Source: Gulosibacter massiliensis
Lineage (GTDB): Bacteria; Actinomycetota; Actinomycetes; Actinomycetales; Microbacteriaceae
NCBI GenBank assembly: GCA_945949175.1
Contig: CAMFDU010000004.1
Span: 1 to 55,653, forward strand
Length of the DNA: 55,653 nt
Direction of reading: 5' to 3'
Positions 1 to 55,653 of this stretch are shown here, in pieces. Position 1 is the first letter of the stretch; every line of letters begins with the position of its first letter. A model generated the notes under the pieces. That model was given only the letters and a program-made list of their open reading frames with translations. It was not told where the DNA came from and ran no database searches. Both the position numbers and the translations under genes were made by a program.

Positions 1-1
1 A

Positions 2-24
2 AGGCCCCCGACAATCCGGGGGCC
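2..24 (-). terminator. Probable intrinsic terminator downstream of tRNA-Phe
   Basis: Inverted repeat aggcccccg...cgggggcct; on the minus strand it follows tRNA-Phe. The T-tract is cut by the window edge. Confidence 0.6.
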
Positions 25-32
25 TCGAATCG

Positions 33-105
33 TGGCTCCGACGGGCGTCGATCCCGTGACCTCTCGATTTTCAGTCGAACGCTCTACCAACTGAGCTACA
101 GAGCC
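33..105 (-). tRNA. tRNA-Phe (GAA)
   Basis: Minus strand GGCTCTGTAGCTCAGTTGGTAGAGC...CTGAAAA...CGGAGCCA; 7-bp acceptor pairs, anticodon GAA. Confidence 0.95.
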
Positions 106-162
106 AAGGAGTTTGTCACTCCTAGACAAAAGAGCCTCTCGCGAAAGAGACTCTGACGTCCG

Positions 163-236
163 CGACCCTGACGGGACTTGAACCCGCGACCTCCGCCGTG
201 ACAGGGCGGCACGCTAACCAACTGCGCTACAGGGCC
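163..236 (-). tRNA. tRNA-Asp (GTC)
   Basis: Minus strand GGCCCTGTAGCGCAGTTGGTTAGC...CCTGTCACG...CAGGGTCG; cloverleaf arms present, anticodon GTC. Confidence 0.95.
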
Positions 237-261
237 TTGCATATTGAATTGTAGACCTGCG

Positions 262-334
262 TGACCCCAACGGGATTCGAACCCGTGCTACTGCCGTGAA
301 AGGGCAGCGTCCTAGGCCACTAAACGATGGGGCC
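262..334 (-). tRNA. tRNA-Glu (TTC)
   Basis: Minus strand GGCCCCATCGTTTAGTGGCCTAGGAC...CCTTTCACG...TGGGGTCA; anticodon TTC. Confidence 0.95.
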
Positions 335-481
335 GTGTCATGCCTCCGAGGATGCGCAACAGACCCGAGTTTATGGGGTATTCGGTTCACACGCAAACCG
401 CCCGCCGACGCTCAATGTCGGGATTGCCGACAAACCGCGATTACCCTGAAACGACCAGTGTATTCAACGGGGGTGTTTGGC

Positions 482-1675
482 ATGCGCAGAGGGTGGATCG
501 GCCTTGGCGCTTTTGTTGTGAGCATCTCGCTGCTCATCAGTCCTCTCGCCTCGAAGGAATTCGCCTACGCCGCCGATTATCCGTCGTGGTCCGATGTTCT
601 CGATGCGCGTAACGATGTTGCGCTCAAAGAAAAGGCGATCGCCGAGCTCAAGAGCATCATCAAGGAGTTGGAGAAGAAAGTAGAGGCCGCCTCGGCTGAG
701 GCAGAGCGGGTCGGGGCGATTTATCAGGTTGCTCAACTCGCTTACGATGAAGCCGCCTATAAAGCTGACCAGCTGCAGGCCCAGGCCGACGAGGCCAAGA
801 AGAATGCGGACGCGTCCCAGATTCGCGCCGGACAGTTCGTGTCGGAACTCGCTCGCGTTGGCAGCATCAACATTTCTACGAGCCTTCTCTCTAATGAGTC
901 GGGCGCCGCCGACCTACTCAGTCGTCTTGGTTTTGCGTCAATCATTGCCTCTCAGGCCGATGGAATTTATCAGGCGGCGATTCGCGATCAGAATTCTGCG
1001 CAGTCTTTAACTGACCAGGCAGAGGTCGCAAAGAAAGAACGTGACGAACTTCGCGCCGAAGCGGAAGCCGCATTTGAAATCGCGCAAAACGCGGCGATTG
1101 CCGCACAAATAGCGTTCCAGGAACAGCAGGATCACCGAGCAACACTTTTGGCCCAGTTGGCGACCCTTGTCGAGAACCGCGAGGCGACCGAGGAAGAGTA
1201 TCAAGAGGGACTCGAAGACGGTGATACGGCCGGCAGCGACCTTCCGCCCGGGGCTATTTCGTCACGGGGTTGGGCTCGACCGGCCGCTGGGTACATTTCG
1301 AGCCGCTTCGGATGGCGCGTTCACCCGATCTATGGAACGGTCCGTTTCCACGCGGGAACAGATCTGGCCGCTGGCTGCGGAGTGCCGATTTACGCCGCTC
1401 GCGGTGGCTCGGTTATCTATGCCGCACCGCTCGGCACATACGGAAACTTCATCCTGATCAGCCACGGCAGCGGAATCTCGACCGGGTATGCGCACATCGC
1501 GAACGGCAGGACCTTTGTCAAAATCGGCGAGCAAGTGTCAACCGGAACACATATCGCAGATGTCGGTTCAACCGGTGGTTCGACCGGATGTCACCTTCAC
1601 TTCGAGGTCCGTGAAAACGGAAAAGCAACCGACGCAGTTCCGTACATGCGACGCATGGGCATCACGCTCGGATAA
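482..1675 (+). CDS. Secreted coiled-coil M23-family peptidoglycan endopeptidase
   Basis: Signal peptide MRRGWIGLGAFVVSISLLISP; Ala/Glu-rich coiled coil; C-terminal LytM domain (FGWRVHPIYGTVRFHAGTDLAA, HLHFEVREN). Start placed at the internal ATG at 482. Confidence 0.88.
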   Translation: MRRGWIGLGAFVVSISLLISPLASKEFAYAADYPSWSDVLDARNDVALKEKAIAELKSIIKELEKKVEAASAEAERVGAIYQVAQLAYDEAAYKADQLQAQADEAKKNADASQIRAGQFVSELARVGSINISTSLLSNESGAADLLSRLGFASIIASQADGIYQAAIRDQNSAQSLTDQAEVAKKERDELRAEAEAAFEIAQNAAIAAQIAFQEQQDHRATLLAQLATLVENREATEEEYQEGLEDGDTAGSDLPPGAISSRGWARPAAGYISSRFGWRVHPIYGTVRFHAGTDLAAGCGVPIYAARGGSVIYAAPLGTYGNFILISHGSGISTGYAHIANGRTFVKIGEQVSTGTHIADVGSTGGSTGCHLHFEVRENGKATDAVPYMRRMGITLG

Positions 1676-2164
1676 CTAGTGGCCGGCTGCAAGGCGGGCG
1701 ATACCCTCTTCGACAATCGCTTCGGCTTCGGCGCGACCCTGCCAGCCCTCGGTCTTGACCCACTTGCCGGGCTCGAGGTCTTTGTAGTGCTCGAAGAAGT
1801 GTTCGATTTCCTTCTTCGTGAACTCGGGGATGTCGTCGATGTCTTGGATGTGCGCCCAGCGGGGATCTTTCTCGAGAACCGCAATGACCTTTGCGTCACT
1901 ACCGCCGTCGTCGGTCATGTTGAACACGGCAACGGGGCGAACCGTGAGCCCGACCCCGGGGAACAGTGGGTAGTCGAGGAGGACAAGCACGTCGACGGGG
2001 TCACCGTCGAGGCCCAGCGTGTTTTCGAAGTATCCGTAGTCCGTCGGGTACACGAAAGTCGTAAACAGCACCCGATCGAGGTAGACGCGGCCGGTCTCGT
2101 GGTCAACTTCGTATTTGTTGCGGCTTCCCTTGGGAATCTCGATAACGGCAGGGTATCCGGCCAT
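1676..2164 (-). CDS. ppa: Inorganic pyrophosphatase
   Basis: [38 protein letters not shown]: family I pyrophosphatase signature. Confidence 0.96.
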
Positions 2165-2207
2165 GATGTCTCCTCGTGTCGTGACGGTTCTCGGATAACC
2201 TTACCGA

Positions 2208-3209
2208 GTGACCGATACCAACGGCGAGCGACGGGGTAGGTTGTCGCCTGCCGTTGCTGAGGTTCGGTCGGCGGTTTCGAAGTTTTGTGACCGCCACTCG
2301 GTTTCGGGCGACTCACTCGTCCTTGTCGCTTTGAGTGGCGGAGCGGATTCTCTTGCGCTCGCGGCGGCAACTCGATTCGTTGGTGCACAACGTGGGCTCC
2401 GCGTCGGTGCAATCATCGTTGATCACGGACTTCAATCGGGCAGTGCCGGGCTTGCCGCCACGGTTTCACAAACGGCTATCGCGCTGGGGCTGGACCCGGT
2501 TGAGGTTGTCCGCGTTTCGGTTGGAACCAAAGGAGGACCCGAGGCGGCCGCTCGCGACGCGCGCTACGAGGCTCTGCGGAGCGCCGCCGAACGCCACGGC
2601 GCTGCCGTTGTTCTGACGGGCCACACTCGAAACGACCAGGCCGAAACCGTTCTGCTCGGTCTTGCAAGGGGAAGCGGTGCAGGGAGCCTTCGTGGAATGG
2701 CGGAACTCGACGGCCTTATCGGCCGGCCACTTCTTGACGTCACACGGGAGTCGACCCACGCGGCGGCCCTCGCCGAGGGACTGGACCCGTGGGTCGACCC
2801 GCACAACTCAGACGAGCGCTTTTCGCGAGTCCGTGTCCGCAACGCCGTTCTGCCGCTGATGGAGTCTGAACTTGGCCCGGGAATCATCGACGCGCTCGCG
2901 CGAACGGCTGACCTTGTTCGCGACGACGACGACGCACTGGATCTTCTCGCTGCCGGAATGGCGCGCCAGGTCGTGAACACCGACCCCGTGTCGTTCGCAG
3001 CTGATGATGTGGCACATCGTCCGAGAGCGTTGCGAACCAGAATCATTCGCATCGCCGCGAATCAGGCCTGGGGCACGACCATTACTCACGTTCAAACTCG
3101 TGCGATTGATGCTCTTCTGATCGACTGGCACGGACAGGGAAAGGTTGATGTCACCGGCGGTAGTGTGGTCAGACACGATGGTCGAATCCGGTTCGACCCC
3201 GCCAGTTAG
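2208..3209 (+). CDS. tilS: tRNA(Ile)-lysidine synthase
   Basis: SGGADSLALA PP-loop, VDHGLQ, TGHTRNDQAETVLLGLARGSG. GTG start. Confidence 0.93.
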   Translation: MTDTNGERRGRLSPAVAEVRSAVSKFCDRHSVSGDSLVLVALSGGADSLALAAATRFVGAQRGLRVGAIIVDHGLQSGSAGLAATVSQTAIALGLDPVEVVRVSVGTKGGPEAAARDARYEALRSAAERHGAAVVLTGHTRNDQAETVLLGLARGSGAGSLRGMAELDGLIGRPLLDVTRESTHAAALAEGLDPWVDPHNSDERFSRVRVRNAVLPLMESELGPGIIDALARTADLVRDDDDALDLLAAGMARQVVNTDPVSFAADDVAHRPRALRTRIIRIAANQAWGTTITHVQTRAIDALLIDWHGQGKVDVTGGSVVRHDGRIRFDPAS

Positions 3210-3215
3210 GACGAC

Positions 3216-3776
3216 ATGCGTTACGACGACGTTTCCGACCAACTCGACGAGATCCTCGTCACCGAGGAACAACTTCTTGCGCGAATAGCCGAGCTCGCCC
3301 GCGAAATCGAGCGCGACTACGCCGGTAAAGACCTTTTGCTCGTCGGCGTACTCAAGGGCGCGGTAATGGTTATGAGCGATCTGTCCCGTGCGTTGACGAT
3401 TCCGATCAACATGGACTGGATGGCGGTTTCGTCTTATGGGCACGGAACGACCTCGAGCGGTGTCGTGCGCATCCTCAAAGACCTCGATACCGACATTGCC
3501 GACCGAAACGTCCTTCTCGTAGAAGACATCATCGACACTGGACTCACGCTGTCGTGGTTGCACGACAACCTCATGTCTCGGGGTGCGGCCAGCGTCAAGA
3601 TTTTTGCTGCTCTTCGTAAACCCGACGCGGTCAGGGTCGACATTGTTGCGGACTACCTCGGATTCGACATTCCAAACAAGTTCGTCGTCGGCTATGGACT
3701 CGACTTTGCCGAGAACTTTAGGCACTTGCGTGATGTCGCAGTTCTTTCACCTCGCACATACGCCGAAAGCGAATAG
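3216..3776 (+). CDS. hpt: Hypoxanthine phosphoribosyltransferase
   Basis: LLVGVLKGAVMVMSDL, VLLVEDIIDTGLTLSWL PRPP motif; sits next to tilS and ftsH. Confidence 0.94.
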   Translation: MRYDDVSDQLDEILVTEEQLLARIAELAREIERDYAGKDLLLVGVLKGAVMVMSDLSRALTIPINMDWMAVSSYGHGTTSSGVVRILKDLDTDIADRNVLLVEDIIDTGLTLSWLHDNLMSRGAASVKIFAALRKPDAVRVDIVADYLGFDIPNKFVVGYGLDFAENFRHLRDVAVLSPRTYAESE

Positions 3777-3844
3777 CCCCGATGTGACCGTCTGCGTGCG
3801 AGTACGCTGGCAAGACGTGTTGTAGAACAGGAGCAAGGCGCCGA

Positions 3845-5842
3845 ATGAAGAATTTCCTCAAAGGTCCGTGGCTTTATATTGCCGCCGGTCTGTTGGTTGT
3901 CTGGGTGGGCTTTTCGTTCCTCACGACCGTCAATTATGCTCCGGTGTCTACCAAGGAGGGCCTGTCGTTCATTGTCGAGGGCAAGGTAAAAGAAGTCACC
4001 ATCACCGACTTCGAACAACGCGTTGACCTCACGTTGAAAACTGCTGATGAGAAGTACGGCGAAACCGTCCAGTTCTATTACGTGGCGCCTCGCGGTGCCG
4101 AAGTCCTCGACGCAATCAACACGGCAAACCCCGAGAAGTTCACCGACGAGGTACCCAAGGAATCGTGGTTCATGTCGATCCTCGGTTTCGTCATTCCGTT
4201 CCTCATCATCGGCCTCGCATTCTGGTTCATCTCGGCTAATGCCGGCGGCGCTCGCGGTGCAATGCAATTCGGCCGTTCCCGGGCAAAGTTGTTCAACAAG
4301 GAATCGCCGCAGGTGTCGTTTGAGGATGTTGCCGGTGCGGACGAAGCGATTGAGGAACTTCACGAGATCAAAGAGTTTTTGCAGAACCCCGAAAAGTTCG
4401 AAAAAGTCGGAGCCCGCATTCCCAAGGGCGTGCTGTTGTATGGCCCGCCAGGAACGGGCAAGACCCTCCTTGCTCGTGCGGTCGCCGGCGAGGCATCGGT
4501 TCCGTTCTATTCGATTTCCGGTTCCGACTTCGTTGAAATGTTTGTGGGCGTTGGCGCAAGCCGAGTCCGGGACCTCTTCGACATCGCAAAACAGAACTCA
4601 CCCGCCATCATCTTTATCGACGAAATCGACGCGGTCGGTCGTCACCGTGGTGCCGGAATGGGTGGCGGTCACGACGAGCGCGAACAAACCCTTAACCAAC
4701 TACTCGTCGAGATGGACGGCTTCGAGCCCGGCCAGAACGTCATCATGATTGCAGCGACGAACCGTCCGGACATTCTCGACCCCGCACTTCTTCGTCCTGG
4801 TCGTTTTGATCGCCAGATTCAGGTGGACGCCCCCGATTCGAAGGGTCGCGCCAAGATTCTCGCGGTGCACTCGAAGGACAAGCCGATGGCGAAGAACATC
4901 GATCTCGAGGTGCTCGCGCGCAAGACTCCCGGTTACACGGGTGCGGACCTCGCCAACGTCATTAACGAAGCCGCGCTCCTCACGGCTCGTCAGGGCAAGA
5001 GTGAGTTGACAAACGAGATTCTGGACGAGGCCGTCGACCGCGTTATGGCCGGACCACAGAAACGGTCTCGAATCATGAAAGACAAGGAACGTCTAATCAC
5101 CGCGTACCACGAGGGTGGACACGCACTCGCGGCCGCCGCGATGCGCCAGACCGACCCCGTCACGAAGGTCACGATTCTGCCTCGCGGGCGTGCACTCGGG
5201 TACACGATGGTCATGCCTCTTGACGACAAATATTCGATCACTCGGAATGAGCTGCTCGACCAGTTGGCGTACGCCATGGGCGGCCGAGTTGCCGAAGAAA
5301 TCGTTTTCCACGACCCGACGACGGGTGCGTCGAACGACATCGAAAAAGCGACTGGAATCGCTCGACGCATGGTCACCGAATTCGGTATGTCGAACGTCGT
5401 GGGGTCCGTGAAGTTGGGGTCGGGTTCCGGCGAGATGTTCCTCGGTCGTGACGTAGGACACCAACGCGATTACAGCGACGGAGTTGCCGAACGGGTGGAC
5501 GCTGAGGTTCGCGCGCTTATAGACAATGCCCGTGATGAAGCATGGAAGGTGCTCACGGCCAACCGCGCAATTCTCGACCAGCTCGCCAAGGAACTGCTCG
5601 AAAAGGAAACGCTTGACCACAACCAACTCGCGACTATTTTCGCCAAGGTCAAGAAACTGCCCGCGCGTCCCGTGTGGAAGTCGAACCCCAAGCGGCCTGT
5701 GTCGACGAAGGGACCGATAAAGGTTCCGGCGCGCATCTCGCTCGACGCAGCTGTCAAACCCGCGGCGAAGGATATGCCGGCCGCCAAGACAAAACCCACA
5801 ATCACGCCCGTGGATAAGCGGACTAAGCCGGCCACGAAGTAG
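3845..5842 (+). CDS. ftsH: ATP-dependent zinc metalloprotease FtsH
   Basis: Walker [17 protein letters not shown] region, HEGGHALAA zinc motif, N-terminal TM helices. Confidence 0.97.
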
Positions 5843-5847
5843 TTTTC

Positions 5848-6423
5848 ATGGCCATCGATCGGGACCGCATCGCCGCGGCTGTGAGGGAAATCCTTGTGGC
5901 CATCGGCGAGGACCCGTCGAGGGACGGTTTGCGCGAAACGCCAGCCCGTGTCGCCGACGCGATGACGGAACTGTATGCGGGTGTTGGCGCAGACGCGACC
6001 GAGGGGCTGCGCGACAGCGCGTCGACCGCCGACGTCGTGTCAAACGACCCTGTCATCGTCCGCGACCTCGTCTTCCGCTCTATGTGCGAACACCACTTAT
6101 TGCCGTTTCACGGAGTCGCCCACATCGCATATGAGCCAACCGACACGGTCGTCGGTCTCGGGCGCTTGGCTCGAGTGCTTGACACGATTTCATCCCGACC
6201 CCAGGTTCAGGAACGAATTGGAATCGAGGTCTGTAACGCGCTCATGTCAGGAGTCGGAGCGAGCGGTGCCCTTGTTGTTCTCGACGCCCGTCATGAGTGT
6301 GTCTCGGCACGCGGAGCCAAGCAGGCCCACGCATCGGCGCTCACCGTCACCGCGACGGGAAGCTTTGCGCTTGAACCAACCCGCGCCGCGCTCCTCACTC
6401 TGATCGGCCGGGGAGATGGCTAA
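5848..6423 (+). CDS. folE: GTP cyclohydrolase I
   Basis: RSMCEHHLLPFHGVAHIAYEP, GLGRLARVLD, RHECVSARGAK. Confidence 0.95.
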   Translation: MAIDRDRIAAAVREILVAIGEDPSRDGLRETPARVADAMTELYAGVGADATEGLRDSASTADVVSNDPVIVRDLVFRSMCEHHLLPFHGVAHIAYEPTDTVVGLGRLARVLDTISSRPQVQERIGIEVCNALMSGVGASGALVVLDARHECVSARGAKQAHASALTVTATGSFALEPTRAALLTLIGRGDG

Positions 6424-7216
6424 CCGTCCCCTCGTCTTTGGTGTCCTCAACGTGACGCCGGATTCGTTCAGCGATGGCGGGCTGTGGCATTCGCCTGACA
6501 GCGCACTCGAGCACGCACGCGCGATGGTGGCGGAAGGCGCTGACGTCATCGACGTCGGCGGGGAATCGACTCGTCCCGGTGCTGCTCGAATCGACGACGG
6601 CGAAGAGCGCCAGCGCGTTGAACCCATCATTCGCGCCCTTGTGTCCGAGGGAATTTCGGTGTCGCTCGACACGATGCGAGCCGATACCGCTCGTCTCGGA
6701 ATCAACCTCGGGGTCGACTACATCAACGATGTGTCAGGCGGACTATCGGACCCCGCAATGCTCGGTGTCGTCGCCGACAGCGACGTGTCGTATATCGCGA
6801 TGCACTGGCGCGGCGAAAGCGACGTCATGGACGGGAACGCTAGTTACGGTGACGTCACTCGTGATGTTCTGACCGAGCTACGCGCGCGAATCGACGCGGC
6901 GCTTGGTGCTGGAGTCGCCCCCGGAAGGCTCTGGATCGATCCAGGCCTTGGGTTCGCTAAAACCCCCGACCACAACTGGCAGCTTTTGAGGGACCTCAAT
7001 CAGTTTGTCGCGCTCGGGTATCCCGTTCTCGTCGGAGCGTCGCGCAAGCGATTCCTCAGCCCCTTCGGTGAAGCCCCCACTGATCGCGATCAGGCGACCG
7101 CGATCATCAGCGTTTTGTCGGCTGAGGCGGGTGTGGCTGCGGTTCGTGTTCACGACGTCGCCAGAACAACCGAGGCCCTTCGCGTTCGACACTCATGGTG
7201 GGGAGGCGCCGCATGA
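6416..7216 (+). CDS. folP: Dihydropteroate synthase
   Basis: GVLNVTPDSFSDGG, DVGGESTRPGA, IDPGLGFAK. Confidence 0.96.
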   Translation: MANRPLVFGVLNVTPDSFSDGGLWHSPDSALEHARAMVAEGADVIDVGGESTRPGAARIDDGEERQRVEPIIRALVSEGISVSLDTMRADTARLGINLGVDYINDVSGGLSDPAMLGVVADSDVSYIAMHWRGESDVMDGNASYGDVTRDVLTELRARIDAALGAGVAPGRLWIDPGLGFAKTPDHNWQLLRDLNQFVALGYPVLVGASRKRFLSPFGEAPTDRDQATAIISVLSAEAGVAAVRVHDVARTTEALRVRHSWWGGAA

Positions 7217-7566
7217 CTGACGAAATTCGTCTGCGCGGGCTTCGGGCCTTCGCACACCATGGCGTGTTCGACGACGAGCGCACCAATGGCCAGGAATTCA
7301 TCATCGATGTCGACGCCCGTGTCTCACTAACGGGCCTCGGCGACGACATCGCGCAGACGATTCATTACGGTGAACTCGCCGTCGCCATCGTCGCGGCGGT
7401 CGAGACCGACCCGGTGGACCTCATCGAAACCGTCGCCGAGCGCGTCGCAAACATTGTTCTGGGTTTTGGTGCTCTTTCCACCCGGGTCGAGGTTCACAAG
7501 CCCAGCGCGCCGATCACCGTCCGATTCGATGACGTGTCCGTTGTGATTGAACGGTCGCGCGCATGA
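7213..7566 (+). CDS. folB: Dihydroneopterin aldolase
   Basis: LRGLRAFAHHGVFDDERTNGQEFIID; ATGA overlap with folP. Confidence 0.93.
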   Translation: MTDEIRLRGLRAFAHHGVFDDERTNGQEFIIDVDARVSLTGLGDDIAQTIHYGELAVAIVAAVETDPVDLIETVAERVANIVLGFGALSTRVEVHKPSAPITVRFDDVSVVIERSRA

Positions 7567-8030
7567 CCCGCGCGGTCATCGCGACGGGCGCGAACCTGGG
7601 GGACCGCGCCGGGACAATCGCGGCCGCGATCGAACGCCTGAGGGCGACCAACGGAGTTGCCGTCCTCGCAGTGTCTGAACTCGTCGAAACGATCGCGATT
7701 CGACCCGACGGACCCGACGACAGTCACCCGAGTTATCTCAACGGCGTTGCGATTCTTGACACGACATTGTCCGCCGCAAGTCTTCTCGCGATTCTGCACG
7801 CAATCGAAGACGACCATGGGCGGACTCGCACCGAGCGCTGGGGGGACCGAACTCTCGATCTGGACCTCATCGTGTTCGGCGACCTGATCGAAGATGGCAA
7901 CCTCGTCGTCCCGCATCCGCGCGCTCACGAGCGCTCGTTCGTTTTGGGACCATGGCTGAGTCTCGACCCCGACGCGGTCATCCCCGGTCGAGGACCCGTA
8001 AGCGCCCTTCTCGCGGCGGTGCTGGCGTGA
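7563..8030 (+). CDS. folK: 2-amino-4-hydroxy-6-hydroxymethyldihydropteridine diphosphokinase
   Basis: IATGANLGDRAGTI, RWGDRTLDLDLIVFG, VVPHPRAHERSFVLGPW. Confidence 0.95.
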   Translation: MTRAVIATGANLGDRAGTIAAAIERLRATNGVAVLAVSELVETIAIRPDGPDDSHPSYLNGVAILDTTLSAASLLAILHAIEDDHGRTRTERWGDRTLDLDLIVFGDLIEDGNLVVPHPRAHERSFVLGPWLSLDPDAVIPGRGPVSALLAAVLA

Positions 8031-8482
8031 AAAAGACGAATCCATTGTTCCTCGTAGGGCTCACACCGTTTGCCTTTGGTGTCGGGTTCGCGCTTGACTG
8101 GGCGTTCGTCAGCACCGGGCGCACCGCCATCCCCGTGCCGTGGACACTGTCAATCTGTCTGGTTCTTATCGGAATCGCTGTACTCGCTCTCGGCGCCCGC
8201 GTTCGCGCGGCGGTGAAGCCCATCAAGGGTCGCCGAATCGACCCCATCGCCGCGGTGACGATTGTTCAGCTTGCGAAGGCGTCTGCGGTCGGTGGAACTA
8301 TCTTGTTTGGTGCGACCGTCGGGCTTCTCGCGTTCTCGACATCGCGACCCGTTGTCGTCGAGGCCATTATTCCGTCTAACGTTGGCGGTGTCGTAGCCTC
8401 GCTCGTGCTCGTTGCCTTGGCGCTCGTCGCTGAGTGGTGGTGTGTTCTACCCCCACAAGATCCCGACGGAGAACCCGCATGA
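8027..8482 (+). CDS. DUF3180-like membrane protein
   Basis: GTG start in a GTGA overlap with folK; four hydrophobic segments; position downstream of folK is typical of actinobacterial DUF3180. Confidence 0.75.
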   Translation: MKKTNPLFLVGLTPFAFGVGFALDWAFVSTGRTAIPVPWTLSICLVLIGIAVLALGARVRAAVKPIKGRRIDPIAAVTIVQLAKASAVGGTILFGATVGLLAFSTSRPVVVEAIIPSNVGGVVASLVLVALALVAEWWCVLPPQDPDGEPA

Positions 8483-9216
8483 TGGCACCAGGCCGACTCG
8501 AGGTCGGACTCGTCGGAACCGCGCCGGAACTTGCGATTATTGGACTTGCTCTTGCCGGCGCTGGACACTTTCCGTGGACCATCACCGAGCCGGCCCCGGC
8601 CGACCGCGAACGGGTCGTCTCGTTGTTGCGCGGGGTGTCCATTCAGTCGGCCGCAGAGGTCGTAGCCGCCACCCAGCTGGTCGTCATTGGGGCTGGCGAG
8701 GGCGAAACGGTCGCCGAAATCGTCGAGTCGCTCAGCGAATCGTGGCGTCCCGGCCAGATTGTTCTGCACACCTCGGCCGAATTCGGCATCGGAGTTCTCG
8801 AGCCGGCGACCCTAAAAGGTGCGATTCCGCTTGCTATCCACCCGGTACTGACCTTCACCGGAACGTCGCTCGATCTGCATCGGATGAAGGACGCGTATTT
8901 CGCGGTCACGGCACCGAGTGTCGCCTTGCCTATCGCCCAAGCGCTCGTCGTTGAGATGGGCGGCGAACCGTTCGTCATCGCCGAAGACGACCGCGCAGCC
9001 TACGCCGACGCGGTGGCGACCGTTGCGGAATTCTCGCGGGCGATCGTCGATCAGTCGACGTTCCGACTCCAGGAAATCGGGGTCGAACATCCCGGCGCAG
9101 TTCTGCGGGCCCTCGCGCACTCGGCTGTCGAAGAAGCGCTGCGGGCATCGTCGGACGGAGCAATCGACCCGATTGGTCGCTGGCTCGACGACACCACGTC
9201 CGACGAAGAGGAATAA
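8479..9216 (+). CDS. Rossmann-like/DUF2520 protein
   Basis: LEVGLVGTAPELAIIGLALAGAGH, LVVIGAGEGETVAEIVESL, HPVLTFTG...VTAPSVALPIAQALVVEMGGEPFVI; resembles the DUF2520 NADP-binding family. Confidence 0.7.
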   Translation: MMAPGRLEVGLVGTAPELAIIGLALAGAGHFPWTITEPAPADRERVVSLLRGVSIQSAAEVVAATQLVVIGAGEGETVAEIVESLSESWRPGQIVLHTSAEFGIGVLEPATLKGAIPLAIHPVLTFTGTSLDLHRMKDAYFAVTAPSVALPIAQALVVEMGGEPFVIAEDDRAAYADAVATVAEFSRAIVDQSTFRLQEIGVEHPGAVLRALAHSAVEEALRASSDGAIDPIGRWLDDTTSDEEE

Positions 9217-9294
9217 GGGCCAACTCGACTCGACGAACCTGCCAATCGGCAGGGCACCCGAACGGTAACCTTGACAGGTACCAGAAGGGGCGCA

Positions 9295-10782
9295 ATGACT
9301 GACGAGTCCGAACTGTCGGCCGACGAGATTATCGAACAGAAGGCTGTTCGTCTCGCCAAGCGCGCCACGCTTCTCGAAACGGGTGAGGCCTACCCCGTGT
9401 CGGTTCCCGTCACCGACACGATCGCAGCTGTTCGTGCCGCCCACCAAGGTCTCGACGAGGATGTCGCGACCGGCGTGACGGCCGCTCTCGCTGGCCGAAT
9501 CGTGCACTCGCGCAACACGGGCAAGCTTTGTTTTGCCGCTCTGCAGTCCGGCGACGGCGAGCGCATCCAGGCAATGCTGTCCCTCGACGTTGTGGGCGAA
9601 GACTCCCTCGAACGCTGGAAGGATCTCGTTGATCTCGGCGACCACGTGTTCGTCAAGGGCGAGGTCATCACCTCCAAGCGCGGCGAACTGTCGATTCTCG
9701 TATCGGAATGGCAAATGGCGGCGAAGTCCCTTTTACCGCTGCCAAACCTGCACGCCGAATTGGGCGAAGAGACGCGGGTTCGCCAGCGTTACCTTGACCT
9801 CATCGTGCGCGACCAAGCCCGCCAGAACGTCGTGACCCGCGCGAAGGCGATGGCGTCGCTGCGTGAGACATTCGCCAAGCACGGCTTCCTCGAGATCGAA
9901 ACCCCCATGCTGCAGACGATGCACGGAGGTGCGGCCGCCCGTCCGTTCGTCACACACTCGAACGCGTTCGACATGGAACTGTATTTGCGCATCGCCCCCG
10001 AACTTTTCCTCAAGCGCGCGGTCGTCGGCGGAATCGAACGCGTGTTCGAGATCAATCGCAACTTCCGCAACGAGGGCGCCGACTCGACGCACAACCCCGA
10101 ATTCGTGATGCTCGAGTTTTATCAGGCGTATGGCGACTACAACACCGTCGCCGACCTCACGCAAGAGATGATTCAAAACGCGGCCGTTGCCGTCGCCGGT
10201 TCGCATGTTGTCACCTGGAATGACGGCACCGAATACGACTTCGGAGGTGATTGGGCACGTATCTCGATGTTCGAATCGCTTAGCACCGCGGTCGGCACCG
10301 AGATCACCCCCGAGACGCCCATGAAGACGCTCGAATCAATGGCGAAAGCCTCCGAGATCGAGGTCCAACACCCGACCCACGGCAAACTCGTCGAGGAACT
10401 GTGGGAACACCACGTCAAGGGCGACCTCGTGCGCCCCACGTTCGTCATGGACTTTCCCGTTGACACGAGCCCGCTCGTGCGCGAACACCGATCGAAGCCC
10501 GGCGTCGTCGAAAAATGGGACCTGTATGTTCGCGGGTTCGAGCTCGCGACTGGCTATTCCGAGCTAGTCGACCCGATCATTCAACGCGAGCGATTTGTCG
10601 AACAGGCGAAACTGGGCGAGCGCGGAGACGTCGAAGCGATGCGGCTGGACGAAGACTTTCTGCGCGCACTCGAGCACGGCATGCCGCCAACCGGCGGCCA
10701 AGGCATGGGAATCGACCGGCTGCTCATGGCGCTGACCGGGCTTGGTATCCGCGATACCGTCCTATTCCCGCTGGTAAAGTAG
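9295..10782 (+). CDS. lysS: Lysyl-tRNA synthetase (class II)
   Basis: RQRYLDLIV, FLEIETPML, FRNEGADSTHNPEFVMLEFYQAY, GMGIDRLLM. Confidence 0.96.
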   Translation: MTDESELSADEIIEQKAVRLAKRATLLETGEAYPVSVPVTDTIAAVRAAHQGLDEDVATGVTAALAGRIVHSRNTGKLCFAALQSGDGERIQAMLSLDVVGEDSLERWKDLVDLGDHVFVKGEVITSKRGELSILVSEWQMAAKSLLPLPNLHAELGEETRVRQRYLDLIVRDQARQNVVTRAKAMASLRETFAKHGFLEIETPMLQTMHGGAAARPFVTHSNAFDMELYLRIAPELFLKRAVVGGIERVFEINRNFRNEGADSTHNPEFVMLEFYQAYGDYNTVADLTQEMIQNAAVAVAGSHVVTWNDGTEYDFGGDWARISMFESLSTAVGTEITPETPMKTLESMAKASEIEVQHPTHGKLVEELWEHHVKGDLVRPTFVMDFPVDTSPLVREHRSKPGVVEKWDLYVRGFELATGYSELVDPIIQRERFVEQAKLGERGDVEAMRLDEDFLRALEHGMPPTGGQGMGIDRLLMALTGLGIRDTVLFPLVK

Positions 10783-10788
10783 ACCTAC

Positions 10789-10968
10789 ATGATTCAAGAC
10801 TTTTGGGGTAACGCCATCTTTTCGCTCGTGCCGACCATCCTGATCGGGCTGATTTTCTGGTTCATCATGCGCAGTATTCTTCGCGCCGACCGCACAGAAC
10901 GCGACACCCTCAAGAAATACGAAGCCGAAGAGCGCGCTCGTCGCGGGCTTCCAGCCACGAAGGACTAG
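10789..10968 (+). CDS. Small single-TM protein (59 aa), not in the supplied ORF track
   Basis: Translation MIQDFWGNAIFSLVPTILIGLIFWFIMRSILRADRTERDTLKKYEAEERARRGLPATKD*; TM segment followed by a charged tail; directly follows lysS. Confidence 0.75.
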   Translation: MIQDFWGNAIFSLVPTILIGLIFWFIMRSILRADRTERDTLKKYEAEERARRGLPATKD

Positions 10969-11534
10969 TTCGCGTCCTCGGGAACAGCGATTTTCCAGAG
11001 CAGTTTTGCCGGCACGAATGTCGTCAGCCACACCGACGAGTCGGGGCTGGTTCGGCCAACGGGCTCCGGAAGAGCCTTGGTTTCGATTTCGAACAGTGCC
11101 ACCGGAGCGTTGCGTCGGTTGCCGACCTTCACCGCACGCATTGGGTCCTCGTGCATGTGAACATAGACTCGCTTCTGCGGAAGCAGTCCCTCTTTTCGGT
11201 CAAGAATCGCATCAAGGTTGTATTTCGGAGTCGCATGGTACAGGTACTGTGGCGCCTTGTTGAGGTCGATTAAATCAATCTGAACATTCGGATTGCTGTG
11301 CCCATAGAACGCCCGCGCTTTCGTGCCGTCAATACTGAGCTCGAATCGATCGTTTCCGTCGGGCCCGACCTCGCGTAGAACGTCATCGACCGTCACGATG
11401 ATGTCGTCTTCGGCTAGGCGCGTGACGATGTCGGTCAACGGAAGCCACCCGACAGAGTCGAGTTCGACATCGATCGCGTGGCGCAAAATGAAGGCAATCG
11501 CGCCACCTAGACGTTGAGAGTTGTTTCGAGCCAC
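10965..11534 (-). CDS. kptA: RNA 2'-phosphotransferase (Tpt1/KptA family)
   Basis: GGAIAFILRHA, GWLPLTDIV, RFELSIDGTKARAFYGHSN, LYHATPKYNLDAIL, AVKVGNRRNAPVALFEIE. GTG start. Confidence 0.88.
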   Translation of the reverse strand: MARNNSQRLGGAIAFILRHAIDVELDSVGWLPLTDIVTRLAEDDIIVTVDDVLREVGPDGNDRFELSIDGTKARAFYGHSNPNVQIDLIDLNKAPQYLYHATPKYNLDAILDRKEGLLPQKRVYVHMHEDPMRAVKVGNRRNAPVALFEIETKALPEPVGRTSPDSSVWLTTFVPAKLLWKIAVPEDAN

Positions 11535-11669
11535 CCTTCGAGCCTACGGTTTAGCGCCCGCCAGGCTCACCGCCGCCGTTTTGCCCTCGGCGAAATCGCC
11601 CCATCGACCCTCGCGCCGGCGTTACTCTCGCACTAATGACCCACGCACCTGCGTGAAGGAGATGACGAG

Positions 11670-14222
11670 ATGTTTGAACGATTTACCGACCGGGCCCGTC
11701 GAGTCGTGGTGCTTGCCCAAGAAGAAGCAAAGCAACTTAACCACAACTACATTGGCACCGAGCACATCCTGCTCGGTCTCATTCGCGAGGGCGACGGCAT
11801 CGCCGCGAAGGCTCTCGCCGAACTCTCGATTTCGATTGATAACGTGCGCGAACAAGTTCAGGAAATTATCGGCCAGGGCCAGACCGCCCCGACCGGGCAC
11901 ATCCCATTCACGCCCCGTGCCAAGAAGGTTCTCGAACTTAGCCTCCGTGAGGCACTGCAGTTGGGACACAACTACATTGGCACCGAGCACATCCTGCTCG
12001 GACTTATTCGCGAAGGGGAGGGCGTCGCTGCCCAGGTACTCGTCAAACTGGGTGCGGACCTCACACGCGTTCGCCAGACCGTCATTCAGTTGCTCTCGGG
12101 TTACCAGGGCAAGGAATCCGCGGTCGTTGGCGGAACCGAATCAACCTCGTCCGACAAAGGATCCACGATTCTCGATCAGTACGGACGCAACCTCACGCAG
12201 GCGGCGCGCGATGGAAAGCTCGACCCTGTCATCGGGCGCGAGAAGGAAATGGAACGCGTCATGCAGATCCTTTCCCGTCGTACCAAGAACAACCCCGTCC
12301 TTATCGGCGAACCGGGTGTCGGAAAGACCGCTGTCGTGGAAGGACTCGCGCAGTCAATCGTTAAGGGCGAAGTCCCCGAGACGCTCAAGGATAAGCAGGT
12401 GTACACGCTCGACCTCGGCAGCCTGATTGCCGGAAGTCGTTACCGCGGTGACTTCGAGGAGCGACTCAAGAAAGTCACCAAGGAAATTCGAAACCGAGGC
12501 GACATCATCGTTTTCATCGACGAGATTCACGCGCTCGTGGGCGCGGGTGCGGCAGAAGGCGCGGTCGATGCGGCCAGCATCCTTAAGCCCATGCTCGCTC
12601 GTGGCGAACTACAGACCATCGGTGCGACGACACTCGACGAATACCGCAAATACTTTGAAAAGGACGCGGCCCTCGAGCGCCGTTTCCAGCCCGTGACCGT
12701 CAACGAACCGTCCGTCGCCCACACCATCAATATCCTCAAGGGACTTCGTGACCGCTACGAAGCGTTCCACAAGGTGTCAATTTCGGACGGCGCACTGACG
12801 GCCGCGGCGACGCTCGCCGACCGGTACGTACAAGACCGATTCCTCCCCGACAAGGCCATCGACCTTATTGACGAGGCCGGCGCCCGCCTGCGTTTGTCGA
12901 TCTTGTCATCGCCCCCTGAACTTCGCGAATTCGACGACAAGATCGCTGTCGTTCGGGCCGAGAAGGAAAAAGCCATCGAAAACCAGGACTTCGAAGGCGC
13001 GGCGAAGTCGCGCGACGAAGAGAAGAAGTTGCTCGGCGAGCGCCTTCGCTTAGAAAAGGAATGGCGCAAAGGGGACAAGGGCGAACTCGGAACCGTGGAC
13101 GAAGGCATTATTGCTGAAGTTCTTGCTCAGGCAACCGGCATCCCCGTGTTCAAGCTGACCGAAGAGGAAAGCGCGCGCCTGCTCATGATGGAAAAGTCGC
13201 TGCACCAGCGTGTCATCGGCCAGGAAGAAGCCATCTCGGTTCTGTCCAAGACAATCCGACGCACGCGAGCCGGACTCAAGGACCCGAAACGTCCGTCCGG
13301 GTCGTTCATCTTTGCCGGCCCGACTGGTGTCGGAAAGACCGAACTTGCCAAGGCGCTCGCCGAATTCCTATTCGACGACGAAGACGCCCTCATTTCTCTG
13401 GACATGTCGGAATACGGTGAAAAGCACACGGCATCGCGTCTGTTCGGTGCCCCTCCCGGGTACGTCGGATTCGAAGAGGGCGGGCAGCTCACCGAGCGCG
13501 TTCGTCGCAAGCCGTTCTCGGTCGTGTTGTTTGACGAAATCGAAAAGGCTCACCCTGACATCTTTAACTCGCTGCTGCAGGTTCTCGAAGAAGGTCGTCT
13601 GACCGACGGTCAGGGACGTGTCATCGACTTCAAGAACACGGTCATCATTATGACGACCAACCTCGGAACGAAAGACATCACCGGCGGCCCCGTCGGCTTC
13701 ACTTTGCAGGGCGACTCGGAGCAGTCCTACAAAGCGATGCGCTCGAAGGTCATCGAGGAACTCAAAAAGCACTTCAAGCCAGAGTTCCTCAACCGTGTCG
13801 ACGAAACAATCGTGTTCCCGCAGTTGTCGCAAGACGAACTCTTGCAGATCGTCGACCTGTTTGTCCGCCGCTTGCGCGAGCGCATGCTCGACCGCGACAT
13901 GACTCTGGATGTCACCGATGCGGCTCGTCGTCAGTTGCTCACGATTGGGTGGGACCCGATGCTCGGTGCCAGGCCTCTTCGTCGTGCGATTCAGCACGAA
14001 GTCGAAGACATGCTGTCGGAAAAGATTCTCAACGGGGAACTCTCGATTGGCCAGCACGTCCTCATCGATTTCGCTGATGATGAATTCACGGCGGTGATGA
14101 CCGGTTCGATTCTTCCCGTGGAAGAACCCGCCGCCGGTCGCAGACCGAAATCGGCGAAAGTCCCGGCGGATTCGGCACCCGACGTTGCGCCGACGGACTC
14201 TGGAGAAGACACTCCGTCGTAA
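11670..14222 (+). CDS. clpC: ATP-dependent Clp protease ATP-binding subunit ClpC
   Basis: Duplicated N domain ([19 protein letters not shown] twice), two AAA+ domains ([26 protein letters not shown]), UVR-like linker. Confidence 0.97.
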
Positions 14223-14298
14223 CGGGCTTGAATGCTGACGGCGTTGGTAGTTCGGCGCGTCACCCGAATCGCGCGTTCGACGCGCGTACTCTCGGGTT

Positions 14299-14865
14299 AT
14301 GAACGCGTTTTTCGATCCCGCGGGACCTCTCCCCCCTTCGGTTTACTGGCGTCGCCGGGCAATTGTGGTCGTCCTCGCCATCTTGGTGTTTTCGGGCGTC
14401 TGGACGTTGTTCTCAGCATTTAACGCGTCCCCGACCCCCACCCCAGTGGCGTCGCCGACCGCTACAACTGTGGTTGCGTGTAATTCGAGCGACATTTCGC
14501 TTCGGGCCGAAACGAACCAGGAATCCTTCGCCGCGGGGGAACTCCCGAAGTTTTCGATGACGATTACCAATGCGGGAACGATGGCGTGCACGCTCGAGGT
14601 CGGAACGGACAAGCAGAAATACGTGATCATGAGCGGCTCGGACTTGATTTGGGATTCGACCGTGTGCCAGGTCTCTCCACAACCTTTCAGTCAGCTTTTC
14701 GAGGCGGGCCAATCCCTGACGACGGACGCGGTGGAATGGGGTCGAGCACGAAGCGACAATTGTGACAACGGAACACCGGCCGTCGGAGGCGGCGCGTCTT
14801 ACCAACTGACGGTTTACGTGGGCGAAATTCAGTCCACGGATGCTAAACAGTTCATGTTGTACTAG
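14299..14865 (+). CDS. Membrane-anchored extracytoplasmic protein of unknown function
   Basis: N-terminal TM helix, P/T/S-rich linker (SPTPTPVASPTATT), Ig-like beta-rich domain with several Cys. Confidence 0.7.
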   Translation: MNAFFDPAGPLPPSVYWRRRAIVVVLAILVFSGVWTLFSAFNASPTPTPVASPTATTVVACNSSDISLRAETNQESFAAGELPKFSMTITNAGTMACTLEVGTDKQKYVIMSGSDLIWDSTVCQVSPQPFSQLFEAGQSLTTDAVEWGRARSDNCDNGTPAVGGGASYQLTVYVGEIQSTDAKQFMLY

Positions 14866-14875
14866 CCTCAACCAC

Positions 14876-16306
14876 ATGAGGCTCAAATCCCTTCGATTCA
14901 TCGTCTCCGTTTTGGCATTGTTGGCAATGCCCGCGGGAGCCCTGGTTGCCCCTGCCGCTGCTGTCGGCGGCCCGCAAAAAATCGTTGGCGGGACGACGGC
15001 CAACATTGACGACGTTCCGTGGCAAGTTGGCCTGATTTCTCCTGTCAAAAAGCGTCAAACGGTCTACGATGGGCAGTTCTGCGGCGGTTCCATCATCAAC
15101 GAAAGTTGGATAATCACTGCCGCGCACTGCCTCTACGATTTCAAGGGAAAGAAGTTGGGCGTTTTCGCCGGCAACGGCGATCTAGACGTTCCGGCGGGCA
15201 CGGATGTCTACAGCGCGGCCGGCTGGAAGAACCACCCCGATTACTCCGACGACGTATGGTTCAACGACGTCGCACTCGTGAAACTGAATTCGACGCTCGA
15301 CTTCTCTGATTCCGCAATTGAACCAATCGCACTGCCCACCGCCATCGACCCCGCGGACGCGCCCGCGGTCGGAGACTCCATCGTAGTTTCGGGCTGGGGC
15401 GCGACATCCGCGGACGAATATGCACCCGGCTATCCAAACCTTCTCCAGAAAACGACGCTCAATGTGATTTCGAATGGTGCACCCACGGACTGCGGCGAAT
15501 ACTTAGCGTCGGACTGGAACAGCCTTTACGAGATTTGCATCGGATTCTCGGTTGGCGGCAAAGACACCTGTTGGGGCGATTCGGGCGGGCCGTATGTTGG
15601 CGAGGTCGACGCGGACGGAGACGGAAACACCGAACCGACGCTCATTGGAGTTACCTCGTGGGGAAACGGATGCGCTGAGGCGGACTATCCGGGGCTCGCT
15701 ACTCGCGTCACCTCCTACCTCGACTGGATTGTGCCCCGCTCACCTAGTTTCACGGCAACAGTTTCCGGGCCGAATACGCTCGTCACGTGGAGCGCATTAA
15801 GCAACCAGTTCCTCTCGTATCCCGTTTCCGGTTACCGTGTCGAATACTCCCTTGACTCGGGAACAAGCTGGACACTGGGCGGTACGGTGTCCGCCAAAAC
15901 CCTCTCACTCACCGTCACGGGCGTGACGAGCGCCCTGTGGCGCCTCGCAGCCCTCAATGCGGTCAACGCCTCAGGAGGACCCTATTTGTGGTCGGGTGAC
16001 GTTGACGTCGACGCGGAGCGACTTGGTGCCGAGCCGAGCGCACCACAGGCATTCGACTGGCTTTATCAATCTCGACGCGGGTTCTACTTTGAGTGGGAAC
16101 AGCCGATTTCAATCAACAGTTCAGCGATTTGGGACTATCGCGTCTATCAGCGACGCGGCACCGACGCGCCGAGATTAGCAGAGACCGGTCGCTCACAAGT
16201 GCCCGCCGCCACCGTAAACAAAAAGTTTGGATCGGGAACGTACTGGGTTGTCGCGGTGAACAACTTCGGTGAATCGGTCGCATCCAATTCGGTCTTCGTT
16301 CCCTAA
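14876..16306 (+). CDS. Secreted trypsin-like serine protease (S1) with C-terminal Fn3-like region
   Basis: Signal peptide; IVGGTTANIDDVPWQVGL; catalytic triad ITAAHC, NDVALVKL, CWGDSGGP; Fn3-like C-terminal repeats. Confidence 0.9.
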   Translation: MRLKSLRFIVSVLALLAMPAGALVAPAAAVGGPQKIVGGTTANIDDVPWQVGLISPVKKRQTVYDGQFCGGSIINESWIITAAHCLYDFKGKKLGVFAGNGDLDVPAGTDVYSAAGWKNHPDYSDDVWFNDVALVKLNSTLDFSDSAIEPIALPTAIDPADAPAVGDSIVVSGWGATSADEYAPGYPNLLQKTTLNVISNGAPTDCGEYLASDWNSLYEICIGFSVGGKDTCWGDSGGPYVGEVDADGDGNTEPTLIGVTSWGNGCAEADYPGLATRVTSYLDWIVPRSPSFTATVSGPNTLVTWSALSNQFLSYPVSGYRVEYSLDSGTSWTLGGTVSAKTLSLTVTGVTSALWRLAALNAVNASGGPYLWSGDVDVDAERLGAEPSAPQAFDWLYQSRRGFYFEWEQPISINSSAIWDYRVYQRRGTDAPRLAETGRSQVPAATVNKKFGSGTYWVVAVNNFGESVASNSVFVP

Positions 16307-16389
16307 CAGTGACATCGTGCGAGGAATAAGCTTCGTCTCCTGAATTGTGGTGCTCCCGTTGGCGACGCGATATGGGTTGCTGGATGACG

Positions 16390-17706
16390 TCACGTCAGAG
16401 AACGCCGAATAGCCTCTGCGAGGGTGTTCACCGAGTGATCAATGATTTCGGTGAACCCTAAACGGCTTGCTTCGGCGGACCGCAGTTGGTGTGCGGTTAC
16501 GGTACGGATGTCTCCAGCGAGACTGATTTCACCCGTCGCGACGAGCGTCGGCGAGAGCGCCACGTCTTTCGCGGCGCTGGCGAGTGCCAGGGCGATGGCA
16601 AGGTCAGCGCCCGGTTCGGTGACTCGAATTCCGCCGACCGTCGATACGTAGACATCGGCGGACTGGAAGGGAAGTTTGGCGCGGCGTTCCAGAACCGCGA
16701 GCAACATGGCGACTCGAGACGAATCGACGCCGTTTGTGACGCGCCGCGGTTGCGGTGCGCTGGAGGGAACGATGAGCGCCTGAATCTCGACGGGAATCGC
16801 TCGTCGGCCCTCCATCGTGATGGTGGTGCAGGTGCCACTGACCGGTGTGGTCGTGTTCGACCGGAACAGTGCGGACGGGTCGGGGACCTGCTCGATGCCG
16901 CTTCCCACCATCTCGAAACAACCGACCTCGTCGGTCGGACCGAAACGGTTCTTGAGAGTGCGAACAAATCGAAGGGCGGTTTGGCGGTCGCCCTCGAAGT
17001 GCATGACGACGTCGACGAGGTGCTCGAGCAGTCTGGGACCCGCGATAGTCCCGTCTTTGGTTACGTGACCCACGAGGATGACAGGAATCCCGCGTTCCTT
17101 GGCGATGCGAACGACGGTGGCGGCTACCTCCCGCACCTGCGCGACGCCGCCAGCAAGTCCGTCGACGGTTTCTGACGACACGGTTTGAACCGAGTCGATG
17201 ATCACGAGGGACGGCTTGACCTCGTCGATGTGACCGAGCACGGTACCGAGGTTGGTCTCGGCCGCGAGAAAGAGCGTGTCGACGAGGGTGCCCGTTCGTT
17301 CGGCGCGAAGACGCACTTGACCGACGGATTCTTCGGCGCTGACGTAGAGAACGGTGTCTCCGCGCGCCGCAACTCGACCGGCGACATCCAAAAGAAGCGT
17401 AGATTTGCCGACACCCGGTTCGCCTGACAACAAGATCGCTGCACCGGGGACAATTCCACCACCGAGAACTCTGTCGAATTCAGCAATTCCGGTTGGTCGG
17501 TGTTCGGCATCGGTCACCGCGATCTGGGTGATGGGGACGGCGGCGCGGTTCGTGGGGACTCGGGTCGCGACAGTTCGCCCCCCGAGAGACTCAGCTCCAA
17601 ATTCGCGAACGGTATCCCACTGCTGGCATTCGCCGCATCGGCCAACCCACTTGTTGGTCGTCCACCCACACTCGACGCACTTGTAGGGAGTTGACAGGCG
17701 GGCCAT
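16390..17706 (-). CDS. radA: DNA repair protein RadA
   Basis: C4 zinc finger CVECGWTTNKWVGRCGEC, Walker A GEPGVGKSTLLLD, KNRFG motif, Lon-like C-terminus. Confidence 0.96.
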   Translation of the reverse strand: MARLSTPYKCVECGWTTNKWVGRCGECQQWDTVREFGAESLGGRTVATRVPTNRAAVPITQIAVTDAEHRPTGIAEFDRVLGGGIVPGAAILLSGEPGVGKSTLLLDVAGRVAARGDTVLYVSAEESVGQVRLRAERTGTLVDTLFLAAETNLGTVLGHIDEVKPSLVIIDSVQTVSSETVDGLAGGVAQVREVAATVVRIAKERGIPVILVGHVTKDGTIAGPRLLEHLVDVVMHFEGDRQTALRFVRTLKNRFGPTDEVGCFEMVGSGIEQVPDPSALFRSNTTTPVSGTCTTITMEGRRAIPVEIQALIVPSSAPQPRRVTNGVDSSRVAMLLAVLERRAKLPFQSADVYVSTVGGIRVTEPGADLAIALALASAAKDVALSPTLVATGEISLAGDIRTVTAHQLRSAEASRLGFTEIIDHSVNTLAEAIRRSLT

Positions 17707-17780
17707 GGTTCCAGATTAGGCGAGAGAACTGACGTCAACCTGTTTTTCTCGCACCTGGTTTCGCGTGTAAGATTTCCCTC

Positions 17781-17870
17781 GGTGCCGTGTCCGAGCGGCC
17801 GAAGGAGCATGTCTCGAAAACATGTGTGGGTGCAAGTCCACCGTGGGTTCAAATCCCACCGGCACCGCCA
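17781..17870 (+). tRNA. tRNA-Ser (CGA), CCA encoded
   Basis: GGTGCCGTGTCCGAGCGGCC...CTCGAAA...long variable arm...GGTTCAAATCCCACCGGCACCGCCA. Confidence 0.94.
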
Positions 17871-17872
17871 GG

Positions 17873-17899
17873 GCCCCCGAGGAGACTCGGGGGCTTTTT
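17873..17899 (+). terminator. Intrinsic terminator of tRNA-Ser
   Basis: gcccccga ggagac tcgggggc ttttt. Confidence 0.88.
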
Positions 17900-17941
17900 C
17901 ACCCCACGGGCTGCGAAGGTTGGTTCGCATACTGTTTTCTG

Positions 17942-17975
17942 AATGTTCGCTCAAGCGAACATTTTGATATACACT
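17942..17975 (+). promoter_or_regulatory. Candidate promoter with operator-like palindrome
   Basis: Palindrome AATGTTCGCT-CA-AGCGAACATT (17942-17963) next to an extended -10-like TGATATACA (17965-17973). Confidence 0.4.
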
Positions 17976-17979
17976 GAAG

Positions 17980-18045
17980 TCGACCTTTTCGAAGGGGGTC
18001 AGTGAGCCGGAACCGCCAAGCGGAACCGGCTCACTTCATTTAATC
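17980..18045 (+). ncRNA. Candidate short non-coding RNA
   Basis: Orphan interval between tRNA-Ser terminator and aspS: putative promoter followed by stem agtgagccgg/ccggctcact (18001-18010/18026-18035) and tcattt. Confidence 0.3.
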
Positions 18046-18051
18046 AAGCCC

Positions 18052-19392
18052 CTAGGGCAGAAGTCGATTTGGTCCTCGGAAAAGATATGTCGTCTCGCGG
18101 ATGGACGGCAACCCAAGAAGCAACATGAGGAAACGGGCGAGGCCCATTCCGAAACCGCCGTGTGGAGGAACCCCGTGGCGGAAGAAGTCTAGGTAGAAGT
18201 CGAGCTCTTCGGGGTCGAGTCCCTTGTCTTTTGCCTGGGCGGTAAGAACGTCAATGCGGTGCTCGCGTTGAGCGCCCGTCGAGATCTCGGTTCCGTTGTA
18301 GAGAAGGTCGTACGAGTTTGTGAGGTTTGAGTCGCCCTCGTGCCGCATGTGATAAAAAGGGCGAATCGACGTGAAGTAATCGGTGACGAACACGAAGTCA
18401 TGACCGAACGTTTCCTTGACATGCGCCGATAACTGACGTTCGCCTTCCGGGTCGAGGTCGCCGTCGGCACGAGGAACGGTATAGCCGCGCGCCTTCAAGA
18501 TCTCGTGAGCCTCGGCTAGCGGGATGCGCGGGAACGGGGTCGCGGGGGGCGTGACGACCACCCCATAGGCTGATTCGACCTGCGGGCCGAGCTTCTCGGC
18601 GACCGCGGCGAGACCAGCGACGATGACCGACTCGTGCATCGCCATGACATCCTCGTGGGAATCGACCCACGACATCTCGGCGTCAATCGAGGTGAACTCG
18701 GTTGCGTGGCGTGAGGTGAACGACGGGTCCGCGCGAAAGGCGGGGGCAATCTCGAAAACCGCACCGAAACCGGCGGGCTGCGCCATCTGCTTGAAGAACT
18801 GCGGGCTCTGGGCGAGGTAAGCGGTCGTCTCGAAGTATTCCATCTCGAACAACTCGGCTCGCGACTCGGATGCGCTCGCCATCAATTTCGGGGTGTGGAT
18901 TTCGATAAAACCGTTGTCAACCCACCACGTGCGCATTGCGTGTTCGAAAACGGTCTGAACACGGAAGATCAGGTTCGCCTCGGGGCGACGAAGATCGAGG
19001 AAACGCCAGTCGAGACGCTTGTCGATGCTCGAGTCATCGGCGATGGGAGGTTCCGGTTGAGCCTCGGCGACAACTTCGATTGCCAAAATCTTGACCTCAA
19101 GCCCACCGAGTTTGACACGCTCGTCGTGCGCCAGCTGGCCGGTCACCCGGATGAATGTGCCGGCGTTGAGAGTTCCGATAAGTTCCGTGAGAGCGAGCCG
19201 CTCGGCTGAATCAGCGATCTCGGGATCGACCTCGCGGACCGCCTTGGTGACGAGCTGAACCGCGCCCGTTTCGTCGCGCAGGATGACGAACTGGACAGCC
19301 TTTTGGTCGCGAACGGTGTCAACCCACCCCGCCACAACGACGTCACCATCGGCGAGAGCGGATAGGGACGCAACGGTTGAACGAGTGACCAT
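18052..19392 (-). CDS. aspS: Aspartyl-tRNA synthetase, short archaeal/non-discriminating-like type
   Basis: OB-fold VVAGWVDTVRDQKAVQFVILRD, class II motifs FIEIHTPKLM, FRADPSFTSRHATEFTSIDAEMS, GGFGMGLARFLMLLLGL; about 446 aa with no GAD insertion domain. Start at the ATG at 19392. Confidence 0.9.
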   Translation of the reverse strand: MVTRSTVASLSALADGDVVVAGWVDTVRDQKAVQFVILRDETGAVQLVTKAVREVDPEIADSAERLALTELIGTLNAGTFIRVTGQLAHDERVKLGGLEVKILAIEVVAEAQPEPPIADDSSIDKRLDWRFLDLRRPEANLIFRVQTVFEHAMRTWWVDNGFIEIHTPKLMASASESRAELFEMEYFETTAYLAQSPQFFKQMAQPAGFGAVFEIAPAFRADPSFTSRHATEFTSIDAEMSWVDSHEDVMAMHESVIVAGLAAVAEKLGPQVESAYGVVVTPPATPFPRIPLAEAHEILKARGYTVPRADGDLDPEGERQLSAHVKETFGHDFVFVTDYFTSIRPFYHMRHEGDSNLTNSYDLLYNGTEISTGAQREHRIDVLTAQAKDKGLDPEELDFYLDFFRHGVPPHGGFGMGLARFLMLLLGLPSIRETTYLFRGPNRLLP

Positions 19393-19447
19393 AATCCCCA
19401 GCGTAGCGGGCGAGCTGCCCATAGTTTGCGCGGTTACAATCGAAAGC

Positions 19448-20080
19448 GTGACAGCCGAACGGGTTCATCTCGTGCGCCACGGTGAGGTGAATAACCCCGA
19501 TGGCGTTCTATACGAGCGTCTGCCGAACTTCGGACTGACCGAAAACGGCCGAACACTCGCCGAATCGGCGGTTAGGCACGTGCCTCTCGACACCATTTCG
19601 GCGCTCATTGTGAGCCCGCTTCAGCGTGCGCGCGAATCGATGGAGCCGTGGGAGACCGCCACCGGATTGACCGCAACCGTCGACGATCGCGTGATCGAGC
19701 CGTGGAATGAATTCCGCGGTCTGCGACTCGACGGCGGACGATCCCTTTTGTCGCGACCAGACCTCTGGAAATTCCTGGCGAACCCGGTCCGTCCGTCGTG
19801 GGGCGAACCGTATCGTGACATCGCTCAGCGCATGTTGGCAGCGATGCGGGATGCGGTCGACTCGGTGGATGGCGGTGACGTTGTGATTGTCTCGCACCAG
19901 TTGCCTATCTGGATGGTGCAGCGCGCAATGTCTGACAAGCCGTTGGCGCATTGGCCCGGAACTCGACGCTGTTCATTATCGTCGGTCACGTCATTCCAGG
20001 TTCACCCCGCGGATTTCGTCGAATACGACTATCGCGAAGCAACCGACATCGACCGCGCGGTGGATTCGGGGGCGGTGTGA
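19448..20080 (+). CDS. Histidine phosphatase (phosphoglycerate mutase-like)
   Basis: VHLVRHGEVNNPDG, SPLQRARESMEPW, VIVSHQLPIW. Confidence 0.85.
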   Translation: MTAERVHLVRHGEVNNPDGVLYERLPNFGLTENGRTLAESAVRHVPLDTISALIVSPLQRARESMEPWETATGLTATVDDRVIEPWNEFRGLRLDGGRSLLSRPDLWKFLANPVRPSWGEPYRDIAQRMLAAMRDAVDSVDGGDVVIVSHQLPIWMVQRAMSDKPLAHWPGTRRCSLSSVTSFQVHPADFVEYDYREATDIDRAVDSGAV

Positions 20081-20667
20081 AGCGCCTGGTCGTCGCACTG
20101 AGCCTTGCGACTTCCCTTGTTCTACTTGGCGGATGCGCCTCGAACGACCCGCTTGCCAACCAGGTCACCGAGGACGACTACACCTCGTCGGACGGGTCGA
20201 TCACGGAACTCGCGCTGAGCAACCGCGACGAACCTATTTTGTTTGAGTCGTCGAACACGACGAACGACTCGACAATCCGTTCGAGCGATTACGTCGGCTC
20301 GGTGGTCATCGTCAACTTCTGGTTTGCGGCCTGCCCGCCCTGTCGTTTCGAAGCGCCCGATTTGGCGGAACTCGCGGCCCAATATGCCGATCGAGAGGTT
20401 CAGTTTCTCGGAGTCAATGTCTACGACGATGTCGCGGTGGCGAATTCCTTCGAGCGCGATTTCGACATCCCCTACCCCAGCATTCTCGACGCGGACACGG
20501 GGGAAGTCCGACTCGCTTTCGCCGGACAACTTCCGCCCAACGGCGTCCCGACGACCATCATCATCGACCGCCAGGGTCGCGTCGCGTCACGCCTTTCCGG
20601 TGCAATCCTCGACCGCGCCGTGTTCGAAGAGATGATTGAATCGGTTCTCGCGGAGCCCACCCAGTGA
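20077..20667 (+). CDS. TlpA/ResA-like thiol-disulfide lipoprotein
   Basis: Lipobox LVLLGGC; thioredoxin-fold NFWFAACPPCRFEAP with CPPC; upstream of ccdA. Confidence 0.9.
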   Translation: MKRLVVALSLATSLVLLGGCASNDPLANQVTEDDYTSSDGSITELALSNRDEPILFESSNTTNDSTIRSSDYVGSVVIVNFWFAACPPCRFEAPDLAELAAQYADREVQFLGVNVYDDVAVANSFERDFDIPYPSILDADTGEVRLAFAGQLPPNGVPTTIIIDRQGRVASRLSGAILDRAVFEEMIESVLAEPTQ

Positions 20668-21413
20668 ACGGAACCGTCGGTGAAATCGTGTTCTCGGGCG
20701 ATCTTGTCGTCGCTCTGCCCATCGCGTTTCTCGCGGGACTGATCGCGTTTTTGTCGCCGTGCATCGTTCCATTGATTCCCGGATACATCGCCTATGTCTC
20801 AGGGTTCACCATCACCGCCGACCCCACTCCCTCGGATCGGCGTCGAGTGATCGCAGGGATTCTCGGGTTCGTCGGCGGCATGGGTGTTGTCTTTATCGCC
20901 CTGTCGATTTTCTTTGGCACCCTCGGGCTTCTGTTGTTGCCCTACCTGGACATCGTGTTGCGCGTTTCCGGCGTAATTCTGATTGTTCTCGGAGTAGTTT
21001 TCGCGGGGGGAATACCCGCGTTACAGCGTGACTTTATCCCGAGATGGAAAACCCGTGCCGGAGTGTGGGGCTCACCGTTCCTTGGAATGGTCTTCGCACT
21101 GGGGTGGGTCCCCTGTGTCGGGCCGACGCTCGTTGCTGTTCAGACTCTCGCGTTCGGGACGCAAGACCCCGCGCGGGCCGCGGTGCTAGGGGTTGCGTAC
21201 TGGCTGGGGCTCGCTCTGCCGTTTGTATTCGTCGCACTTTTGCTGGGTCGGGTCCTTCCCGCCCTGGCTTGGGTTCGCCGCAACATCGCCGTCATCAACA
21301 TCGCTGGAGGTTCGCTGCTCGTTCTCATCGGAATCCTCATGGTTGTCGGAATCTGGCGTGAATTCTTGTCATGGTCGGGGGTGTTTCTGAGTGGCTTCCC
21401 GTCGATTCTCTGA
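20664..21413 (+). CDS. ccdA: Cytochrome c biogenesis protein CcdA
   Basis: AFLAGLIAFLSPCIVPLIPGYIAYVSG, GWVPCVGPTL; six TM helices. Confidence 0.93.
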   Translation: MNGTVGEIVFSGDLVVALPIAFLAGLIAFLSPCIVPLIPGYIAYVSGFTITADPTPSDRRRVIAGILGFVGGMGVVFIALSIFFGTLGLLLLPYLDIVLRVSGVILIVLGVVFAGGIPALQRDFIPRWKTRAGVWGSPFLGMVFALGWVPCVGPTLVAVQTLAFGTQDPARAAVLGVAYWLGLALPFVFVALLLGRVLPALAWVRRNIAVINIAGGSLLVLIGILMVVGIWREFLSWSGVFLSGFPSIL

Positions 21414-23040
21414 GCCGGGCGCGTTGCAGCCGGTGGACCTCGCGGATGCAACGAGTGATTTTGATTCGCCCGACGCCCCGCGCAAAAACCGGCTCGATGC
21501 ACCGATTCGTGGGCCCAAGCTGGGTCCATTCGAGTTCCTTCGCTGGGGGTGGCGTGTCCTTACCTCGATGCGGACCGCAATCATCCTGATGGTGTTGTTG
21601 GCGTTCGCATCGATTCCCGGGTCGCTCGTTCCACAACGATCCTCTGACCCCAACGGAGTCATCGTCTTTCGCAACGCGGACCCCGAGTTGTTCGCCGTGT
21701 ACGACTCGTTCCAACTGTTCGACACATTCTCCTCGGTGTGGTTCTCGTCGATCTATGTGTTGTTATTCGTGTCGCTCATCGGCTGCATTTTGCCACGGTC
21801 CCTGCACCACTGGCGAATTTTGCGCGCCGAACCTGCCGAGTCACCCGACAATTGGACGCGGTTGCCCTTCCGCCGCGACGAACTCGCAACCGGTGGAGTG
21901 GGCGCGGCTCTTTCGCGGGCCGAGTCGTCGCTTCGGCGAGCGCGTTACCGAGTGGTCCGCGACGGCTCGGGAATCCGCGCCGAGTTCGGATACCTGCGTG
22001 AAACCGGGAACCTGGTGTTTCACATTGCTTTGGTCGTCATTCTTGTCACCCTCGTGGTGACGGGTGGCTACGGTTGGAACGGTCAGCGGGTCATCGTCGA
22101 GGGACAGACGTTCACGAACCAGCTCGCATCATTCGACACCTTCAACCCGGGCGCGTGGTTTTCCGAAGCACAACTCGAGCCTTACGGCGTCTCGCTGAGG
22201 TCGTTCACCGCCGGGTACAACCAGCGGTCGCCCGACGACCCGTGGGTCCCGATTGACTTCACCGCAGAGCTTACGGTGACCGACGACAACGGCACCTCGG
22301 ACGCGACGCTCAAGGTGAACGAGCCACTCGCGGTCGGGAATTCCCAGATGTATCTTTTGGGGAACGGCTATGCGCCCATCATCACCGTGCGAGACCCCGA
22401 CGGTGTCGTCGTGTTCGAGCAACCCGTCGTGTTCCTCAGCCAGGATTCGAACCTGACCAGTGTCGGCGTTGTCAAGGTGCCCGACGGTCTGTCCGAGCAG
22501 GTTGGGATGCAAGGGTTCTTCTACCCCTCTGCGGTGGAACTGGATTCTGGGGCATTGGCCTCAAACAACCCCGAACCCACCAACCCGGCTGTCACGTTCA
22601 ACATCTACACCGGCGATCTCGGGCTTGACTCGGGACAAACTGCGAACGTTTTCCAACTTCCGACCGAAGACCTCACGCTGATCGCGGGGCGCAACACGGG
22701 AGTTGACGTCGTGCTGACCCCGGGCGACGTGTTCACCCTCCCCGACGGTCTCGGTTCTGTCGAGTTCTCTGGACTGCGCCGGTTCATCGGAGTAGAGATT
22801 CGCCACGACGCAACGCAATCTGGAGTCGCTTTTGGTGCCTTCTTTGCCATCGCTGGTTTGCTTGCGTCATTGGGAACGCGCCGTCGTCGCGTGTGGATTC
22901 GAGTCGCCGGATCCGGCCGCACCCCGAAGCTCGAGTGGGGCGGGATGGCCCGAGGCGATGATCCGCGTCTTGAGGTAGTTCTCGACAAACTCGTCGAGCG
23001 ATCGCGCCCCATCGAGCCCGATAAACTAGGGACAAAATGA
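21391..23040 (+). CDS. resB: Cytochrome c biogenesis protein ResB
   Basis: WRVLTSMRTAIILMVLLAFASIPGSLVPQR; order ccdA-resB-ccsB. Confidence 0.93.
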   Translation: MASRRFSEPGALQPVDLADATSDFDSPDAPRKNRLDAPIRGPKLGPFEFLRWGWRVLTSMRTAIILMVLLAFASIPGSLVPQRSSDPNGVIVFRNADPELFAVYDSFQLFDTFSSVWFSSIYVLLFVSLIGCILPRSLHHWRILRAEPAESPDNWTRLPFRRDELATGGVGAALSRAESSLRRARYRVVRDGSGIRAEFGYLRETGNLVFHIALVVILVTLVVTGGYGWNGQRVIVEGQTFTNQLASFDTFNPGAWFSEAQLEPYGVSLRSFTAGYNQRSPDDPWVPIDFTAELTVTDDNGTSDATLKVNEPLAVGNSQMYLLGNGYAPIITVRDPDGVVVFEQPVVFLSQDSNLTSVGVVKVPDGLSEQVGMQGFFYPSAVELDSGALASNNPEPTNPAVTFNIYTGDLGLDSGQTANVFQLPTEDLTLIAGRNTGVDVVLTPGDVFTLPDGLGSVEFSGLRRFIGVEIRHDATQSGVAFGAFFAIAGLLASLGTRRRRVWIRVAGSGRTPKLEWGGMARGDDPRLEVVLDKLVERSRPIEPDKLGTK

Positions 23041-23915
23041 ACTACGACCTCGAATCAATTTCGCTCGTTTCGACGTATTCCGCGATGGCGGTCTACGCAC
23101 TCTCTTTCATCCTCTTTACCGTTGACCTCGCTGGTCGAGCCGCCACCGAGGGGCAATCCAAACCGACGCGTTGGTTGCGCGCGGCGATGGCGCTTCTCAC
23201 CCTTGGGTGGTTGGTCCATGTTGTCGCCGTGGTGACGCGAGCCATTTCGGCCAACCGGGTCCCATGGGCGAACATGTACGAATTCGGTCTCACAGCGACC
23301 GCAGTTTTGGTCGCTGTGTTCCTCGGTGTCACGTTCTGGCGCGACATTCGATACGTCGGTGCGTTTATCTCGGGTTTCGCTTTGCTCGCGTTGGGGATTG
23401 TCACGGTCAATTTCTATGTCACGGTCGTCCCTTTGCCTCCCGCACTGCAGGGCTACTGGCTCATCATTCACGTCTGTGTCGCCGTGCTCTCGACCGGGTT
23501 TTTTGCAACGGGGGCTGCGCTGTCCGCTGCGCAACTATTACAAGAATCCCGCGAAGAAGGAAAACTACAGGGGCATTCGTGGCGTTTCCTGTCCGCGTTC
23601 CCGTCGTCGGCCGAACTCGAGGCGCTCGCCTACCGAATTCTTGTCATCGGATTCGTTTTCTGGACATTCACCCTTGTCGCCGGCGCAATTTGGGCGCAAC
23701 GCGCGTGGGGTCGTTATTGGGGTTGGGACACCAAAGAGGTGTGGACGTTCATCATCTGGACGCTGTTCGCCGGATACATTCATGCCCGCGCAACTCGCGG
23801 TTGGCGCGGTCGCCCCGCGGCAATCTTGAGTCTGATCGGATTCGGTGCGGTCGTCTTCAACTACTCGATCGTCAACATTTTCTTCAAGGGCCTCCACGCC
23901 TATTCGGGGCTCTAA
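23037..23915 (+). CDS. ccsB: Cytochrome c biogenesis protein CcsB/CcsA
   Basis: WGRYWGWDTKEVWTFIIWTLFAGYIHAR tryptophan-rich (WWD-type) motif. Confidence 0.94.
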   Translation: MNYDLESISLVSTYSAMAVYALSFILFTVDLAGRAATEGQSKPTRWLRAAMALLTLGWLVHVVAVVTRAISANRVPWANMYEFGLTATAVLVAVFLGVTFWRDIRYVGAFISGFALLALGIVTVNFYVTVVPLPPALQGYWLIIHVCVAVLSTGFFATGAALSAAQLLQESREEGKLQGHSWRFLSAFPSSAELEALAYRILVIGFVFWTFTLVAGAIWAQRAWGRYWGWDTKEVWTFIIWTLFAGYIHARATRGWRGRPAAILSLIGFGAVVFNYSIVNIFFKGLHAYSGL

Positions 23916-24901
23916 AGCAACTCGAGGCACCGGGCGGCCCGCTCACGCCACCATTTCTCGCGCTCGGGACTGACGCGCAGTTCGTCGGCCGCTTTGTCAT
24001 CGACAATTCTGTGCGCCGCCGCGACGGCTCCAACAGCGGCGCTCGGGGCGAGAACATCCCGCTCGAACAGCACGTTGGTCGCGAGGCCGCAGTCGTAATC
24101 TAGATGTTCGATTCGCCGAGCAAGGTCAAACGACGCTTCCAAGCCGATCGACGACTCCAACGCGCTCGAGACAACCACGGGGAGGCCCGCCTCGTCGATG
24201 AGGGTGAGTGCGCGGCGAACGCCGCCGAGAGGCGCAACCTTGATCACGAGGATGTCGGCAGCTCCTGCGCGAGCGACCGCAAGAGGGTCGCTAGCTTTTC
24301 GAACGCTTTCGTCGGCGGCGATGAGTATCCCCATGCGGTGCACTCGTCCGCGCAGATCGACAAGTTCCGGAACCGTGGCACACGGCTGCTCGACGTATTC
24401 CACGTCGAAGGTTTCCAGCGCGCGGATGGCGTGCTCGGCCTCGTCCACCGTCCACCCGCCATTCGCATCGATGCGCACTCGACCAGCGTCACCCACAAAT
24501 TCACGGGCTGCTGCGACGCGTGCGACGTCGTCCGCGAGCGTCTGTCCCGGCTCGGCGACCTTCACCTTGACGGTGCGAAAATCACCGAATCGTTCGAGAA
24601 TCTGAGCGACATTCGAAGCAGGAACTGCGGGAAGGGTGGCGTTCGATCGCACGACGTCACGAAACACCGGCCGCTCGTCGACACTCGGAAGTTGGTTCCA
24701 GGCCTGTTCGATTGCGCACGCCAGCCACGGGGCGGACTCGGCGTCATCGTATTCGGGGAACGCGGCGAACTCGCCCCATGTGCCCATCGGTGATGCGATG
24801 AGCATCGTCTCACGTACGTCGAGACCGCGAAACCGTGTCCGCATCGGAAGCGCCACGACACGCACGTTCGCGAGAAGTTCGTCGACGGTGGGAACCCTCA
24901 T
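23912..24901 (-). CDS. menC: o-succinylbenzoate synthase
   Basis: Enolase-superfamily RIDANGGWTVDEAEHAI, YVEQPC, ADESVR, VIKVAPLGGV; next to menB. Confidence 0.9.
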   Translation of the reverse strand: MRVPTVDELLANVRVVALPMRTRFRGLDVRETMLIASPMGTWGEFAAFPEYDDAESAPWLACAIEQAWNQLPSVDERPVFRDVVRSNATLPAVPASNVAQILERFGDFRTVKVKVAEPGQTLADDVARVAAAREFVGDAGRVRIDANGGWTVDEAEHAIRALETFDVEYVEQPCATVPELVDLRGRVHRMGILIAADESVRKASDPLAVARAGAADILVIKVAPLGGVRRALTLIDEAGLPVVVSSALESSIGLEASFDLARRIEHLDYDCGLATNVLFERDVLAPSAAVGAVAAAHRIVDDKAADELRVSPEREKWWRERAARCLELL

Positions 24902-24937
24902 GACTCAAACATATCCGTGAAGTTATAGCCTGAACGT

Positions 24938-25849
24938 ATGACAAATTCCGTCAGCGACCTCTTTGATTCAACTCAATGGACCGTTGTGCCCGGATTCGAG
25001 GGGCTGACCGATGTGACGTATCACCAGTCAGCAGATCATGGCATTGCTCGAATCGCGTTCAATCGACCCGAGGTGCGCAACGCGTTCCGGCCTCATACCG
25101 TCGACGAGTTGTATCGCGCGCTCGATGACGCGCGCCTCAACCCCCGGCTCGGTGTCGTTCTGCTCACGGGGAATGGCCCCAGCGCCAAAGACGGCGGCTG
25201 GGCGTTTTGTTCCGGTGGCGACCAGCGCGTGCGCGGCACGGACGGTTACAAGTACGCCAACGGCGAGACCGCCGACACAATCGACGCGGCTCGCAGCGGT
25301 CGGTTGCACATCCTCGAGGTGCAGCGACTGATTCGGTTTATGCCCAAGGTCGTCATTGCTCTTGTTCCGGGTTGGGCAGCCGGGGGCGGACACTCCCTCC
25401 ACGTCGTCTGCGATCTTTCTGTCGCGAGCCGTGAAAACGCCCGTTTCAAACAAACCGATGCGACGGTTGGCTCGTTCGACGCGGGGTACGGCAGCGCCTA
25501 TTTCGCCCGCCAGGTCGGGCAGAAGTTCGCGCGCGAGGTGTTCTTCCTCGCCGACGAATACGACGCCGAACGCGCGCACCAGATGGGTGCGGTCAACGCG
25601 GTCGTCCCCCACGCGGAACTCGAAGTGACGGGAATCAGCTGGGCGCGAAAAATTCTGGCGCAGAGTCCGACCGCGATTCGGATGCTCAAGTTTGCGTTCA
25701 ACGCGGTGGATGACGGACTGGTCGGTCAGCAGGTTTTCGCCGGCGAAGCGACGCGGCTCGCCTACGGAACGGACGAAGCGGTTGAGGGCCGAGACGCCTT
25801 CCTCGAGAAGCGTGACCCAGAGTGGGGCGCCTTCCCCTGGCAGATCTGA
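24938..25849 (+). CDS. menB: 1,4-dihydroxy-2-naphthoyl-CoA synthase
   Basis: Crotonase fold: IAFNRPEVRNAFRPHTVDEL, FCSGGDQRVRG, GSFDAGYGSAYFARQVGQKFAREVFFL. Confidence 0.95.
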   Translation: MTNSVSDLFDSTQWTVVPGFEGLTDVTYHQSADHGIARIAFNRPEVRNAFRPHTVDELYRALDDARLNPRLGVVLLTGNGPSAKDGGWAFCSGGDQRVRGTDGYKYANGETADTIDAARSGRLHILEVQRLIRFMPKVVIALVPGWAAGGGHSLHVVCDLSVASRENARFKQTDATVGSFDAGYGSAYFARQVGQKFAREVFFLADEYDAERAHQMGAVNAVVPHAELEVTGISWARKILAQSPTAIRMLKFAFNAVDDGLVGQQVFAGEATRLAYGTDEAVEGRDAFLEKRDPEWGAFPWQI

Positions 25850-25851
25850 CC

Positions 25852-26892
25852 GTGTCACCTGCGAGTATTCCCAAACACGAACTCGAGCCAATTCGAGACG
25901 CGTTGATCAACGGAATCACGGTTGAATCAAGCGGTTCGACATCGCGACCGAAACACGTGCGCATCTCAGGCTCTGCCTTGATCGCCTCGGCCCGAGCCAC
26001 GTCCGGCGCCGTCGGTGAGGGTGGGTGGGTTCTCGCCCTTCCTCTGTCGTACATCGCTGGGATTATGGTCGTGGCCCGAACGCTGGTCGACGACACGCCT
26101 CTCGTCGATGCTCGGCGGGAACCTTTCGACCCGCGCATGTTCACCCGGATAGTCGGTGAACTTCCCCCGGGCACCTGGTTCAGCGCACTCGTCCCCGCAC
26201 AACTCCTCCGGTTGGTCGATTTCGCCGAGGGGGACATCAGCGCACGTGACGCGCTCCGACGCCTCGATCGAATTCTTGTCGGAGGACAAGCGACCCCCGA
26301 GAGGCTGATCGCTCGGGCCACCGGGCTCGGACTTAACGTCACGCGAACCTACGGTTCGGCCGAAACCGCGGGCGGAGTCGTTTATGACGGGCGTCCTATC
26401 GGTGACACGCTTATCCGCATCTCGTCCAACGACCGAATCGAACTCTCGTCGTCGAGTCTGGCCGACGAATACGTTGGCGACCCGGATCTCACCGAGTCTA
26501 GTTTCGTCGTGGACGAAGGTGGCGTGCGGTGGTGGCGCACGACGGACCTGGGTTCCGTGACCGACGGGGTTCTCGCTGTGCACGGTCGAGCCGACGACAT
26601 AATCATCACGGGCGGCATCAAAGTATCGCTCGCGGACATCGATCGAGTTCTCGTTAACGCCGGATTCGACGCCGTCGCAACCTGGTTTGATGACGAGGCC
26701 TGGGGCCAGGTCCCAGCAGTAGTGTCAACGTCGACACTCGATCGCGACGCCATCCGTTCGTTGATTGAAACGACGCTGTCGAAAGAGTCGCGTCCATATC
26801 GTTTCGTTACCGTTGACGAGATTCCGCGACTGGATTCGGGCAAAATCGACCGACGTGCCGTTCGCGCCCTCGTCGAGCACCCACAAACGTAG
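25852..26892 (+). CDS. menE: o-succinylbenzoate-CoA ligase (AMP-binding)
   Basis: ESSGSTSRPKHVRIS, TYGSAETAGGVVYDG, HGRADDIIITGGIKVS; menB-menE-menA order. GTG start inferred. Confidence 0.88.
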   Translation: MSPASIPKHELEPIRDALINGITVESSGSTSRPKHVRISGSALIASARATSGAVGEGGWVLALPLSYIAGIMVVARTLVDDTPLVDARREPFDPRMFTRIVGELPPGTWFSALVPAQLLRLVDFAEGDISARDALRRLDRILVGGQATPERLIARATGLGLNVTRTYGSAETAGGVVYDGRPIGDTLIRISSNDRIELSSSSLADEYVGDPDLTESSFVVDEGGVRWWRTTDLGSVTDGVLAVHGRADDIIITGGIKVSLADIDRVLVNAGFDAVATWFDDEAWGQVPAVVSTSTLDRDAIRSLIETTLSKESRPYRFVTVDEIPRLDSGKIDRRAVRALVEHPQT

Positions 26893-26901
26893 AATTGCCC
26901 C

Positions 26902-27906
26902 ATGGCTTCGCGAAAAACCCCGAAAAAGAAATCTGCTGGCAACCGCAGCGGTCGTCCGGGGGCTCGTCCAGTTCTCGCCCGTGGCGCCGCCGCACCCGCT
27001 CTGGTTCGACCCGCGCGACTTGGCGACTGGATCCGTGCCGCTCGCCCCGCAACGCTCGGGCTTGCGATTGCCCCCGTTTTGCTCGGCTGGGGTGTCGCGT
27101 ACTTACAGTTCCTCATCGATGACCTCAACCCGTGGGACATTCTGCCTGTTTCGGTTGTCGCCCTCTGTTTCGTCGTCGCCGCCGCTTTACAAATCGGGGT
27201 TAACTTCGCCAACGATTACTCGGACGGCATTCGCGGTACGGACGCTCATCGCGTCGGCCCAGCGCGACTAACCGCCTCGGGCGCGGCTCCGGCGAAACGG
27301 GTCCGACTCGTCGCCTTCATCTTTTTCGGCGTCGCCGCGCTCGCGGGAGTCGGCGTCACTGTCCTCACGCAGGTCTGGTGGCTGCCCGCCGTTGGCGCCG
27401 CTGCCATTGTTGCGGCCTGGTTTTACACTGGCGGGAAAAAGCCCTACGGATACTCCGGCCTGGGCGAACTCATGGTCTTTGTCTTCTTTGGACTCGTCGC
27501 GACCACTGGGACCGCGTTCCTTCTCGTGCAGGCGGTCTGGATTGACAGTATTCTCGCCGGCGTCTCTATGGGGCTGTTCTCGATGGCGGTTTTGCACATC
27601 AACAACGTGCGCGACCGCGCAACCGACATCGCCGCGGGTAAGCGGACTCTCGCAACCCGGATGCCGCTGTGGCTTGGCCGAGTCTTTTACTCGATTCTGG
27701 TCCTTGCACCGTTCGGAATCCTCGCCTATTTCTCGCTAATTCTGATCTCGGCGGGTTGGACGTTCTTCGCTCTGTTTATCGCCGCACCGGCTTTGCTCAT
27801 CACCTGGACAGCAACGACCGCGCGCGAATACGTTCTTGTGCTGAAGCTGACGGTGTGGACGAGCCTGACTTACGCGACGTTACTTGCCTACGCGTTCGCT
27901 TTTTAG
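26902..27906 (+). CDS. menA: 1,4-dihydroxy-2-naphthoate polyprenyltransferase
   Basis: WIRAARPATLGLAIAPVLLG, NFANDYSDGIRGTD, HINNVRDRATDIAAGKRTLA; multiple TM. Confidence 0.94.
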   Translation: MASRKTPKKKSAGNRSGRPGARPVLARGAAAPALVRPARLGDWIRAARPATLGLAIAPVLLGWGVAYLQFLIDDLNPWDILPVSVVALCFVVAAALQIGVNFANDYSDGIRGTDAHRVGPARLTASGAAPAKRVRLVAFIFFGVAALAGVGVTVLTQVWWLPAVGAAAIVAAWFYTGGKKPYGYSGLGELMVFVFFGLVATTGTAFLLVQAVWIDSILAGVSMGLFSMAVLHINNVRDRATDIAAGKRTLATRMPLWLGRVFYSILVLAPFGILAYFSLILISAGWTFFALFIAAPALLITWTATTAREYVLVLKLTVWTSLTYATLLAYAFAF

Positions 27907-29277
27907 CTAGCACTCAACGACGTTGACGGCAAGACCGCCAGTCGATGTCTCTTTGTACTTGTGCGACATGTCAAGCCCGGTTTGGCGCATGGTCTCGATC
28001 ACGGTGTCGAGCGAAATCTTGTGTGAGCCGTCACCCGCCAGCGCCAAACGCACGGCGGCAACAGCGGTTCCCGCCGCAATCGCGTTGCGCTCGATGCACG
28101 GCATCTGAACCAGCCCACCCACTGGGTCACAGGTCAATCCCAGATTGTGTTCCATCGCGATCTCGGCGGCATTCTCGATCTGTTGAGGAGTTCCACCGAG
28201 AATCGCCGCGAGCCCGGCTGCGGCCATCGAACAAGCGGAGCCGACCTCGCCCTGACAACCGGCCTCGGCGCCCGAAATGCTGGCGTTTCGCTTGTAGAGC
28301 GTTCCGATTGCACCGGCTGTGAGCAGGTAATCACGCGCGATGCGTTCGCGCGGGACCTTCTTGAATCGCTCGGCGTAGTACCCCACAGCCGGGATGATTC
28401 CCGCTGCGCCGTTCGTGGGGGCCGTCACGACTCGCATTCCTGCTGCGTTTTCTTCGTTCACGGCGATCGCAAACGCCTGAAGCCACTCGTTGCTCAGCGA
28501 ACCGGGTTCTTCCAACTCTTCTTGAGACCGGAGGTGTCGAGCAAGTCCGGCTGCGCGGCGCGTGACGTTCAGTGATCCAGGCAAGACTCCCTCGTGCTGG
28601 AGGCCGGCCTCGATGCACGACGACATGGCCGACCATACGGCGGCAAGGCGCACGTCAACAACGTCGGCACCGTAGATTGCCACCGCATTAGCGTGGGCCA
28701 TGTCAGCGATGCTCATGCCAGTCGAATCGCACAGGGCAATGAGCTCGTCTCCGTTGTCGAACGGGAAGGGAAGTGTCGCGTCGGTGGTCGCGGGTGGCTG
28801 ACCGATTTCATCATCGGCTTCGACGAAACCACCACCGACCGAGAAATATGTGCGCGAAAACAACTCGTTGCCGACCTCGTCTTGTGCTGCGTAGGTCATG
28901 GCGTTCGAGTGTTGCGGAAGGCGCGTCATGGGCCGTAGTTCGATGTCGGATTCGGCGAACGGGATGGTTCGATCCCCCACGGTGATGCCCCCCGTTTTCA
29001 TCGCGCGGTCCATCGCGGTGATGACCGAGGTGGGGTCGCATGTTTCGGGGGCGGCTCCTTCGAGGCCTGCGACAATGGCGTTAGTTGTGCCGTGTCCGAC
29101 GCCCGTAGCGCCGAGCGAGCCAAAGAGCGACACGCGAATCCGCTCGGTGGCTGCAAGACGTCCGGTTTCGGTAAGTTCACCGACGAATCGACGGGCGGCG
29201 CGCATCGGACCGACGGTGTGGGAACTCGATGGACCAACGCCGACGGTGAACAGGTCAAGTGCGGTGAGAATGCTCAC
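27907..29277 (-). CDS. sdaA: L-serine ammonia-lyase
   Basis: [66 protein letters not shown] start. Confidence 0.95.
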
Positions 29278-29301
29278 GATGCGTTTCTACTAACTGTGAG
29301 A

Positions 29302-29342
29302 GAAAAGGCGCCTGTGAGCCGACGAATCGACCCACAGGCGCC
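29302..29342 (-). terminator. Intrinsic terminator of the permease gene
   Basis: Minus strand GGCGCCTGTG...CACAGGCGCC followed by TTTTCT. Confidence 0.8.
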
Positions 29343-29349
29343 CGAGGTG

Positions 29350-30840
29350 TTACTTGTGTTCGCCGTGAACCGAGTAACGCTCTTCAGGAGACATTACGAG
29401 GTTGTGACGACCGATCAACGCGAAGTACGCCAAGAAGATGACGTACACGACGATAATCGCTTGAATTGCGGGCAGGAACGTCGGGTTCAACAGGAACCCG
29501 ATGAACGCCAGTGCGGCAATCAGTGCGGCGACTGTTGCCCCACCGACACCCCACGGCGAGCGATATGGGCGCTCGAGTTCGGGGTACTTGACGCGCAGGA
29601 TAATGAACGAGATCATCTGCATGATGTACGCCAACATGGCGCCCCACACAGCGATGTTCAAGATGATCGCACCAGCGACGGTTCCCATTCCCTCGGGGTC
29701 GTTCGCAACAGCCCAGTCGAGGTAGACGAGCGCGACGAGACCGACGACGCCACCGACGGCGAGCGCAAGCCACGGAGTCTTGTTCTTGCCCGTGACGGAC
29801 AGTCCCTTGAAGTAGTAGCCAGCACGTGAGAGCGAGTACATGTTGCGCCCGTAAGCGAACATGATTCCTTGCAGAGACGCGAGCAGACCAATCAGCGCAA
29901 AGATACCGAGGATGGCAGCCCATTCGTCACCCACAACGGCGCGGAAGCCGTCGAGGAGAGGCTCGCCCGCGGCACCCGTTGCCTCAGCACCGAGAATTCC
30001 GGTGTTGACGAACATGACAATCAGACCGGTCACGATGAGGGTTCCACGCGCCCAGAAGCCGGCGCGGGGGATGTCCTTCGACGGGTTGTGCGATTCTTCT
30101 GCGGCCAGAGGAAGCTCTTCGATTCCGAGGAACAGCCAGACACCGAAAGGAATCGCGAACAGGATTCCCATGAAGCCGTTGGGCAGGAACCAGCTTGAAC
30201 CGACAGCAGCCGGGTCGGCGGGGATGTTCCACAGGCTTGACCAGTCAATCTGACCCGACGCGAGAACCACTACCGCGAACAGCACGATGATTCCGAGCGA
30301 GATGATCGACACGATGATGGAGAAGCGGAACGAGATTGCCGAGCCGAGTGAGTTGAGACCTACGAACACCGCGTAGAGCACGATGTACCAGATCCACATG
30401 CTCCCAGTTAGGTCGAGGCTTAGCAGCTCAGAGGTGACACCGTTCAGGTATGCCGCCGAGAAGAACACGACGACCGCGGTCGTTGCGACGTACTCGACGG
30501 TCTCTGCGAGACCCGTGACGAATCCACCCCAGGGGCCCATCGCTTTTCGGGCGAACGAGTACGCGCCACCCGTGTGGGGCATCGCGGACGACATTTCACC
30601 GATTGCGAACATGAGTCCGTAGTACATGACAACGAGGATGAGGAAGGCGACGAGCAGGCCACCGAAACCGCCGGCGGCAACTCCGAAGTTCCAACCCGAG
30701 AAGTCACCCGAGATAACCGCGGCGATTGCGAGACCCCAGAGGCCCCACACGCCAGCAGATCGAGTGAGCTGGCGCTTTTCGAAATAGTCCTTGCTTTGCT
30801 CGGAGTACGAAACACCCGAGACTTTTAACTTGTCAGACAT
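29350..30840 (-). CDS. APC-superfamily amino acid/amine permease, ethanolamine permease-like
   Basis: YFEKRQLTRSAGVWGLWGLAIAAVISGDFSGWNFGVAAGGFGGL resembles the ethanolamine permease family; about 12 TM helices. Confidence 0.82.
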   Translation of the reverse strand: MSDKLKVSGVSYSEQSKDYFEKRQLTRSAGVWGLWGLAIAAVISGDFSGWNFGVAAGGFGGLLVAFLILVVMYYGLMFAIGEMSSAMPHTGGAYSFARKAMGPWGGFVTGLAETVEYVATTAVVVFFSAAYLNGVTSELLSLDLTGSMWIWYIVLYAVFVGLNSLGSAISFRFSIIVSIISLGIIVLFAVVVLASGQIDWSSLWNIPADPAAVGSSWFLPNGFMGILFAIPFGVWLFLGIEELPLAAEESHNPSKDIPRAGFWARGTLIVTGLIVMFVNTGILGAEATGAAGEPLLDGFRAVVGDEWAAILGIFALIGLLASLQGIMFAYGRNMYSLSRAGYYFKGLSVTGKNKTPWLALAVGGVVGLVALVYLDWAVANDPEGMGTVAGAIILNIAVWGAMLAYIMQMISFIILRVKYPELERPYRSPWGVGGATVAALIAALAFIGFLLNPTFLPAIQAIIVVYVIFLAYFALIGRHNLVMSPEERYSVHGEHK

Positions 30841-31094
30841 ACGACTTTGTAGTCCTTTCCCGTCGCGGGAACTTTCGCAACCACGACATTGTGTTGGCTA
30901 GGTAGTTGTGAGCATAGAGGAAACTGCACCCGAAAATCCAACCTTTAGACGAAAAACTTTTGGATTGATGATTTGCAGCGTCCGATGCGACATGTTCCAC
31001 AGTCCGCGCAAAATGGCAGGTAAGTTGACAAAACGCCTACTTCTAGTGTTTTCTTAAGGTGACAATTCCAACCTCAATGAAGAGGAAGCACCCA

Positions 31095-32462
31095 ATGGCC
31101 CAACGTACCGGCATGCTCACAGTCCCTGAACTCCAGAAACTCGTAGATAGCGGTGACATCGACACGGTCATCATCTCGTTCACCGACATTCAAGGACGAC
31201 TCGTCGGAAAGCGAATGTCGGCTCGGCTATTTGTCGAGGACACGATTGCTCACGGTGCGGAATGTTGTAACTATTTGCTCGCGGTCGATGTCGAAAACAA
31301 CACTGTTCCCGGCTACGAATTCTCGTCATGGGAAAAGGGATACAACGACATGGCGATGATCCCGGATATGACAACACTGCGACTCGTTCCGTGGATCCCG
31401 CACACCGCCATGGTGATGGCCGACCTTCAGACGACAGATCACGAACCTGTCGCCATCGCTCCGCGTTCGCTCTTGCAGGCACAGATCGACCGCCTCGCAA
31501 AAATGGACCTCGTCCCGTACGTCGGCACCGAACTAGAATTCATCGTTTTCGACGACTCATTCCGCGACGCCTGGACCAAGGGTTATGACAACCTGCGCCC
31601 GTCGACCGACTACAACGTCGACTACGACCTTCTCGCGAGCAACCGAGTCGAGCCTCTATTGCATGACATTCGCGTGAGCATGGACAAAGCTGGAATGTAC
31701 TGCGAAGGCGTCAAGGGTGAATGCAACCTTGGTCAGCAAGAGATCGCGTTTCGATACGACACCGCGATGGTCACCTGCGACAATCACTCGGTCTACAAGA
31801 GCGGCGCAAAGATGATTGCCGACAACCACGGCAAGTCACTGACATTCATGGCGAAGTTCAACGAGCGCGAGGGCAACTCGTGCCATATTCACATTTCGTT
31901 TCGCGATTCAAAAGGAAGCCCGGTCTTTGCTGACAAGGATGCAGAAAACGGAATGTCGGACATGTTCCGCCACTTCCTCGCTGGGCAAATCGCCCTCATG
32001 CGCGAATTTACTCTGTTGTACGCACCCAACATCAATTCCTACAAGCGATTCGCCGAAGGCTCGTTCGCGCCGACGGCCATCGCCTGGGGTCACGACAACC
32101 GCACCCTTGCACTCCGCGTCGTCGGGCACGGGCTGGGTATGCGTGTCGAACACCGCGTACCGGGCGGTGACGTCAACCAGTACCTCGCCGTTGCCGGGTT
32201 GATCGCGGCAGGAATTCACGGAATCGAGAACAAGTTGGAACTCGAGGACATGACTCGCGGTAACGGATACGAAGCGGACAAGCCGCACGTTCCCACCACT
32301 CTCCGTGAAGCGGCCGACTTGTTCGAAAACAGTGCCGCGGCACGGTCAATCTTTGGCGACGAGATGGTGAAGCACCTCGTCAACGCCGCCCGCATCGAAA
32401 TTCGTGCCTTCGACAGCGCGATCACGGACTGGGAGCGTGTTCGCGGTTTTGAGCGCCTCTAA
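31095..32462 (+). CDS. Glutamine synthetase-like gamma-glutamyl-amine (ethanolamine/polyamine) ligase
   Basis: FTDIQGRLVGKRM, GTELEFIVFDD, CEGVKGECNLGQQEIAFRY, SCHIHISFRD, NSYKRF; GS fold, with catabolic neighbours. Confidence 0.85.
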   Translation: MAQRTGMLTVPELQKLVDSGDIDTVIISFTDIQGRLVGKRMSARLFVEDTIAHGAECCNYLLAVDVENNTVPGYEFSSWEKGYNDMAMIPDMTTLRLVPWIPHTAMVMADLQTTDHEPVAIAPRSLLQAQIDRLAKMDLVPYVGTELEFIVFDDSFRDAWTKGYDNLRPSTDYNVDYDLLASNRVEPLLHDIRVSMDKAGMYCEGVKGECNLGQQEIAFRYDTAMVTCDNHSVYKSGAKMIADNHGKSLTFMAKFNEREGNSCHIHISFRDSKGSPVFADKDAENGMSDMFRHFLAGQIALMREFTLLYAPNINSYKRFAEGSFAPTAIAWGHDNRTLALRVVGHGLGMRVEHRVPGGDVNQYLAVAGLIAAGIHGIENKLELEDMTRGNGYEADKPHVPTTLREAADLFENSAAARSIFGDEMVKHLVNAARIEIRAFDSAITDWERVRGFERL

Positions 32463-33183
32463 CCCGCCCGTCATCGGCATCACGACCTACCGTCAACAAG
32501 CGACGACGGGCGTGTGGAATGTTGATGCGGCGTTCCTGCATTCGGGGTACATCGACAGCGTGACGCGCGCCGGGGGAATTGCGGTGTTGTTGCCACCGCA
32601 ACCCGCCTCTATCGACATCGCTGACCGCGTTCTCGACGGGGTCGACGGTCTGATCTTTGCTGGCGGGCGTGATGTCAACCCTGCACGTTACGACCGAGAA
32701 CCGGGCGAACACACTGACCAGCCCGATCTTCGCCGCGACGACTGGGAGTTCACGCTGGTGAATGCAGCCCTTCGTCGGGAATTACCCGTGCTGTTCATTT
32801 GCCGCGGTGCGCAGGTTCTCAATGTGTATCGCGGGGGTACCCTGTTCCAGCACCTTCCGGATGTCATCGGGAAAAACGACTATCAGCGTGGTGAGGCTCT
32901 CTTAACCGAAATGCAGATGACGGTGTCGCCGGGTTCGACGCTTGAGTCCATCGTCGGGTCATCGGTGACTGGAATGGTCTATCACCACCAAGCAATCGAT
33001 GCGGTCGGCTCTGGCCTGACTGTATCTGCCCGAAGTGCTGATGACGTCATCGAAGCGATCGAGATTGATGATTACCCTTTCGGTGTCGCGGTCCAGTGGC
33101 ATCCCGAGGTCACCTCGGAAACCGACGGACGACTATTCGACGCACTGACAACAGCGGCGCGCACACAGAGGAGCAACGCATGA
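32437..33183 (+). CDS. Class-I glutamine amidotransferase-like hydrolase (peptidase C26, PuuD-like)
   Basis: PVIGITTYRQQ, GLIFAGGRDVNPARY, LFICRGAQVLNVYRGGTLFQHLPD, VQWHPEV. Start approximate (GTG 32437). Confidence 0.85.
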   Translation: MFAVLSASNPPVIGITTYRQQATTGVWNVDAAFLHSGYIDSVTRAGGIAVLLPPQPASIDIADRVLDGVDGLIFAGGRDVNPARYDREPGEHTDQPDLRRDDWEFTLVNAALRRELPVLFICRGAQVLNVYRGGTLFQHLPDVIGKNDYQRGEALLTEMQMTVSPGSTLESIVGSSVTGMVYHHQAIDAVGSGLTVSARSADDVIEAIEIDDYPFGVAVQWHPEVTSETDGRLFDALTTAARTQRSNA

Positions 33184-34535
33184 GTTACACGATCATCAAT
33201 CCCGCCACGGGCGAAGAGATGGAGACGGTCGACCACATGACGGTTGCCGAAACCGACGATGCGATTGCGCGCGCCGGGCAGGCCCAGCGAAAGTGGGCGG
33301 CTCTCGCACCAGCCGAGCGCGGGGAAGCACTTCGCGCATTTGCCCGGACCGTTGAAGCGGATATCGAGAACCTCGCCCAGATTGAGGTGCGCAATTCGGG
33401 ACACCCCATCGGTCAGTCTCGATGGGAAGCAACCCACGTTCGCAACGTGCTCGACTATTACTCGGCCGCCCCGGAACGAATGCTGGGTAAGCAGATTCCG
33501 GTTGCTGGTGGAATCGACATCACCTTTAACGAGCCTCTCGGGGTCGTTGGAATCATCACGCCGTGGAACTTTCCCATGACCATCGCCTCGTGGGGGTTCG
33601 TCCCGGCGCTCGCTGCGGGAAACGCCGTCGTTCTCAAACCCGCCGAATGGACGCCGTTGTCGAGCCTCCGTCTCGCCGAACTCGGACGCGACGCCGGTCT
33701 GCCAGACGGACTGTTTCAAGTACTCGCTGGAAAAGGAAGCGTCGTCGGCGAACGTTTCATTACGAACCCCGATGTTCGCAAGATTGTGTTCACCGGGTCG
33801 ACCGAGGTCGGCAAGAGCGTCATGCGTGGTGCGGCCGACCAAATCAAACGAGTGACGCTGGAACTCGGGGGCAAGAGTGCGAATATCGTGTTCGCCGACG
33901 CTGATGTCGATAAGGCCGCGGCGACCGCACCCTATTCGGTGTTCGAAAATGCTGGACAGGACTGCTGCGCGCGCAGCCGCATCCTCGTTCAGAAGTCGGT
34001 TCTCGACGAGTTCATGGAAAAGTTCCAAACCGCCGTGAAGAACGTCGTTGTCGGTGACCCGACAAAGGATGCGACCGAGGTCGGTCCTCTTGTTCACGCG
34101 AAGCACCTCGAATCGGTCAGCGCCTACCTCGACAAGGCCGATATCGCCTTCCGGGGGAGCGCTCCCGATGGACCCGGGAACTGGTTCGCACCGACGGTTG
34201 CCTTGTCGCGAGGACTCGATGACCCGTGCATGACGGACGAGATCTTCGGACCGATTGTGACGGTGCACGCATTCGACGACGAGGCTGATGCGATCACGAT
34301 TTCCAACGCGACCGAGTTCGGACTCTCGGGCTCGATTTGGACCCGAGATGTGGGGCGCGCCATCCGCGTATCACGAGCGGTGGAAAGCGGAAACCTCTCA
34401 GTGAACTCGCACTCGTCGGTTCGCTACAACACGCCCTTCGGTGGATTCAAGCAGTCGGGCCTCGGGCGTGAACTCGGCCCCGACGCACCTCTGCACTTCA
34501 CCGAAGAAAAGAACGTCTTCATCCCCGCGGACTAG
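33180..34535 (+). CDS. NAD(P)-dependent aldehyde dehydrogenase
   Basis: GIITPWNFPMTIASW, KPAEWTPLSS, FTGSTEVGKSVM, VTLELGGKSANIVF, FENAGQDCCARSRI. Confidence 0.94.
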   Translation: MSYTIINPATGEEMETVDHMTVAETDDAIARAGQAQRKWAALAPAERGEALRAFARTVEADIENLAQIEVRNSGHPIGQSRWEATHVRNVLDYYSAAPERMLGKQIPVAGGIDITFNEPLGVVGIITPWNFPMTIASWGFVPALAAGNAVVLKPAEWTPLSSLRLAELGRDAGLPDGLFQVLAGKGSVVGERFITNPDVRKIVFTGSTEVGKSVMRGAADQIKRVTLELGGKSANIVFADADVDKAAATAPYSVFENAGQDCCARSRILVQKSVLDEFMEKFQTAVKNVVVGDPTKDATEVGPLVHAKHLESVSAYLDKADIAFRGSAPDGPGNWFAPTVALSRGLDDPCMTDEIFGPIVTVHAFDDEADAITISNATEFGLSGSIWTRDVGRAIRVSRAVESGNLSVNSHSSVRYNTPFGGFKQSGLGRELGPDAPLHFTEEKNVFIPAD

Positions 34536-34553
34536 TCCCAGAAAGGAACAACC

Positions 34554-35342
34554 ATGTCCATTGAAAAAATCGATCTCACCCAACGCCTGAAAGGCAAGAT
34601 CGCGGTCATCACCGGTGGCGCGAGCGGAATCGGTCTCGCGACCGCCACGCGCATGCGCGCCGAAGGTGCAATCATCGTCATCGGTGACATGGACCCGAAA
34701 TCGGGTACCGCCGCGGCCGAGCAACTCGAGGGCACGTTCATCCAGGTGAACGTTGCGGACGAGGACCAGGTCAATCACCTGTTTGACGAAACGGTTCGCC
34801 TTCACGGCCGTGTGGACATCGCTTTCAACAACGCCGGCATCTCGCCTCCTGATGATGACTCCATTGAAACGACGGAACTTCCCGCGTGGCAGAAGGTTCA
34901 AGACGTGAACCTCAAGAGCGTCTATCTGTGTTGTCGAGCGGTACTGCGGCACATGACCAAGCAGGGTAGCGGCTCGATTATCAACACCGCGTCCTTCGTC
35001 GCTGTGCTCGGAAGCGCAACCAGCCAGATTTCATACACCGCGAGCAAGGGTGGCGTGCTCGCCATGAGTCGTGAACTCGGTGTGCAGTTCGCACGACAGG
35101 GAATCCGAGTCAACGCGCTCTGTCCCGGGCCGGTCAACACGCCGTTGCTCCAAGAGCTGTTCGCCAAGGACCCCGAGCGCGCACAACGCCGCCTCGTCCA
35201 CATCCCCATCGGACGGTTCGCCCGACCCGAAGAACTCGCGGCCGCGGTCGCGTTCCTCGCCAGCGATGATTCATCATTCATCACCGGCTCGACCTTCCTC
35301 GTCGATGGTGGAATATCGGGCGCCTACGTCACACCGATGTAA
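34554..35342 (+). CDS. Short-chain dehydrogenase/reductase
   Basis: AVITGGASGIGLATA, NNAGIS, YTASKGGVLAMSRELG, VDGGISGAY. Confidence 0.93.
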   Translation: MSIEKIDLTQRLKGKIAVITGGASGIGLATATRMRAEGAIIVIGDMDPKSGTAAAEQLEGTFIQVNVADEDQVNHLFDETVRLHGRVDIAFNNAGISPPDDDSIETTELPAWQKVQDVNLKSVYLCCRAVLRHMTKQGSGSIINTASFVAVLGSATSQISYTASKGGVLAMSRELGVQFARQGIRVNALCPGPVNTPLLQELFAKDPERAQRRLVHIPIGRFARPEELAAAVAFLASDDSSFITGSTFLVDGGISGAYVTPM

Positions 35343-35347
35343 CCGAC

Positions 35348-36118
35348 ATGGATTTCGACCTCTCAGAGAACGAGTCTGTAGCCGCGGTCGGTTTCGACCG
35401 ATCGCTGCTTCTCAAACCCATTCGCGGCGGTAACACCTACGAAGAGACGGTCGAACGAATCCTGCAGACTATTCGCCTCGGGCTGATTCATCCCGGTGAA
35501 CAACTTCCCCCCGAGCGCGAACTTGCAACCATGCTCGAGATCTCGCGTGACACTGTTCGGGACGCGATAGCGTCGTTGTCGGAAGCGGGATATTTGGCGA
35601 TTAGGCGTGGCCGATACGGCGGCACGTTCGTCGCCGACACGATCCCAGCTGGACCCATCGTCATCGGCAGAGACGGGGACGTCATTGAACGACAGCACTT
35701 CACCGTGTCCGACATTCATGACGTTCTTGTGCTTCGCGCTGTACTCGAGCCGGGGGCCGCGTATCAGGCGGCGATGAGAGACCTCTCGGGGGAACTGCGT
35801 GAACGATTGTGGTCGTTGCATCAGGAAACGGCCAGCGCCACAGTTGAAGATTATCGACGTCTCGATTCACGGTTACACCTCCAGATAGCCGAAATGGCCG
35901 GCTCGAATTCCTTGGTCACCCAGATTGCCCAATCGCGGGTGAGGGTGAACGAACTTCTCGACGGGATTCCCTTGCTGCCGCCCAACATCGCTCACTCGAA
36001 CGAACAACACGAAGCGGTCATTCTGGCAATTTTGACGGGGCGACCCGATGACGCCGAGGCGGCCATGCGCACCCACATTGATGGTTCTGCGGCGTTGTTG
36101 CGCGGGTTCTTGGCTTAG
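35348..36118 (+). CDS. FadR/GntR-family transcriptional regulator
   Basis: GLIHPGEQLPPERELATMLEISRDTVRDAIASLSEAGYLAIRRGRYGGTFV wHTH and FCD C-terminal domain. Confidence 0.92.
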   Translation: MDFDLSENESVAAVGFDRSLLLKPIRGGNTYEETVERILQTIRLGLIHPGEQLPPERELATMLEISRDTVRDAIASLSEAGYLAIRRGRYGGTFVADTIPAGPIVIGRDGDVIERQHFTVSDIHDVLVLRAVLEPGAAYQAAMRDLSGELRERLWSLHQETASATVEDYRRLDSRLHLQIAEMAGSNSLVTQIAQSRVRVNELLDGIPLLPPNIAHSNEQHEAVILAILTGRPDDAEAAMRTHIDGSAALLRGFLA

Positions 36119-36369
36119 TTCTTCGCCGAGTCAATCTGGTCGTCTTCGACGTCCGAATCGATGTCGGGGGTGGGTTTTTCAACCCGACGCTGAATGTCAC
36201 TGGCGATGCGCTGGCGCAGCCCACTGAGAAGAAGGACGGATAGAGCGAACGAAATCAACGTCGCAAAGATGGCACCCCAAATCCACCCGGTTCCAACGAG
36301 GAGGAGGATGACGAGCGCTGCAACGAAAAACCCGAGACGGGCGAGTGTGTACGTGATCCATGGGCTCAT
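36115..36369 (-). CDS. DUF4229-like small membrane protein
   Basis: MSPWITYTLARLGFFVAALVILLLVGTGWIWGAIFATLISFALSVLLL; two TM plus acidic tail. Start chosen at 36369 next to a -10-like TACGAT. Confidence 0.72.
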   Translation of the reverse strand: MSPWITYTLARLGFFVAALVILLLVGTGWIWGAIFATLISFALSVLLLSGLRQRIASDIQRRVEKPTPDIDSDVEDDQIDSAKN

Positions 36370-36412
36370 ATCTACATCGTATGCGCCCACCGACCGCGCC
36401 TAGAATGAAGAA

Positions 36413-36763
36413 ATGATTGCTCGCACTATTCTCGTTGGCTCGTTACTGATTGCTGCTGTCATCGTCTACGCCATTGTCGATGTGGCCATCACTCCAGCTT
36501 CTCGGATTCGCGCACTGCCGAAATGGCTCTGGATCGTTGTTGTTGTTCTGGTGCCCCTGATCGGGGCAATCCTGTGGCTCATTGTGGGCAAGGTCCGCCG
36601 CGGTTCCACGACGAAACCCACCACGCCGACCGACATCGTTGACCGCGGCCCGACGAGTGGCCCGTTCTCGACTGAATCGGTTGATGACCGTATCGCTCGA
36701 CTCGAAGAGGAACTTCGCCGACTTGATGAGGAGGGCGAAAACCCGCCCAAGGGCCCGGCGTGA
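36413..36763 (+). CDS. PLD-nuclease N-terminal (PLDc_N)-like membrane protein
   Basis: VYAIVDVAITPASRIRALPKWLWIVVVVLVPLIGAILWLIVGKVRRG. Confidence 0.82.
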   Translation: MIARTILVGSLLIAAVIVYAIVDVAITPASRIRALPKWLWIVVVVLVPLIGAILWLIVGKVRRGSTTKPTTPTDIVDRGPTSGPFSTESVDDRIARLEEELRRLDEEGENPPKGPA

Positions 36764-38442
36764 CGTCTGCCACGTCCGCGGCTTCCAATGCGACGAACTG
36801 GTCCCTCGCCTTCCTTCGTACGCTCATCGAAAACGGGGTGACCGACATTGTTGTATGCCCGGGTTCGCGATCGCAATCGCTGGCGTTGCTCGCCGCTGAA
36901 TTGGCCGAGCGTGGATTGCTCACGCTCCATGTGGTGCTCGACGAGCGGGCGGCCGGCTTTCTCGCGCTGGGTCTGTCACTCGAATCGGGTCGTCCCGCGA
37001 TTGTTGTGACGACATCAGGAAGCAGCGTGGCCAACCTTCATCCCGCGGTCGTCGAGGCATTCCATCAAGGCACCCCCTTGCTGTTGGTCACTGCTGACCG
37101 ACCGGCTTCGGTGCGTGCCCAGGGCGGGGGCCAAACCACCTTCCACGTCGGAATGTTTGCGGTGGCAGCCAGAGCGACCTTCGATATTCCTCCAGCGGAA
37201 ACCCCAACCGACGCCGAGACGGGTGGTTCTGCCATTGCACTCGAGGCGCTGACGGTTGCACTCCGGGAACGTGGACCTGTTCACGTGAACCCTCAGTTCG
37301 TCGAACCTCTCTCGTCGGAGGCACCAGAAAGCTACCTCGAGAAAATTCGACCTGGTGGACTGCTCGTTGTCGAACGCGAGTCGGTCGCAGCGACTGTCGA
37401 TGCCTCTGTGGGTGTTGTCGTTATCGCCGGACTCGGTGCTGGTGTTCGGGCCGAAAATTGGGCCCGCGAACTAGGTGCTCCGTTGTTTGCCGAAATCGAG
37501 AGCGGGTCGCACTTCGGACCGCACCTCGTCACGGACTATCGAAACATCGCGATGAATCCAGAGTTCACCAACACCGTTCACACGGTGGTTGTCGTCGGTC
37601 GCCCAACCCTGGCGAACGTCATCGACCAGTTGTGCACGCGAGAGGGCGTTGACGTGATTGTGGTTCACGTGGGCGAAGGCGTCCCGTATCGGCCAACCGA
37701 ACGAGTTCGTGTCGTCGACGAAATTGTCGTTACCGGAACAGGTGACGATATCGCCCGCGAGTGGGGACTGGCCTGGGCTCGGCGATCGCGAATGACGCTC
37801 GATTCTCAGGTGGCGGAACCCGCCGCGGATGTAGAGGGCAGCCTCGTTGACGATCACGCCGCACGGTCAGCCTTTGCCCGACGAGAAATGGAAATTCAAC
37901 GAGAGCCCGTGACGAGTGACATGATCGTGCGATTGGTGTGGGATGCCACGTGGCCTCACGATCGGCTGGTTTTCGGAGCCTCATCCATCATTCGAATTGC
38001 CGATTCCATTTTGCCAGGGAAGCCCATCCGGGTGCACTCCAATCGCGGTCTTGCGGGAATTGACGGAACAATTGCCACCGCTCAGGGAATTGCCTCGGCC
38101 TCGCGTCGTCCCGATGCGCCAGCCGGAGTCACGCGACTTGTTCTCGGCGATCTCGCAGCCGCCTATGATTCGAGTTCCCTCGCGTTAATCACGGGCCCGA
38201 TTCAAATCATCGTCTGCAACAACAACGGCGGGCGAATCTTTGAGGGGCTCGCCGTCAAGGCCACCGCGAACCCTTCCCACTTTGAGTCCGTCATGCTCAC
38301 GCCACAACAGGTCGATTTCGAGGCACTGGCTGCGGCGTATGGAATCGCTTATCGCAGAGTCGAAACACGGGGACAGCTGTCGTCGGCGCTGACGGAAACG
38401 GCCGGTCCGATCCTCATCGAAGCGCCGCTACAGAGCGGCTAA
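36760..38442 (+). CDS. menD: 2-succinyl-5-enolpyruvyl-6-hydroxy-3-cyclohexene-1-carboxylate synthase
   Basis: DIVVCPGSRSQSLALLAAE, HVVLDERAAGFLALGLSLESGRPAIVVTTSGSSVANLHPAVVEA, ICNNNGGRIFEGL-type motif (IVCNNNGGRIFEGL). Confidence 0.95.
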   Translation: MTSATSAASNATNWSLAFLRTLIENGVTDIVVCPGSRSQSLALLAAELAERGLLTLHVVLDERAAGFLALGLSLESGRPAIVVTTSGSSVANLHPAVVEAFHQGTPLLLVTADRPASVRAQGGGQTTFHVGMFAVAARATFDIPPAETPTDAETGGSAIALEALTVALRERGPVHVNPQFVEPLSSEAPESYLEKIRPGGLLVVERESVAATVDASVGVVVIAGLGAGVRAENWARELGAPLFAEIESGSHFGPHLVTDYRNIAMNPEFTNTVHTVVVVGRPTLANVIDQLCTREGVDVIVVHVGEGVPYRPTERVRVVDEIVVTGTGDDIAREWGLAWARRSRMTLDSQVAEPAADVEGSLVDDHAARSAFARREMEIQREPVTSDMIVRLVWDATWPHDRLVFGASSIIRIADSILPGKPIRVHSNRGLAGIDGTIATAQGIASASRRPDAPAGVTRLVLGDLAAAYDSSSLALITGPIQIIVCNNNGGRIFEGLAVKATANPSHFESVMLTPQQVDFEALAAAYGIAYRRVETRGQLSSALTETAGPILIEAPLQSG

Positions 38443-38446
38443 CGAG

Positions 38447-39646
38447 TCAGCGCGTCAGCGCCTCGCGAATCGGACGGAACTTCAGTTCAGTTTCGTCATA
38501 CTCTGACTCTGGGTCAGACCCGACAATTATTCCTGCACCGGCATGCGCGACGATATCCGTTTCACGCCATTGGGCGCACCGAAGAGCGATTGCCCATTCG
38601 CCATTGCCCGTGCCGTCCACCCAACCCACGGGGCCGGCGTAGCGTCCGCGCGGGATTGCTTCGATGTCGGCGATGGTTGCCAGTGCTCGGTCGGATGGGA
38701 CACCCGCAACAGCAGCGGTCGGGTGCAGTGAGTCGATGATGTCGAGAACCGACGTGCGAGTCCGCAGAACGCCTTCGATATCGCTGGCGAGATGCCACAC
38801 GTTCGACAGTCGAAGGGTGAACGGTGTCGACGCACCGACAATCGAGCGGCATTTCGGTGCAAGAGCGGTGAGAACGGACTGCATTGCATACTCGTGCTCG
38901 TCGCGGTCTTTGGCGCTGTTCGCCAGTAGGGTGGCCGCGTTGGCATCTGATCGAGGGTCGTGTCCTCGCGCGGCGCTTCCCGCAAGAACCCGCGTCTCTA
39001 CTCGGCGGTCGTTTACTCGAACGAGCGTCTCGGGTGACGCTCCCCACAGTCCTTCGACCGCAAAAACGTGACAGTCAGGGTAGCCAGACGACAGTTTGGC
39101 CAACGGCGCACGCTCGTCGCCCGGGGTGACGACGTGTCCCGTGATCGCGCGCGCAACAACAACCTTCCCAAAATCGGAATCCAAACGTCCAAGTGCTGTT
39201 CGAACTCGATCGCGGTAGACCGAGTCGATGTGTGGCCACTCGACAACGGGTACGGGACCGATGGGACGACGCACGGTTTCAGACGCGGAATCAAGTGCAC
39301 CGGCAGTCACCGTCGTCATCTCGCGCCCGCGTCGGATTAACGTGACGCGCGGAAAAATCAGGAAAGCTTCGCCGTTGGGGTCGAACGACCCGCTGCCGAA
39401 TGCGTGAAGGTACGGGCGCATCGCAGGCGGCGCCATAGCCACCGCGTCGTTCCACATCCTGCCGAGAGTTGCAAAGCGTTGTGGTCCGCTCGCCACCCAG
39501 CGGGCGTGCTCGCCAATTCCGACAATTTCACGGTCACCGCTGCGGAAATACAGGGGTCGAGACGGACTCGCGAAGTCGAGTATCGACTCAACCCGAGCCG
39601 ATCGAACGACGTCGCGCGAGTAGGTCTCAGGGTTGGCGCTGCTCAC
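38447..39646 (-). CDS. menF: Isochorismate synthase
   Basis: VVVARAI, ETLVRVNDRRVETRVLAGSAARG, LHPTAAVAGVPSDRALATI, GRYAGPVGWVDGTGNGEWAIALR. GTG start. Confidence 0.92.
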   Translation of the reverse strand: MSSANPETYSRDVVRSARVESILDFASPSRPLYFRSGDREIVGIGEHARWVASGPQRFATLGRMWNDAVAMAPPAMRPYLHAFGSGSFDPNGEAFLIFPRVTLIRRGREMTTVTAGALDSASETVRRPIGPVPVVEWPHIDSVYRDRVRTALGRLDSDFGKVVVARAITGHVVTPGDERAPLAKLSSGYPDCHVFAVEGLWGASPETLVRVNDRRVETRVLAGSAARGHDPRSDANAATLLANSAKDRDEHEYAMQSVLTALAPKCRSIVGASTPFTLRLSNVWHLASDIEGVLRTRTSVLDIIDSLHPTAAVAGVPSDRALATIADIEAIPRGRYAGPVGWVDGTGNGEWAIALRCAQWRETDIVAHAGAGIIVGSDPESEYDETELKFRPIREALTR

Positions 39647-39684
39647 TCGTTAAGGCTACCCACGCACGGGTAGAGTTGATAATC

Positions 39685-40392
39685 GTGACGAGTGCTGACA
39701 TGGGAAAAGACCCCGCTGAAGTCGCGGCGATGTTTGACGATGTAGCCCCTGGCTATGACCGAACGAACGCGATTCTCTCGATGGGCACCAGCGCACTCTG
39801 GCGATTGGCCACCGTTCGCGCACTCGGAGTTATCCCGGGTGACCGCGTCCTCGATATCGCCGCCGGCACGGGGACATCCAGTTCGGCGATTGCACGGGCT
39901 GGAGCTCGAGTCACTGCACTCGATTTCTCGGCGGGAATGGTCGCAGTCGGACGCCAACGTCACCCCAACATTGAATTTCTCGAAGGAGACGCGACCGCAT
40001 TGCCGTTCGATGAAGCGAGTTTCGATGCGGTCACCGTTTCGTTCGGATTGCGGAACGTTCACGACCCACGCAAGGCGCTCTCTGAGATGCGTAGGGTGCT
40101 TGTGCCCGGTGGTCGCCTAGTCATTTGTGAATTCACGACTCCGCCAAACCAGATGGTTCGACGGGCTTATGACTTTTATCTGACGTCGGTGATGCCCCGC
40201 ATCGCGAAAATGTCAAGCACTAATCCTGCTGCCTACACCTACCTCAAGGACTCGATCCATGATTGGCCATCGCAGGGCGTTCTCGCCAGTTGGATTCGTG
40301 ACGCCGGTTTCACTGGGGTCGGTTTCCGCAATCTGACAGGTGGAGTCGTCGCGCTTCACCGAGGAACTGCCCCGATGGGAACCGGGCGATGA
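39685..40392 (+). CDS. menG: Demethylmenaquinone methyltransferase
   Basis: VAAMFDDVAPGYDRTNAILSMG, VLDIAAGTGTSS, VSFGLRNVHDPRKALSEMRRVLVPGG. Start GTG 39685 or ATG 39700. Confidence 0.93.
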   Translation: MTSADMGKDPAEVAAMFDDVAPGYDRTNAILSMGTSALWRLATVRALGVIPGDRVLDIAAGTGTSSSAIARAGARVTALDFSAGMVAVGRQRHPNIEFLEGDATALPFDEASFDAVTVSFGLRNVHDPRKALSEMRRVLVPGGRLVICEFTTPPNQMVRRAYDFYLTSVMPRIAKMSSTNPAAYTYLKDSIHDWPSQGVLASWIRDAGFTGVGFRNLTGGVVALHRGTAPMGTGR

Positions 40393-41417
40393 GCCACCAA
40401 AATTCGATCAGTTCAAACTTTGGGCTTGCTGACGCGCTGTCAGCAACACCCGAGGAACGCGATCTTGTCAAACGGCTGAACACCGGTGTCGAGAGAATGG
40501 AGGCATCGCTGGAATCAAATTTGCATTTTGGCGATGCACACACGGACACTATCGCCCGTTATTTGTTTGAGGCGGGTGGCAAACGGGTTCGTCCGCTATT
40601 GGCGTTGCTGACCGCCGAATACGGTGACCCAACCCGTGACGACATCATCATGGGCGCCCAGGTTGTTGAATTGATTCACCTCGCCACCCTTTATCACGAT
40701 GACGTGATGGACGATGCGGACCTTCGACGGGGGGTGCCCACCACCCACACGGTGTGGTCCAACTCGGTGGCGATCATCACAGGAGACCTTTTGCTGGCCC
40801 GCGCGAGCTCACTCGCGTCGACGCTCGGCGACGACATGGTGCGCTTGCACGCGGCGACCTTCGAACGCCTGTGCCTCGGCCAGCTGCACGAAACGACCGG
40901 CCCCCAAAAGGGTGCTGATGCAATCGCGCATTACCTTCAGGTTCTCGCGGACAAAACGGGCTCACTGATCGCCTCGAGTGCCGTCGTTGGATTAATGACA
41001 TCGGGAGCACCGCGCGAGTTCTTTGAGCCTTTGCGCGAATACGGCGAAAAAATCGGCGTCGCGTTCCAAATCATCGACGATGTCCTCGACCTCGACGGGG
41101 GTGAAACCGGCAAAGAAAAAGGTAACGATGTCCGAAACGGGGTCGCTACGCTGCCCATTCTTTTGGCGCGCGCCGCGTCTGATTCAGAGTCGGTGTCGCT
41201 CGTCGAGCGAATCGACACGGCAATCGAGTCGAACAACACCGAAATGTTCGCGGGGTTGATGGACGAACTCCGCAGAAGCAGCCACACTAAGGACACCATC
41301 ACGAGTGCGCGTCGCTGGGCGACGGAAGCGGTTGCCGCCCTCGACATTCTTCCCGACGGTCTGCCCAAGAAATCACTCGCCCGATTCGCCTCGCGCGTCA
41401 TTGACCGAACGAACTAG
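40389..41417 (+). CDS. Trans-polyprenyl diphosphate synthase
   Basis: GGKRVRPLLALL, LIHLATLYHDDVMDDADLRRG (first Asp-rich motif), FQIIDDVLDLDG (second). Confidence 0.95.
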   Translation: MSHQNSISSNFGLADALSATPEERDLVKRLNTGVERMEASLESNLHFGDAHTDTIARYLFEAGGKRVRPLLALLTAEYGDPTRDDIIMGAQVVELIHLATLYHDDVMDDADLRRGVPTTHTVWSNSVAIITGDLLLARASSLASTLGDDMVRLHAATFERLCLGQLHETTGPQKGADAIAHYLQVLADKTGSLIASSAVVGLMTSGAPREFFEPLREYGEKIGVAFQIIDDVLDLDGGETGKEKGNDVRNGVATLPILLARAASDSESVSLVERIDTAIESNNTEMFAGLMDELRRSSHTKDTITSARRWATEAVAALDILPDGLPKKSLARFASRVIDRTN

Positions 41418-41424
41418 GAACGAC

Positions 41425-42771
41425 ATGAAGCTTCGACTCGCGATTGTGGGCGCTGGCCCCGCTGGAATCTACGCCGCCGACATTTTGCAGAAATACGAGC
41501 GGGCGTTCGACGTCTCGATTGACCTGTTTGACCGCCTCCCCGCGCCTTACGGACTTGTCCGATACGGCGTTGCCCCCGACCACCCCCGTATCAAGGGGAT
41601 TATCAACGCGTTACGGGATGTGCTCGATTCTGGCGGGATTCGTGTTTTCGGGAACGTCAACTTCGGCACCGACATCACCTTGGACGACCTCAAACGGCAC
41701 TATCACGCTGTGATTTTCTCGACCGGGGCAATTCGTGATGCCGACCTCGACATCCCAGGGATCGACCTCGACGGTTCCTACGGTGCCGCCGATTTCGTGT
41801 CGTGGTACGACGGTCACCCCGACGTGCCACGCGAATGGCCGTTGGATGCGAAAGAGGTTGCGGTCATCGGAAACGGAAACGTTGCCCTCGATGTCGCACG
41901 AATGTTGGCCAAGCACGCCGACGACCTTCTGCCGACGGAAATCCCCGACAACGTTTACCAGGCACTGAAATCGAGTCCCGTCACCGATGTGCACGTCTTC
42001 GGGCGTCGCGGGCCGATGCAGGTCAAATTCACACCCCTCGAACTTCGCGAGCTCGGTGAACTCAACGACGTCGACATGGTTGTGTATGACGAAGATTTCG
42101 AATACGACGACGCGTCCAAGGCCGCCATCGAATCAAACAAACAGATTTTTGTCATCAACAAGATTTTTACCCCGTGGCGAGAGGCAGGGGCGGGCACTGC
42201 TAGTCGCCGCCTGCACCTGCACTTCTTTGCTAATCCGGTCGAAGTAGTGGGTACCGACGGGCGCGTCAGTTCGTTCCGTTACGAACGCACCGAACCTGAT
42301 GGTGCCGGCGGCGTCCGCGGAACGGGGGAAATGCGCGAATTGCCCGTCCAAGCGCTCTATCGTGCGGTCGGGTACTTCGGGTCCCCCCTCGACGGCGTGC
42401 CGTTCGACGATCGGCACGGGACCATTCCGAATAACGAGGGTCAAGTTCTCGACGACAAGAACGATGTCGTTCCCGGTGTGTATGCGACCGGGTGGATCAA
42501 GCGCGGACCCGTCGGGCTGATCGGACACACCAAGTCCGACGCGATGGAAACCATCGCCCGACTCGTCAAGGGCCAAGCGTCGTGGTGGTCACCCGCTGAG
42601 CCATCTGAGGACGCTATCCCCGCGCTGCTTGACGCCCGTGGCGTGCACTACACGAACCTCGATGGTTGGCACCGACTGGACGACCACGAAAAGTCGTTAG
42701 GTGCGCCTCAGGGACGAGAACGCATCAAGGTCGTCGACCGTGAAGAGATGCTTCGCGTCTCTCGTGATTAA
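41425..42771 (+). CDS. Ferredoxin/adrenodoxin reductase-like NADP oxidoreductase (FprA-type)
   Basis: LAIVGAGPAGIYAADIL, YGLVRYGVAPDHPRIKG, VIGNGNVALDVARML, ATGWIKRGPVGLIGHTKSDAMETI. Confidence 0.93.
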   Translation: MKLRLAIVGAGPAGIYAADILQKYERAFDVSIDLFDRLPAPYGLVRYGVAPDHPRIKGIINALRDVLDSGGIRVFGNVNFGTDITLDDLKRHYHAVIFSTGAIRDADLDIPGIDLDGSYGAADFVSWYDGHPDVPREWPLDAKEVAVIGNGNVALDVARMLAKHADDLLPTEIPDNVYQALKSSPVTDVHVFGRRGPMQVKFTPLELRELGELNDVDMVVYDEDFEYDDASKAAIESNKQIFVINKIFTPWREAGAGTASRRLHLHFFANPVEVVGTDGRVSSFRYERTEPDGAGGVRGTGEMRELPVQALYRAVGYFGSPLDGVPFDDRHGTIPNNEGQVLDDKNDVVPGVYATGWIKRGPVGLIGHTKSDAMETIARLVKGQASWWSPAEPSEDAIPALLDARGVHYTNLDGWHRLDDHEKSLGAPQGRERIKVVDREEMLRVSRD

Positions 42772-43256
42772 CGGAAATTGAGGAACTGCACGTCGACGGG
42801 CAGGTCTTTGCCCTTGATCAACTGCATTGTGGCCTGCAGGTCATCCCTGCTCTTGGATGAAACCCGTAGTTCTTCGCCTTGAATCTGGGGCTTGACAGAC
42901 TTCGGACCTTCTTCGCGGATAATCTTGGCAATTTCTTTCGCGTGTTCGCTCGAAATCCCGTTCTTCACCGTCGTTTCGATGCGGTATTCCTTGCCTGATG
43001 CGAATGGCTTTCCGACCTCGAGTGACTTGAGCGAAATACCACGCTTGATGAGCTTGGATTCGAGAACATCGAGGACGGCCTTGACGCGCTCTTCGCTGCT
43101 CGCGGCGAGATTGACCTTGTCGGACTTCTTCTCGATCTCGGCGCCGACACCCTTGAAATCAAAGCGCGTCTCGATCTCGCGTTGTGCTTGGTTCACCGCG
43201 TTGTCGAGTTCCATTGGGTCGACTTTGGAAACGATGTCAAAGGAGGAATCAGCCAT
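42768..43256 (-). CDS. YajQ family nucleotide-binding protein
   Basis: ADSSFDIVSKVDPMELDNAVNQAQREIETRFDFKG; VSSKSRDDLQ. Confidence 0.95.
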   Translation of the reverse strand: MADSSFDIVSKVDPMELDNAVNQAQREIETRFDFKGVGAEIEKKSDKVNLAASSEERVKAVLDVLESKLIKRGISLKSLEVGKPFASGKEYRIETTVKNGISSEHAKEIAKIIREEGPKSVKPQIQGEELRVSSKSRDDLQATMQLIKGKDLPVDVQFLNFR

Positions 43257-43410
43257 GGAGATAGTTTAGGCGAAGGCGATTCGAAGATTCGTTGGCGTGC
43301 GTTACGCGCCGCCGACCAACTCTCTCAAGGGGTCGCTTCAACCGGCGTCCGTATTGTATTGTTGAGACTTGCGCGCCCCGTCGAGGATCACCTCGGTGTG
43401 GAACGCACCT

Positions 43411-43495
43411 GGTGGGTTACCCAAGCGGCCAAAGGGATCTGACTGTAACTCAGCTGGCTCAGCCTTCGGGGGTTCGAATCCCTCACCCACCACCA
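43411..43495 (+). tRNA. tRNA-Tyr (GTA), CCA encoded
   Basis: GGTGGGTTACCCAAGCGGCC...CTGTAAC...GGTTCGAATCCCTCACCCACCACCA; long variable arm, anticodon GTA. Confidence 0.95.
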
Positions 43496-43528
43496 AGCCC
43501 CCAGCCCCACAGGGTTGGGGGCTTTTTT
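43496..43528 (+). terminator. Intrinsic terminator of tRNA-Tyr
   Basis: agcccccagcccc..ggttgggggct followed by tttttt. Confidence 0.88.
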
Positions 43529-43700
43529 AGTAGAACCGATGATCGATTTCGTCTTCATCCGCGAGGGATGGGTTCTCGGGTGTGGCGAATTCGGTCGCCC
43601 AACGAAACAATGCCCAAACCGCCGCGCCGACGAGAAGAAATCCGCCCACCGCGATAACGATTCCGGCAACAACACCGAGCGTGACACTCCACGGTTCCAT
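43527..43700 (-). CDS. Small single-TM protein (57 aa), not in the supplied ORF track
   Basis: Translation MEPWSVTLGVVAGIVIAVGGFLLVGAAVWALFRWATEFATPENPSLADEDEIDHRFY*; TAGTCT-6 nt-ATG upstream, the same leaderless-type signature as other genes here. Confidence 0.72.
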   Translation of the reverse strand: MEPWSVTLGVVAGIVIAVGGFLLVGAAVWALFRWATEFATPENPSLADEDEIDHRFY

Positions 43701-43752
43701 GCCCCGAGACTAGACGAGGCAACTGACGCGAAACCTGCGCGACAATAGAGAC

Positions 43753-44565
43753 ATGACCCCCCGACTTCTCGAAACGGCTCTCGCTGTTGCACGGGAGGCT
43801 GCCGCGCTCGCCGCGGAACGTCGTCGCGGAACGGTCACAGTCGCGGAGAGCAAAAGTTCGTCCGTTGACGTCGTTACGGCAGTTGACCGGGAGGTCGAGG
43901 CGCTCGTGAGGCAGCGACTTTCGGAACTCCAGCCGGGGGACGGCTTTCTCGGGGAGGAGGGTGGCCGTGCTGATCGGTCGACGTCACTGACCTGGGTTGT
44001 CGATCCGATTGACGGGACGGTCAACTATTTGTACGACATTCCGCAATATGCCGTCAGCATCGCCGTCGTGGAAGGCGAGCCCTCCCCGGGCAATTGGACG
44101 GAACTCGCGGCGGTGGTGATCAACGTGGCGAACGGCAAAGAGTACACCGCCACACGCGGGGGTGGGGCGTTCTCAGACGGACTTCCCCTTGCCGTTAACC
44201 ATCCCGAGTCGCTGGGGCAATCGTTGCTGTCGACAGGCTTCTCGTATTCACGCCAGATTCGGACTCAACAGGCACAGGTGATGGCAGTGGTGATGCCGCA
44301 CATTCGCGACATTCGGCGGATGGGAGCAGCCGCTCTGGACCTTACTTCCATCGCCGCCGGCCAGTTGGACATTTATTTCGAGCGCATGCTGCAGCCCTGG
44401 GATCACGCCGCGGGGGTGTTAATCGCCCGCGAAGCCGGTGCCGAGGTGCGTGGGTGGGACGGTGCCGCACCGGACGTCGATTGGTTGTTGGCCGCCCACC
44501 CAGAGGTCATCGACGAGATTGAATCGGTGCTCGTTGCCGCAGGAGCCCATTTCGACATCCGGTAG
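43753..44565 (+). CDS. Inositol monophosphatase family protein
   Basis: FLGEEGG, WVVDPIDGTVNYLYDIPQYAVSIAVV, WDHAAGVLIAREAGAEV. Confidence 0.94.
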   Translation: MTPRLLETALAVAREAAALAAERRRGTVTVAESKSSSVDVVTAVDREVEALVRQRLSELQPGDGFLGEEGGRADRSTSLTWVVDPIDGTVNYLYDIPQYAVSIAVVEGEPSPGNWTELAAVVINVANGKEYTATRGGGAFSDGLPLAVNHPESLGQSLLSTGFSYSRQIRTQQAQVMAVVMPHIRDIRRMGAAALDLTSIAAGQLDIYFERMLQPWDHAAGVLIAREAGAEVRGWDGAAPDVDWLLAAHPEVIDEIESVLVAAGAHFDIR

Positions 44566-44619
44566 CGCCACCAAGGTGACTCGCTTAGACTTGCCCAGCA
44601 TGACTTTTGTGGAGGTGTT

Positions 44620-45813
44620 GTGACTACTGATTCTGATTCAGCACTGTCCAGTGCGGATGTCGAATCGCGCGCCCAAAACCCCGCCCAACCGCTCGCCCGG
44701 CGCGAATTACGCCTGCGGGCAGAGCAAGAAAAAGTTCAACAGATTGCCCGCGAACGCGAACGGGAGCGGATTCGCGAAAAGGCGTTGAAGCGTGCCGACG
44801 AGATCCGACGGCAGAAGCAAGAAGCCGAGGCCCGCGAATCAGAGTTCGCGCGCTTCCAAGATCAGATCAACAACAGTCAACAGGTTCCGACACTTTCGCC
44901 GGACGTGTCGAGTTTTCCCCCGGCATTGTCCGATTCTTCGTCGACGGAAACCTCTCACAACATCGAGACGTCTGAATCGGTCGCCCCCACTCCGGGATAC
45001 GCGGAACGCGGCCATGTTGGTGCACAGCGGCGCACGCGAGCGCAAGAAAAGTTACGAAAGAAAGCGGAGGCCGCAGAGAAGCGCGCATTACGACTGGTCA
45101 AACCACAAAAGCGCACTCATCCATTTCACAACGTGCTCGGACGCAGCTCCGTCGTGATGGTTGTCGGTGGATTGTTCGCAGTGTTGGCGCTCCCCGCCAC
45201 CGGCTTTGACCCAACAAACTCGGGCTGGGCGACCGCAACGTCGAGCGACGACCAGTCGATCAGAGTGCCAGAAACGGGAACGGAAGCCGAACAGGTATAC
45301 CTTGGCGAGTTCGCGGTGACGACCTATTCCGATCTTTTGCAATTGACCTATGGCATCACGTCCGGTTTCAAGTATTCCGTCACGAACAGCGGGCAGATAC
45401 GCTGGCCGTTCCCTGTCGTCGTTCCCATTTCCTCAGGGTTCGGCGGACGTTCTGCACCCTGCCTTGGGTGTTCATCAAATCACCAAGGGCTTGACTTTGA
45501 CCCAGCTGATGGAACGGCGTTCAATGCCTGCGCTGCCGGCGAAGTTATTGAGGTTAACGATGACGGTTACCTCGGAAAATGGGTCGTCATCAGTCACGAA
45601 GTTGACGGGCTCGTATTTGAGAGCATGTACGCCCACATGATTCGTGATTCGACGGGGGTAGAGGTCGGCCAAATCGTCAAAGCCGGAGACTATATCGGGC
45701 GGGTTGGGAACACGGGAGTCACATCTGGTTCCCACTTGCACTTGGCAATCCGCGTGGACGGTGTTCCTGTCGACCCGTTCGAGTTCTTGCTGAACAACAC
45801 CAAAGGGAACTAA
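44620..45813 (+). CDS. M23-family peptidase with long charged N-terminal region and one TM
   Basis: RER-rich N-terminus, TM VVMVVGGLFAVLALPATG, LytM domain SSGFGGRSAPCLGCSSNHQGLDFDPADGT, SGSHLHLAIRVDG. GTG start after ggagg. Confidence 0.88.
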   Translation: MTTDSDSALSSADVESRAQNPAQPLARRELRLRAEQEKVQQIARERERERIREKALKRADEIRRQKQEAEARESEFARFQDQINNSQQVPTLSPDVSSFPPALSDSSSTETSHNIETSESVAPTPGYAERGHVGAQRRTRAQEKLRKKAEAAEKRALRLVKPQKRTHPFHNVLGRSSVVMVVGGLFAVLALPATGFDPTNSGWATATSSDDQSIRVPETGTEAEQVYLGEFAVTTYSDLLQLTYGITSGFKYSVTNSGQIRWPFPVVVPISSGFGGRSAPCLGCSSNHQGLDFDPADGTAFNACAAGEVIEVNDDGYLGKWVVISHEVDGLVFESMYAHMIRDSTGVEVGQIVKAGDYIGRVGNTGVTSGSHLHLAIRVDGVPVDPFEFLLNNTKGN

Positions 45814-45817
45814 TGGG

Positions 45818-45891
45818 TAGCGAGGGCGGGACTCGAACCCGCGACACCACGATTATGAGCCGTGTGCTCTAACCACCTGAGCTACCCCGCC
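45818..45891 (-). tRNA. tRNA-Met (CAT), probably elongator
   Basis: Minus strand GGCGGGGTAGCTCAGGTGGTTAGAGC...CTCATAA...CCTCGCTA; anticodon CAT. Not initiator-like; Ile2 cannot be excluded by eye. Confidence 0.9.
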
Positions 45892-45908
45892 GCAACCTTA
45901 TTAGGTCG

Positions 45909-45980
<72 letters not shown>

Positions 45981-46133
45981 GAGTGCCACGAAGGCACCAT
46001 GCGAGGTTAGCACCTCAAACCGTCACGGGTGAAATCTCACAGGCTTGGATTTGCGGCCTTTTGGCGTCATTGTGAAGAGCCAACCGCCCCAGTCATCTCG
46101 CGCGACACGCCACAAACACTAGATGTAGTGAAA

Positions 46134-46162
46134 TTACACGAATGTCATTCCCGCCATATAGT
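46134..46162 (+). promoter_or_regulatory. Candidate sigma-70-type promoter of the 27-aa ORF
   Basis: TTACAC (46134-46139), 17 nt, TATAGT (46157-46162); overlaps imperfect palindrome GTGAAATTACAC. Confidence 0.5.
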
Positions 46163-46205
46163 GTTTTCCTCACGGCATCCTCGCCGCAAACCTTCAGGAG
46201 GAACT

Positions 46206-46289
46206 ATGGACTTCGACAACGACAGCGTTGGCGGCTATGCGGTTCCCGTCGACCCGATGGACCTGCTGCAGTGCGATAGCTGCCAGTAA
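46206..46289 (+). CDS. 27-aa acidic microprotein MDFDNDSVGGYAVPVDPMDLLQCDSCQ
   Basis: RBS caggagga 4-5 nt upstream of ATG, own promoter-like element and terminator; C-terminal CDSCQ. Confidence 0.7.
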   Translation: MDFDNDSVGGYAVPVDPMDLLQCDSCQ

Positions 46290-46307
46290 TTAGCTGAAGC
46301 CTTGAAC

Positions 46308-46344
46308 GCCCCGGCCACTCTGATGTGGTCGGGGCTTTCTTTTG
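46308..46344 (+). terminator. Intrinsic terminator of the 27-aa ORF
   Basis: gccccggccac tctgat gtggtcggggc tttctttt. Confidence 0.9.
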
Positions 46345-46393
46345 ACCGTTCCCAAACTCTGCGGGGCCTTGACATGCGCGCAATAATGAAGTC

Positions 46394-46921
46394 ATGAGCG
46401 ACGTGCGCACGCCTGATCCTGCCTGGTTTTCCGAGGAGGAATTCGAGGGTGTCCGCCGCAGGATTCCGCTCTTGTATGTCGAGGCCGTGCCCGTTCGACT
46501 TGATGATGATGGCTTCGTCACCGATGTCGGTCTTCTCATCCGGGTCGATGAGTACGGCGAAATGCGATCCGCCCTCGTTGCGGGTCGCGTGAAATTCGGA
46601 GAGTCGGTCCGAGACGCGCTCAGTCGCAACCTAGAGAAAGATCTCGGAGCTCTCGCGTTTCCCCGTCTGCCCAACAGCGTTGTTCCGGCGACTGTCGCGG
46701 AATACTTCCCTTTTCCTGGTCGGCTCGTTGACGAACGACAGCACGCCGTCTCGTTGGTGTTCGTTGTGCCGGTAACAGGAGAAGCGCAACCGCGCCAAGA
46801 TGCCCTTGATATTCGCTGGATTTCTGTTCACGATGCCGTCCGTGACTCGATTGATGGTGAGTTCGTTGGCGGCCGTGGCGCGGTCCTTCGCACTGCGTTG
46901 GCCACCGTCGCCTATAGATGA
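46394..46921 (+). CDS. NUDIX hydrolase-like protein (DUF4916-type)
   Basis: VGLLIRVDEYGEMRSALVAGRVKFGESVRDALSRNLEKDLGA, a divergent Nudix-like helix; AVSLVFVVPVTG. Confidence 0.7.
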   Translation: MSDVRTPDPAWFSEEEFEGVRRRIPLLYVEAVPVRLDDDGFVTDVGLLIRVDEYGEMRSALVAGRVKFGESVRDALSRNLEKDLGALAFPRLPNSVVPATVAEYFPFPGRLVDERQHAVSLVFVVPVTGEAQPRQDALDIRWISVHDAVRDSIDGEFVGGRGAVLRTALATVAYR

Positions 46922-47082
46922 CATTCAAATCCGCGCGCAAGAGACCCACTTAGGTTCATTTGATTGCGTGAGCATCCATTTGGCGCACGATGGCTGTGAT
47001 TTCGAGCGAGAATCACGCAATACTCTGTCGTTTTGACGTCGTAGGTCGTACAGTATTCTCTGTTCACACTGACGGAGGCCCG

Positions 47083-48462
47083 ATGACCGACCCACTGCGC
47101 ATGCACATTCACGACGATGCTACTGCGGCGCTTCGCGAACGAATCTTTGACTACGCACGTGACCGCATGCAGTTGGACCCGCCTCCCCTTGATAAAGGGA
47201 TGCCCTTTGCCGAACTGCGAGCCATCATGCCCGATACCGTGACCGAAGCCGGAATTGGTGGCGACAGGGCTCTTGACCTATTCGGTGAGATTCTCGCCCC
47301 AGCATCGATGTCGACCGACCACCCTGCGATGGTGTCGTTCATCCCCGTAGCGCCAACCGAGGCGTCCATCTTGTTCGACCTTGTCGTTTCGGCCTCGTGT
47401 ATTTTCGGCGGATCGTGGCTTGAAGGGGCTGGCGCCATTTATGCCGAGAACGAAGTGCTGACGTTGCTCGCTGCCGAGGCCGGACTTCCCAACGGTGCCG
47501 GCGGCGTCTTTGTCCAAGGTGGAACGAACGGGAACCTGTCCGCACTCGTTGCCGCCCGTTTTGACGCCGAGCAACGATTGTCTATCGCTGGAAAAACACG
47601 ACCAACCCGCTGGAGCTTCGTCACTTCGGAAGAGGCCCATTCGTCACTCGCTCACTCTGCACGGGTGATGGATGTCGACGTCATCAAGGTGCCCGTCGGA
47701 GCCGACGGTCGCATGACCGGGGCCGACGTCGCAAAGGCAGTCGGTGACTCTTGGGACAGTGTCTTTGCCGTTGTTGCTACCGGTGGGACGACAAACCTCG
47801 GAATCGTTGATGACATTGCGTCGGTCGTTTCGACGGCGAAGCAACACGGCATCTGGGTTCACGTCGATGGCGCTTATGGACTTGCGGGAATGTTCGCACC
47901 AAGCACCAAGCCGTACTTTGACGGATTGGGCGGTGTTGATTCGTTCATCGTCGATCCGCACAAGTGGCTGTATGCGCCCTACGACTCGTGTGCCTTGATC
48001 TATCGGAACCCGTCGATTGGGCGTTCTGCACACACACAGCACGCGTCGTACCTCGATGTTCTGACCGATACCGACGAGTGGAACCCTTCGGATTTCGCCG
48101 TGCACCTATCGCGCCGTGCCCGCGGCCTGCCGTTGTGGTTTTCGCTCGCGACACACGGAGTTGCCGCGTATCGCGAGGCAATCGAGTCGAACAACATGGT
48201 CGCACGTGATATCGCTGACGTGATTCGCAACAGCGACCACCTCGAACTCGTTTGCGACCCGATGCTCTCGGTTGTCGTGTTCCGCCGCATCGGGTGGGCC
48301 CAAGAGGATTACGCCGCGTGGAGTGACGAACTGTGGGAGGCCGGCAAAGCCGCGTGTTTCCCATCGAAGTACAAGGGCGAACCAGTCCTGCGATTCGCGA
48401 TTGTCAACCCTCGTACAACTACTGACATTCTTATGGAACTCGTCGAAAGCCTCAAGGACTGA
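47083..48462 (+). CDS. Group II PLP-dependent amino acid decarboxylase
   Basis: GGTNGNLSALVAAR, EEAHSSLAHSARVM, ATGGTTNLGIVDDI, HVDGAYG, DSFIVDPHKWLYAPYD (PLP lysine). Substrate unknown. Confidence 0.9.
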   Translation: MTDPLRMHIHDDATAALRERIFDYARDRMQLDPPPLDKGMPFAELRAIMPDTVTEAGIGGDRALDLFGEILAPASMSTDHPAMVSFIPVAPTEASILFDLVVSASCIFGGSWLEGAGAIYAENEVLTLLAAEAGLPNGAGGVFVQGGTNGNLSALVAARFDAEQRLSIAGKTRPTRWSFVTSEEAHSSLAHSARVMDVDVIKVPVGADGRMTGADVAKAVGDSWDSVFAVVATGGTTNLGIVDDIASVVSTAKQHGIWVHVDGAYGLAGMFAPSTKPYFDGLGGVDSFIVDPHKWLYAPYDSCALIYRNPSIGRSAHTQHASYLDVLTDTDEWNPSDFAVHLSRRARGLPLWFSLATHGVAAYREAIESNNMVARDIADVIRNSDHLELVCDPMLSVVVFRRIGWAQEDYAAWSDELWEAGKAACFPSKYKGEPVLRFAIVNPRTTTDILMELVESLKD

Positions 48463-48467
48463 CCGCG

Positions 48468-49463
48468 ATGACGCGCTGGCCAGCAGAATGGGAACGTCAC
48501 GAGCGAACGTGGATGGCCTGGCCGTCCACCGGTTACGCCCTCGGGGACACCGAAGCCGACATCGCAGAAGCACGCGGTGCATGGGCTTCGGTTGCGAACG
48601 CCATTGTGAAATATGAGCCCGTAACTATGGTTGTTGATCCATCTGCAGCGGCTGTCGCCCGCGAGTGGCTCGACGATCGCGTCGACATCGTCGAGGCCAA
48701 ACTCGATGATGCGTGGATGCGCGACATAGGACCCACTTTTGTCAAAGCACAGGGCGACGCGTTGCTCGGAGTCGATTGGATCTTCAACGGCTGGGGCGCA
48801 CAGTCCTGGGCAACGTGGGGTCACGACGCAGCAATAGGTCGCGCCGTTCTGACCTCTGCCGATATCCCCGTCATCTCGTCATCTCTCACCAACGAGGGTG
48901 GCGGAATCCACACGAATGGCGACGGAACAATTCTCGTGACCGAGACCGTGCAACTCGACCCCGGCCGAAACCCGGGCTGGACTCGTGACGAGGTTGAACG
49001 CGAGCTGTTCGACACGCTTGGCGCGACGCGATTCGTGTGGGTGCCAAGGGGTTTGACCCGCGACTATGACGATTTTGGAACCCGCGGTCATATCGACATT
49101 GTTGCTGCGTTCTGCAACCCAACGACTGTGATGTACCACGACCAGCGGAACCCTGAACACCCCGATTTCGCGGTGTCTGGCCAGGTGCGCACCCTGCTCG
49201 AAGCGGAAGGATTCGACCTAATCGCCGTGCCTGCACCCGAAACACTGCGCGACGACGAGGGCTTCGTCGACTATTCGTACATCAATCATTACGTCTGCAA
49301 CAACGCCGTCATTTTGTGCGGATTCGATGACCCGGGCGACGAAGTCGCGAAAGGAATCCTCGAAAAGGCCTACCCCGGTCGCACGGTCGAGTTGGTCGAC
49401 GCTCGAGCGCTCTTCGCACGCGGCGGCGGCATTCACTGCATCACGCAGCAACAGCCTTCCTAG
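48468..49463 (+). CDS. Agmatine deiminase family protein
   Basis: MPAEWERHERTWMAWPS-like start (MTRWPAEWERHERTWMAWPS), DAWMRDIGPTFV, EGGGIHTNGDGTILVTE, RGHIDIVAAF, GGGIHCITQQ with terminal Cys. Confidence 0.92.
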   Translation: MTRWPAEWERHERTWMAWPSTGYALGDTEADIAEARGAWASVANAIVKYEPVTMVVDPSAAAVAREWLDDRVDIVEAKLDDAWMRDIGPTFVKAQGDALLGVDWIFNGWGAQSWATWGHDAAIGRAVLTSADIPVISSSLTNEGGGIHTNGDGTILVTETVQLDPGRNPGWTRDEVERELFDTLGATRFVWVPRGLTRDYDDFGTRGHIDIVAAFCNPTTVMYHDQRNPEHPDFAVSGQVRTLLEAEGFDLIAVPAPETLRDDEGFVDYSYINHYVCNNAVILCGFDDPGDEVAKGILEKAYPGRTVELVDARALFARGGGIHCITQQQPS

Positions 49464-49921
49464 TTCAACAGCTCCCAGTTGATCAGGTGTTGACGCGAGA
49501 ATCGCGGGTTGCACACGACACACGAAGCGACCATATTGCGCGGCTTGCGATAGCGCAATACGACGTGCCCGACGGCACAGGTTCCGCGCCACCGTGCCAA
49601 GTGATCCGGCGAAGGGCCAGTGTGCCGAACCCAGCCGGTGTACCCGATTGAGCGCGCCGTGGCTAACCACTGTTGGCTGTGGTTGTGTTTTTTGCCACAC
49701 AAAGCGTGGGCAATCTCATGAAGTATCGTTTGCTCGGCGTCAATGATTGTTCCCAGCGACGTGATATGCCTCGACAATGAGATCTCGTGTTTGTCGTGAT
49801 GGCACGCTCCGGCCCGGCGGCGGGCGTGATCCCAGCGGAACACCCAACGGGTTTCAGCGCGGGACAGATGTTCACCAATCAGCTTCTCCGCGAGAGCCTG
49901 AACCTCTGTCAAATCGATCAC
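49460..49921 (-). CDS. SprT-like zinc metallopeptidase
   Basis: ILHEIAHALCGKKHNHSQQW zinc motif with a distal Cys-containing segment (CAVGH...CVVCNPR). GTG start. Confidence 0.87.
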   Translation of the reverse strand: MIDLTEVQALAEKLIGEHLSRAETRWVFRWDHARRRAGACHHDKHEISLSRHITSLGTIIDAEQTILHEIAHALCGKKHNHSQQWLATARSIGYTGWVRHTGPSPDHLARWRGTCAVGHVVLRYRKPRNMVASCVVCNPRFSRQHLINWELLN

Positions 49922-49941
49922 GCATCAACCATAAGCACGGG

Positions 49942-50793
49942 CTAGGACCGGAAAAGGTTGCGCGCTGGCGGCGGCGAGTCGACCGCCGTGTTGTCGGTGA
50001 CGATGGTGGCGCTTGCCGCCCATGTGACTGCGTCCGCACCGGCGATGAGTCCCGTCGGATGTGGCCCCTTGCCCGCAAGCGTGGCTACCCACGGCGGAAC
50101 CGCTCCGCCGGAGACGGCTCCGATGACCACATTGCCGAATCGTTTGCCGTTTGCGACACCCTGCTCGGCGACACCAAATGCATCGCCGAACACGTAGCGA
50201 AGCGTCGCGAGCTGACCGCGCGCGAACGACATCGGTGGGCCGTCGGCGACATTGGCGACAACAATCCCGTTGGGCGACAACAGCTCTTTGATGGCGGAAT
50301 AGAATTCGACGCTCGTGACGTGCGCGGGGGTTCGCGCACCGTGAAAGACATCAACGATCACGAGATTGACCTGACCGAGCAAACCTTTCGGTAACGACTC
50401 CATGACCTCGCGGCCATCGCCGTAGCGACAGCGGATGGATGCACCACGTGGAAGCGGACAGTGTTCGCGAACAAAATCGATGAGGTCGCGTTCGATCTCG
50501 ATGACCTGTTGCCTAGATCCCGGCCTCGTCGCCTCGATGTAGCGGGGGATTGTTAGTGCGCCAGCCCCCAAATGTATCGCCGTGATTGACTGCCCGGCGG
50601 GAAACGCTGCGTCGATGACATGACCCATCCGCGCGATGTATTCGAAATGCAGAACCGTCGGGTCGGTCATGTCGACGTGTGACTGCGGGGTGTCATCAAT
50701 CGACAATATCCACGAGCCCGGTCGCCACTGGTCTGGATCGAGACGTGCGATCAGTCCACTGCCCGCAAGTCGATGAGTGAACGCCGCTGTCAT
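49942..50793 (-). CDS. Spermidine synthase-like SAM-dependent protein
   Basis: TAIHLGAGALTIPRYI, VIEIERDLIDFVREH, RYGDGREVME, LVIVDVFHGARTPAHVTS; SpeE-like Rossmann fold. Start at the internal ATG at 50793. Confidence 0.82.
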   Translation of the reverse strand: MTAAFTHRLAGSGLIARLDPDQWRPGSWILSIDDTPQSHVDMTDPTVLHFEYIARMGHVIDAAFPAGQSITAIHLGAGALTIPRYIEATRPGSRQQVIEIERDLIDFVREHCPLPRGASIRCRYGDGREVMESLPKGLLGQVNLVIVDVFHGARTPAHVTSVEFYSAIKELLSPNGIVVANVADGPPMSFARGQLATLRYVFGDAFGVAEQGVANGKRFGNVVIGAVSGGAVPPWVATLAGKGPHPTGLIAGADAVTWAASATIVTDNTAVDSPPPARNLFRS

Positions 50794-51007
50794 TGGGCAA
50801 TTCTCGCTTACAGAGGATGTCCGAGAAATCGTTACCAATTCGAAACTTTACAATTCCCCAAACGGGGTGTATGTTAGCAATTTGCGCTTCATTCTGTTTG
50901 GGAATCATATTGCGGACTCCCGACTCACCCGTAAATAGTGGCGGGTTCATGACGCTTCCCAACGCTCAAACACTGTATCAAGGGCCCCGCCCGTAAAGGA
51001 AATATCT

Positions 51008-54000
51008 GTGGCTGTTAAGAAGAAAATCCAGGGGACCGGACGCGACGCGAACCGAGTGTCGTTTGCCAAGGTGACCGACGCGCTCACCGTTCCGGACCTC
51101 CTCGCTCTTCAAACCGAAAGCTTCGCTTGGCTGATCGGGACCGATGGCTCGGATGCCAAGTCTGGACTGGAAGAAATCTTCGAAGAGATTTCGCCAATCG
51201 AGAACGACCGCATGCAGTTGTCGTTCACGAACCCGTATCTCGAAGAAAAGAAGCACGAGCTCGACGAGTGTAAGGAACGTGGCAAGACTTACGCCGCTCC
51301 CCTCTACGTCGAAGCCGAGTTCATGAATCACGACACGGGTGAAATCAAGACTCAGACCGTGTTTATGGGCGACTTCCCGCTCATGACACCCAAGGGCACC
51401 TTCGTCATCAACGGAACCGAGCGCGTCGTCGTGTCACAGCTCGTTCGCAGCCCTGGCGTCTACTTCGAAAAGGTCGACGACAAGACGACCGACAAAGACC
51501 TCTACTCGTGTCGTGTAATTCCCAGCCGTGGTGCGTGGCTTGAATTCGAAATCGACAAGCGCGACCAGATCGGTGTTCGCATCGACCGCAAGCGTCGCCA
51601 GTCGGTGACCGTGTTCCTCAAGGCTCTCGGCATGACGCGCGAAGAAATCGAAAAAGAATTCGCTGGGTCTTACACGATGGAAGAAACCCTCAGCCACGAC
51701 AACATCTTGACTGCCGAAGACGCGCTCAAGGACATTTACAAGAAGCTTCGTCCGGGCGAGCAAGTTGCGCTCGAAGCCGCGCGTTCGCTTCTCGACAACT
51801 TCTACTTCAACTCGAAGCGATTTGACCTCGCGAAAGTCGGCCGGTACAAGCTCAACCGCAAACTCGGTCTTGAACTTCCTGTGACCGAGTCTGTGCTCAC
51901 GCTTTCAGACATCAAGGCGACTATCAAGTACCTCATCGCTCTGCACGAAGGAAAGGCGACCATCGCCGGCAAGCGAGCGGGTAAGAACGTCGAAATCATG
52001 CTGGGAACCGACGATATCGACCACTTCGGGAACCGCCGTATCCGCGCCGTGGGCGAGCTCATCCAAAACCAAATTCGGACGGGCCTGTCTCGTATGGAGC
52101 GCGTTGTTCGCGAACGTATGACCACTCAGGATGTCGAGGCGATCACCCCTCAGACCCTCATCAACATCCGTCCCGTTACCGCGGCGATCAAGGAGTTCTT
52201 CGGGACCTCGCAGTTGTCGCAGTTCATGGACCAGAACAACCCGCTCGCCGGGCTCACCCACAAGCGTCGCCTTTCAGCGCTCGGACCCGGTGGACTCTCG
52301 CGTGAGCGCGCCGGTGTCGAGGTCCGAGACGTTCACCCCTCGCACTACGGCCGCATGTGCCCGATCGAAACCCCGGAAGGCCCGAACATCGGTCTGATTG
52401 GTTCGCTCGCGTCGTTTGCACGAATCAACTCGTTCGGTTTCATCGAAACCCCCTACCGCCAGGTCGTCAACGGCAAGGTAACCAACAAGATTGACTACTT
52501 GACCGCCAGCGATGAGGACGAGCACATCGTCGCCCAGGCCGGTTCGCCAGTCAACAGCGATGGGACTCTCGCCGAAGAGCGCGTGCTCGTTCGAATCAAG
52601 GGCGGAGAGGTCGACACCGTTCCCGCGAACCGTGTGGACTACATGGACGTTTCGCCGCGCCAAATGGTGTCGATTGCAACGTCACTCATTCCCTTCCTCG
52701 AGCACGACGATGCGAACCGCGCACTCATGGGTGCGAACATGCAGCGCCAAGCCGTGCCACTTCTTCGCTCTGAAGCTCCGATTGTCGGAACCGGAATGGA
52801 GTCGTACGCGGCTGTTGACGCCGGTGACGTTCTTATCGCCGTTCACGCCGGCGTCGTCACCGAGGTCTCTGGCGACAGTGTCACTATCCTCAACGACAAG
52901 GCGGGAGAAATCGATCCCGGCACGAATGCCAAAATCCCGCCCGCCACGTCGTATGTGTTGCGCAAGTTCGAGCGCTCGAACCAGGGCACCAACTTCAACC
53001 ACCGCCTCGTTGTGGCCGAAGGAGACAAGGTTGCGAAGGGCGGCGTTCTCGCAGATGGTCCCGCAACGGAAAACGGCGAACTCGCTCTCGGAAAGAACCT
53101 CCTCGTGGCATTTATGTCTTGGGAAGGTCACAACTTCGAAGACGCGATCATCCTCAGCCAGAACCTGGTTAAGGACGACACTCTCTCGTCGATTCACATC
53201 GAAGAGTATGACGTTGACGCCCGCGACACAAAGCTTGGACCCCAGGAAATCACGCGTGACATCCCTAACCAGTCGCAAGAGAGCCTCGCTCACCTCGACG
53301 AAGAGGGAATCGTGCGTATCGGTGCTGAGGTCCGCGCCGGAGACATCCTCGTCGGCCGCATCACACCCAAGGGTGAGACCGAACTGACCGCCGAAGAGCG
53401 ACTTCTTCGTGCGATTTTTGCGGAAAAGGGCAAGGAAGTTCGCGATTCCTCTCTTCGTGTCCCGCACGGCGAGCGTGGAACTGTCATCGACGTCAAGATC
53501 TTCGACTCCAACGACGAAGACGACGAACTCGGCAACGGTGTTCTCAAGAAGGTCATCGTCTACATCGCCCAGAAGCGCAAGATCTCGGAGGGTGACAAGC
53601 TTGCTGGTCGCCACGGGAACAAGGGCGTTATCGCAAAAATCCTTCCGGTCGAAGACATGCCATTCCTCGAAGACGGAACCCCGGTCGATGTTGTCCTCAA
53701 CCCGCTGGGTGTCCCCGGACGAATGAACTTCGGACAGGTCCTTGAACTTCACCTCGGTTGGGCAGCCAAGCAAGGTTGGAAAGTCAACGGAAATCCCGAC
53801 TGGGCGAAGTTCCTCCCAGAGGAAGCACGCGAGATTGCTCCCGGCACCAAGGTCGCAACCCCCGTCTTCGACGGCGCAAGCGAAGTTGAAATCGCGGGGC
53901 TTCTCGACTCGACCCTTCCGCGTGCCAACGGGCAGCAACTCATCGGGTCTTCCGGTAAAGCGCAGTTGTTCAACGGCCGCACCGGAGAACCGTTCCCCGA

Positions 54001-54472
54001 CCCTATTTCGGTCGGCTATATGTACATCCTCAAGTTGCACCACCTCGTCGACGACAAGATCCACGCACGTTCGACGGGACCGTACTCAATGATCACGCAG
54101 CAACCGCTGGGTGGAAAAGCACAGTTCGGTGGACAACGATTCGGCGAGATGGAGGTCTGGGCTCTCGAAGCTTATGGTGCTTCCTATGCTCTGCAAGAGC
54201 TCCTCACGATTAAGTCCGACGACATCGCCGGTCGCGTCAAGGTGTACGAAGCCATCGTCAAGGGTCTCAACATTCAGGAACCGGGTATCCCTGAGTCGTT
54301 CAAGGTCCTCATGAAGGAAATGCAGTCACTCGGACTGAACGTCGAAGTACTCGACGGCGCCGAGAACCCTGTCAACCTTCGTGACACGGCGGATGACGCC
54401 GACCGCGCAACAGCATCGCTGGGTGTCAACATCGCCCGTGAAGAGTCCGCAGCAGTGGACTTCGCCGAATAG
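51008..54472 (+). CDS. rpoB: RNA polymerase beta subunit
   Basis: [57 protein letters not shown]. Confidence 0.98.
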
Positions 54473-54516
54473 GCACCCCAGAGAACTGACTATCGAGAAA
54501 TACGGAAGAGAAAAAA

Positions 54517-55653
54517 GTGCTCGACGCAACAACCTTTGAACAGATTCGCATCAAGCTCGCGACGAACGAACAAATTCGTTCGTGGTCGAGCGGTGAGGTG
54601 AAAAAGCCTGAGACCATCAACTACCGCACGCTTAAGCCAGAGAAAGACGGTCTTTTCGGCGAGCAGATCTTTGGTCCGTCCAAGGACTGGGAGTGCGCCT
54701 GTGGCAAGTACAAGCGCGTTCGCTTCAAGGGCGTCACGTGTGAGCGATGCGGTGTCGAGGTCACTCGTCAGGCCGTCCGTCGCGAGCGCATGGGCCACAT
54801 TGAACTCGCCGCTCCGGTCACCCACATTTGGTACTTCAAGGGTGTCCCAAGCCGCCTCGGTTACCTCCTCGACATGGCGCCGAAAGACCTCGAAAAGGTT
54901 ATCTACTTCGCTGCATACATGGTGACCTACATCAACGAAGAGCGCATCCACCAGGACATGCCAATCGTCGAGAAGATGGTCCAGACCGAGATTCGTGACT
55001 ACGAAAAGGTTCGCGACGAGGAAATCACCGACCGCCAGAAAGAGCTCGAAGACGAACTCGCCAAGCTCGAAGCCGAAGAGGCCAAAGCAGACGTGAAGCG
55101 CAAGGCCAAGGAAGCCGCCGAGCGTGAAATGGCAAATATTCGCAAGTCCTTCGACGATGACATCGCTCGCTGGCAGCGCGCGTGGGACTCGTTCCGTTCG
55201 CTCAAGCAGGGTGGCCTGTGGGGTGACGACACAGAATTCCGATTCCTCGTCGACCACTTCAAGGGAAACACTGACCCCGACAAGACAACTCTTGACGAGG
55301 TCTACTTCACGGCTCTCATGGGTGCGGAAGCCATCGAGCACGTTCTCAAGGACCTCGGCAAGAACGACCGCGAAAAGCTGAAGGCCGAAGGCGAAGTTCT
55401 TCGCGACGAGATCACGAACGGCAAGGGACAGCGCAAGGTCCGTGCGATCAAGCGCCTCCGCGTCGTCAATTCGTTCCTTGTCCCCGCCGGACAGGACCCA
55501 CGCGACGTTCCGCTTCCCGAAGCGATGGTGTTGCGCGTGATCCCGGTAATCCCGCCCGACCTTCGTCCGATGGTTCAGCTCGATGGCGGACGTTTCGCCA
55601 CCAGTGACCTCAACGACCTTTACCGTCGCGTCATCAACCGCAACAACCGTCTG
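54517..55653 (+). CDS. rpoC: RNA polymerase beta' subunit (3' end outside window)
   Basis: GTG start; in-frame [67 protein letters not shown]...CERCGVEV. Absent from the ORF track because of the GTG start and window edge. Confidence 0.96.

Follow-up and report, generated by a model that had tools for sequence, protein, structure and literature searches.

A 27-residue peptide gene of Gulosibacter massiliensis predicted to encode a detached redox tail of the ribonucleotide reductase NrdA

A free-standing gene for 27 amino acids in Gulosibacter massiliensis is predicted to encode the C-terminal CxxC redox tail of the class I ribonucleotide reductase (RNR) NrdA, detached from the catalytic chain that it would serve. 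Hardly any cell can do without RNR, and the chemistry of its tail is textbook material. It is highly probable that in this organism and its relatives the tail is made free, as a peptide of ~27 aa, from two genes, one coupled to nrdA and nrdB and one in a unit of its own under NrdR control, and that it serves a tailless NrdA in trans. The free-standing gene lies in the 55,653-nucleotide stretch of DNA that was analysed (the window), where its neighbours are genes for an M23 peptidase, tRNAs, a DUF4916/NUDIX protein and a decarboxylase. The features of the unit are collected in Table 1.

The open reading frame (ORF) is genuine and conserved, and no chance frame. The sequence-only reading of the window had proposed a microprotein conserved at the amino acid level, with its own transcription unit and with the CxxC as the conserved end, a proposal vulnerable to a lack of such conservation or to absence from relatives. 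What is found supports it: 63 of 149 related genomes have a match to the ORF with E <= 1, the value for most being far below 1e-6, and pN/pS is 0.145 for the 21-residue core (73 distinct nucleotide versions). The peptide of the window's genome is shared, residue for residue, by 10 congeners, and the best matches in other genera have 78-96% identity to the peptide. The core in host copies reads Y.VP.DPMD.LQC[DE]SCQ, where the P, the DPM, both cysteines and the final Gln are invariant in the aligned set; the C..CQ end, which places the cysteine pair near the C-terminus, is invariant in both alignments (A1 and A2). Most peptide-bearing genomes have two or more copies.

The elements of the unit that had been read from the letters (TTACAC, a 17-nt spacing and TATAGT, then a ribosome binding site, the ORF and a hairpin with a T-tract) are each present where they were placed, and the acidic composition of the peptide and the lack of a partner gene within its own unit were also correctly read. 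The terminator hairpin (46308-46335) is GC-rich, with 11 pairs, and is followed by TTTCTTTT. By themselves, the promoter and terminator pattern matches are near chance, with 0.9 and 2.4, respectively, expected in a region of this size; they are raised above chance by the conservation of the ORF and of the operator pair described below. An Rfam search of the window gave only two tRNAs above the cut-off. A palindrome, ACACTAGATGTAGTG, at 46116-46130 was absent from the original list of elements.

Table 1. Features of the free-standing peptide gene (positions in the window)
Feature	Position	Strand	Basis
NrdR-type box 1, ACACTAGATGTAGTGA, near-palindrome	46116-46131	+	Sequence; same pair in nrdA promoters; model
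Putative -35 element, TTACAC	46134-46139	+	Sequence, pattern scan
NrdR-type box 2, TCCCGCCATATAGTGT, overlapping the -10	46149-46164	+	Position in free-standing copies; model
Putative -10 element, TATAGT, inside box 2	46157-46162	+	Sequence, pattern scan
Shine-Dalgarno sequence, CAGGAGGA, containing CAGGAGG	46195-46202	+	Sequence
27-aa ORF, MDFDNDSVGGYAVPVDPMDLLQCDSCQ, probable free-standing NrdA C-terminal redox tail	46206-46289	+	Homologues, conservation, fused NrdA counterpart
Start (ATG) and stop of the ORF	46206 (start); 46287-46289 (stop)	+	Sequence
Predicted intrinsic terminator, hairpin and T-rich tail	46308-46345	+	Sequence, pattern scan

The same sequence (...CPVDPMEALQCESCQ) forms the end of NrdA itself in other actinobacterial families. 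The NrdA of an outgroup family ends ...VVGGVACPVDPMEALQCESCQ and is followed by nrdB, and that of four families (f10, f5, f38 and f45) ends in ...CPVDP(M/Q)E(A/R)LQCESCQ or a near variant. Apart from the detached copies, the tail in class- and phylum-wide samples closes long frames, and those inspected are NrdA. That the outgroup NrdA ends in the sequence of the peptide argues strongly that the peptide is a detached C-terminal CxxC redox tail of class I NrdA. The sequence-only reading had instead offered a metal-binding microprotein, a RiPP precursor modified by a distant enzyme, or a signal. The peptide is small and acidic with a C-terminal CxxC, as each of these would allow, but the identical end is the terminus of NrdA in relatives with an unsplit NrdA, the conserved part is the tail with no leader/core layout, and NCBIfam holds no family matching the 27 aa. 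No RiPP modifying enzyme is found among the neighbours in the window, and in place of a distant RiPP enzyme the unlinked partner would be the tailless NrdA. A RiPP, metal-binding or signal role is scarcely credible on this evidence. In a tree of NrdA, the close fused sequences form one clade (100/99) as against 46 split rows, and this clade nests among the split NrdA with weak support (84/80). The tree leaves the direction of change unfixed, and fission would be the simpler reading given the fused tails elsewhere.

The NrdA proteins that accompany the peptide are tailless. The second copy of the peptide gene in the window's genome is on another contig (C10:1377-1460), between nrdA and nrdB, where it overlaps the nrdA stop by a few bases and has nrdB downstream. 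This nrdA encodes a class I enzyme of 822 aa with an ATP-cone, ending ...PRRGFGFGGSSSTGGES and with nrdB next door. It is the one RNR alpha gene in the genome, in which no NRDD-type enzyme was found (genome 94% complete). None of the 44 split-clade NrdA examined has the CxxC end; after TTYYL, 43 have no cysteine at all and the remaining one has a single cysteine. The catalytic residues, aligned with 5im3, are nevertheless kept: the cysteines in QLANCF, NLCTEI and VCNLAS and the tyrosine pair of TTYYL. A motif, [RK][RK]GF[GA], is present near the C-terminus in all 44 (for example at L031 1457-1600) and also in the linkers of many fused NrdA; as a guess, it may be the docking point for the peptide.

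A separate tail ORF lies just after nrdA in 41 of the 44 split loci, usually beginning at the nrdA stop or overlapping it. No adjoining tail ORF was found at the other three, one of which (L049, genome G023) has a disturbed nrdA frame and a tail close by. In two genomes, G067 and G029, the interval between nrdA and nrdB is without a tail ORF and the single tail in the genome is unlinked, so that there the tail must act in trans. Alternatively, programmed frameshifting or stop readthrough at the junction could fuse the tail to NrdA, the unlinked copies being side products. Relative to nrdA, the tail ORF is in frame 0, 1 or 2 at 5, 4 and 32 of the 41 loci, and a single frame at 32 of the 44, mostly at or overlapping the nrdA stop, would suit such joining, as would the five loci in frame with nrdA. 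However, the occurrence of all three frames argues against one conserved recoding signal, and the junctions of G067 and G029 exclude recoding as a general solution. The free-standing copies, moreover, have their own promoter and are more conserved, and 117 of the 120 viral stretches listed (see below) are without nrdA or nrdB nearby. Joining of the tail to NrdA is thus very unlikely, and a tail made as a separate peptide is preferred.

The separately encoded second chain co-occurs with the catalytic chain, as in a split RNR. Among 90 genomes of the window's family (f1), NrdA and a free tail are found together in 49, a tail only in 2 and NrdA only in none; the two tail-only genomes are incomplete (68% and 75%). 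The other 39 have neither, and those inspected have a class Ib NrdE with a fused tail, ...CVSCML. By its RNR, the family falls into two sets, one with a tailless class I NrdA and free tails and the other with a fused-tail class Ib NrdE. Named genomes with a detached tail include Leifsonia, Salinibacterium, Cryobacterium, Glaciihabitans, Humibacter, Microcella, Aurantimicrobium, Naasia and Schumannella, all of them Microbacteriaceae.

The free-standing gene also shares an operator with nrdA. The NrdR regulon is marked by two 16-bp boxes lying about three helical turns apart over an RNR promoter (PMC12051234, PMC9110341), normally with 15-16 bp between them, although 14-17 bp is tolerated (PMC12051234). 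The spacer in the window, at 17 bp, is 1 bp longer than in most nrdA promoters and inside this range (PMC12051234). The free-standing unit resembles the known regulon in its box pair over a promoter related to RNR, in a genome that encodes NrdR (TIGR00244, 147.8 bits), but differs in that the regulated gene encodes a 27-aa peptide and is far from nrdAB. An operator model of two boxes, trained only on the nrdA promoters of other genera and allowing variation in the spacer, gives the window site a score of 21.5, as against 0.7 for the next best site in the 55 kb and 5.9 for the best in 60 surrogates; the genome's own nrdA promoter scores 19.9. An earlier model with fixed spacing placed the window promoter first but weakly, and it was the variable spacer that resolved the ranking. 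In nearly all free-standing copies, ATATAGTG stands exactly 40 nt after the start of box 1. Binding of NrdR to the box pair in the window is what these matches would lead one to expect.

Among the named host copies, the operator pair is present at 60 of 75 unlinked copies versus none of the 44 that adjoin nrdA or nrdB, for which the nrdA promoter presumably serves. Of the 15 unlinked copies without the pair, some are near misses or lie at contig ends. Around the others, nearby genes include those for an integrase and for peptidoglycan-binding, VanY and Fic proteins, and this company suggests that these copies sit in prophages or other mobile elements. The N-terminus of the free-standing copies, MDxENDxVGGY, is more conserved than that of the operonic copies, and this could be a sign that the free-standing copy has some other redox job, with a different enzyme for example, and that only the nrdA-adjacent copy serves RNR. 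The free-standing copy, though, shares the RNR operator, and in G067 the unlinked copy is the sole copy in the genome, which makes such a division of roles improbable. Service to NrdA by both copies is the favoured reading.

In RNRs, the active site is reduced again after turnover by the cysteine pair of the tail, which thioredoxin or glutaredoxin then recycles (PMC4520616, PMC9669993, PMC5704485). A free tail peptide would be expected to dock on NrdA in trans after each turnover, to reduce the active-site disulfide by thiol exchange with its CxxC and then to leave, with thioredoxin or a similar redoxin returning the oxidised peptide to its reduced form. NrdR would shut off the free-standing gene together with nrdAB when dNTPs are plentiful, and through this control the free-standing gene could adjust the dose of peptide. 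A point against action in trans is that an untethered tail loses the effective concentration that a tethered tail enjoys.

A peptide that matches the segment that would dock, and whose free-standing gene is separately regulated, might alternatively act as a competitive inhibitor or regulator of RNR at the tail-docking site rather than as a reductant. We give this little credence. The copies seen in hosts, plasmids and phages all retain both cysteines (although the search patterns required them), and the NrdA of split genomes is without another tail. Co-repression with nrdA fits a partner and not an inhibitor, and there is no obvious gain for phages in blocking the supply of dNTPs. The reductant role thus remains the preferred one.

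Carriage of the free tail extends to mobile DNA. It is found in three isolated phages, phiPsal1 (host Pontimonas), CMP1 (host Clavibacter) and Pan2, in 19 plasmid records from Clavibacter, Leifsonia and Gryllotalpicola, and in at least 120 IMG/VR contigs; for 117 of the 120 contigs listed, there is no nrdA or nrdB in the stretch that was fetched. In phiPsal1 and CMP1, the tail follows the holin gene, in a gap that carries no annotation. One group of viral contigs has the peptide gene between the genes for the terminase large subunit and the portal protein, and other groups have it after holin genes. The operator pair is present at none of the 118 viral copies in which it could be tested, and the copies of the isolated phages and of the plasmids likewise lack it. 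The DPQER-type pattern of the fused tails of other actinobacterial families has no match in the same viral collection, and the viral signal is therefore specific to the detached type.

It seems reasonably likely that the phages and plasmids of the family carry the tail alone, outside NrdR-type control, as an auxiliary metabolic gene of ~25 aa that raises host dNTP synthesis by providing a reductant in trans. Copies without the operator could plausibly keep host dNTP synthesis running while the phage or plasmid replicates. If so, the phage-borne tail would rank with the smallest metabolic genes that phages are known to carry. The copy in the Pseudanabaena phage Pan2 (Pan2_27; L249 3999-4082) is a diverged free tail, MDDFDTIDGFACPNDPADLVSCESCQ, with a cyanobacterial host label. 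It misfits a host range of Microbacteriaceae only, a point against the detached-tail explanation; unless the host label is mistaken, detached tails extend outside the window's family. Integration of the peptide gene at neighbouring tRNA genes was considered and set aside, since tRNA-Met/Thr genes are nearby in the window's genus and at two other loci but not at most.

Class I NrdA is known to occur in more than one polypeptide: that of phage Aeh1 is fragmented by the insertion of mobE. In that phage it is the catalytic chain that is broken, by a homing-endonuclease gene, whereas here only the tail is detached. In the usual class I enzyme the tail is tethered in the alpha chain (PMC9669993); the peptide has the same C-terminal cysteine pair and a homologous sequence but is a separate ORF, presumably made separately. 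The closest parallel is NrdJa/NrdJb of Pseudomonas aeruginosa, a split class II, B12-dependent RNR in which NrdJb, of 229 aa, is encoded in one operon with NrdJa, and which a 2015 paper describes as the sole split RNR known from any organism other than a virus (PMC4520616). In both systems the catalytic chain keeps its catalytic residues and is without the redox-active end. In NrdJa/NrdJb, dithiol exchange runs through the separate chain, on which function depends, and by analogy its counterpart here would be the peptide. The present case differs from NrdJa/NrdJb in being class I, in the size of the detached part (~27 aa) and in its several copies, as well as in the unlinked gene with its own operator and the solo carriage by phages and plasmids. 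In the open-access literature searched, there is no description of a free RNR tail gene, no report of a split RNR that is this small, unlinked or phage-borne alone, and no match to QCDSCQ, QCESCQ or DPMDLLQC.

With the swinging arm of RNR cut loose as a peptide whose dose is set separately, one could vary tethering, reductant supply and turnover independently, and the free tail would offer a clean way to test how the RNR tail works. The phage-borne solo tail would be the more radical part, should an effect on dNTP supply be shown, and it hints that some auxiliary genes of phages may lie far below the size that annotation pipelines search for. The detached tail also accounts for mostly unannotated ORFs of 20-40 aa in Microbacteriaceae and in their plasmids and phages.

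Several individual copies merit comment. A 33-aa plasmid free tail (L248 3965-4066; NZ_CP065038.1, IT072_RS20885) bears the misleading name 'ribonucleotide-diphosphate reductase subunit beta'. Two matches (L128 and L145) are on contigs labelled Acidobacteria; L128 resembles a Microbacteriaceae copy, has the operator and is likely to be misbinned, while L145, with no operator and an odd N-terminus, may be a chance match. One viral contig, L300 (IMGVR_UViG_3300010885_033832, 9780-13302), has a free tail just upstream of an nrdA of its own, and this nrdA is interrupted, precisely at the catalytic cysteine (SNLC|...|CTEI), by an in-frame insertion of ~312 aa whose ends are intein-like. Two genomes, G055 (L037-L040) and G066 (L041-L043), have five or six tail copies each, and some of the extra copies appear to be set among mobile-element genes. 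Extra copies at four loci (L161, L173, L205 and L220) have a common upstream stretch, CTCCGGTATTCCACG or close to it, which suggests one mobile-element family or a shared leader.
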